Positions 1 to 32,701 of a DNA stretch of 32,701 nt are shown piece after piece (positions within the stretch are counted from its first letter, which is position 1; each line of letters begins with the position of its first letter). The notes below the pieces were generated by a model, which was not told where the DNA came from, did no database searches, and saw only the letters and a program-made list of their open reading frames with translations. The translations under genes were made by a program, and so were the position numbers. The stretch lies in the IMG/VR virus record IMGVR_UViG_3300047512_000028, positions 1 through 32,701 of that record; one strand, 5' to 3'. Source of the DNA: a virus.

Positions 1-289
1 TGGTGGGGGTGGTGGTGGCGGTCCAAGTACAACTGGAGGAACTGGTGGAACTGGTGGTGGTGGTAATGGTGCCGCTAATTCAGGAACTAGTTCTGCTGGT
101 TCAACAAATACTGGTGGCGGTGGAGGAGGTAATGGCGGAGGCACAGCAAGAAGCGGAGGTTCAGGAGTTGTTATACTTCGTATGGCAACAGCTAACTATT
201 CAGGAACTACAACTGGTTCTCCAACAGTTTCAACAGATGGTTCAGATACAATACTTGTATTTAACGCATCAGGAAGTTACACAGGATAA
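1..289 (+). CDS. Glycine-rich tail fibre protein, C-terminal part (continues from the right end)
   Basis: The open frame starting at base 2 encodes poly-glycine stretches, then a short non-repetitive end (SGVVILRM, then a Thr/Ser-rich tail ending SGSYTG), stopping at TAA 287-289. The Gly-rich block followed by a GVVI(L/I)R motif is the known C-terminal arrangement of many marine phage tail fibres. No start codon lies in the window on this side. The frame joins exactly to the gene at 31269-32701 across the 15-base end overlap, giving a predicted fibre of 568 residues. A different frame at 3-314 is open only because the DNA is a simple repeat. Role: distal receptor-binding or virion-surface fibre (inferred from family and position). 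Confidence 0.85.
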   Translation, partial: GGGGGGGPSTTGGTGGTGGGGNGAANSGTSSAGSTNTGGGGGGNGGGTARSGGSGVVILRMATANYSGTTTGSPTVSTDGSDTILVFNASGSYTG

Positions 290-292
290 TTT

Positions 293-658
293 ATGGCACA
301 CTTTGCAAAATTAGGAGTAGGAAATATAGTTGAACAAGTAATCGTAGTTCATAATTCTGTAATCACAGATGAAAATGGAATTGAAAAAGAAAAACTTGGA
401 AACGATTTTATAAACAAACTTTACAACACAAGAGATGTTTGGAAACAAACTTCTTATAATGGAAACATTAGAAAAAATTATGCAGGAATTGGTTATCAAT
501 ATGACCAACAAAGAGATGCTTTTATTCCACCTAAACCTTTTAACTCTTGGATATTAAATGAAGATACTTGTAGATGGCAATCTCCAATACCTTATCCAAA
601 TGATGAGAATAAGTATAAGTGGAATGAACAAAATCAATCTTGGGATTTAGTAGAATAA
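293..658 (+). CDS. Conserved marine-phage fibre-associated protein
   Basis: 121 residues beginning MAHFAKLGVGN, with the core WKQTSYN...RKNYAGIGY.YD..RDAFIPP.P and a Trp-rich end (W..NEDTCRWQSPIPYP, then YKWNEQNQSWD). I recognise this layout from a family common in cyanophages and other marine phages, usually beside or fused to tail-fibre genes; its biochemical role is not established. It starts three bases after the fibre stop, so it is co-transcribed and probably coupled. The most likely job is a virion- or fibre-associated accessory protein. No membrane segment or signal peptide is seen. Confidence 0.75.
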   Translation: MAHFAKLGVGNIVEQVIVVHNSVITDENGIEKEKLGNDFINKLYNTRDVWKQTSYNGNIRKNYAGIGYQYDQQRDAFIPPKPFNSWILNEDTCRWQSPIPYPNDENKYKWNEQNQSWDLVE

Positions 659-674
659 AAAACTAAGAAGGATA

Positions 675-1283
675 ATGGAAGCAACAATCAATGGAATATT
701 TCCAATACCAGTTTATATTTCTAAATTAGATAGAGAACTTTCAAAACAAGAATTAGATTTAGTAAATAAATCTCAAAAAGATTTTTGTAAGAACGAAGGA
801 AATATAACTTCTAATAATAGTTATATCTTAGAAGAAAAACCATTTAAAACTCTTAAAAAAGATTTAATGTTAAGAGTACAAGATTACTTTGACAAAGTAT
901 TATCTGCTAAAAATGTAGAACCTTATATCACGCAATCTTGGTTAAATTATACTGAGACCAATCAATATCATCATACACACGAACACCCAAATAGCTTAGT
1001 TTCAGGGGTGTTTTATATTAATGCTGACAAGGATAATGATAAGATTAAATTCTTTAAAAAAAATTATCAGCAAATAAAACCAGAAGTAAAAGATTGGAAT
1101 TTATATAATTCTGAAAGCTGGTGGTTTTCAGTTAAAACTTTAGATGTAGTATTGTTTCCATCATCTTTAACTCATTGTGTTGAAGTAAAACAAGGAACTA
1201 ATACTAGAATAAGTTTGGCTTTTAATGTTTTTGTAAAAGGTATTTTAGGCGATAATAAACAATTAACAGAACTTAAATTATAA
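675..1283 (+). CDS. 2OG-Fe(II) oxygenase-like protein
   Basis: 202 residues. The segment Y-HHTHEHPNSLVSGVFYIN (residues 98-116) matches the iron-ligand strand of the phage/marine 2OG-Fe(II) oxygenase family (TIGR02466-like). H99/H100/H102/H104 are available as ligands. A second ligand histidine is H167 in SLTHCVE, and R178 in NTRISLAFN is placed to bind 2-oxoglutarate. The expected HxD/E...H...R order is intact, so an active hydroxylase is plausible. An AAGGA ribosome site precedes the ATG. It lies between fibre-associated genes and ends with a TAATG overlap into the next gene, which suggests the substrate may be a virion or tail-fibre protein. The substrate cannot be read from sequence. Confidence 0.8.
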   Translation: MEATINGIFPIPVYISKLDRELSKQELDLVNKSQKDFCKNEGNITSNNSYILEEKPFKTLKKDLMLRVQDYFDKVLSAKNVEPYITQSWLNYTETNQYHHTHEHPNSLVSGVFYINADKDNDKIKFFKKNYQQIKPEVKDWNLYNSESWWFSVKTLDVVLFPSSLTHCVEVKQGTNTRISLAFNVFVKGILGDNKQLTELKL

Positions 1284-1534
1284 TGGTTAGAAAACTCACT
1301 ATTGAACAAACAATAAAACGATACACAAATGAAAATGGTTTTTCTTGGGGTATTAATACAGTAATGAAATCTTTAGTTCCTGAAGCAAGTTATGATTTAA
1401 CTTGTGCTGGAGATTTTATCATTGATAGATGGGATAGCATATATCCGCAACCTACATCTCAGCAAATAAGAGATGAATATATTAGGCAAAAAACTATTGC
1501 AGAATGTATAGAATATTTTAAAATGGTAAAATGA
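1283..1534 (+). CDS. Hypothetical small tail-associated protein
   Basis: 83 residues, starting inside the stop of the oxygenase gene (TAATG). The C-terminal half contains YPQPTSQQIRDEYIRQK, a pattern (proline, then PT..xI..EY) that resembles the end of XkdW-like or fibre-chaperone-like small proteins of phage tail modules. That resemblance is weak and the function is not recognised. No membrane segment. It ends with an ATGA overlap into the 34-residue membrane protein at 1531, so it is part of a translationally chained cluster. Confidence 0.6.
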   Translation: MVRKLTIEQTIKRYTNENGFSWGINTVMKSLVPEASYDLTCAGDFIIDRWDSIYPQPTSQQIRDEYIRQKTIAECIEYFKMVK

Positions 1535-1635
1535 TTTGGTTTATATTAGGAATAATAGTAGGCATATATCTTGGTTGGAGATATGAGAATGTCGTAAATG
1601 ACATTGTTGAAAGTATTAAATTAAAATTAAAGTGA
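1531..1635 (+). CDS. 34-residue single-pass membrane micro-protein, first of a pair
   Basis: ATG overlaps the preceding stop (ATGA). The peptide opens MIWFILGIIVGIYLGW, one hydrophobic helix of about 16 residues with G7 and G11 forming a GxxxG helix-packing motif, then a short charged end containing NDIVESIKLKLK. It is the same length as the next gene and has the same first-half pattern. It is too short for ordinary ORF callers. A role at the host membrane (lysis or exclusion) is inference only; there is no lipobox and no cysteine. Confidence 0.6.
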   Translation: MIWFILGIIVGIYLGWRYENVVNDIVESIKLKLK

Positions 1636-1736
1636 TTTATTTTCTTGGCGGAGTTCTGCTTGGAATAATACTAGCTTATTACATAAGACCTTTTTACGAG
1701 AGACTCAAAGACGATTTAAATAAAGAAATCTATTGA
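1632..1736 (+). CDS. 34-residue single-pass membrane micro-protein, second of a pair
   Basis: Starts at GTG overlapping the stop of the previous micro-gene (GTGA). No separate ribosome site is visible, so translation would depend on re-initiation. The N-terminus MIYFLGGVLLGIILAYY mirrors its neighbour: M1, I2, F4, G7, G11, I12 and L14 are shared and GxxxG is kept. It continues with a more charged end (YERLKDDLNKEIY). Identical length and shared helix pattern argue for tandem paralogues that could pair in the membrane. Confidence is limited by the short length. Confidence 0.5.
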   Translation: MIYFLGGVLLGIILAYYIRPFYERLKDDLNKEIY

Positions 1737-1778
1737 ATTTGTTGCAACGCAACATATATACCCAGCAAGGAGAAAACT

Positions 1779-1895
1779 ATGTACGATTATAATACTGTAA
1801 AAGAATATTGGGTAAAATTTTTCAAAGACTACACAAAAGACTGTGAGAACTTTTGGAAGAATTATTTTGAAGCTGTAAAAAATACCTACAAATAA
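1779..1895 (+). CDS. Small amphipathic protein, 38 residues
   Basis: A strong AAGGAG site precedes the ATG. The peptide is rich in Tyr, Phe, Trp and Lys (EYWVKFFKDY, FWKNYFEAVKN). Its spacing of aromatic and charged residues suggests one amphipathic helix, superficially like a phasin helix. Short proteins of this kind occur in marine phages, but I do not recognise a function. Just upstream (1741-1753) is a small GTTGC/GCAAC hairpin. Confidence 0.55.
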   Translation: MYDYNTVKEYWVKFFKDYTKDCENFWKNYFEAVKNTYK

Positions 1896-1935
1896 ACATA
1901 ATTATTTGATATTCTAATTCGGAAGGCACAAACTT

Positions 1936-2067
1936 ATGTGCATTTACAAATTAGCTGATAAAAGTTGTTTGCTTTTGAAAGCTTGTAAATGTTTTAACAA
2001 TGAAAACAGCAAACGAAGAAATTATATCAATCAAGGCAACACTATCAGGAGTGAAAAAACAAATTAG
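1936..2067 (+). CDS. Possible Cys-containing leader peptide overlapping the XhlA-like gene
   Basis: A 43-codon frame starting at ATG 1936, about 10 bases after a GGAAGG ribosome site, with four cysteines in its first half (MCIYKLADKSC...ACKCF). It covers an extended hairpin (1941-1991) and runs 68 bases into the next gene, whose own ATG at 2000 has no visible ribosome site. It may be a leader whose translation opens the hairpin and feeds ribosomes to the downstream start. It may equally be an accidental frame. Confidence 0.3.
   Translation: MCIYKLADKSCLLLKACKCFNNENSKRRNYINQGNTIRSEKTN
1941..1991 (+). promoter_or_regulatory. Extended hairpin upstream of the XhlA-like start codon
   Basis: CATTTACA at 1941-1948 pairs with TGTAAATG at 1984-1991. 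AGCT at 1953-1956 pairs with AGCT at 1980-1983. AAAAG at 1960-1964 pairs with CTTTT at 1972-1976, leaving a 7-base loop. These three helices nest in order, separated by small internal loops, and end nine bases before the ATG at 2000. There is no T-run, so it is not a canonical terminator. A role in controlling translation of the lysis-type gene is inference. Confidence 0.45.
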
Positions 2068-2194
2068 AGACTTGACATCTTCTGTTTATAAAATTGAAAA
2101 AAAATTAGACCAGTTAGTTTGGTACATCATCATTGGACTAGGTTCTTTGTCTTTAACTTTGTTTGGCGGACTTCTATTATTACTTGCAAAGTAA
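2000..2194 (+). CDS. XhlA-like coiled-coil membrane protein (lysis-associated)
   Basis: 64 residues: a charged helix with heptad-like spacing (residues 1-40, GVKKQIRDLTSSVYKIEKKLDQL), followed by one hydrophobic segment (about 42-62, YIIIGLGSLSLTLFGGLLLL). This matches the haemolysin XhlA layout of small phage proteins that act with a holin and endolysin at the inner membrane. The M15 peptidase and a holin-like gene lie downstream. The start has no clear ribosome site and follows an extended hairpin. The reading frame and topology are clear; the lysis role is by family and context. Confidence 0.65.
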   Translation: MKTANEEIISIKATLSGVKKQIRDLTSSVYKIEKKLDQLVWYIIIGLGSLSLTLFGGLLLLLAK

Positions 2195-2220
2195 TTCAAA
2201 CATCTTTACACAACCTAAAT

Positions 2221-2919
2221 ATGCATAAGAGGATTTTAATTGTATCTGATTTACATATTCCTTATCATAGACCTGACTCATTTGATTTTTTAAAAGAAAT
2301 AAAAAAACAATTTAAACCTGATACAATAATAAACATTGGAGATGAGATTGATTGCCACGCACTTTCATTCCACGACCACAACCCAGATTTATTTTCTGCT
2401 GGACATGAATTAGCTAAAGCCAAAGATTATATTAAAGAATTAGAATCTATTTTTCCTAAAATGACTTTGTTAGACTCAAATCATTCTAGCTTAGTTTATC
2501 GTAGAGCATTAAAGTCAGGAATACCTAAAGGATATTTAAAAAACTATAATGATTTTTTAAATGTAAAGAAATGGAACTGGGTAGATAATTTAACTTTAAC
2601 TTTGCCAAACAAACAAAGATGTTTCTTTACTCACGGCATATCTGCTGATGTCACTAAAGTTTCTCAAATTAATGGAATGAGTTGTGTGCAGGGGCATTTT
2701 CATTCCAAGTTTTCTCTTAATTTTTGGGCAAATAGTGATTCACTATTTTTTGCTATGCAAGTAGGTTGTTTAATACAACAAACCAATATGGCATTTACAT
2801 ATTCTAAAAACTTTAAAACTAAATTTATTATGGGGTGCGGAATGATTATTGACAGCAACCCTAGACTTATGCCAATGGTGCTTAATAAGGAAGGTAAATG
2901 GATAGGGAAGTTAGTTTAA
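2221..2919 (+). CDS. Calcineurin-like metallophosphoesterase
   Basis: 232 residues from ATG 2221 (MHKRILIVSD). The open frame extends 34 codons further upstream, but that part lies inside the XhlA-like gene in another frame and is not domain sequence. Metal-binding motifs appear in family order: D10-x-H12 (SDLH), GDEID (D41), SNH (N87, H88), THG (H138) and GHFH (H159, H161). The fold would hydrolyse phosphomono- or diesters (nucleotides, DNA ends or a cyclic nucleotide); the substrate is unknown. Such enzymes are frequent in phages. It overlaps the M15 peptidase gene by 22 bases. Confidence 0.85.
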   Translation: MHKRILIVSDLHIPYHRPDSFDFLKEIKKQFKPDTIINIGDEIDCHALSFHDHNPDLFSAGHELAKAKDYIKELESIFPKMTLLDSNHSSLVYRRALKSGIPKGYLKNYNDFLNVKKWNWVDNLTLTLPNKQRCFFTHGISADVTKVSQINGMSCVQGHFHSKFSLNFWANSDSLFFAMQVGCLIQQTNMAFTYSKNFKTKFIMGCGMIIDSNPRLMPMVLNKEGKWIGKLV

Positions 2920-3344
2920 AAGAATTACTGTTTAGCGAGAGTGCAACAAGACTTAACATTAATAACGAACCAAACGAACAGATATTAATTAATCTACAAA
3001 CTTTAGTAATAGAAATAATTAATCCTATTGTTAATCGCTTTGGAGATATTAAAATAACTAGCGGTTATCGTTCTAAAGAATTATGCGAAGCCATTGGTAG
3101 CAAACCAACATCACAACATACTAAAGGAGAAGCTGTGGACTTTGAAGTTCCTAGTGTCTCTAATAAAGAAGTTGCTGACTGGATAAACAAAAATCTAATC
3201 TATGACCAACTCATATTAGAGTTTTGGAATCCTGCTGAAATAAATAGCGGTTGGATTCATTGTAGCTTCACTAAAGAGAATAATAGAAAACAATATTTAA
3301 AAGCATATCGCAAAAATGGAATGATGGTTTATGAATCCCTTTAA
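2898..3344 (+). CDS. Peptidase M15A-like endolysin
   Basis: 148 residues. Zn-ligand motifs of the D-Ala-D-Ala carboxypeptidase/M15A fold are present: SGYRS (residues 55-59), SQHTKGEAVDFEV with H74 and D81, and GWIHCSF with H121. The length fits a single-domain phage endolysin without a cell-wall-binding domain. It would cleave peptide cross-links of peptidoglycan at lysis. A GGAAGG ribosome site lies before the ATG. No signal peptide is seen, so export through a holin is expected. The neighbouring XhlA-like and holin-like genes support this. Confidence 0.85.
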   Translation: MDREVSLKELLFSESATRLNINNEPNEQILINLQTLVIEIINPIVNRFGDIKITSGYRSKELCEAIGSKPTSQHTKGEAVDFEVPSVSNKEVADWINKNLIYDQLILEFWNPAEINSGWIHCSFTKENNRKQYLKAYRKNGMMVYESL

Positions 3345-3534
3345 AAAACAAGTTGCAGGTAATCATTACAAAGACTTTAAAATACAACCGATTGAGTTTA
3401 TATTAAAAAACAATATTTCTTTTTGTGAAGGGAATGTTATAAAATATATTTGCAGATACAAAACTAAAGGTGGTTTGCAAGATTTAGAGAAGGCAAAACA
3501 CTATATAGAACTACTTATAAACAACTATAAGTAG
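3331..3534 (+). CDS. DUF3310 family protein
   Basis: 67 residues almost entirely made of the DUF3310 signature: HYK...IQPIEFI..N, then FCEGNVIKYICRYK.KGG..DLEKAKHYIELL. This family is widespread in phages. Its biochemistry is unsettled, though links to nucleotide metabolism have been proposed for T7 gp1.7-type proteins. It overlaps the peptidase gene by 14 bases. Confidence 0.85.
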   Translation: MNPFKKQVAGNHYKDFKIQPIEFILKNNISFCEGNVIKYICRYKTKGGLQDLEKAKHYIELLINNYK

Positions 3535-3679
3535 CAATTAGGGTTTAAATCAATTTATAGCCATTTATAGAGGTATTAGCTTAATAATGGTAGTTGCCTT
3601 ATACCGACCCTAACTTATTAAAATTTAAGGGGTTTTTAAGGGTTTAAATAGGCAATTAGAACATATATAGAACTATATT
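3535..3679 (+). other. Intergenic region with repeats, candidate promoter/processing site
   Basis: 145 non-coding bases, the longest gap in the late half. GGGTTTAAAT occurs at 3541-3550 and again at 3640-3649. TTAGGGT (3538-3544) has its reverse complement ACCCTAA at 3607-3613. ATTTATAG is repeated at 3553-3560 and 3563-3570. No convincing -10/-35 pair or T-tailed hairpin stands out. The next gene is a probable structural protein, so a regulatory signal here is plausible but unproven. Confidence 0.35.
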
Positions 3680-3961
3680 ATGAATGTTACTAGAATAGAC
3701 CCAGATTTTAACCCAGAAACACATACAGTTGGAAACTCATCTGCACAGTCAGGGGTTATTATTACTGGTTCAGGATTAATCAGAATTGCAACAACAACTC
3801 ATTGTCATATTAAATTTGGGACTAACCCAACTGCAACAGAAGAAGATTTATTAATGCCAGAACATCATGTTGAAGTATTTGCTTTTACAAGTGGTCATAA
3901 AGTTGCTTTTATTGCACATGCTGGGGGTGCTGGAGAGATAAACATTTCAGCAGTAGACTAG
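3680..3961 (+). CDS. Small probable virion protein (beta-rich)
   Basis: 93 residues, Gly/Ser/Thr-rich with alternating hydrophobics (SGVIITGSGLIRIATTTHCHIKF). No signal peptide or membrane helix. The pattern resembles small beta-sandwich proteins (MxVTRIDPDFNP...) that I associate with marine phage structural modules, possibly a decoration or tail-tip protein. It stands alone behind a 145-base gap, so it may have its own promoter. The exact role is not recognised. Confidence 0.6.
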   Translation: MNVTRIDPDFNPETHTVGNSSAQSGVIITGSGLIRIATTTHCHIKFGTNPTATEEDLLMPEHHVEVFAFTSGHKVAFIAHAGGAGEINISAVD

Positions 3962-3962
3962 T

Positions 3963-4343
3963 ATGTGGTGGAATATAATACCTACAATATTTAAAACTGG
4001 TGCTGAGATTTATAAGAACCACAAGCAATCAGAATTTTTAGAATCCGAAGCTGAACGAAGATACTATGAACGAATGGCTAAAGGAGAAATAGAATATCAA
4101 AGAGATGTAGGAGATGCTCAGGATAAAAGTTGGAAAGATGAATTTGTTTTAATTGTAGTATGTATTCCAATTTTAGTTTTATCGTATGCAATCATAAGTG
4201 ATGATGCAAATATAAAGGCTAAACTAGATTTATTCTTTAATTACTTTGATAAGTTTCCTACTTGGTATCAATGGTTAATCGTTGGAATCTTTGGTGCAAT
4301 ATATGGACTCAAACCTTCTATTGACGCATTTACAAAAAAATGA
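3963..4343 (+). CDS. Holin-like membrane protein
   Basis: 126 residues: a charged N-terminal region (ESEAERRYYERMAKGEIEYQRD), then membrane segments at about 61-78 (FVLIVVCIPILVLSYAII) and 102-118 (YQWLIVGIFGAIYGL). The SWKDEFVLIVVxIPIL stretch resembles GTA/3-TM-type holins of alphaproteobacterial phages. It would make inner-membrane lesions that release the M15 endolysin encoded about 600 bases upstream. Only two clear helices are seen. It overlaps the next gene by ATGA. Confidence 0.7.
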   Translation: MWWNIIPTIFKTGAEIYKNHKQSEFLESEAERRYYERMAKGEIEYQRDVGDAQDKSWKDEFVLIVVCIPILVLSYAIISDDANIKAKLDLFFNYFDKFPTWYQWLIVGIFGAIYGLKPSIDAFTKK

Positions 4344-4567
4344 ATCTATATTTGATTACTTGTGCGGTAAATCATATTCCCTATGACACAATGGAAGAAT
4401 CTTTAACTTGGGTAAGATTTTTAGATTCTGAAAACTGTGCAAACTTCAATACATTTTTATCATCACTTAAAGATGTAAAAAAATTTAGAATATTATCTGT
4501 TGAATGGGAATCTGAAGAAGTAGATTTCTTGGATAATAATTACGAGTGTTCAAATACTATACATTAA
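4340..4567 (+). CDS. Hypothetical protein, last gene of the rightward unit
   Basis: 75 residues, acidic towards the end (EWESEEVDFLDNNYE), with three cysteines and no recognised domain. It is chained to the holin-like gene through ATGA. Its last 11 bases overlap the 3' end of the leftward gene at 4557-5009, so the two transcription units converge with overlapping stops and no separate terminator is visible. Confidence 0.55.
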   Translation: MNLYLITCAVNHIPYDTMEESLTWVRFLDSENCANFNTFLSSLKDVKKFRILSVEWESEEVDFLDNNYECSNTIH

Positions 4568-5009
4568 TCTCAAAGTATTCCACCCCATCATTTTGAAAAG
4601 TTTTAAGTGTAGACTTGGATAAGAGTCTTAATAATTGGTCTACTGATAAAAACTTAATCTTATCTTTAAATGGAAAACAAATAGTAAATCTAGTCCAGTA
4701 GTTCGTATAAAGTTCGTTTATTACAATATACTTTTTAATATCTCTTAATTTAATCTTGTTGGATTGTTTTAATGAAACGAAGAACTGTTCTTGTTTATCG
4801 GCTTCTGCCTTAGATTTATATACGAAATAATCTGCTGTAAGTTTGGCGATTGCTGGGATTTTGGAATACATAGGTATAACAATTTCAGTAAAGGGTTCAG
4901 TATCACTAACAGCATTATAACCAAGCTTACGATAAGAAAAACCAACGGAACGACAATAATCAATGAACCTATTCTCAGCAAGGTTGTTAAAATTTTTTTC
5001 ATCATTCAT
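4557..5009 (-). CDS. PD-(D/E)XK-type nuclease-like protein, possibly degenerate
   Basis: 150 residues. The order AENRFIDYCRSVGF (E12), TADYFVY (D60) and FFVSLK (K81), then a lysine-rich IKLRDIKKYI, follows the layout of small phage restriction-endonuclease-fold proteins of the type E...PDFFV...VEVK...DL..Y. The usual acid before xK is replaced by S79, so catalysis may be lost or the acid may migrate. This is a pattern-based guess. It is the last gene of the leftward unit and is coupled to the previous one by TAATG. A hydrophobic alternative frame inside it is a shadow. Confidence 0.5.
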   Translation of the reverse strand: MNDEKNFNNLAENRFIDYCRSVGFSYRKLGYNAVSDTEPFTEIVIPMYSKIPAIAKLTADYFVYKSKAEADKQEQFFVSLKQSNKIKLRDIKKYIVINELYTNYWTRFTICFPFKDKIKFLSVDQLLRLLSKSTLKTFQNDGVEYFEINV

Positions 5010-5344
5010 TAAATTATTGCTCTTTGAGTTACTAACCAGCTTCTATATAAATCACACCAAGCATTGAGATTGGCATACTTACCTTTTGCAATAGAGTAAT
5101 TTTTTTCAGCAACTAACAAACCTTCAACAATTGTTTTATAATTGTCATCTGTGTATGCCCATTTTTCTGCTTCTGCAACACTACAATTTTTTTCTAATTT
5201 CTTTGTAATAGTTATTTGACTGAATGTAATCTTTTTAAATTCTTCACATCTTCTAAAGTCATAAAGAGCATTAGACATTTCTTCGGAAAGTTTATCTAAT
5301 TCTTGTTTTATATCGTCAGGGTTTTTTAGGGTAAAATCTTCCAT
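5009..5344 (-). CDS. Small helical phage protein
   Basis: 111 residues, predicted mainly helical, with a heptad-like N-terminus (IKQELDKLSEEMSNALYDF) and a Trp-containing end (LNAWCDLYRSWLVTQR). This resembles small helical proteins encoded near phage recombination genes, ending in W..xRS..T.R; I do not assign a function. A GGAAGGA site precedes the start. The stop overlaps the next start (TAATG). Confidence 0.65.
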   Translation of the reverse strand: MEDFTLKNPDDIKQELDKLSEEMSNALYDFRRCEEFKKITFSQITITKKLEKNCSVAEAEKWAYTDDNYKTIVEGLLVAEKNYSIAKGKYANLNAWCDLYRSWLVTQRAII

Positions 5345-5379
5345 AGTCCTTCCTTACATTTTTTAGTTGCGTAACTAAC

Positions 5380-5538
5380 CTAAGTTAGTAATTCTTCAAA
5401 TTTCAAAACCACTTTTGTTTCTAAAGCATCTTTTAACCTTTTTGCCTTTTCCATTTTATGCTTTAGTTCAAAATATTTCATAGATATTCTATGATGCCTG
5501 TCTCTCAGGTTTTGAACTTGATGTTTCGTTTTCTCCAT
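5380..5538 (-). CDS. Small basic coiled-coil protein (start uncertain)
   Basis: The best-supported part is the Lys/Glu-rich helix from residue MEKTKHQ to ...KFEELLT (52 residues from the start at 5538). The frame is open to 5625, but that part lies within the other small gene and shows no recognisable domain. A third possible start at 5481 (33 residues) lies just past the stop of the gene at 5489-5707. No start has a good ribosome site. Function unknown. Confidence 0.35.
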   Translation of the reverse strand: MEKTKHQVQNLRDRHHRISMKYFELKHKMEKAKRLKDALETKVVLKFEELLT

Positions 5539-5707
5539 CAAATAGTTTAATATTATTTCTAACAAACTTTGTATTAAGCAAGTCCACAGAAATAATTTTT
5601 CCTTCCTTTTCATTTCTAAGAGCATCTTCTTGCTTCTGAAAAAGTTCTTTGACTCTTACAGTACATTCAAGAATTTTCTCTCTCAAAAACATTTTTACTA
5701 TATACAT
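5489..5707 (-). CDS. Hypothetical small protein
   Basis: 72 residues from 5707, or 67 from an ATG at 5692. Charged, helix-like first half (REKILECTVRVKELFQKQ) and a polar, Ser-rich C-terminus. No recognised domain. Neither ATG has a Shine-Dalgarno site. A TTGATT...TATAGT pair (18-base spacing) lies immediately upstream, so a leaderless or very short leader start is possible. It follows a strong inverted repeat at 5731-5771. Confidence 0.45.
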   Translation of the reverse strand: MYIVKMFLREKILECTVRVKELFQKQEDALRNEKEGKIISVDLLNTKFVRNNIKLFDGENETSSSKPERQAS

Positions 5708-5730
5708 AATATATTAGATTAATCAATGGT

Positions 5731-5771
5731 AAGCGAGAGGAAAAAAATGAAAGAGATAAAACCTCTCGCTT
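5731..5771 (-). repeat. Perfect 10-bp inverted repeat between ssDNA-binding gene and next gene
   Basis: AAGCGAGAGG at 5731-5740 and CCTCTCGCTT at 5762-5771 pair perfectly around a 21-base A-rich loop (plus-strand reading). It fills most of the 75-base gap between two leftward genes. There is no T-run after either arm, so it is not a canonical intrinsic terminator. It may be a processing or attenuation hairpin, or an operator half-site pair. Confidence 0.6.
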
Positions 5772-5782
5772 AGAAATCTCAT

Positions 5783-6232
5783 TTAAGAGTTACGGAAATT
5801 AACTTTAAAAAGATATTTTAAATCTTTTAAAAGCAAATCAATGTCTACCTTTGTAACATTTATTTTGCCAGATTCAATAACTGATTTTGCTAAAGCCATA
5901 ACAAACATATATTCGTCTTTATCAAACTTATTTTCTGCTTGTAATTCAGCTTCAAGTTTAACTGGGTCAAAGTCAGTATTTGGACTTGGCAGTTCTTGAA
6001 TCATTGGCTTTTTATCTTGATTTGTTTGCACAAATAAAGAACCATTTTTTTTACTTGCTTGGACTGTTACTGATAAGAGTCTATCCTTTTCTAAAACTGC
6101 AGGTTTAATAGCACTCCATAAAGTAATCTCACTATCGTTTATCTTAAAACGATAATTAGGATATTTATTGGGAGTACCATCTTTGTTTAGACGATTATCA
6201 TAAACAGAAGTTACTTTACCTTGTATGTTCAT
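5783..6232 (-). CDS. Putative OB-fold ssDNA-binding protein
   Basis: 149 residues. The N-terminal 70 residues look like an OB-fold (IQGKVTSVYDNRLNKDG, YRFKINDSEITLWS, then LLSVTVQASKKNGSLFVQT), followed by a Pro/Asp-rich linker and a helical C-terminus (DEYMFVMALAKSVIESGKI). The gene overlaps the exonuclease gene by ATGA, a common pairing of SSB-like protein and exonuclease in phage recombination modules. It would coat single-stranded DNA made by that nuclease. The acidic C-terminal tail typical of E. coli SSB is not seen. Confidence 0.6.
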   Translation of the reverse strand: MNIQGKVTSVYDNRLNKDGTPNKYPNYRFKINDSEITLWSAIKPAVLEKDRLLSVTVQASKKNGSLFVQTNQDKKPMIQELPSPNTDFDPVKLEAELQAENKFDKDEYMFVMALAKSVIESGKINVTKVDIDLLLKDLKYLFKVNFRNS

Positions 6233-6963
6233 TTTTTCTCCTTCTTGTTTAAGTAGCGATAAATGTTTAGGCAGTTAATCGCTATTTCCTGCATTTCTTT
6301 ATTTATAAGAAATTCCTTCACATTTAATTTATTATCTTTGGTGCAATTAACTATGACACCTTTTGGTATAGTTATTCCAAGTTCTTCTTCTAAAGCAACT
6401 GCATATAGATAGCATTGAACGAAATAACTATCTCTTATTCCTGAACTGGTTTTCCAATCAAATAAAATATAGTTATCTCCATTCTTAAATAAGCCATCAA
6501 CAGTTCCGCAGAATTTATATTTCCTAGATAATACTTTTCTCTCAGTAAAAACTACTGTTAGATTTTCTTGTCTATCATACCATTCTTTGAATTTACTAAA
6601 TGATTTTTTAATCATCTCATTATGTATTTCAGGAACGATTTGAGTATGAATATAATTCTCAATTAGATTATGAACCTGAGAACCAACTAATCCTGCGGTA
6701 CTCATATTTTTATTTGCAGATTTTTTTATCTGGTCATAAAATTGTTCAATCTCTATTTCATCATAGGATTTACCAGCTTTGATTAGTTTCTTAAATTCTT
6801 CAGCACATATTTTAGAAGTCCAGTTACCAATTACATTTGCTGGAGTTAATAATTTGCAAATGGTTGTTGCACTTGGTAATTGTTCATCATTCCAAAAATA
6901 TTGATGAGCAACAGAATCAAAAAATAAAGTTTCTTGATTGTTGTATAGTTTTATTTCTTCCAT
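6229..6963 (-). CDS. RecB/Cas4-like PD-(D/E)XK exonuclease
   Basis: 244 residues. Motifs in order: GSQVHNLIE with H98, GTVDGLF with D156, LFDWKTS with D169 and K171, and QCYLY with a QxxxY (Q183, Y187). This is the full set for the Cas4/RecB-family nuclease fold used by phage single-strand-annealing exonucleases. It would resect double-stranded DNA ends. The ssDNA-binding partner lies directly downstream; no RecT/Beta-type annealase is recognisable, so one of the unnamed proteins may fill that role. Confidence 0.85.
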   Translation of the reverse strand: MEEIKLYNNQETLFFDSVAHQYFWNDEQLPSATTICKLLTPANVIGNWTSKICAEEFKKLIKAGKSYDEIEIEQFYDQIKKSANKNMSTAGLVGSQVHNLIENYIHTQIVPEIHNEMIKKSFSKFKEWYDRQENLTVVFTERKVLSRKYKFCGTVDGLFKNGDNYILFDWKTSSGIRDSYFVQCYLYAVALEEELGITIPKGVIVNCTKDNKLNVKEFLINKEMQEIAINCLNIYRYLNKKEKK

Positions 6964-6978
6964 TTTTTTTTACCTCTT

Positions 6979-7257
6979 TTATATGTTGATTTCTTTTATA
7001 AATAAAGTCTCTCTTAGAGAATTATCATAAAACCTTGCTGGGCTAACACCAAAGACTTTAGCCAATTTAAATAGTTGCAAAGCTGATAATTCATTAACAC
7101 CCAACTCAAACTTTGAAACTTGCTGACAACTTACACCCAGCATTTCTCCAAGTTTCTTTTGAGTTAATCTAAAAGTCTTACCATTAGCAGATACAGTTCT
7201 TGTTCCTTTTCTAAGAAAAGAAATGTTATCTGAGATGGTTTTTAAAGTTTCGTCCAT
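6979..7257 (-). CDS. XRE/Cro-type helix-turn-helix regulator
   Basis: 92 residues with one HTH_3 domain at about 31-78: LTQKKLGEMLGVSCQQVSKFE, then LSALQLFKLAKVFGVSPARFYD. Clear match to Cro/CI-type DNA-binding domains, without a C-terminal peptidase domain. It sits in mid-operon between small early genes rather than in a divergent immunity switch, and no integrase is present. A role as an early regulator, rather than a lysogeny repressor, is more likely (inference). Confidence 0.85.
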   Translation of the reverse strand: MDETLKTISDNISFLRKGTRTVSANGKTFRLTQKKLGEMLGVSCQQVSKFELGVNELSALQLFKLAKVFGVSPARFYDNSLRETLFIKEINI

Positions 7258-7427
7258 TCTATCTCCTTTATTTTAAATTGCGGAAACTTTTGATAAAAAG
7301 ATTCCATTGTTATTAGGTTTTGATTACCGCAAAGATAATGATAAAATTCTGACATATCTTCTTGGTAAGGTTTATTTCTAAACGACTTTAGTCGCATAGA
7401 TTCTATTTGTTCTTTAATTAATAACAT
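7242..7427 (-). CDS. Hypothetical small protein
   Basis: 61 residues with no recognised domain, a basic N-terminus and an aromatic middle (SEFYHYLCGNQN). It overlaps the XRE gene by 16 bases and the upstream lipoprotein gene by 14 bases, so it belongs to the chained leftward operon. Confidence 0.5.
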   Translation of the reverse strand: MLLIKEQIESMRLKSFRNKPYQEDMSEFYHYLCGNQNLITMESFYQKFPQFKIKEIEWTKL

Positions 7428-7725
7428 TATGTCCCCTTCCGACTAGACATTTTCTCATATAATTTTCTCTAGTTTGTTTCTGCTCAGGTGGTAACCAGAA
7501 AAAGAAACCTCTAAAAATGTTATTGTAACCCCACACAATAGTATCAGTTATTGCACCAATATTATCGTTAGCAAGTTTTTCACAAATTATAATGTCATCT
7601 GTGATTTCAGATGCTCTATCTTGATTATAGCTACCGCTTCTGCCTTTTGTATCTACAATTGGCTTAAAGCTAGTACAACTAATTAACAGTCCGCTTAACA
7701 AAGCGAACAATATTATTTTTTTCAT
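7414..7725 (-). CDS. Predicted lipoprotein, host-like
   Basis: 103 residues with a clear type II signal: MKKIILFALLSGLLISC, with the lipobox LISC and the lipidated cysteine at 17. The mature part contains VDTKGRSGSYNQDRASEITDDIIICEKLA and a C-terminal MRKCLVGRGHNVIN. This domain resembles a small lipoprotein of marine alphaproteobacteria, suggesting acquisition from a host. A GGAAGGA site lies before the ATG. It would sit in the periplasmic face of a membrane during early infection, so superinfection exclusion or envelope modification is possible. Confidence 0.75.
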   Translation of the reverse strand: MKKIILFALLSGLLISCTSFKPIVDTKGRSGSYNQDRASEITDDIIICEKLANDNIGAITDTIVWGYNNIFRGFFFWLPPEQKQTRENYMRKCLVGRGHNVIN

Positions 7726-7906
7726 TTTTTTCCTTCCGTTTTAGATATTCCAATACTCTAACATTTCTAAAATCCAAGTATCTCAATCTTGGGTATTTAG
7801 ACCAAGCCAACTCAATGTACTGTGCTAGTGTATGGAATCTTTTATTCTTAATGCAATCTTCAATAATCTTTAATGCGATTATAAGATTAGTCTTTTTTCT
7901 TTTCAT
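7679..7906 (-). CDS. Hypothetical small basic protein
   Basis: 75 residues, Lys/Arg-rich at both ends, with a helical centre (IALKIIEDCIKNKRFHTLAQYIELAW). It overlaps the lipoprotein gene by 47 bases, more than the other joins in this operon, and its ribosome site is weak. No recognised domain. Confidence 0.45.
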   Translation of the reverse strand: MKRKKTNLIIALKIIEDCIKNKRFHTLAQYIELAWSKYPRLRYLDFRNVRVLEYLKRKEKNEKNNIVRFVKRTVN

Positions 7907-8027
7907 TTTTGCTTTCCATTTTAAACTTTTTAAGCTGTGCTTCTTTTAATGCAAGTCTTAATTTCTCAGCGAATACACTCTCGCCAAGTTTATCTGACAA
8001 CTTATTATCCTTTGTAAAAAAACTCAT
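7887..8027 (-). CDS. Hypothetical 46-residue protein
   Basis: Opens MSFFTKDNKLSDKLGES and ends in a Lys-rich helix (ALKEAQLKKFKMESK). An AAGGA site stands a few bases before the ATG. It overlaps the upstream gene by 23 bases and the downstream one by 20. Short and unassigned, but the ribosome site and operon spacing support it. Confidence 0.5.
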   Translation of the reverse strand: MSFFTKDNKLSDKLGESVFAEKLRLALKEAQLKKFKMESKNEKKKD

Positions 8028-8181
8028 TATCCTTATCATTTTTTAATACCAATTTTTTAACAGTAAAGTAAGTGTCTTTTTCATCTTGGTTTATTCTAGT
8101 ACCTGATAGTTCCCTGCATAAAAAGTTATTATGAACTATTTTAAGCAACTTAATAATTAAAAGTCTATTAAGTTTTTTCAT
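8005..8181 (-). CDS. Hypothetical 58-residue protein
   Basis: I choose the start at 8181 (MKKLNRLLIIKLL) because it overlaps the stop of the upstream 27-residue membrane gene as ATGA; the ATG at 8187 adds only two residues. A basic hydrophobic N-terminus is followed by a charged C-terminus (KLVLKNDKDNEFFYKG). It could be a weak membrane-associated helix. Not recognised. Confidence 0.45.
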   Translation of the reverse strand: MKKLNRLLIIKLLKIVHNNFLCRELSGTRINQDEKDTYFTVKKLVLKNDKDNEFFYKG

Positions 8182-8261
8182 AGCCACATTATTGCATAAA
8201 TAACCAGTATCGCCAAAGTCATACTGGCGGCACAGAATATAAATGCTAAACCATCTCTCAT
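8178..8261 (-). CDS. 27-residue membrane micro-protein
   Basis: MRDGLAFIFCAASMTLAILV... is a single hydrophobic helix preceded by a GAGGGG ribosome site. It starts with an ATGA overlap with the upstream 29-residue gene and ends with one into the next gene. Within it, CCAGTAT (8204-8210) and ATACTGG (8221-8227) form a 7-bp inverted repeat. Very short, but the ribosome site and the overlaps on both sides support translation. Confidence 0.5.
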   Translation of the reverse strand: MRDGLAFIFCAASMTLAILVIYAIMWL

Positions 8262-8347
8262 TTTCCCCTCATCATTATTATTGTTAGTGTTATTACAACA
8301 GCAAGTACAAATGTTGGAAAGCCAACTTCATTAATCAGTTCTAACAT
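8258..8347 (-). CDS. 29-residue membrane micro-protein, YvrJ-like pattern
   Basis: MLELINEVGFPTFVLAVVITL, then a short end (TIIMMRGK): the LINEVGFP stretch before a single membrane helix resembles the YvrJ-type short membrane proteins. The ribosome site AGAGGAG is strong. It overlaps the upstream gene by 17 bases and the downstream one by ATGA. Function unknown. Confidence 0.55.
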   Translation of the reverse strand: MLELINEVGFPTFVLAVVITLTIIMMRGK

Positions 8348-8483
8348 TTTTCTCCTCTTGTAAATCTGATTTAAATAGAGTCTCCATATATTGTCTATAA
8401 TAGAACTCCGCATCTTTAGGATTCTCGCAATCTAAAGATTTCTTTAAATATTCTTGTGCTAGTTCTTCTAGTTTAGTTTTCAT
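8331..8483 (-). CDS. Hypothetical 50-residue acidic helical protein
   Basis: MKTKLEELAQEYLKKSLDCE, then a segment with PKDAEFYYRQYMETLFKSD. Strong AAGAGGAG ribosome site. Likely two short helices; no domain recognised. Overlaps both neighbours, consistent with the compact operon. Confidence 0.5.
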   Translation of the reverse strand: MKTKLEELAQEYLKKSLDCENPKDAEFYYRQYMETLFKSDLQEEKNVRTD

Positions 8484-8631
8484 TTCTTTTCTCCTCTTTA
8501 TAGCTGTACTCTAGTTTGGTTACATTGAAGAATGATAATTTAATAAACTTCCTTAATTGTTTTACCACATCTTCAATAGCTTCCTTATCACAATGACTAT
8601 TCCAAGTAATATTGCATTTATAGTTTTTCAT
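8473..8631 (-). CDS. Hypothetical 52-residue protein
   Basis: MKNYKCNITWNSHCDKEAIED, then a basic helix with VVKQLRKFIKLSFFNV. Its ATG overlaps the stop of the nuclease-like gene (ATGA). Not recognised; coding support comes from spacing and overlap only. Confidence 0.45.
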   Translation of the reverse strand: MKNYKCNITWNSHCDKEAIEDVVKQLRKFIKLSFFNVTKLEYSYKEEKRNEN

Positions 8632-9011
8632 ACATTTCTCCATTCATTTAGATATTCTGACATTGGTATTAAAACGCATTTACTAAGTTTGTTGTCTCCA
8701 ATCATAACAAATCTATCTTTATATTTTTCCACGATTTGTTTTAATCTTGCAACCTTAATAATTGTAAATCCCACAAGGGATTCTTCATCATAAAAAGAAT
8801 GAACCCAGTATTCTGCTTCTGTTTTATTTACTCCTGATTTTCTACCAGCACATTCAAGTTCTATGCAGATGTTACCAGATTTCTTCCAATAGCTTCGTTC
8901 TGCTTTACATTCAAACTTAGACTTGGACATACCTAAGAAACTAGCGATAGACTTTTCATTTTCTATTCCTTTAGATAAATCAAAATCAAACTTAGAATCG
9001 TTGTTAAACAT
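8628..9011 (-). CDS. PD-(D/E)XK hydrolase-like protein
   Basis: 127 residues. The line FDFDLSKGIENEKSIA (E17/E19), then KFECKAERSYWKKSGNICIELE (E34, K36, E51), then NKTEAEYWVHSF matches phage proteins of the restriction-endonuclease fold that carry a FE(C/V)K...TGNxxIE core and a TEAxYWV strand. The E-x-K motif is intact, so nuclease activity is plausible. It may act in recombination or host DNA degradation. Confidence 0.65.
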   Translation of the reverse strand: MFNNDSKFDFDLSKGIENEKSIASFLGMSKSKFECKAERSYWKKSGNICIELECAGRKSGVNKTEAEYWVHSFYDEESLVGFTIIKVARLKQIVEKYKDRFVMIGDNKLSKCVLIPMSEYLNEWRNV

Positions 9012-9266
9012 TTATCTCCAGCTTTCGTTTCCTATTTCATCTGCACATTCGCCATATATTGAACTATAATAAAGAACATATTTATAATCAGAAAATTTTT
9101 CATAATATTTTTTGGCATCTAATAAAGCAGTTTTCATTGTATAAACTCCTTCATCAAAAGAAATCAATATGGCTTCTGCTTGATTTTTAATAAAAGTATC
9201 TTGAATTTTTTTTGGCAATTCAAGAAAACATACATTGTCTTTTATTACTGTTATTTTTTCTCTCAT
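9012..9266 (-). CDS. Hypothetical 84-residue protein
   Basis: A mixed, mildly charged protein containing ELPKKIQDTFIKNQAEAIL and TMKTALLDAKKYYEKF. No domain recognised. Its stop lies immediately before the start of the nuclease-like gene, which uses a GGAG site within its end. Probably an early gene. Confidence 0.5.
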   Translation of the reverse strand: MREKITVIKDNVCFLELPKKIQDTFIKNQAEAILISFDEGVYTMKTALLDAKKYYEKFSDYKYVLYYSSIYGECADEIGNESWR

Positions 9267-9287
9267 ATTTTTTTCCTTTTGTTTTAG

Positions 9288-9491
9288 TTAGCTATTTATA
9301 TTAATCTGATGTTCAGTAAATTTAAATCTATTTAAAGGAACATCTGATAAATTTTTTTTTAACCAGTCAATTAATTTTTCTACAACCTTTGTTTTTGTAG
9401 TTGCATAAAAAATTTCAGTCATTTTTCTTTTGCGACTAGAAAAAATTACAAAATGGAAATCTAATCCATCTGTTGTATATTTTATATTCAT
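9288..9491 (-). CDS. Hypothetical 67-residue protein
   Basis: Contains TDGLDFHFVIFSSRKRK and a basic helix (KTKVVEKLIDWLKKNL). It has an AAGGAG site and follows a stem-loop at 9511-9532. Not recognised. The first part could be beta-strand and the second a helix. Confidence 0.5.
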   Translation of the reverse strand: MNIKYTTDGLDFHFVIFSSRKRKMTEIFYATTKTKVVEKLIDWLKKNLSDVPLNRFKFTEHQININS

Positions 9492-9510
9492 TTTTTTTCT
9501 CCTTTTGTTT

Positions 9511-9532
9511 TGGGTGGCTTTTACACCACCCA
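9511..9532 (-). other. Stem-loop between the first two leftward genes
   Basis: TGGGTGG (9511-9517) and CCACCCA (9526-9532) form a perfect 7-bp stem with an 8-base loop that reads TGTAAAAG on the minus strand. It lies between the stop of the first leftward gene and the start of the next. No strong T-run follows, so partial termination, attenuation or mRNA stabilisation is possible. The design resembles the stem-loop after the capsid gene. Confidence 0.6.
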
Positions 9533-9538
9533 GTTAAT

Positions 9539-9916
9539 TTATACTTTAACTTGTTTTAAAGTTTCCCAACCAAAGTCTTTGCATAGATAATAAGTGTTAT
9601 TAATAGCAACAACATCTCCAACACTCATTGAAGTATGACCACATTCTAATTTGTCTTGTTTCATAGCTTCTTGGAACTCAGCACCAGTTCCTAAAGTGTC
9701 TTTATTAATTATGCAAACTTTTCCAGTTTTATTAGTGTAAGACAATGGATTAGTTTCATCATTATTAAATGTACTAAATACTTCATCTTGATTTTTTACA
9801 TCTAATAAATTTTCATAAACTTTAGTATGAGTTTTACTGATGTCATTTGTGTATTTAGCAAAAGGATTAAATTCTTTTTGATAAAACACTTCTATTTTTT
9901 TTACTTTGTTTTTCAT
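9539..9916 (-). CDS. YodL-like small phage protein
   Basis: 125 residues. Recognisable signatures are FNPFAKYTNDISKTHTKVYE (residues 16-35) and CGHTSMSVGDVV (92-103), the latter typical of YodL-like proteins found in phages and mobile elements. Function is not established. It is the first gene of the leftward unit, with a strong AAGGAG site in an A+T-rich leader, and a stem-loop follows its stop. That position suggests high early expression. Confidence 0.7.
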   Translation of the reverse strand: MKNKVKKIEVFYQKEFNPFAKYTNDISKTHTKVYENLLDVKNQDEVFSTFNNDETNPLSYTNKTGKVCIINKDTLGTGAEFQEAMKQDKLECGHTSMSVGDVVAINNTYYLCKDFGWETLKQVKV

Positions 9917-10040
9917 TTTTTTCTCCTTTTTTTGTTTATATAATAAATATATAGTTAATTATTAGAATCAACTTAAAAGATACAATTTATATAAAAAATA
10001 TATTAATTAAATCAAAGACTTATTCGTTGCTAAAATGTTC

Positions 10041-10046
10041 TATAAT
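10041..10046 (+). promoter_or_regulatory. Candidate -10 box (TATAAT) of the rightward unit
   Basis: Perfect TATAAT at 10041-10046, about 60 bases before the first rightward gene. No good TTGACA lies 16-18 bases upstream; TTGCTA at 10027 is only 8 bases away. It may need an activator or represent an extended or weak promoter. Confidence 0.4.
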
Positions 10047-10060
10047 TGATACTAGGGGTT

Positions 10061-10086
10061 GTGGTAGTGTGCCTTCCCACTACCAC
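10061..10086 (+). other. Stem-loop in the leader of the rightward unit
   Basis: GTGGTAGTG at 10061-10069 and CACTACCAC at 10078-10086 form a perfect 9-bp stem with an 8-base loop. If transcription starts near 10053 it would be almost at the 5' end of the transcript, 20 bases before the first ATG. Phage leader hairpins can stabilise mRNA or act in attenuation. No T-run follows. Confidence 0.6.
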
Positions 10087-10105
10087 GCAAAATTAGGAGT
10101 AAAAT

Positions 10106-10249
10106 ATGCCATTAATTAAAGGTTATTCAGCTAAGTCCATTGGCAAGAATATTAAAATGGAACTAAAATCTGGTAGACCAAGAAAACAAGCTGTTGCAAT
10201 TGCATTGTCAGTAGCTAGAAGTGCTAAGAAAAAATATAAGAAAAAATGA
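10106..10249 (+). CDS. DUF6496-like small basic protein
   Basis: 47 residues: MPLIKGYSAKSIGKNIKMEL, then a segment with KSGRPRKQAVAIALSVARSA and a poly-Lys end. I recognise this pattern (PLIKG.S...I..NI..E...GxPxKQAxAIALS.AR) from small basic proteins common in marine phages and some algal viruses. Function unsettled; a DNA-associated role is suggested by composition. AGGAG site upstream; ATGA overlap with the HNH gene. Confidence 0.7.
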   Translation: MPLIKGYSAKSIGKNIKMELKSGRPRKQAVAIALSVARSAKKKYKKK

Positions 10250-10575
10250 TTCGGAAAAGGAAGGCAATTAAATCCATTAGACATCTTAAATGGGTTGCAG
10301 GGTTTCCTTGTGTGATTTGCAAGAACCCAGAAGTTCAAGTTTGTCATATTAGAAGTCTACCAGATGGTAATGTAGGAATGTCTTTAAGGAATGACGCATT
10401 TGTAACCTCAATGTGTTACAACCATCATAGAGAACAACACTCTATGAATGAAAAAAATTTCTGGGCAAAATACAAATTGAATCCTATATATATTTCCTAT
10501 AAACTGGCTTGTAAAAGTCCATGTAAGAAAATAAACAGTTTAATAGTAGAAGGATATTATGACAAATACTTATGA
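10246..10575 (+). CDS. HNH-type nuclease-like zinc protein
   Basis: 109 residues. A zinc/HNH pattern is visible: CVIC (C22, C25), QVCHIRS (H34), then MCYNHHREQH (C57, H60, H61, H65). It resembles the DUF968/Ref-type recombination-associated HNH family of phages. It may nick or cleave DNA during recombination or replication. The first rightward genes are probably early or middle genes. Confidence 0.65.
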   Translation: MIRKRKAIKSIRHLKWVAGFPCVICKNPEVQVCHIRSLPDGNVGMSLRNDAFVTSMCYNHHREQHSMNEKNFWAKYKLNPIYISYKLACKSPCKKINSLIVEGYYDKYL

Positions 10576-10831
10576 TGATATTTTAGAAGTTACCAAGAAG
10601 GTTTTATGCAATCCAAAACTTTATGGTAAATCTAATTTCTTTAGAATACCTTTTCATAAAGTAGCTGTTACAGTCATAAGAAAAATTACAAAAGACTCTT
10701 ACGCAAAGATTGGTATTCATTTTAAAAAATCTTGGTTTAGTTGCTATGCTTGTGTAGAAGATTGCGGAAAACCAAATTTAAAACCATTTACTGATGAGAT
10801 TATAGAGTTAGTTAAGAAGGAACTTAAATGA
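10559..10831 (+). CDS. Hypothetical 90-residue protein
   Basis: Contains NFFRIPFHKVAVTVIRKI and KIGIHFKKSWFSCYACVEDCG, with CYAC and a further C. The cysteines could bind a metal, but the spacing is not a standard ribbon. An AAGGA site precedes the ATG. It overlaps the HNH gene by 17 bases and the next gene by ATGA. Not recognised. Confidence 0.5.
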   Translation: MTNTYDDILEVTKKVLCNPKLYGKSNFFRIPFHKVAVTVIRKITKDSYAKIGIHFKKSWFSCYACVEDCGKPNLKPFTDEIIELVKKELK

Positions 10832-11367
10832 CTGATGGTTGGATAGCTTTACATAGGAAGATTTATCAATCAAAAGATTTTAATAATCAATTAGAGGTCT
10901 CTATATTTTTATATATGGTTTCTATGGCTTCGCACAAACAAACCCAAGTCGTTTATAGAAAAAAATTAATTAAACTAAATAGAGGAGAAATATGTATTGC
11001 TTATAGAGACTTAGCTAAGAAATTCAACTTATCAGTTAGAAATATTAGAACAATTATATCTAATTTAATTAAATCTGGTAATGTGAAACAAACTCTGCAC
11101 AAAAATTTGAGCATCTATGTTATTGTAAAATATAACAAATATCAAAATTTGGAAGCTGAAGTGAAACAAAAACTGACAAACAGAACAACAACTATTACTA
11201 ATACTATAATAGGTAATAAACACATGAAAAGAGAATACCCAATACTCAAACCCCTGAAGGACAAAATAAAAGAACCTATTAAACCCTTAAATGAATGGCA
11301 GGTCGCAAAATCCAAGCTAACTGACGCAGAATTTGAAATCTGGGTCAAAAGTCGTCTCAACTCATAA
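10828..11367 (+). CDS. Winged-helix replication-type protein
   Basis: 179 residues. N-terminus MTDGWIALHRKIYQSKDFNN, then a winged-helix pattern (RGEICIAYRDLAKKFNLSVRNIRTIISNLIKSGNV) and a variable, Thr/Lys-rich C-terminus. This matches phage replication-organiser or initiator-type proteins with a DNA-binding N-terminal domain. With no polymerase or helicase encoded, it is the best candidate to recruit host replication proteins. The C-terminal loader domain is not recognisable. Confidence 0.65.
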   Translation: MTDGWIALHRKIYQSKDFNNQLEVSIFLYMVSMASHKQTQVVYRKKLIKLNRGEICIAYRDLAKKFNLSVRNIRTIISNLIKSGNVKQTLHKNLSIYVIVKYNKYQNLEAEVKQKLTNRTTTITNTIIGNKHMKREYPILKPLKDKIKEPIKPLNEWQVAKSKLTDAEFEIWVKSRLNS

Positions 11368-11441
11368 GATATTTATATGTTGCAAAAGTTTTTAAATATT
11401 AATAAGCATTTGCACCAAACTAAAAAAAGGAGTTATGGGCT

Positions 11442-11636
11442 ATGAAAATAGAAAAAATAATCTCTAAACTTGAAAAAGTTCAAGATAAGTTCAATGATGA
11501 AATGGATTCTTTAAGAGAGATGCTTGAAGCACATCTTGAAGAAATGGAATCTGAAGGAACCTATGATGAATCAGATATGGAAGATGACGAGGACATTGAA
11601 GATTCTGAAGATTCTGAAGATTCTGACGAGGACTAA
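11442..11636 (+). CDS. Highly acidic small protein
   Basis: 64 residues; a coiled-coil-like N-terminus (KLEKVQDKFNDEMDSLREML) is followed by a run dominated by Glu/Asp (DESDMEDDEDIEDSEDSEDSDED). The C-terminal repeat is encoded by a 9-base tandem repeat GATTCTGAA at 11601-11627. The start is the ATG nine bases after AAAGGAG; a nearer ATG gives only a 10-codon frame. The charge suggests a DNA mimic or a partner of basic proteins, but no family is recognised. Confidence 0.6.
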   Translation: MKIEKIISKLEKVQDKFNDEMDSLREMLEAHLEEMESEGTYDESDMEDDEDIEDSEDSEDSDED

Positions 11637-11670
11637 TTAATCAATAGATAGCTATTGCTGGAAGGCATCT

Positions 11671-12300
11671 ATGCCTTTAATGAATATTAATTTAATATCG
11701 CAAAGACTGTATAACTATACAGTTGCGTTTCTCATTCTTTTACTTACTTTTGTCGTTGGTACATTTTTTCCAAATGACCATCTCAAAGAAGAATTGCGGA
11801 AAAAAACAATTAATGAAATTAAATCTATCGGAATATTTGAACCAAAGATAAGCAACCAGTCCAACTTAGATTTCATTAATACTACAACTAAATGTATTAA
11901 TTATCTTAACTTAGACCTAGATAAAGACGAGCAGATACCAACTATTTTAATATTAGCCCAAGCAGTTGTAGAGTCTAACTACGGAACATCACGGCTTTCG
12001 GTGGACGCACAAAATCTTTTTGGTATTAGAATATGGACAAAGGAAGGTGTTCTGCCACACAAAGTCCACCCTGATAGCAATTGGAGAATAAGAGTTTTTA
12101 AATCAAAATGCCAATCAGTTAAGTTTTACATCAATCTGCTAAACACTTCTCATCACTACGCAGAATTTAGAAAAATCCGCCAGTATAACAAAGACCCAAT
12201 AACTTTAGCAAAGACTTTAGATAAATTTTCTACTTCCCAAGACTATACGAATGAGATAATTCGAAATATTAAACATCTTAAATTACGATATGGCAAATGA
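11671..12300 (+). CDS. Bax-like glucosaminidase with membrane anchor
   Basis: 209 residues. An N-terminal membrane segment at about 16-33 (YTVAFLILLLTFVVGTFF) is followed by a glucosaminidase domain with LAQAVVESNYGTSRL (catalytic-type E101) and AQNLFGIRIW. It resembles the chromosomal Bax protein of Gram-negative bacteria and would cut peptidoglycan glycan strands from the periplasmic face. It is not in the lysis cluster, which suggests acquisition from a host or an entry/egress helper role. GGAAGG site; the last 11 bases overlap the next micro-gene. Confidence 0.8.
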   Translation: MPLMNINLISQRLYNYTVAFLILLLTFVVGTFFPNDHLKEELRKKTINEIKSIGIFEPKISNQSNLDFINTTTKCINYLNLDLDKDEQIPTILILAQAVVESNYGTSRLSVDAQNLFGIRIWTKEGVLPHKVHPDSNWRIRVFKSKCQSVKFYINLLNTSHHYAEFRKIRQYNKDPITLAKTLDKFSTSQDYTNEIIRNIKHLKLRYGK

Positions 12301-12403
12301 GACAACTTCCAGCACTTTATCGGTTTTGATTACTAATAAAAAAGCCAAAGGAACTTATAGAGTTTATAAAAAGAAAAATGGTAAGAAAAGTAATAAAAGA
12401 TAA
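12290..12403 (+). CDS. Micro-protein copying the capsid N-terminus, with a basic tail
   Basis: 37 residues: MANETTSSTLSVLITN, then a very basic tail rich in Lys. The first 16 residues match those of the major capsid protein at 21886 (MANETTSSTLSELFTN) at 14 positions, while only 5 of the 16 codons are identical. Protein conservation with synonymous divergence indicates selection on the peptide rather than a recent duplication. The ATG overlaps the end of the glucosaminidase gene and has no clear ribosome site. A role in capsid assembly is inference. Confidence 0.7.
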   Translation: MANETTSSTLSVLITNKKAKGTYRVYKKKNGKKSNKR

Positions 12404-12548
12404 ATCAACAGGACTTCCTAAAAAATATCTATCAGGATTAAAAGGTTCTGCCAGAAGTTCACGAGCAAGTCTTATAAAATCAATGAGTAAGATTTATAAA
12501 TCTGGTGGTCGCATACCTAAATCAATGTTTAAACAAAGAGTTAAATAA
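12378..12548 (+). CDS. Small basic protein (TGLPKKYLSGL family)
   Basis: 56 residues: KDKSTGLPKKYLSGLKG, a Ser/Arg-rich centre, and KSGGRIPKSMFKQRVK. A similar arrangement of TGLPKKY.SGL...R..LI...Y..G.RIP occurs in small basic proteins of marine phages. Highly positive, so likely nucleic-acid or capsid associated. It overlaps the upstream gene by 26 bases and the next by TAATG. Confidence 0.65.
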   Translation: MVRKVIKDKSTGLPKKYLSGLKGSARSSRASLIKSMSKIYKSGGRIPKSMFKQRVK

Positions 12549-12778
12549 TGGCACTATCTCCTTCAGTTATTAAAACACTAAGAGCAAAAGCTAAAGGCAG
12601 AAAATCTGTAACATTAGGACAATTAAAAAAAGTATATAGAAGGGGTCAAGGTGCATATCTATCATCTGGTTCAAGACCAAAAATATCAATGGCAGGTTGG
12701 GCTATGGCTAGAGTCAATTCCTTCATAAGAGGTTCAAGAAAACACGATACTGATTTAAGAAAAAGAAGAAAAAAATGA
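12548..12778 (+). CDS. Small basic protein (DUF5824-like)
   Basis: 76 residues, Lys/Arg-rich. The C-terminal half MAGWAMARVNSFIRGSRKHDTDL matches a conserved core (WAMARVNSFIRGS.KHDTDLR) found in marine phages and large DNA viruses. A GQLKKVYRRGQGAYLSSGSRP segment precedes it. Function unknown; the composition and cluster suggest DNA or capsid binding. Confidence 0.7.
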   Translation: MALSPSVIKTLRAKAKGRKSVTLGQLKKVYRRGQGAYLSSGSRPKISMAGWAMARVNSFIRGSRKHDTDLRKRRKK

Positions 12779-13104
12779 AATTGCCTGACACAATCAGGTT
12801 TGGAAGCAAAACAATAAAGATAATTAAAATCCCAGCTTCAGTCGCAGAAAAAAGAAAAATACTTGGGGAATACTGTTCTAATACTGAGACAATAACAATA
12901 GACCAAGACCTAAACCTAATACAATCCTCTAACACTTTACTGCACGAACTATGTCATTTTATCTTTGATGAATATTGTTTAGATGAAGAAACAAAAAAAA
13001 AAGATGAAGAAAAAATATGTAACAGTATGGCAAATGCTTTATGCCACCTACTACACGACAATCCGCATTTATTAGAATATATTTACAATTCCCTTAAAAA
13101 ATAA
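12775..13104 (+). CDS. HExxH metallopeptidase-like protein
   Basis: 109 residues. LLHELCHFIFDE gives a HExxH zinc motif (H57, E58, H61), with a downstream acidic EEKICNSMANAL helix that can supply the third ligand. This is the core of small ImmA/IrrE-like or SprT-like phage peptidases. It could cleave a phage or host protein, for instance a repressor or a capsid component; the target is not known. ATGA overlap with the preceding gene. Confidence 0.7.
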   Translation: MKLPDTIRFGSKTIKIIKIPASVAEKRKILGEYCSNTETITIDQDLNLIQSSNTLLHELCHFIFDEYCLDEETKKKDEEKICNSMANALCHLLHDNPHLLEYIYNSLKK

Positions 13105-13138
13105 TAATTACCAGATTAACGAAACATAATCGGTCAAT

Positions 13139-13546
13139 ATGGGTAAAGATATACTAGTAATAGACAATGATAAACCAACCAGAAAAAAGCCATTTGCGTT
13201 CACACCACAAGTTTTAGACCAAATTGAGAAATTAGCTTCGTTAATGTGTACCCTTACAGAAATAGGCGATATTATTGGTTGTTCACACGACACTATTCAA
13301 AGAAATCAAGAAGCTAAAGATGCAATTAAGCGAGGGGTTGCTAACGCAAAACATACCATTAGAAAAACACAATTTGATATAGCTACAAAACTTAATTCTA
13401 GTATGATGGCTATATATCTTGGCAGGGTTTATCTAAAACAAAATCCTAACATTGTAGAGTCAGAAGAATCTACTCCATTACCAATCACAGATATTATTGA
13501 TATAGAAGAACCTAAAAATGATACCATTCCCAAAAAAGAAATATAA
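13139..13546 (+). CDS. Candidate small terminase subunit
   Basis: 135 residues. A helix-turn-helix-like segment (QIEKLASLMCTLTEIGDIIGCSHDTIQRN, about 28-56) is followed by a helical region ending MAIYLGRVYLKQNP and a disordered acidic tail. This arrangement fits phage TerS proteins that recognise the packaging site. It lies about 4 kb before TerL, separated by a methyltransferase and the glycan cassette, which is unusual, so a general DNA-binding role remains possible. It overlaps the methyltransferase by 29 bases. Confidence 0.6.
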   Translation: MGKDILVIDNDKPTRKKPFAFTPQVLDQIEKLASLMCTLTEIGDIIGCSHDTIQRNQEAKDAIKRGVANAKHTIRKTQFDIATKLNSSMMAIYLGRVYLKQNPNIVESEESTPLPITDIIDIEEPKNDTIPKKEI

Positions 13547-14045
13547 TATCATCTATGCCGACCCAGCTTGGAAATGTTGGTTTGGTGGAAAAAAAAATGC
13601 AAGTAATCATTATTCTTGCATGGACTTACAATCTATTAAAAATTTACCAATTAAAGATATAACAGCAGATAACTGTATTTTATTTATGTGGGTTATATTC
13701 CCCTTATTACCTGAGTGCATTGAAACAATGAAATCTTGGGGTTTTAGATATTCTACTTGTGGGTTCACTTGGGTTAAAAAAAATAAAAAAGCAGATAGTT
13801 GGTTTTGGGGTTGTGGTTATTATACTAGAGCCAATGCAGAACTTTGTTTAATTGGAACAAAAGGAATTATTAAAAGAGTTTCAAAATCAGTACATCAAAT
13901 CATAGATACTAGAATTGAAAATCATTCAAAAAAACCAGATATAGTTAGAAAAAAAATATTAGAACTTTGCGGAGATTTACCGAGAATTGAGTTATTCGCT
14001 AGACAAAAAGTAGATGGTTGGGATTGTTGGGGTAATGAAGTATAA
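13518..14045 (+). CDS. MT-A70-like adenine-N6 DNA methyltransferase
   Basis: 175 residues. The catalytic motif DPAW (15-18, in YNIIYADPAWKCW) is a variant of DPPW. The remaining core is present: CILFMWVIFPLLPECIETM, GFTWVKKNK, GYYTRANAELCLIGTKG, and HSKKPDIVRKKILELCGDLPR. It would methylate adenine in phage DNA and so protect it from host restriction or mark it for packaging. No cognate nuclease is obvious next to it, so an orphan methylase is likely. It is coupled to the candidate TerS. Confidence 0.85.
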   Translation: MIPFPKKKYNIIYADPAWKCWFGGKKNASNHYSCMDLQSIKNLPIKDITADNCILFMWVIFPLLPECIETMKSWGFRYSTCGFTWVKKNKKADSWFWGCGYYTRANAELCLIGTKGIIKRVSKSVHQIIDTRIENHSKKPDIVRKKILELCGDLPRIELFARQKVDGWDCWGNEV

Positions 14046-14069
14046 TAAATTAATTTATAGAAATTAAAG

Positions 14070-14231
14070 ATGAGTAAATGTATATTCTGCAAGAAACCAC
14101 TAAGAAATATAGAGGTAGCACTTAAAAGCTGTTCTACTTGTGTGGTTAATATACTTACCAAAAGACACAATCTAAAAGTAAGGAGACAAGCACCAATAAG
14201 AATAACTACTAAAAAAGATGGTCAAGTTTAG
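14070..14231 (+). CDS. Small zinc-ribbon-like protein
   Basis: 53 residues: MSKCIFCKKPL (C4, C7) and SCSTCVV (C21, C24) form a CxxC...CxxC zinc-binding pair, followed by a basic tail (LKVRRQAPIRI). Short enough to be missed by ORF callers. It overlaps the next gene by 14 bases. Probably nucleic-acid or protein binding. Confidence 0.6.
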   Translation: MSKCIFCKKPLRNIEVALKSCSTCVVNILTKRHNLKVRRQAPIRITTKKDGQV

Positions 14232-14541
14232 TTTAAGAAGTTCAGATAAAAATAAAAAAGGCGGATTAAGTGCATCAGGTCGTGCAAGATACAATCGTAT
14301 TACTGGAAGCAATCTAAGACCACCAGTTAAAGGTAGACCAGATACAGCAACAGAATATAGACGCAAAGGTTCATTCCTAGTTAGAATGGGAAGTTCGCAA
14401 GGAAGATTATTTGATGCTAAAGGCAGAAAAACTAGATTAAAACTAAGCTTAGAAGCTTGGGGTTATTACGGCAAATCAAAACCTGAAGCAGTTGCTTTAG
14501 GTAGAAGATATTTGAGGGCATATCAGAACAAAAAAAAATAG
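14218..14541 (+). CDS. Basic protein, DUF6321-like
   Basis: 107 residues. The signature KKGGLSASGRARYNRITGS, then LRPPVKG, with a later RRKGSFLVRMGSSQG, matches a family of small basic proteins found in marine phages (GGLSAKGR..YNR.TGSNLKPPV). Function unsettled. It belongs to the same group of positively charged small proteins as those at 10106, 12378 and 12548. Confidence 0.7.
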   Translation: MVKFSLRSSDKNKKGGLSASGRARYNRITGSNLRPPVKGRPDTATEYRRKGSFLVRMGSSQGRLFDAKGRKTRLKLSLEAWGYYGKSKPEAVALGRRYLRAYQNKKK

Positions 14542-14756
14542 TGGAATTTTATCTGCTATTTAGAGTTCTGTTATTTATTGATGGATTACCAGAACCATTG
14601 TACTTCAAAGAGACTAATATAACCTATTATAAAACGCATAGTGAATGTGTTGAGAATGGATATAAAAGATTGGATAATGTAATGAACATCTTTAAAGAAT
14701 TAGAAATAGAATATACAAACTTAGAATTTAGATGCTTAGAGCAAAAATATGATTGA
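14541..14756 (+). CDS. Hypothetical small protein with GTG start
   Basis: 71 residues starting at GTG inside the TAG stop of the previous gene (TAGTG), suggesting translational coupling. A hydrophobic N-terminus (MEFYLLFRVLLFI) could be a weak signal or anchor; two cysteines (in THSECVENG and FRCLEQ) could form a disulphide if exported. Not recognised. Confidence 0.5.
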   Translation: MEFYLLFRVLLFIDGLPEPLYFKETNITYYKTHSECVENGYKRLDNVMNIFKELEIEYTNLEFRCLEQKYD

Positions 14757-14886
14757 TAAAGAACATAAAGGTTCACATGATTTAGAAGTTATCATTTACA
14801 AACTTAAAAAAGAAATAGACCGATTAAATCTTGAACTACAAATCAAAGAAATAGAAATACAAAAGCTTCAAGATAAAAATGCTTAA
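14749..14886 (+). CDS. Small coiled-coil protein
   Basis: 45 residues, almost all helical with heptad spacing (YKLKKEIDRLNLELQIKEIE). It overlaps both neighbours by 8 bases. Likely a short coiled-coil partner; function unknown. Confidence 0.5.
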   Translation: MIDKEHKGSHDLEVIIYKLKKEIDRLNLELQIKEIEIQKLQDKNA

Positions 14887-15541
14887 TGTATTTATCGGTT
14901 ATGATAGCAAAGAAAAAATAGCTTATCATATATTAGCCGAAAGTATTTTAAGACACAGCACAATACCCATAAGTTTTACTCCAATTTATTTACCTAACAT
15001 TGTAGATTCATTTAATAGACCAAGAAATAGTTTATCATCTACTGAGTTCTCATTTAGTAGATTTATAATTCCTTACCTTATGGATTATAAAGGTTGGGCA
15101 TTATTCTTAGACTGCGATATGTTATTTAGAACTGACATCAAAGAACTATACAATCTTAGAAATGATGATTATGCAGTTATGGTTTGTCAGCATAATTACA
15201 CACCTAAACATCAATCTAAATTCGGCAATCAAATACAAACTGTTTATGAAAAAAAGAACTGGTCTAGTTTAATGCTAATGAATACCGAAAAATGCAAACA
15301 GCTTACTAAAGATTATGTTAATACTGCTTCAGGATTAGAACTTCATCAATTCAAATGGACTGACAAAGTAGGAAGTCTACCTTTAGAATGGAACTGGTTA
15401 GTTGGAGAATATCCTTACAATCCTAATGCAAAGAATGTTCATTTTACTAATGGCGGTTGTTATTTTGAATACTATGAATATTGCGATTACTCATCTGACT
15501 GGTTTAATATTTATACTGATACAGTTAAGATTCAGTTATGA
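14879..15541 (+). CDS. GT-A-type glycosyltransferase (GT8-like)
   Basis: 220 residues. FLDCDMLF (D78, D80) is a DxD-type metal/sugar-nucleotide motif; the N-terminus (NVFIGYDSKEKIAYHILAES) and the end (KNVHFTNGGCYFE) match glycosyltransferases of the GT8-like group seen in marine phages. It would transfer a sugar from a nucleotide donor. First gene of a four-gene cassette. The acceptor (glycan, protein or modified DNA base) is unknown. Confidence 0.75.
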   Translation: MLNVFIGYDSKEKIAYHILAESILRHSTIPISFTPIYLPNIVDSFNRPRNSLSSTEFSFSRFIIPYLMDYKGWALFLDCDMLFRTDIKELYNLRNDDYAVMVCQHNYTPKHQSKFGNQIQTVYEKKNWSSLMLMNTEKCKQLTKDYVNTASGLELHQFKWTDKVGSLPLEWNWLVGEYPYNPNAKNVHFTNGGCYFEYYEYCDYSSDWFNIYTDTVKIQL

Positions 15542-16131
15542 AAGCATTTGTAACTGGTGCTGATAAACAACAACAAGATATATTAGATTGGTTTTTAAAT
15601 AACTACAAAATCAATATTCCATTATTCATAGCAGATTTTGGATTAGACAAAGTATATCCTAATTCTTTTAAGATAAAACCAATAGGCAAAACTTGGTTCT
15701 CTAAACCTTTAGCAATATCAAAAGTTCCTGCAACACACATAATCTGGTTAGACTGCGACATAGAAATAAAACAAGATATATCCAATATGTTTGAAATGAT
15801 TATAGATGATTACCTAGTATCAAAAGACCACGCAGTTAGAAGTGATAGATGGCAAACTGGTATTGTAGGAATAAAAGATAAAGCTGTATTAAACAAATGG
15901 ATTGATAGATGTAACACTCAATTAGATAGAAGCGACCAAGAATCCTTTAATCAAATAGCAAATCAATTTAAAATAAATACATTACCAAACGAATATCACG
16001 GACTACGATTAAGTAAGAATAATGATATAGCTAAGACTATTCATTGGACTGGAGATAATGGAAAACAAATTATTAGAGAAAAGATTTATCAGTCAGAACA
16101 GAAACTCAAACATTGTTTCAGTTCCAATTAA
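15538..16131 (+). CDS. Second GT-A-type glycosyltransferase-like protein
   Basis: 197 residues. IIWLDCDIEI (D72, D74) again gives the DxD motif, with DRSDQESFNQI and HWTG further on, in the typical order for GT-A enzymes. It is ATGA-coupled to the previous one and shares its layout, so the two may act in sequence. The 3' end overlaps the ParB-like gene by 74 bases, which is unusually long here. Confidence 0.7.
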   Translation: MKAFVTGADKQQQDILDWFLNNYKINIPLFIADFGLDKVYPNSFKIKPIGKTWFSKPLAISKVPATHIIWLDCDIEIKQDISNMFEMIIDDYLVSKDHAVRSDRWQTGIVGIKDKAVLNKWIDRCNTQLDRSDQESFNQIANQFKINTLPNEYHGLRLSKNNDIAKTIHWTGDNGKQIIREKIYQSEQKLKHCFSSN

Positions 16132-16972
16132 ATATATTAAATACTCCAATCAATTTAACAAACATAATTGGTTAAGTCTTAAAGTCAGGTCAGAACGAGA
16201 CAATCTTTATCTTAATGACAATCTTGCAAAACGCAGATTAAAAACCTTACCTGATATTCAAAATCTATTTAATCCTATAATAGTATGGGCTAGAGATTAT
16301 CTTATTTGTATCTTCGGCAACAAACGATTAAAGACAGCTATTGATAATAACTATACTCATATTGATTGTTTAATTTATAAAGACTTGGATAAAGCAGTTC
16401 AAATAGGCACAAGCATTTGGAATACTTTCAAACAATATAAGTTAAGCAAAGTTGATGAATTACTAATAAATGATAATCAGGCAATAACTGACATCTCAAA
16501 ATATATGATTGAAGAAAAACAATACATAGACGAATACGCAACGCATCAGCAAATATTAATTAAAGAAGCTTTACAATCCAATATAGATATAATGGAAACT
16601 GGGTGCGGTTATTATTCAACACCATTACTTGTTGAAATAGCAAAATCAAAAGGAATAAAACTAATATCATTTGTAGAAGAAATAAACTGGGCTAGAAGAT
16701 TTGATTACTTAATAGGAGAACATTACCAACAAATACAAATAGACTTTAAAAAAGAAATACCTTTAACTCAAAGATTTGGAATGTGTTTATTAGACCACGA
16801 GCAATTAACTAAAGATAGAATTAAACATCTCAATCATATTCTTAAACATACAGATACAGTTATAGTTCACGACTTAGAGAGAATACAATCATTTAACTTC
16901 TTGCATAAACCATATACAGTTGAAATCTTTAATAGATTAACACCACACACAGCTATTATTAGAAATGTTTAA
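16058..16972 (+). CDS. ParB-like domain fused to a methyltransferase-like domain
   Basis: 304 residues. N-terminal part (about 19-110): VSVPIKYI, then ICIFGNKRLKTAIDNNYTHIDCLI, with a GxxR motif (G87-R90) as in the ParB/sulfiredoxin fold. C-terminal part (about 165-304): DIMETGCGYYSTPLL (methyltransferase motif I, E180-G184), SFVEEINW, CLLDHE and VIVHD, a Rossmann SAM-dependent pattern. No alternative in-frame ATG, GTG or TTG comes before the domain, so the 74-base overlap appears real. The combination of ParB fold and methyltransferase in one chain, next to glycosyltransferases, is unusual. Confidence 0.65.
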   Translation: MENKLLEKRFISQNRNSNIVSVPIKYIKYSNQFNKHNWLSLKVRSERDNLYLNDNLAKRRLKTLPDIQNLFNPIIVWARDYLICIFGNKRLKTAIDNNYTHIDCLIYKDLDKAVQIGTSIWNTFKQYKLSKVDELLINDNQAITDISKYMIEEKQYIDEYATHQQILIKEALQSNIDIMETGCGYYSTPLLVEIAKSKGIKLISFVEEINWARRFDYLIGEHYQQIQIDFKKEIPLTQRFGMCLLDHEQLTKDRIKHLNHILKHTDTVIVHDLERIQSFNFLHKPYTVEIFNRLTPHTAIIRNV

Positions 16973-17510
16973 TCCTTACGACCATTTTAAAAATAAAAAT
17001 GTTTTATTAATAGGTAATGGAGAAAATCTAGGCAACATTGAATACAGCAATTACGATACAATAGTTAGAATGAATCTAGGAGTTCAAGACAAACCTTGTA
17101 ATGTATGGATTAACAACTTGGTACACGAAGGTCATAATAAATTAAAATTTATTCCTGATATTCATTACATTGTAAGACTTAACTTTGAAAAGAACGGAAC
17201 TAGAGTTAATCGTATGCCAGATTGGGTTAAAGAAAAAGCTTGGCTATGGAATACCCAAGAATACAATCTTATGACAACCACCTATAATTATAATAGACCA
17301 ACAACTGGTTTTGTATCTATCTACTGGCTAGTTAATTATTGTAATTGCAAACTAACAATTACTGGATTTGATTTTTTTAAAACCAAGAACAGATATACAA
17401 TGGAAGAAGTACATCACATAGGAACTTCAAAAGGTTATAATCACGATATGGAACTAGAACAGAATGTTATTACTAAATTAATTCAAAGAGGAATTATAAA
17501 TGCCATTTAG
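16965..17510 (+). CDS. GT29 sialyltransferase-like protein
   Basis: 181 residues. Motif L-like NVLLIGNGENLG, then YDTIVRMN (12-37); motif S-like RPTTGFVSIYWLVNYCNCKL, then TITGFDF (111-137); and a VS-like H160-x4-E165 in HDMELE. These three in order are the hallmark of GT29 (sialyltransferase fold), although the protein is shorter than eukaryotic members. It would transfer a sialic-acid-like sugar from a CMP-type donor; no donor-synthesis gene is present, so a host supply is needed. It overlaps TerL by 11 bases. Confidence 0.75.
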   Translation: MFNPYDHFKNKNVLLIGNGENLGNIEYSNYDTIVRMNLGVQDKPCNVWINNLVHEGHNKLKFIPDIHYIVRLNFEKNGTRVNRMPDWVKEKAWLWNTQEYNLMTTTYNYNRPTTGFVSIYWLVNYCNCKLTITGFDFFKTKNRYTMEEVHHIGTSKGYNHDMELEQNVITKLIQRGIINAI

Positions 17511-18732
17511 CAAACCACAGTTAGATGTCTATAAATGCCCAGCTAGATTTAGAGTATTAATTACTGGAAGAAGATTCGGCAAAACACATCTTGCTATGTA
17601 TGAACTACTTAGATTTGCAAGTAGAAAACCTAACTCAAAGATATTCTATGTAGCACCCACTTATAGAATGGCTAAAGAAATAATGTGGAAACAATTAAAA
17701 AAAAAAGTAACTGAACATAGATGGATTAAATATACAAATGAAACAGAACTATCTTTAATACTTAGAAATGGAAGTCAGATAAGTTTAAAAGGTGCTGATA
17801 AATCTCCTGATAATTTACGAGGAGTAGGATTAGATTTTTTATTATTAGATGAATACGCAGATATTCCAGTAGAAGCTTGGACTGAAGTCTTACGACCAAC
17901 AATTTCAGATAAATATGTAACTGGTAATGTTTTGTTTGTAGGAACTCCTAGAGGATTTGGTAATTGGTCTTATGAAATATATCAGCGAGGATTAGGAACT
18001 GATTCTGAGTGGAAGTCATTTAAATATACAACGATAGAAGGCGGTCAAGTAGAACAAGATGAAATAGACCAAGCTATGAAGGATTTAGATGAGAGAACCT
18101 TTAGACAAGAATATCTAGCTTCATTTGAAACCTATGCAGGTGTTGTCTATTATAATTTTGATAGAGAAAATAATGTTAGAAAATGCACCTATGATAAAAA
18201 TGCTATCATTCATATTGGATTAGATTTTAACATAGACCCAATGTCAGCTTGTTTATTTCATATTAAGAATAATATCGTAGAAGTCTTTGATGAAATAGTC
18301 ATTTACAGTTCTAATACTGATGAATTTATTGATGAATTACTTAGTAGATACCCTAAACAAAAAATCATTATTTACCCTGACCCAGCTTCAAGACAAAGAA
18401 AAACATCTGCTGGTGGAAGAACTGATTTAACTATATTGCAAAATGCAGGTTTTCTTGTTAAATGTAAATCTACTCATGCTTTAGTGCGAGATAGAATAAA
18501 TTCAGTCAATTCAAAACTAAAGTCGTTTGATGGAAAAAGAACTATTTTCATAGATAGTTCTTGCAAAACATTGATTAATAGCTTGATGAAACAAATTTAC
18601 AAGGAAGGAACTACACAACCAGAAAAGAATAACGGATATGACCACATGACTGACGCACTAGGATATGCGGTGGAATATCTATTTCCAATAACATCAAACA
18701 CTCCTAAAGGACAACCTAAAAGATTTTCATAA
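17500..18732 (+). CDS. terL: Large terminase subunit
   Basis: 410 residues. ATPase: Walker A GRRFGKT (23-29), Walker B LLLDEYAD with D117/E118, and a coupling motif VGTPRG. Nuclease (RNase H-like): D242 (GLDFNIDP), D294 (YPDPAS), and D381/D385 (YDHMTDALGY). It packages concatemeric DNA through the portal. All catalytic residues look intact. TAATG-coupled to the portal gene. Circular permutation of the sequence is consistent with either headful packaging or assembly of a circular map. Confidence 0.92.
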   Translation: MPFSKPQLDVYKCPARFRVLITGRRFGKTHLAMYELLRFASRKPNSKIFYVAPTYRMAKEIMWKQLKKKVTEHRWIKYTNETELSLILRNGSQISLKGADKSPDNLRGVGLDFLLLDEYADIPVEAWTEVLRPTISDKYVTGNVLFVGTPRGFGNWSYEIYQRGLGTDSEWKSFKYTTIEGGQVEQDEIDQAMKDLDERTFRQEYLASFETYAGVVYYNFDRENNVRKCTYDKNAIIHIGLDFNIDPMSACLFHIKNNIVEVFDEIVIYSSNTDEFIDELLSRYPKQKIIIYPDPASRQRKTSAGGRTDLTILQNAGFLVKCKSTHALVRDRINSVNSKLKSFDGKRTIFIDSSCKTLINSLMKQIYKEGTTQPEKNNGYDHMTDALGYAVEYLFPITSNTPKGQPKRFS

Positions 18733-20129
18733 TGGCATATTCAAGACAAGAAATAGAATCACAACATTCTCAGTATCAAGGAATGATAATGAGATGGGAA
18801 TATTTTATTAGGTCTTATCTTGGCGGAAAAGAATATAAAGATGGAAAATTCTTACAACAATATAAATTAGAATTAGAAAACGAATTTGCAGATAGAATAG
18901 CTTATACTCCTCTTGATAATCATTGTCGTAATATCATTCATATTTATTCTAGTTATTTATTTAGAGTTCCAGCAACAAGAGAATTAGGCATATTAGAAAA
19001 TGATGCAACTATTCCTTATTTCTTAGAAGATGCAGATTTAGAAGGTAGAAGTTTTGATTCTTTAATGAGAGAAGTACAAAACTATGCAAGTATCTATGGG
19101 CATTGTTGGTTATTAGTAGACAAACCATCAACCAATGTTTTTACAAGAGCAGAAGAATTAGAACAAGGCATTAGACCATACCTAAATATTTACACACCAG
19201 AAAATGTTTATGACTGGCACTATACAAGAAGTGAATCAGGTTATTATATTTTAGATTATTTAAAAATTAGAGAATCTATTGATGAAGAAGGAGAATATTT
19301 TAAATTATGGTTCTTAGATAAAATAGATACAGTATTTGTATCTTCTAAAAATAGAGATGAACCTAAATTAATTGAATCACTTCCTAATCCTCTTGGAAAA
19401 ATACCAGCAGTTATAGTCTACAATCAAAGAAGCCCAATGCGAGGTCTTGGAGTTTCTGATTTATCGGACATAGCTGATTTACAAAAAGCAATTTACAATG
19501 AACTATCTGAAATAGAACAAATCATTAGATTATCTAACCACCCATCACTTGTTAAAACTAGAGATACTGACGCAACTGCTGGTGCTGGTTCTGTTATAGA
19601 AATTCCTGATAATATAGATGCAAATTTAAAACCTTATATCTTACAACCAAGCGGAAGTAATTTAGATGGAGTAATAAAATCTATTGAACACAAAGTTGAT
19701 GCTATTAATAGACTATCTCATGTTGGAGCAATCAGGGCTACTGGAGAGAGAATACAATCAGGCATAGCACTTAGAACTGAGTTTCAATTATTAAATGCTA
19801 AACTTGCAGAAAAAGCAAAACTAATGGAACTTGCTGAAGAACAAATATGGAGACTATACGCACTATGGCAAGAAGAACAATTTGATGGCAAAATAACTTA
19901 TCCAGTAACATTTGATATTAGAGATTGGGCAACTGATTTAGAATTATTACAATCTGCAAAAGCAAGTAATATTAAATCATCTACATTCAACAAAGAATTA
20001 GATAAACAAATTGCAAGAACAGTTATTGATGATGATGAAGTTTTAGTAGTTATAGATGCCGAGATTGACCAAAACACAGAAGCATTAGGAGAGTTCCCAC
20101 AGCAACCAATAACATTACCTAGAGTTTAA
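18732..20129 (+). CDS. Portal protein (DUF4055-like)
   Basis: 465 residues, directly after TerL. Typical portal features: N-terminal helices with aromatic residues (MIMRWEYFIRSYLGG), LDNHCRNIIHIYSSYLFR, a central NPLGKIPAVIVYNQRSP strand and SDLSDIADLQKAIYNELSEIEQ, then the long helix with LSHVGAIRATGERIQSG. The DUF4055 portal family fits the length. Forms the dodecameric DNA entry ring. Confidence 0.85.
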   Translation: MAYSRQEIESQHSQYQGMIMRWEYFIRSYLGGKEYKDGKFLQQYKLELENEFADRIAYTPLDNHCRNIIHIYSSYLFRVPATRELGILENDATIPYFLEDADLEGRSFDSLMREVQNYASIYGHCWLLVDKPSTNVFTRAEELEQGIRPYLNIYTPENVYDWHYTRSESGYYILDYLKIRESIDEEGEYFKLWFLDKIDTVFVSSKNRDEPKLIESLPNPLGKIPAVIVYNQRSPMRGLGVSDLSDIADLQKAIYNELSEIEQIIRLSNHPSLVKTRDTDATAGAGSVIEIPDNIDANLKPYILQPSGSNLDGVIKSIEHKVDAINRLSHVGAIRATGERIQSGIALRTEFQLLNAKLAEKAKLMELAEEQIWRLYALWQEEQFDGKITYPVTFDIRDWATDLELLQSAKASNIKSSTFNKELDKQIARTVIDDDEVLVVIDAEIDQNTEALGEFPQQPITLPRV

Positions 20130-20131
20130 AT

Positions 20132-21094
20132 GTGGCTTCTATCATTACAGAACTCCAAGCTTTAAGAGCAAACGCAATAACTTCACTAGAAGATAAACAA
20201 CAAGAACTATTAATTAAAACACTTCAGCAATTAGAAAAAAGAGTTGTTGATAGAGCCTTGACCTTACCTACAAGGGACGGACAATTATTTGATACAAGAC
20301 TTGCAATAGAACTGCGACCACAATTACAAAGAGCAATAGAAGAACTTTATTTAGTACCAGTACAAACCTTCATAAAAGATTATGATAAAGTTGCGGCAAA
20401 CATTGTAGCAACTTATGGCAAACTTCCAGTACCAGCAGAATTTAAACAAATAAGAGAAATAGATTTAAGAGTCATTCAGCAATTAAAAAAAATAACATTT
20501 TCTCAATTTCAAAATCTTGGAAATGAATTTGTGAACACACTAGCCAATGAAGTTTATCAATCTACTTTAACTGGTAGACCAGTAGTAGATATGATTGAAA
20601 CATTAAGAGGTAAAATAAATGGTATCTATCAACAATCCGATAATAGAAAAGCACAAGAGTTAGTAGACTATATAGCCAACAATCCTAATGGTGCAGAAGT
20701 TGATACTGCGGTTTCTGAATTACAAACTATTTATGGTAGAGACAGATTAGGCGACAATCTAAATAGATACGCAAGTCAGATAGTCCAAGATTCATTAATG
20801 GGCTTTGATGGACAGTTTGCAAAATTTAGAGCAGATGAATTAGGATTAACTTCTTATGTTTATTATGGAACTTTAGTTAGAGACAGTAGGGATTTCTGCG
20901 TAGAAAATGTAAATAAGATATTTACTGAAGAAGAAATTAGGCAAAAGTGGGCAGAAGAAACTTGGCAAGGCAAAGCACAAGGAGACCCATTTGTTGTTAG
21001 AGGTGGCTATAATTGTAGACATCACTTTCAACCAACAAGTCCTGAATGGGGTATAGTCAAAGAAGATGGTACTTTTGAGTTCACTTTAGAATAA
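20132..21094 (+). CDS. Head morphogenesis protein (Mu F/SPP1 gp7-like)
   Basis: 320 residues, starting at GTG 20132 two bases after the portal stop; an ATG at 20130 is in another frame. The C-terminal part has YVYYGTLVRDSRDFC...F and VRGGYNCRHHFQP, the end of the phage Mu F-like head morphogenesis domain. It probably binds the portal and is a minor head component. Long helical N-terminal part. Confidence 0.75.
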   Translation: MASIITELQALRANAITSLEDKQQELLIKTLQQLEKRVVDRALTLPTRDGQLFDTRLAIELRPQLQRAIEELYLVPVQTFIKDYDKVAANIVATYGKLPVPAEFKQIREIDLRVIQQLKKITFSQFQNLGNEFVNTLANEVYQSTLTGRPVVDMIETLRGKINGIYQQSDNRKAQELVDYIANNPNGAEVDTAVSELQTIYGRDRLGDNLNRYASQIVQDSLMGFDGQFAKFRADELGLTSYVYYGTLVRDSRDFCVENVNKIFTEEEIRQKWAEETWQGKAQGDPFVVRGGYNCRHHFQPTSPEWGIVKEDGTFEFTLE

Positions 21095-21097
21095 TAA

Positions 21098-21126
21098 TTG
21101 CATTTTCAGCATACTACTGATAATTG
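21098..21126 (+). promoter_or_regulatory. Weak candidate promoter before the scaffold/capsid genes
   Basis: TTGCAT at 21098-21103 and TAATTG at 21121-21126, 17 bases apart, in the 60-base gap before the scaffold gene. Both hexamers are only 4/6 matches. Its location before the most strongly expressed genes makes it worth noting. Confidence 0.25.
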
Positions 21127-21154
21127 AGATAATATTAATCAAGAAGGAGTTAAT

Positions 21155-21874
21155 ATGAACGACCAAGTTAAAAAAGAGTCGGTTGAGAAAACAGCAACTC
21201 AGGAAAAAGCTGGAGAAGTTAAAACTTCTGAAACTCAATCAGAAAACAAAATCTTTACTGAAGAACAAGTAGAGAACATAGTACAAAGAAGGTTAGAACG
21301 ATTTAAAAAATCAGTATCTAATAAACTTGATGGCATTGATATTGAAGAAGCCAAAAAGTTGATTGAAGAAAAGAAGCAAAAAGAAATAGAACTTGCAAAA
21401 CAACGAGGCGAGTTTGATAAAGTCTTAAAAGAGACTGTGTCAAAGAAGGACGATAGAATTAAGCAGTTGGAATCTGAATTATCAAAAATTCGGATAGATG
21501 AAACATTAGTCAATGTAGCTAGTGGACTGAAAGCTGTTAAACCAGCAGAAGTTAAACAGTTACTAAGACAATATGTTCGTTTAAACGATAGTGGTTCTGT
21601 TGAAGTAATAACTGATGCTGGAACACCTAGATATTCAGAAAAAGGCGAACCAATGAGTGTAAATGATTTGGTTGCTGATTATTTAAAGAACAATCCCCAT
21701 CATGTTACCGCAACACCAAGTGGTGCTGGTAGCAAAGGACAGATTGGTGGTGCAACACCTAAACCATTGAACATTAGGGATTTGGACTTGTCTAAAGCTG
21801 AGGACAGAAAATTATATTCTGAATACAGAAAACAACGAGACCAAAGTGTATTTAAAATAAAACCAACAATATAG
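21155..21874 (+). CDS. Scaffolding protein
   Basis: 239 residues, highly charged and helical with long coiled coil (VENIVQRRLERFKKSV, EAKKLIEEKKQKEIELAK, DDRIKQLESELSKI) and a flexible Gly/Pro C-terminus ending in a basic helix (YSEYRKQRDQSVFKIKP). Placed directly before the capsid gene with a strong AAGGAG site, as is usual for a separate scaffold. It would direct procapsid assembly and then leave or be cleaved; no protease gene is identified, unless the HExxH protein acts. Confidence 0.8.
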   Translation: MNDQVKKESVEKTATQEKAGEVKTSETQSENKIFTEEQVENIVQRRLERFKKSVSNKLDGIDIEEAKKLIEEKKQKEIELAKQRGEFDKVLKETVSKKDDRIKQLESELSKIRIDETLVNVASGLKAVKPAEVKQLLRQYVRLNDSGSVEVITDAGTPRYSEKGEPMSVNDLVADYLKNNPHHVTATPSGAGSKGQIGGATPKPLNIRDLDLSKAEDRKLYSEYRKQRDQSVFKIKPTI

Positions 21875-21885
21875 GATAAAAAACT

Positions 21886-22737
21886 ATGGCAAACGAAACA
21901 ACAAGTTCCACACTTTCGGAACTTTTTACGAATATAACTCAGGAAGCTATATTCACATTCCAAGAGACTTCAGTAATGAGACCTCTTGTAACTGTGTACC
22001 CAATATCTGGCTCAGGCAAGGTAGTTGAAGTACCAGTATATCCAACAGTTAGTGCATCAGCAGTTAACGAAGCTTCTGATTTATCTAACACAGCAGTCAA
22101 TCCAACATCTGCAACTATTACAGCTTCAGAAGTTGGTGTTATGACTACTCTTACCGATTTAGGTAGAGATTCTGCATCAAGAAATGTAGGTGCTGATATT
22201 GGAAAATTATTCGGAGAAGCATTAGCTAAAAAAGTTGATACTGATTTAACTGGGCTTCTTGATGATTTTGCTTCGGCAAATGACCAAGGCGGTGCAGGAA
22301 CAGAACTTACTGCTGACTTGCTTTTCAAAGCACAAGCAATACTAAGAACAGCTAGTGTACCAGCACCATATTATGGTGTGTTCCACCCTAAAGCAGTTTT
22401 CAATTTAAAGAAAACTCTTACACAAGCTGGTTATTCAGGAACTGCAACTGCAATTTCTGATATTGGTAATGAAGCATTAAGAAACGGATATATCGGCAGA
22501 ATCGCTGGTATTGATGTATTTGAAAATGCTAACATATCAATAGATGCTTATGATGATGCTTTTGGCGGTGTATTCCACCCAGCTTCATTAGGTCTTTGCA
22601 TTAAAGAAGAAATCAAAATTGAAACTCAAAGAGATGCTTCTTTAAGAGCAACAGAAATAGTCGGTTCAATTGTTTACGGAGTAGGTGTTGTAAAAGACAC
22701 TTTCGGTGTAACAGTTAAAACTGATGCGGCTCTATAA
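21886..22737 (+). CDS. Major capsid protein (HK97-fold)
   Basis: 283 residues. Long N-terminal arm MANETTSSTLSELFTN, then ETSVMRPLVTVYPISGSGKVVEVPVYP (E-loop-like), LTDLGRDSA, a spine helix (GEALAKKVDTDLTGLLDDFA), FHPKAVFNLKK and a P-domain ending IVYGVGVVKDTFGVTV. The pattern and position match marine-phage HK97-fold capsid proteins without a fused delta domain. Its first 16 residues recur in the micro-protein at 12290. A strong hairpin lies directly behind the stop. Confidence 0.88.
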   Translation: MANETTSSTLSELFTNITQEAIFTFQETSVMRPLVTVYPISGSGKVVEVPVYPTVSASAVNEASDLSNTAVNPTSATITASEVGVMTTLTDLGRDSASRNVGADIGKLFGEALAKKVDTDLTGLLDDFASANDQGGAGTELTADLLFKAQAILRTASVPAPYYGVFHPKAVFNLKKTLTQAGYSGTATAISDIGNEALRNGYIGRIAGIDVFENANISIDAYDDAFGGVFHPASLGLCIKEEIKIETQRDASLRATEIVGSIVYGVGVVKDTFGVTVKTDAAL

Positions 22738-22748
22738 TTAATACTATC

Positions 22749-22770
22749 GGTGGGGTGTAAAAACCCCACC
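22749..22770 (+). other. Stem-loop directly after the capsid gene
   Basis: GGTGGGGT at 22749-22756 and ACCCCACC at 22763-22770 form a perfect 8-bp stem around loop GTAAAA. It lies 11 bases after the capsid stop and 10 bases before the next ATG. There is no downstream T-run, so it may be a weak terminator or a 3' stabiliser that raises capsid mRNA levels. The loop and G/C-rich stem resemble the minus-strand hairpin at 9511-9532. Confidence 0.7.
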
Positions 22771-22780
22771 ACTAAATATT

Positions 22781-23245
22781 ATGGCAAATTTTTCTACTGA
22801 TTCAGATTTAACATTTTACCAACCAGATATTTTAACTTTTGGTATCGCTAACTTTACATCTCCTAACGATTACCACGCACAAGCCAGATTAGACATTGAG
22901 AGAGAATTAAGGATTAAATGGTTTCCAGTTTATTCAAAAGAAACTTATAGAGATATTGCAATACTTAACACAACAGAAATGGACGCAACATTATTAACTG
23001 ATGCACAATTTAAAAGAGCAAGTGTTTATAGAGTCATAGGTTTTTATTGTTGTCCGCAACTTACAAAATTTAATTCAAATGATAATCCTGACAGATTCCA
23101 AGTAATGATGAAACACTATCAACAAATGTATGCAGATGAAATGGAACAGATTTTAAGAGATGGTGTTGAATATGATGCTGATGATTCTAATACAATTGCT
23201 GACGCAGAAAAAGCACCTTATCATAGACTTAAAGTTTTAAGATGA
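22781..23245 (+). CDS. Head-tail connector protein
   Basis: 154 residues following the capsid gene. Mostly helical, with DYHAQARLDIERELRIKWF and FKRASVYRVIGFYCCPQLTKF, typical of connector/adaptor proteins (gp6/gp15-like) that dock under the portal. Identified by position and helical pattern, not by a clear family motif. ATGA overlap with the next gene. Confidence 0.6.
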   Translation: MANFSTDSDLTFYQPDILTFGIANFTSPNDYHAQARLDIERELRIKWFPVYSKETYRDIAILNTTEMDATLLTDAQFKRASVYRVIGFYCCPQLTKFNSNDNPDRFQVMMKHYQQMYADEMEQILRDGVEYDADDSNTIADAEKAPYHRLKVLR

Positions 23246-23685
23246 AAATTACAGTTCAGGACAACACACTTCAAGTTGCCAAGAACTTTGAAAAACAAGT
23301 TAGAGAACAACCAACCATTGTCAAAACAGCATTAGGTAGAACTGCTGAATTTGTTATGGGATTAATTAAACAAAGAACAGCAAAAGGTATTAGTGCTAAA
23401 GGCGGTACTTTTCCACCTTATACAGAAGCATATAAACAATTTAGAAGAAAAGCTGGTAGACAAGTTCAATTCCCAGATTTAAATTTTTCAGGACAGATGT
23501 TATCTAATATAACTCAAAAATCAGAACCTAGTTATGCTATTATTTATTTTGCTAATAAATTTCAAAATATCAAAGCTGTTGGCAATCAAAACAAAAGAAG
23601 ATTCTTTGCAATAGCAGATAAAGAACAACAACCAATCATAAATGTATTTATGAGAGAATTTAAAAGATTAAGTATAATCAAATGA
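23242..23685 (+). CDS. Tail completion / virion morphogenesis protein (gpS / HK97 gp10-like)
   Basis: 147 residues. The core GTFPPYTEAYKQFRRKAGRQ and FPDLNFSGQMLSNI matches virion morphogenesis (tail completion S or gp10-like) proteins, which carry PY...Y...K and L..tG.ml. ATGA overlaps on both sides place it in the neck/tail joining block. Confidence 0.7.
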   Translation: MKITVQDNTLQVAKNFEKQVREQPTIVKTALGRTAEFVMGLIKQRTAKGISAKGGTFPPYTEAYKQFRRKAGRQVQFPDLNFSGQMLSNITQKSEPSYAIIYFANKFQNIKAVGNQNKRRFFAIADKEQQPIINVFMREFKRLSIIK

Positions 23686-24122
23686 GCAAACGAGAAGATA
23701 TAGCTTCAAATATGGTTACAGCAATCTCTACTGGAACATCTCCTATAACTATTAAAAAAGTTACTAGAGAACCTTTTAATGTAGATGAATTATCTGAACA
23801 ACAATATCCAGCTTGTTTTATTCAATCTGGTAATGAAATAAGAAGTGATGAAACAATAAGTTTTACAAGTGCCTTACGACAAGCAACAGCAGATTATGTT
23901 ATTGTAGGATTTGTAAAAGGCACACCAACAAATATTGATACAAAAAGAAACGAATTGATTACGACAATTGAAACTAGATTAAATTCTGATAGAACAAGAG
24001 GTGGGTACGCAAAACAAACTCAGGTGGTAGAAGTATCTACTGATGAAGGAGTTTTATTCCCAATAGGTGGTATCAGAATGGTAGTGCGAGTTATGTATCA
24101 ATACACTTCTGGCACACCTTAA
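23682..24122 (+). CDS. Tail terminator-like protein
   Basis: 146 residues. Begins with a helix (REDIASNMVTAISTGT), continues with a beta-rich middle (YPACFIQSGNEI, ADYVIVGFVKG) and a second helix (TKRNELITTIETRLNSD). Alternating strand/helix layout and position between completion protein and tail tube fit gpU-like terminators, which cap the tail tube. Assignment by layout only. Confidence 0.6.
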   Translation: MSKREDIASNMVTAISTGTSPITIKKVTREPFNVDELSEQQYPACFIQSGNEIRSDETISFTSALRQATADYVIVGFVKGTPTNIDTKRNELITTIETRLNSDRTRGGYAKQTQVVEVSTDEGVLFPIGGIRMVVRVMYQYTSGTP

Positions 24123-24143
24123 TTAACAAACAAGGAAACAAAT

Positions 24144-24530
24144 ATGGCAACACATACTGGCTCAGAAGGAGTAATTAAAGTTAGTTCAACAACTGTTGGC
24201 GAACTTAGAAGTTATTCTTTAGAGCAAACAGCAGATACTATTGAAGATACTTCAATGGGAGATTCTACAAGAACTTATAAATCTGCTCTTAAAGGTTGGT
24301 CAGGTTCAGCTTCATTATTTTTTGATGAAACTGATTCAGGACAAACTGCTTTAGCATTAGGAACAGAAATTGCTTTGAAAGTGTACCCAGAAGGTGCAAG
24401 TTCAGGAGACAAGTATTACTATGGTCAAGCAATTATAACTGGTAGCAATATATCAGCATCTTTTGATGGAATGGTAGAAGCTGAAGTAACATTTACTGGA
24501 ACTGGTGCATTAACATTAGGAACAGCATAA
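24144..24530 (+). CDS. Major tail tube protein
   Basis: 128 residues: GSEGVIKVSSTTVGELRSYSL, then IEDTSMGDSTRTYKSALKGWSGSASL and a closing beta block (GMVEAEVTFTGTGAL). This is the layout of TP901-1/HK97-type major tail proteins, which form hexameric rings of the tube. AAGGAAAC site before the ATG. Long tubes and a 602-residue tape measure indicate a siphovirus tail. Confidence 0.8.
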   Translation: MATHTGSEGVIKVSSTTVGELRSYSLEQTADTIEDTSMGDSTRTYKSALKGWSGSASLFFDETDSGQTALALGTEIALKVYPEGASSGDKYYYGQAIITGSNISASFDGMVEAEVTFTGTGALTLGTA

Positions 24531-24557
24531 TTAATTATTAATTAGATTAAGGAAGAT

Positions 24558-24893
24558 ATGAATATTATAGATAGAGTGAAGGCACATTTTGAAAGTCAAG
24601 GAGTTAAGAAAATAGAGGTTTCCGAATGGGGTGAGGAAGGCAAACCTTTAACAATATACTCACAACCAATGACACTTGCAGAAACAAGAAACCTTTTTAA
24701 AGGTGCTAAGAATGATGATTTAGGAGTGATGGTAGATGTTATCGTTCTTAAAGCCAAAGATTCTGACGGAAATAAAATATTTAAGTTAGATGATAAGCAA
24801 GTCTTATTGAATAATGCTGACCCAACTGTTATAGCTAAAGTTTCAAGAGAAATACTTAGTGGTGTAAGTTTTGAGGAAGCTGAAAAAAAGTAA
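24558..24893 (+). CDS. Tail assembly chaperone, G-like (zero-frame product)
   Basis: 111 residues; contains VSEWGEEGKPLTIYSQPMTLAE and DVIVLKAKDSDGNKIFKL, the gpG/HK97 gp13 pattern. It binds the tape-measure protein and is released during tail assembly. Its last codons carry a slippery heptamer A AAA AAG, so some ribosomes go on in the -1 frame to make the longer GT-type protein (170 residues predicted). Confidence 0.85.
   Translation: MNIIDRVKAHFESQGVKKIEVSEWGEEGKPLTIYSQPMTLAETRNLFKGAKNDDLGVMVDVIVLKAKDSDGNKIFKLDDKQVLLNNADPTVIAKVSREILSGVSFEEAEKK
24884..24890 (+). promoter_or_regulatory. Programmed -1 frameshift site A_AAA_AAG
   Basis: Zero-frame codons are GAA AAA AAG TAA, so the heptamer A AAA AAG sits directly before the stop, the strongest configuration for -1 slippage in Gram-negative bacteria. 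The -1 frame then stays open for 59 codons with a sequence typical of the T part of tail chaperones. The chaperone pair is conserved in lambda-like tails. Confidence 0.85.
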
Positions 24894-25069
24894 GACTTGA
24901 CCATGAGTTATTTACTATACTTGCTCTTGGTCAAGAACTTGGAAAAAGTATGGAAGAAGTTCTGAGTATGACTCAGGACGAATATTATTATTGGTTGGCA
25001 TATTTTAAAGTGAAGGCAGAACGAGAAAAACTTAGATATGGCAGAACAGCAACTAAACATAAGACTTAA
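24890..25069 (+). CDS. T-like C-terminal extension of the tail chaperone (-1 frame)
   Basis: Reads VRLDHELFTILALGQELGKS, then MEEVLSMTQDEYYYWLAYF and a basic end. The GQELGKSMEEVLSMTQDEYYYWLAYF core is the classic T-domain form (GK.LEE...M...EY..W.AYF). No good start codon is needed or seen, as the frame is entered by the -1 shift. Together with the 111-residue part it makes a 170-residue GT-type chaperone. It overlaps the tape-measure start by 32 bases. Confidence 0.8.
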   Translation, partial: VRLDHELFTILALGQELGKSMEEVLSMTQDEYYYWLAYFKVKAEREKLRYGRTATKHKT

Positions 25070-26846
25070 TGTTATAGATAATGCTACCCAAGCATTTAAA
25101 TCAGTTAAAGACTCTATATTTAATTTAAGAACTGCTTTACTTGGAATAGGTTCTGGTGCGGTTGTTAAAAGTATTCTTAATGTTGGTAGCCAAGCACAAA
25201 GATTAAAAAACCAATTTTTATTATTATCTCCATCAATAGAAGAAGGTAGAAAATCTTTTGAAGCATTACAAAAATTTACAGCTACAAGTCCGCTACAATC
25301 AGATAGCATAGAGAGAGCATCTGAAATAGTTGTTGTATTTTCTAAAAATAGCCAAGAACTTACAGATAATCTTTTTGCAATTCAAAATGCGGCAATAGCA
25401 TTAGGAATAGATATTGAAACAGTAGCAAGAGAATTTTCTACATTATCAAGAACTGGAATAGAAGGTGCTAGAGAATTAAAGAGAAGAAACTTAGAAGCAT
25501 TTCTGGGATTAAGAGATGGTGTTAAAGTAAGTTCACAAGAAACAGTTAGATTATTTTTAGAAGCATTTGGTAAAGGTGGTAAATTTTCTCTTGCTTCCGA
25601 AGCTTTTGCTAATACCTTTGCTGGTGCAACAAATAGATTTAGAAATTCTATTAAGCAAATACAAGAATCAGTAGCACAAGCTGGTGTACTTGATTTTTTT
25701 ACAGATGCACTAAATGTTTTTAGTGATTTTATAAGAGAAAATCCTGAAGCATTAAAAAAAATTATTGATAATTTTGCTATTGGTTTAATTGAAGGAACAA
25801 AAGCATTATTTTCATTTACCACAAGAACTATTGAATTATTAAAATTACCATTTCAAATAGTTGTTGATGGTATTAAAGGATTAAACGATATTATTGATAA
25901 AACTATATCTAGTAATCCAGTTATAAAAGAACTAGGTATAATAGGATTTTTATTATTAGGTAGAAGGGGAAAATTAATTGCAATACTTTTAGGCAAACTA
26001 TTTAAAGACACACAAGATTCTATAAATGAATTAGGCGGTACTGCTCTTGAAAATCAAACTGAACAAACAAATAAATTATTTGAAATTGATGATTTTTACG
26101 AAAAAATAAATCAAAAAGCACAAGACAGAATTAACAAGGAAAAAGAATTTAATGAGAATTTAGAAAAGACAAAATCAAACACAAGAGAAGTTTCAAGTAT
26201 ATTTGAAAAAATATTATATGACTTCAATCAATTAAATGCTTCAACAAAAACTGTTACACAATCTATTGCTGAAGGATTAAATAAAGCATTGGGAGATTTT
26301 TCAAGAGGTATTGCTGAATCTATTGTTTTAGGTAAATCACTTCAAAGTTCATTTAAATCAATCGCACAAAGTATTTTAATAGATATTATATCTGCACAAG
26401 TAAAAGTATTAGCAAATCTTGCTACACAGATTATTTTAAATAATTTCATAAAGAAGCAACAACAAACACAATCATTTTTTACACAATTTAGTGGAATAGG
26501 TGGTGGTATATTTGGTTCTATTGGTAAGGTATTTGGTTTTGGCGGAATGTCATCAACTGCTTCAGCATTAAGTCAAGGTTTTAGCTTTGGTGGTATTGCA
26601 GAAGGTGGTCAAGTTCAAGCTGGTATGCCATATACAGTTGGAGAACGAGGTAGAGAATTATTTGTACCACAAACAAATGGTACAGTAATACCAAATCACG
26701 ATTTAGGTGGTGGAACAATTTTAAATTTTAATATTAACGCAACTGATGTAAGAGGAGTAAGAGAATTACTACTTAACAATAGAGCAACTATAACTAATAT
26801 TGTTAATCAAGCATTAAACGCAAAAGGTAAATCTAATTTAGTATGA
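25038..26846 (+). CDS. Tape-measure protein
   Basis: 602 residues. N-terminus NIRLNVIDNATQAFKSVKDS, long helical region with hydrophobic segments (TALLGIGSGAVVKSI; KELGIIGFLLLGRRG), then the terminal GGIAEGGQVQAGMPYTVGER followed by GRELFVPQTNGTVIP, which is the standard C-terminal signature. Length fixes the tail at about 90 nm if the usual 0.15 nm per residue holds (inference). The region at 270-320 may enter the host membrane during DNA delivery. Confidence 0.9.
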   Translation: MAEQQLNIRLNVIDNATQAFKSVKDSIFNLRTALLGIGSGAVVKSILNVGSQAQRLKNQFLLLSPSIEEGRKSFEALQKFTATSPLQSDSIERASEIVVVFSKNSQELTDNLFAIQNAAIALGIDIETVAREFSTLSRTGIEGARELKRRNLEAFLGLRDGVKVSSQETVRLFLEAFGKGGKFSLASEAFANTFAGATNRFRNSIKQIQESVAQAGVLDFFTDALNVFSDFIRENPEALKKIIDNFAIGLIEGTKALFSFTTRTIELLKLPFQIVVDGIKGLNDIIDKTISSNPVIKELGIIGFLLLGRRGKLIAILLGKLFKDTQDSINELGGTALENQTEQTNKLFEIDDFYEKINQKAQDRINKEKEFNENLEKTKSNTREVSSIFEKILYDFNQLNASTKTVTQSIAEGLNKALGDFSRGIAESIVLGKSLQSSFKSIAQSILIDIISAQVKVLANLATQIILNNFIKKQQQTQSFFTQFSGIGGGIFGSIGKVFGFGGMSSTASALSQGFSFGGIAEGGQVQAGMPYTVGERGRELFVPQTNGTVIPNHDLGGGTILNFNINATDVRGVRELLLNNRATITNIVNQALNAKGKSNLV

Positions 26847-27445
26847 GCGGAACATTTCCTTCAACACCAACAACAAGAGATGTAGTTATTAGTTCGCAAC
26901 AAAATACTATTGTCTCAACAACTTCATCTGGGAGACGACAAGCAAGACAAATAGACGGACAAAGATTTAAATTAACTTTAAGATTTCCAGTTATGACTAG
27001 AGCAGAATTTGCACCTATAATTGCTTTTATAATGAAACAAAGAAGTCAATTAGAATCTTTTACTTACACTCCAGCAACTATGGAAGATACATTAGGTTCT
27101 GCTTCCACAACTATTTCTGTTAATGGTGCTGTATCTGCTGGTGCTACTTCTTGCTCAATAGATGGTATGGGAAATAATTTAACTGGAGTTTTAAAAGCTG
27201 GAGACTTTTTTAGATTTACTGGTCAATCAAAAGTTTATATGTGCGTTGCAGATGTATCATCTAATGGTTCTGGTGCTGGAACATTAACCTTTGAGCCACC
27301 TCTTAGAACTGCTGTTTCAGATAATGTAGTTATTATTTATAACAATGTAGATTTTACAGTAGGACTTACATCAGATATTCAAGAATTTAATATTGGAACA
27401 TCTTTATATTATCAGTACGAAGTTGATTTAATTGAGGTACTGTAA
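26843..27445 (+). CDS. Distal tail / minor tail protein
   Basis: 200 residues: RQARQIDGQRFKLTLRFPVMTRAEFAPII, then a beta-rich part (TTISVNGAVSAGATSCSIDG; ILYQYEVDLIEVL-like end). Located just after the tape measure, the normal place of a distal tail or gpM/DUF2460-like protein that begins the tail tip. No exact family recognised. ATGA overlap with the tape measure; it shares one base with the next start. Confidence 0.6.
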   Translation: MSGTFPSTPTTRDVVISSQQNTIVSTTSSGRRQARQIDGQRFKLTLRFPVMTRAEFAPIIAFIMKQRSQLESFTYTPATMEDTLGSASTTISVNGAVSAGATSCSIDGMGNNLTGVLKAGDFFRFTGQSKVYMCVADVSSNGSGAGTLTFEPPLRTAVSDNVVIIYNNVDFTVGLTSDIQEFNIGTSLYYQYEVDLIEVL

Positions 27446-27999
27446 TGACCAGAAGTTTAAATGCTTCCCTAATAACAGAACTTGCAACTAATAAACTTAA
27501 TCCAGTTGAATTAGTTTATTTAGGAATATCTACTGGAACATATTATACCGACCATTACAAAGATATTACTTATGATGGCAATACATATACATCATCTTCC
27601 TTATTTCTTGGTGCTTCTGAAACTAATGAAAGTTCTGAAATAGGAGTTAATAATTTAATTCTTAAATTTTCTGGTGCTGACCAAACTATAATATCTCTTT
27701 TTTTAAATAATGATTATATGGATAAAAGAGCATGGGTATATAGAGCATTTTTAGATGAGAACCAAGCAGTCATAAATTATCCATTTCTTTTATTTGATGG
27801 CAGAATAGAAAACTTTAATATAGATGAAGAAGATACAAGTTCAGTAGTTTCAATTAGTGTTGCATCACATTGGGCAGATTTTGAAAAACAAAAAGGAAGA
27901 AAAACAAATACTAACTCTCAAAAATTACATTTTCCAAATGATGTAGGTTTTGATTATTCATCACAAGCTATTCAGGATATTAAATGGGGAAGGAGTTAA
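27445..27999 (+). CDS. Tail tip protein (gpL / DUF2163-like)
   Basis: 184 residues. NPVELVYLGISTGTYYTDHYKDI, then VNNLILKFSGADQTIISLFLN, and SVVSISVASHWADFEKQKGRK. The pattern fits minor tail proteins such as gpL or DUF2163 that follow the distal tail protein and precede an NlpC/P60-type gene in many tail modules. Here the next gene is instead HlyC-like. TAATG-coupled. Confidence 0.65.
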   Translation: MTRSLNASLITELATNKLNPVELVYLGISTGTYYTDHYKDITYDGNTYTSSSLFLGASETNESSEIGVNNLILKFSGADQTIISLFLNNDYMDKRAWVYRAFLDENQAVINYPFLLFDGRIENFNIDEEDTSSVVSISVASHWADFEKQKGRKTNTNSQKLHFPNDVGFDYSSQAIQDIKWGRS

Positions 28000-28409
28000 T
28001 GGACTTTTATAAAATCATTCATTTATTTAGGCAGTTTAAAAAATACGATAAATTTAATTATGCTCAGTTAGTTGATGAAATCACTCCATCAATTAATTTA
28101 GGACAATATCAATTATTTTATAAAGATAATAATTTAGCTGGATTTATTAACTGGGCATTTATTACAGATACAGTTGAGCAAAGATATATTGCAACTGGCA
28201 AACTTAAAAAGAATGAATGGAATTGCGGAGATAATATTTGGATAGTTTCTTGCGTTGCTAAAACAAATTTTAAAGACATTTATAAATGGTGCAAAGATTA
28301 TTTTAAATCTATTACTGAAGAACATCAAAAAGTTAAATGGATAAGAACAAATAATATTAATCATATTTATAAACAATTCCAAACAGAACATAGAAAATAT
28401 GTCTATTAA
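27999..28409 (+). CDS. HlyC-like (toxin-activating acyltransferase-fold) protein
   Basis: 136 residues from ATG 27999, chosen because GGAAGGAG stands 5-6 bases ahead and the ATG overlaps the previous stop (TAATG); an in-frame ATG at 27984 lies before that site. The core GQYQLFYKDNNLAGFINWAF...VEQRY and WNCGDNIWIV matches the RTX toxin-activating lysine acyltransferase family (QY.LL..D..PVAY.SWA...E..Y; W.SGD..WF.D). By my recalled alignment, catalytic His23 of HlyC falls on Y16 and Asp92 on S84, so the activity may differ or be lost. It replaces the usual NlpC/P60 gene. Confidence 0.65.
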   Translation: MDFYKIIHLFRQFKKYDKFNYAQLVDEITPSINLGQYQLFYKDNNLAGFINWAFITDTVEQRYIATGKLKKNEWNCGDNIWIVSCVAKTNFKDIYKWCKDYFKSITEEHQKVKWIRTNNINHIYKQFQTEHRKYVY

Positions 28410-31260
28410 AGGTATAGTTACACAAGCAGTCGTAACAGCAGTTGTATCATCAGCAATTGGTTGGGTAATAAGACCAAAACCAAAGATTCCAAATATACCT
28501 CAACAACAATTTGAATCTGCACAAGGTATATTAGTTAATAAAGCATCTAATAATGAATCTATTCCAGTTGTTTATGGAACACGACAATTAGGTATTCAAA
28601 AAGTATTTGTTGAAAGTTCTGGTTCAGCTAATGAATATCTTTATGTTGCAGGAGTATTATGTGAAGGCGGAATACAGTCTATTGATGAAATTTATGTTAA
28701 TGACAAATTAGTTACTTGGTCAGGTTCTTTAACTGACCAAACAGTTAGAACAGTTAATAGTTCTGATGCCAATTATTATAAAGATGGACAAAGTTTAATT
28801 TCAGTACAATCTTTTTATGGATTAGATAATCAACCAGTATCATCACTATTAGATGAAAGTACAAACTGGGGTGCTAATCATAAACTATCTGGTGTTGCTT
28901 ATGTTGCTTTTAAATTTAAATGGAATCAAGACGCATTTACTGGTGGAGTTCCTGATATTAAAGTTACTTTAAAAGGAAGAAAAGTTTATGACCCAAGATT
29001 AGATTCTACTAAAGGCGGTTCTGGTTCTCATAGACAAAACGATTCTACAACTTGGGCTTATACTGATAATCCATCTTTAGTTTTATTAGACTACATTAGA
29101 AATGAGAGATTTGGAAAAGGATTACCTACTTCTGCATTTGAAACTAATTATGATTCATTTAAAACTTCCGCAGATACTTGCGAGACACAAGTAACTCCTT
29201 ATACAAGCGGTTCTAATATAGATTTATTTACTACAAACATTGTCTTAGACACTAATGAAAAGTTAATTGAAAATGTAAGAGAGTTATTAAATCCTATGCG
29301 TGGTATTTTTACTTATACGCAAGGTGTCTATAAATTATTAGTAGAAGGAACTGGAAGTTCTGTAATGACCATTGATAAAGATAAAATTATCGGTGGTATA
29401 AAAATTTATGGAGAAAAAAAGAATTACAAATTTAATAGAGTATTAGGAACATTTGTTAATCCTGATAAAAACTGGCAAGAAGATACAGTCTCATTCCCAC
29501 CTGCTGATGATTCTGGTTTAGATGTTGCCGACCAATATGCAACAATGTTAGCTGAAGATAATGGAACTAATTTAGAAGGTAACTTTGATTTTAAAGGAAT
29601 TACTAACCCTTATACAGCAGAAGAAATGTGCGAGGTATTACTTAGAAGGTCTAGAAACGCACTTGGAGTTGATTTACAAATTACTTCTGAAGGATTAAAT
29701 TTATCTATCGGAGATATTGTAGAACTTACTTATACTACTGGTGGATTTTCTGCTAAACCATTTAGGATTTATGGACTATCTATAAATACTGATTCAACAG
29801 TTAATCTTCAATTAATAGAACATCAAAATTCATTTTACACTTGGGCTAGTAAATCTGCCGCACCAGTAATTGCTGATACAACTCTACCTAATCCATTCTC
29901 GGTATCTGCACCAGCTTCAGTTACTTTAGATGACCAACTTATTGCTTACAATGATGGAACAGTTATCGTTGCTATGGATATTGAAATAGGTGCTTCCCCT
30001 GATAGCTTTGTAGACTATTACCAAGTTGAATATAAAAAATCTGATGAAACAGATTATAAAGTACACTCTACTGGTAGAGGATTATTTCAAAGAGTATTAA
30101 ATGTTATAGACCAAGAAACTTATAATGTAAGAGTTAAAGCTGTAAATACTCTAGGAGTATCTTCTTCTTATACTTCTGCTTCAAGAACAATTGTTGGTGC
30201 TATTGCACCACCTTCTGATGTTGAAGATTTTGCTTGTAACATTATTGGACAAGACGCACATTTAAGTTGGTCGGCTGTACCAGATTTAGATTTGGCTTAT
30301 TACTCTATAAGATACTCAACACTTACTACTGGTGCTGATTGGCAAAATTCAGTTGCTCTTGTAGAAAAAATAGCAAGACCGGCGACTTCAGTTACAGTCC
30401 CCGCTAGAGTAGGTTCATACCTGATAAAAGCAATAGACAAACTAGGAAACTTTTCTTCTAATGAAGCTATTATTTCAACAACAGTTACTTCTATTGGAAA
30501 CTTTAATGCTGTTGCAACACAAACTGAATCTCCTACATTTTCAGGAACAAAAACTAATACAATAGTAGTAGATAGTACATTACGATTAGATTCATCTGAA
30601 CTCTTTGATAGTGCTTCAGGAAATTTTGATTCTGCTACTGGTTTCTTTGATTCTGGTGTTACATCTGCCGATTTATATGCTGAAGGTTCTTATTTATTTT
30701 CATCTCCAGTTGATATTGGTGCTATTCATACAGCTAGAGTTACTGCTTCTATAACTCAAACATCAGATAATCTTGATGACTTATTTGACAGTAGAAGTGG
30801 AGACTTTGACGACCAAAATTCAAACTTTGACGGAGATACACCAGCTAACTGTAATGCTCATATTGAGATAGCTACTTCTGATGACAATATAACTTATTCT
30901 GCATTTAGAAATTTTGTAATTGGAAATTATCGTGCAAGATATTTTAAATTTAAAGTAGTTATGACATCTGCTGACTTATCTTCAACCCCAGTTATTAGTG
31001 CCTTGTCAGTAACTATTGATATGGAAGATAGAATATTTAGTGGAAACGATATTGTATCGGGAACTGGAACTTATTCTGTGGTATTTACAACTCCTTTTTA
31101 TTCTGCTAATTACGCAGTAGGAATTACAGCACAAGGACTTGCTACTGGAGACTATTATTTACTTACCAGTAAAACAGTAAATGGTTTCAACATAGCTTTT
31201 AAGAATAGTAGTAATAGTGGTGTTAGTAAGACTTTTGACTATTTAGCTAAAGGATATTAG
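28399..31260 (+). CDS. Large tail-tip protein (gpJ-like)
   Basis: 953 residues. Short hydrophobic N-terminus (VVTAVVSSAIGWVI), then the J-type start (GILVNKASNNESIPVVYGTR, GVLCEGGIQSIDEIYVND), a tip domain to about 480, fibronectin-III-like segments at about 500-700 (SDVEDFACNIIGQDAHLSW), and a C-terminal domain carrying two blocks of a 7-residue FDSxSG repeat. It is the central tip/host-recognition protein of a siphovirus tail. It overlaps the HlyC-like gene by 11 bases. Confidence 0.85.
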   Translation: MSIKGIVTQAVVTAVVSSAIGWVIRPKPKIPNIPQQQFESAQGILVNKASNNESIPVVYGTRQLGIQKVFVESSGSANEYLYVAGVLCEGGIQSIDEIYVNDKLVTWSGSLTDQTVRTVNSSDANYYKDGQSLISVQSFYGLDNQPVSSLLDESTNWGANHKLSGVAYVAFKFKWNQDAFTGGVPDIKVTLKGRKVYDPRLDSTKGGSGSHRQNDSTTWAYTDNPSLVLLDYIRNERFGKGLPTSAFETNYDSFKTSADTCETQVTPYTSGSNIDLFTTNIVLDTNEKLIENVRELLNPMRGIFTYTQGVYKLLVEGTGSSVMTIDKDKIIGGIKIYGEKKNYKFNRVLGTFVNPDKNWQEDTVSFPPADDSGLDVADQYATMLAEDNGTNLEGNFDFKGITNPYTAEEMCEVLLRRSRNALGVDLQITSEGLNLSIGDIVELTYTTGGFSAKPFRIYGLSINTDSTVNLQLIEHQNSFYTWASKSAAPVIADTTLPNPFSVSAPASVTLDDQLIAYNDGTVIVAMDIEIGASPDSFVDYYQVEYKKSDETDYKVHSTGRGLFQRVLNVIDQETYNVRVKAVNTLGVSSSYTSASRTIVGAIAPPSDVEDFACNIIGQDAHLSWSAVPDLDLAYYSIRYSTLTTGADWQNSVALVEKIARPATSVTVPARVGSYLIKAIDKLGNFSSNEAIISTTVTSIGNFNAVATQTESPTFSGTKTNTIVVDSTLRLDSSELFDSASGNFDSATGFFDSGVTSADLYAEGSYLFSSPVDIGAIHTARVTASITQTSDNLDDLFDSRSGDFDDQNSNFDGDTPANCNAHIEIATSDDNITYSAFRNFVIGNYRARYFKFKVVMTSADLSSTPVISALSVTIDMEDRIFSGNDIVSGTGTYSVVFTTPFYSANYAVGITAQGLATGDYYLLTSKTVNGFNIAFKNSSNSGVSKTFDYLAKGY
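30595..30837 (+). repeat. Two blocks of a 7-residue FDSxSG repeat in the tail-tip gene
   Basis: Block 1 (about residues 735-755): LFDSASGNFDSATGFFDSG. Block 2 (about 795-814): LFDSRSGDFDDQNSNFDGD. Each holds three units of period 7 residues (21 bases), separated by about 40 residues. They resemble short acidic repeats in other lambdoid tip proteins such as DLWGPxG units. They may bind metal or brace a beta-sandwich domain (inference). Confidence 0.6.
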
Positions 31261-31268
31261 ATAGAAAT

Positions 31269-32701
31269 ATGGCACAACACGATTTTGTAATTAGCAATCA
31301 AGGTTTCCCAGCTTTTAGAAGCGACCTTAATGATTTTTTAAGTGCTGTTAAAACAACTCATTCAGGAACATCAAGACCAAGCGGTGCGGCGGCTGGTACC
31401 ATCTGGTTAGATACTACATCAGCAACAACTCCAACTTTAAAATATTATGATGGTGCTGATGACATCTCTTTAGCAACAATTGACCATTCTGCTAACACAG
31501 TAAATTGGTTAGACTCAACAGTATCAATTACTGGACTAACAACTACTGCAACTGGTACAGTTTTAACACTTTCAGATTCAGTTTCTACATCAACAGTAAA
31601 TCTAATTTTAGACAATCAAAAAGAAGTTCGCTTTAGAGAGACAACAGCTAATGGAACTAACTATGTAGCATTAAAAGCACCAGCTAGTGTTAGTTCTGAT
31701 TTAACTTTTACTTTACCTGCAACTGATGGAACCAATGGACAAGCACTTGTTACAAATGGTTCTGGCACATTATCTTTTTCATCTGTATCAGCAGATGGAA
31801 CAGTAGATTGGGACACAACAGTTAAAACATCAGGATTTACTGCAACTGCTAATAAAGGATATTTTTGTAATACAACTTCTGCCGAATTTACAGTTACATT
31901 ACCATCTTCGCCAAGTGCTGGAGATGAAATTGTAATTGTAGATTATGCAGGAACTTTTGCTACCAATAATCTTAACATAACATCAACACCAAAAATAAAT
32001 GGTTCTAATAATGATGTTAAACTTACAACAAATAGAGAAGCAACAAGATTAGTTTATATTGATAGCACACAAGGTTGGCTAGCTTATTCAGGTGTTAATG
32101 AAGGTACAGCACCATCTTTAACTGATAATCCACCTAGTTATTCAGTAGATTTTTTAGTTATAGCTGGAGGTGCTGGTGGTGCTTATTATGGAGGTGGAGG
32201 TGCAGGAGGATATAGAAATTCATATTTATCAGAAACTTCAGGTGGTGGTGGAAGTTCAGAAACAGTATTAACTTTAAATGGTGGTACAGTTTATACAGTT
32301 ACAGTTGGTGGAGGTGGTGCAGGTACTAATGATTCTAATCCAAATGTTGTAGCAACTAGTGGTTCAAACTCATCTATATCAGGAACAGGAATTACTACAG
32401 TTACATCTTCTGGTGGAGGAGGAGGAAGTAATCAGCGAGCCGCAAATTCAGGTGGTTCTGGTGGAGGTGCGGCTGATGCACCTAGAGGTGGTGTTGTAGG
32501 TTCAGGAACTGCAAATCAAGGTTATGCAGGTGGAATAGGAAATAGTGATGCAACCACTTACACAGTTGGAGGAGGCGGAGGTGGTGCTAATGCGGTTGGA
32601 GTCGCAGCATCAGGCACTACTGCTGGTAATGGTGGTGCTGGTTTATCATCATCTATAACTGGTTCATCTGTTTCAAGAGGTGGTGGTGGTGGGGGTGGTG
32701 G
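31269..32701 (+). CDS. Glycine-rich tail fibre protein, N-terminal part (partial)
   Basis: Open to the window end, 477 codons. N-terminus MAQHDFVISNQGFPAFRSDL, then NDFLSAVKTTHSGTSRPSGA matches the usual start of marine-phage tail fibres (QHDFVI.NQ..P..R.DLN). A beta-rich centre (LDNQKEVRFRETTANGTNYV; LPATDGTNGQALVTNGSGTL) is followed from about 32155 by a glycine-rich section. It joins in frame with 1-289 across the end overlap, giving 568 residues. It is the presumed receptor-binding or surface fibre. Confidence 0.85.
   Translation, partial: MAQHDFVISNQGFPAFRSDLNDFLSAVKTTHSGTSRPSGAAAGTIWLDTTSATTPTLKYYDGADDISLATIDHSANTVNWLDSTVSITGLTTTATGTVLTLSDSVSTSTVNLILDNQKEVRFRETTANGTNYVALKAPASVSSDLTFTLPATDGTNGQALVTNGSGTLSFSSVSADGTVDWDTTVKTSGFTATANKGYFCNTTSAEFTVTLPSSPSAGDEIVIVDYAGTFATNNLNITSTPKINGSNNDVKLTTNREATRLVYIDSTQGWLAYSGVNEGTAPSLTDNPPSYSVDFLVIAGGAGGAYYGGGGAGGYRNSYLSETSGGGGSSETVLTLNGGTVYTVTVGGGGAGTNDSNPNVVATSGSNSSISGTGITTVTSSGGGGGSNQRAANSGGSGGGAADAPRGGVVGSGTANQGYAGGIGNSDATTYTVGGGGGGANAVGVAASGTTAGNGGAGLSSSITGSSVSRGGGGGGG
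32687..32701 (+). repeat. 15-base end overlap identical to bases 1-15
   Basis: TGGTGGGGGTGGTGG ends the window and also begins it. Joining them gives a 32,686-bp circle and preserves the fibre gene frame. Because the sequence is a simple G/T repeat, some identity could be chance; the frame match and gene layout support genuine closure. Confidence 0.7.

What the first reader, a model, noticed from the sequence alone, without database searches (positions are those of the whole stretch)
12290..12403. Micro-protein that copies the major capsid N-terminus and adds a basic tail
The 37-residue product begins MANETTSSTLSVLITN; the capsid protein at 21886 begins MANETTSSTLSELFTN (14 of 16 identical). 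Only 5 of 16 codons are identical, so the match is kept at protein level, which chance or recent duplication cannot easily explain. After it the product is almost all Lys/Arg/Gly/Asn. The capsid N-arm is a plausible contact for scaffold or capsid assembly, so this peptide could compete for, or be built into, procapsids while its tail binds DNA. It has no clear ribosome site. The function is inference.
Basis: partly seen in the sequence, partly recalled or inferred. Interest (0 to 1): 0.75.

Follow-up and report, generated by a model that had tools for sequence, protein, structure and literature searches.

The report
Phage microprotein with capsid-like N-terminal tag
A family of marine and freshwater phages carries a tiny, strongly basic protein whose first 13-16 residues match the start of the phage's own shell protein, which suggests that the shell protein's N-terminus is reused as an address tag to bring a DNA-binding peptide into the new virus head.

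Summary
The 37-residue ORF (12290-12403) is a real gene: 42 distinct homologues in window-type phages, and counterparts in two further clades of HTVC111P/HTVC202P-like phages. In all three clades residues 5-13 match the N-terminus of the major capsid protein (MCP) in the same register; profile-profile E is 4e-8 for the window clade. Among 67,833 ORF-start peptides from 409 related loci, this motif occurs only in MCPs, the microproteins and three chance ORFs. Synonymous sites vary freely (pN/pS 0.21, codons 2-10), so selection is on the protein. The basic tails differ between clades. Where the MCP has I10 instead of L10, most microproteins share the change, but in the window clade the microprotein varies without the MCP. 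Some relatives with the same MCP N-terminus lack the gene, so it is accessory. Best explanation: a capsid-targeted, DNA-binding microprotein that works like T4 internal proteins with their capsid targeting sequence, but uses a copy of the MCP N-arm. Packaging, binding partner and DNA binding are inferred, not shown.

The parts
12290..12403 (+). microprotein gene, 37 aa
   Evidence: ORF; 42 distinct homologues; purifying selection
12290..12337 (+). capsid-like head, codons 1-16 (MANETTSSTLSVLITN)
   Evidence: 14/16 identical to MCP; profile match E=4e-8 over columns 1-17
12338..12400 (+). basic tail with conserved KGTYRVY core
   Evidence: alignment A1; pN 0.03 against pS 0.41 in the core
21886..22737 (+). 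major capsid protein (HK97 type); residues 1-16 (21886-21933) are the sequence matched by the head
   Evidence: PHROG 267 major head protein E=3e-23; profile match to solved capsid 8i4l E=6e-10
21155..21874 (+). scaffolding protein, proposed docking partner; conserved basic C-terminal helix DRKLYSEYRKQRD
   Evidence: PHROG 206 head scaffolding E=1e-13; C-termini compared in 157 loci
11671..12300 (+). membrane-anchored glucosaminidase lysin whose 3' end overlaps the micro start by 11 nt
   Evidence: Pfam Glucosaminidase E=3e-17; N-terminal hydrophobic stretch read from sequence
12378..12548 (+). small basic protein (PKKYLSGLKG family), start overlaps the micro tail by 26 nt; same neighbour follows the HTVC202P counterpart
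   Evidence: PHROG 38321 E=1e-7; synteny
12548..12778 (+). DUF5824 small basic protein, also conserved in the HTVC202P cluster
   Evidence: Pfam PF19141 E=1e-8; synteny

Best explanation
The gene makes a two-part microprotein. Its first 13-16 residues copy the N-terminal arm of the phage's own major capsid protein and act as a capsid-targeting tag; its basic tail binds nucleic acid. During head assembly the tag docks where the MCP N-arm normally docks, either on the C-terminal helix of the scaffolding protein or in the N-arm groove of a neighbouring capsid subunit. The peptide is thereby carried into the procapsid, where the tail helps neutralise or organise the packaged DNA, or is ejected with it. 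Shown: the gene is real and under protein-level selection, the head matches the MCP N-terminus in three clades, the tails are basic but differ between clades, and the motif is specific to these two proteins. Inferred: entry into the capsid, the docking partner and DNA binding.
For: Same-register head in three clades and profile matches to the MCP N-terminus only (MCP HMM finds microproteins as N-terminal hits). Motif exclusive to MCP and microprotein among 67,833 ORF starts. Same head on dissimilar basic tails: window against third clade keeps 5.3 of 10 head positions but 1.6 of 14 tail positions, the pattern described for T4 internal proteins, which share only their targeting sequence (PMC3012670); the first 10 residues of T4 IPIII suffice for entry into the head (PMC9026906). 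Net charge +10 to +15. Neighbouring microproteins are Lys-rich and some have an AT-hook-like RGRP. A separate scaffold with a conserved basic C-terminal helix is present, and in P22 and 80alpha the scaffold C-terminus docks on the capsid N-arm (PMC9965877; PMC5644958).
Against: No virion or procapsid data. MCP Glu12, invariant among the aligned close MCPs, is replaced by V, K or A in window-clade heads, which weakens scaffold docking if that acid matters there. Within the window clade head residue 10 varies while the MCP does not. Several relatives with the same MCP N-terminus lack the gene. The gene lies beside the lysin, not in the head operon.
Confidence: 0.5

Rival explanations
1. Assembly regulator or decoy: the head competes with the MCP N-arm for scaffold or subunit contacts and tunes the rate or size of head assembly; the peptide is not a packaged cargo.
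For: The head copies the MCP N-terminus. Small or capsid-derived proteins that redirect assembly exist in satellites: SaPI1 CpmB competes with the scaffold at the N-arm (PMC5644958) and SaPIbov5 Ccm is a capsid-protein relative (PMC6893505).
Against: Those examples are parasites acting on a helper; here the phage would inhibit itself. It does not explain the conserved strong basicity of the differing tails.
Confidence: 0.15
2. Shared processing or chaperone signal: MCP and microprotein carry the same N-terminus because one protease, modifying enzyme or chaperone acts on both, as Prp does on ribosomal L27 and on the 80alpha capsid and scaffold proteins.
For: In 80alpha three proteins share an N-terminal Prp motif, and a common chaperone has been suggested (PMC5744158). 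The motif here is likewise at the extreme N-terminus of two otherwise unlike proteins.
Against: The window scaffold lacks the motif, no strong prohead protease was recognised (only a weak PHROG 595 hit, E=0.003, for 20132-21094), and the residues that follow the shared head differ, so no common cleavage site is evident.
Confidence: 0.1
3. Cationic lysis peptide (disruptin-like) made with the endolysin, attacking the envelope; the capsid-like start would be incidental.
For: Directly follows a lysin in two clades; small and cationic. Disruptins are recognised lysis proteins (PMC9239132 and reference 3 therein).
Against: The conserved part is the capsid-like head, not an amphipathic cationic helix. 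In HTVC202P-type phages other Lys-rich genes stand between lysin and microprotein.
Confidence: 0.08
4. Ordinary small DNA/RNA-binding protein acting in the infected cell; the S/T-rich helix start resembles the MCP through inherited sequence or convergence and has no capsid role.
For: Neighbouring slot genes are Lys-rich microproteins without a capsid-like head, some AT-hook-like. MCP and micro heads are both weakly predicted as short helices (low confidence).
Against: 14/16 identity in the window, motif exclusivity and the same register in three clades are hard to explain without a shared partner.
Confidence: 0.15

Closest known systems
Phage T4 internal proteins IPI/IPII/IPIII with N-terminal capsid targeting sequence (CTS)
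   Same: Short N-terminal head shared by small basic proteins whose remaining sequence is diverse; accessory genes, replaced among relatives (PMC9026906, PMC3012670).
   Different: The T4 CTS is described as binding the scaffold core, not as a copy of the capsid protein; it is removed by the gp21 protease; T4 IPs are 8-20 kDa and shown to be in the head. Here the tag matches the MCP and no packaging is shown.
Prp-type N-terminal motif shared by 80alpha capsid protein, scaffold and ribosomal L27
   Same: The same N-terminal stretch on otherwise unrelated proteins, including a capsid protein and a small basic protein (PMC5744158).
   Different: There it is a host protease site; here the scaffold lacks it and no common cleavage site is visible.
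SaPIbov5 Ccm and SaPI1 CpmB (capsid redirection proteins)
   Same: Proteins that mimic capsid or scaffold elements to join assembly (PMC6893505, PMC5644958).
   Different: Encoded by satellites; Ccm is a full capsid-fold protein, CpmB mimics the scaffold C-terminus; neither is a basic microprotein.
Pelagibacter phage HTVC202P gp54 (QGZ18370.1, hypothetical protein)
   Same: Positional counterpart with a same-register head (TTTATLSEM) and basic tail.
   Different: Head resembles its MCP less closely; the tail is a Lys run instead of KGTYRVY; no function assigned in the record.

Membership tests
T4-type internal protein with CTS | short N-terminal head conserved across proteins with dissimilar remainder | tested here: met
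T4-type internal protein with CTS | basic mature part | tested here: met
   net charge +10 to +15, pI 10.6-12
T4-type internal protein with CTS | prohead-protease site of the T4 kind ((I/L)xE) ending the head | tested here: not met
   window-clade heads read LSV, LNK or LAV; LxE/IxE occurs only in the other clades. The T4 consensus is from general knowledge; PMC9026906 gives LIE-9 for gp21
T4-type internal protein with CTS | located inside the virion head | not testable with these tools
   needs virion mass spectrometry
T4-type internal protein with CTS | sequence similarity to T4 IP targeting sequences | not tested
   no T4 sequence was compared
80alpha-type Prp substrates | motif shared with the scaffold as well as the capsid protein | tested here: not met
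   motif scan of the window finds only MCP, micro and one antisense ORF
Disruptin | membrane-disrupting cationic peptide required for lysis | not testable with these tools
   needs expression and knockout
Known Pfam / PHROG families | profile match of the 37-aa protein | tested here: not met
   0 families in Pfam and PHROGs at E up to 0.1

The most novel reading that the evidence does not exclude
These phages reuse the N-terminal arm of their own major capsid protein as a portable packaging tag attached to interchangeable DNA-binding microproteins, so that basic peptides are loaded into the head through the MCP-arm docking site: a capsid-entry code different from the T4 CTS.
Probability: 0.4. 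Interest if true: 0.82.

Novelty: new variant of a known kind. Interest (0 to 1): 0.72.

Why it matters
If true, it identifies a minimal address of 13-16 residues that directs peptides into the heads of a phage group that includes SAR11 (Pelagibacter) phages, suggests that small tailed phages load DNA-binding peptides much as T4 does, and offers a simple tag for loading cargo into a capsid. It also shows that very short genes, often left out of annotation or called hypothetical, can be recognised by asking which other protein of the same genome they start like.

Tried and rejected
Chance similarity: rejected by shuffles and by conservation. Recent duplication or gene conversion: rejected, 5/16 codons identical in the window and 2-7/16 in relatives. 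Conserved DNA/RNA element: rejected, synonymous sites are diverse (pS 0.56). T4-type protease site: not conserved in the window clade. Strict residue-by-residue co-evolution with the MCP: rejected; only a between-clade L10/I10 association with exceptions. Phages with a more distant MCP (DSL-LC06-like, L365-L372) show no matching microprotein in the stretches held, so co-variation could not be tested with a truly different N-terminus. Direct tblastn search of sequenced phages with the 37-aa protein: no match; GTDB genome contigs: none confirmed. AlphaFold: MCP mean pLDDT 51 (N-arm about 31), micro 62; the weak N-terminal helices are not used as strong evidence. An MCP reading MANETTSSTLSITSSGK (L114/L358) looks like a deletion or assembly artefact and was not pursued. 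The apparent match in G094 (MRGNTTMLIW...) is a false hit.

Full report
OBSERVATION. The ORF at 12290-12403 encodes MANETTSSTLSVLITNKKAKGTYRVYKKKNGKKSNKR; the capsid protein at 21886 begins MANETTSSTLSELFTN. Of 853 possible ORF starts in the window, this one scores 64 against the MCP N-terminus and the next non-MCP start 29; shuffled MCP N-termini never gave more than 37 in 1000 trials, nor more than 8 identities in 300.

THE GENE IS REAL. Of 22 viral contigs found through the upstream lysin, 21 have a 35-39 aa ORF just downstream of it. Together with MCP-bearing contigs and a search with the family alignment this gives 42 distinct proteins. The family consensus is MANETTSxSLSVLYTNKxKxKGTYRVYKPKxLKxxKK. 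Codons 2-10 show pS 0.56 and pN 0.12, the KGTYRVY core pS 0.41 and pN 0.03: purifying selection on the protein, with nucleotides free to drift. In the window the start overlaps the lysin's end (ATGGCAAATGA), which suggests translational coupling; relatives with a gap have an SD-like AAAGG or AAGGA about 9 nt upstream.

TWO FURTHER CLADES. The nearest sequenced isolates by MCP (about 52-55% identity) are the Pelagibacter phages HTVC111P, 112P, 026P and 202P. HTVC202P gp54 (36 aa, annotated hypothetical) is MVGFTTTATLSEMLNKFPMKKRRKKSGKKKKKKKST and was the best match in its genome to that genome's MCP N-terminus. It stands just upstream in the same run of small basic genes (PKKYLSGLKG and DUF5824 families) that follows the window gene. 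Of 73 lysin (M15) loci of this type, a strict motif search found 43 with such a microprotein, typically MSGFTTTSTLAEMINKRPMRKRRRNVKKKKKKKSTKR, and some of the other 30 carry variants that the pattern missed (L300, L313, L315; GTG-started VRGITTTTSIQEML in L296, L301-L303). A search with this second family brought a third clade with 44-51 aa proteins such as MSGFTTSSTISELINKRPIKQKRRVKITLKAPQNRNLKAVQKLLRVRGT.

HEAD VERSUS CAPSID PROTEIN. Profile comparison aligns the window family with the MCP over columns 1-17 only (E=4e-8), the second family with the MCP over 1-15 (E=0.0018, low probability), and the two micro families with each other over 1-17 (E=4e-7). An MCP HMM run over whole contigs reports microproteins as N-terminal matches. 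The motif M-x(2,4)-[TS]2[TSA]2[TS][LIV]xx[LMI] at an ORF start was found, among 67,833 distinct start peptides of 409 loci, in 134 MCPs, 63 microproteins and 3 chance ORFs; the reversed motif was found once. These loci were gathered partly through MCP and micro searches, so the counts measure specificity, not prevalence. Tails are basic everywhere (net +10, +15, +12 for one example of each clade) but differ: between window and third clade the head keeps 5.3 of 10 positions and the tail 1.6 of 14 (small hand-picked sets).

CO-VARIATION. MCP N-termini are almost invariant inside a clade. In the third clade all 77 MCP N-termini read have I10 (the regular expression allowed any residue there). Pairing contigs that hold both genes in clades two and three: MCP I10 with micro I10 14, with L10 4; MCP L10 with micro I10 0, with L10 13 (one false hit removed). 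This is an association between clades, probably one event. Inside the window clade the micro has L, I, V or T at residue 10 while the MCP keeps L. Average identity to the own-clade MCP is highest in two of three clades. The head follows the MCP loosely, not strictly.

DISPENSABILITY. HTVC111P, 112P and 026P have the same kind of MCP N-terminus but other Lys-rich microproteins in that place; several metagenomic relatives likewise. The gene is accessory, as T4 internal proteins are (PMC9026906).

MECHANISM (inferred). The phage has an HK97-type MCP (PHROG 267; profile matches to solved capsids such as 8i4l) and a separate scaffold (PHROG 206) with a conserved basic C-terminal helix. In P22 and 80alpha the scaffold C-terminus docks on the capsid N-arm (PMC9965877; PMC5644958), and in P22 the N-arm later reaches into a neighbouring subunit. 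A peptide with the same arm could dock at either site and be carried into the procapsid, its basic tail then contacting DNA. The precedent is T4, where the first ten residues of IPIII suffice for entry into the head (PMC9026906) and lysines of internal proteins contact DNA phosphates (PMC3012670). I give this 0.5. The main weakness: window-type heads keep T5-S7 and L13, and mostly residue 10, but not the MCP glutamate 12, which is invariant in the close MCPs; if the scaffold contact needs that acid, the inter-subunit site is more likely. Rivals are an assembly decoy, a shared processing or chaperone signal, a lysis peptide and a cell-acting nucleic-acid binder.

CLASSIFICATION. It works like a T4 internal protein with a capsid targeting sequence, but it is not filed as a member: the protease site is not conserved in the window clade and virion location is untested. 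No Pfam or PHROG family matched it, and the literature searches made here (open-licence papers only) did not turn up a description of a phage microprotein that copies the MCP N-terminus.

Noticed in passing
window 27984-28409: HlyC (RTX toxin acyltransferase) family protein, Pfam E=4e-19, inside the tail module between a minor-tail-protein-like gene and the large tail protein, with no RTX toxin noticed; isolate relatives carry the same gene at the same place. Its substrate is unknown.
   Followed up: partly
L366:1272, L367:9131, L369:9133, L370:1363, L371:8556, L372:8237: In DSL-LC06-like phages a Lys/RGG-rich microprotein of about 21-37 aa (e.g. MATRGGKKKKKKNTRGGKRRK) lies about 0.85-0.95 kb before the MCP, i.e. 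near the start of the scaffold gene, without a capsid-like head.
   Followed up: partly
L290, L320, L322, L326 downstream of the M15 lysin; also L104-L107: A variable array of Lys-rich microproteins (MLTKKQKKLPMALQKAI..., MPYHYGHG...KKKK, MVKKSRKKPPRGYHYMPDG...), some with an AT-hook-like RGRP (MPMGKGTYGSKRGRPAKKKKK); many are unannotated in the isolate records.
   Followed up: partly
window 14879-17510: Sugar-related genes just before the terminase: a glycosyltransferase family 8 protein and a weak sialyltransferase (GT29) match.
   Followed up: no
window 2898-3344 and 11671-12300: Two candidate lysins in one genome: an M15 peptidase and a glucosaminidase with an N-terminal hydrophobic stretch. 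The micro cluster follows the M15 lysin in HTVC202P-type phages but the glucosaminidase here.
   Followed up: no
L410-L432, L437: Third-clade microproteins share a second conserved element near the C-terminus, [LFY][KR]AxQ[KR][LVI][LF], absent from the other clades.
   Followed up: no
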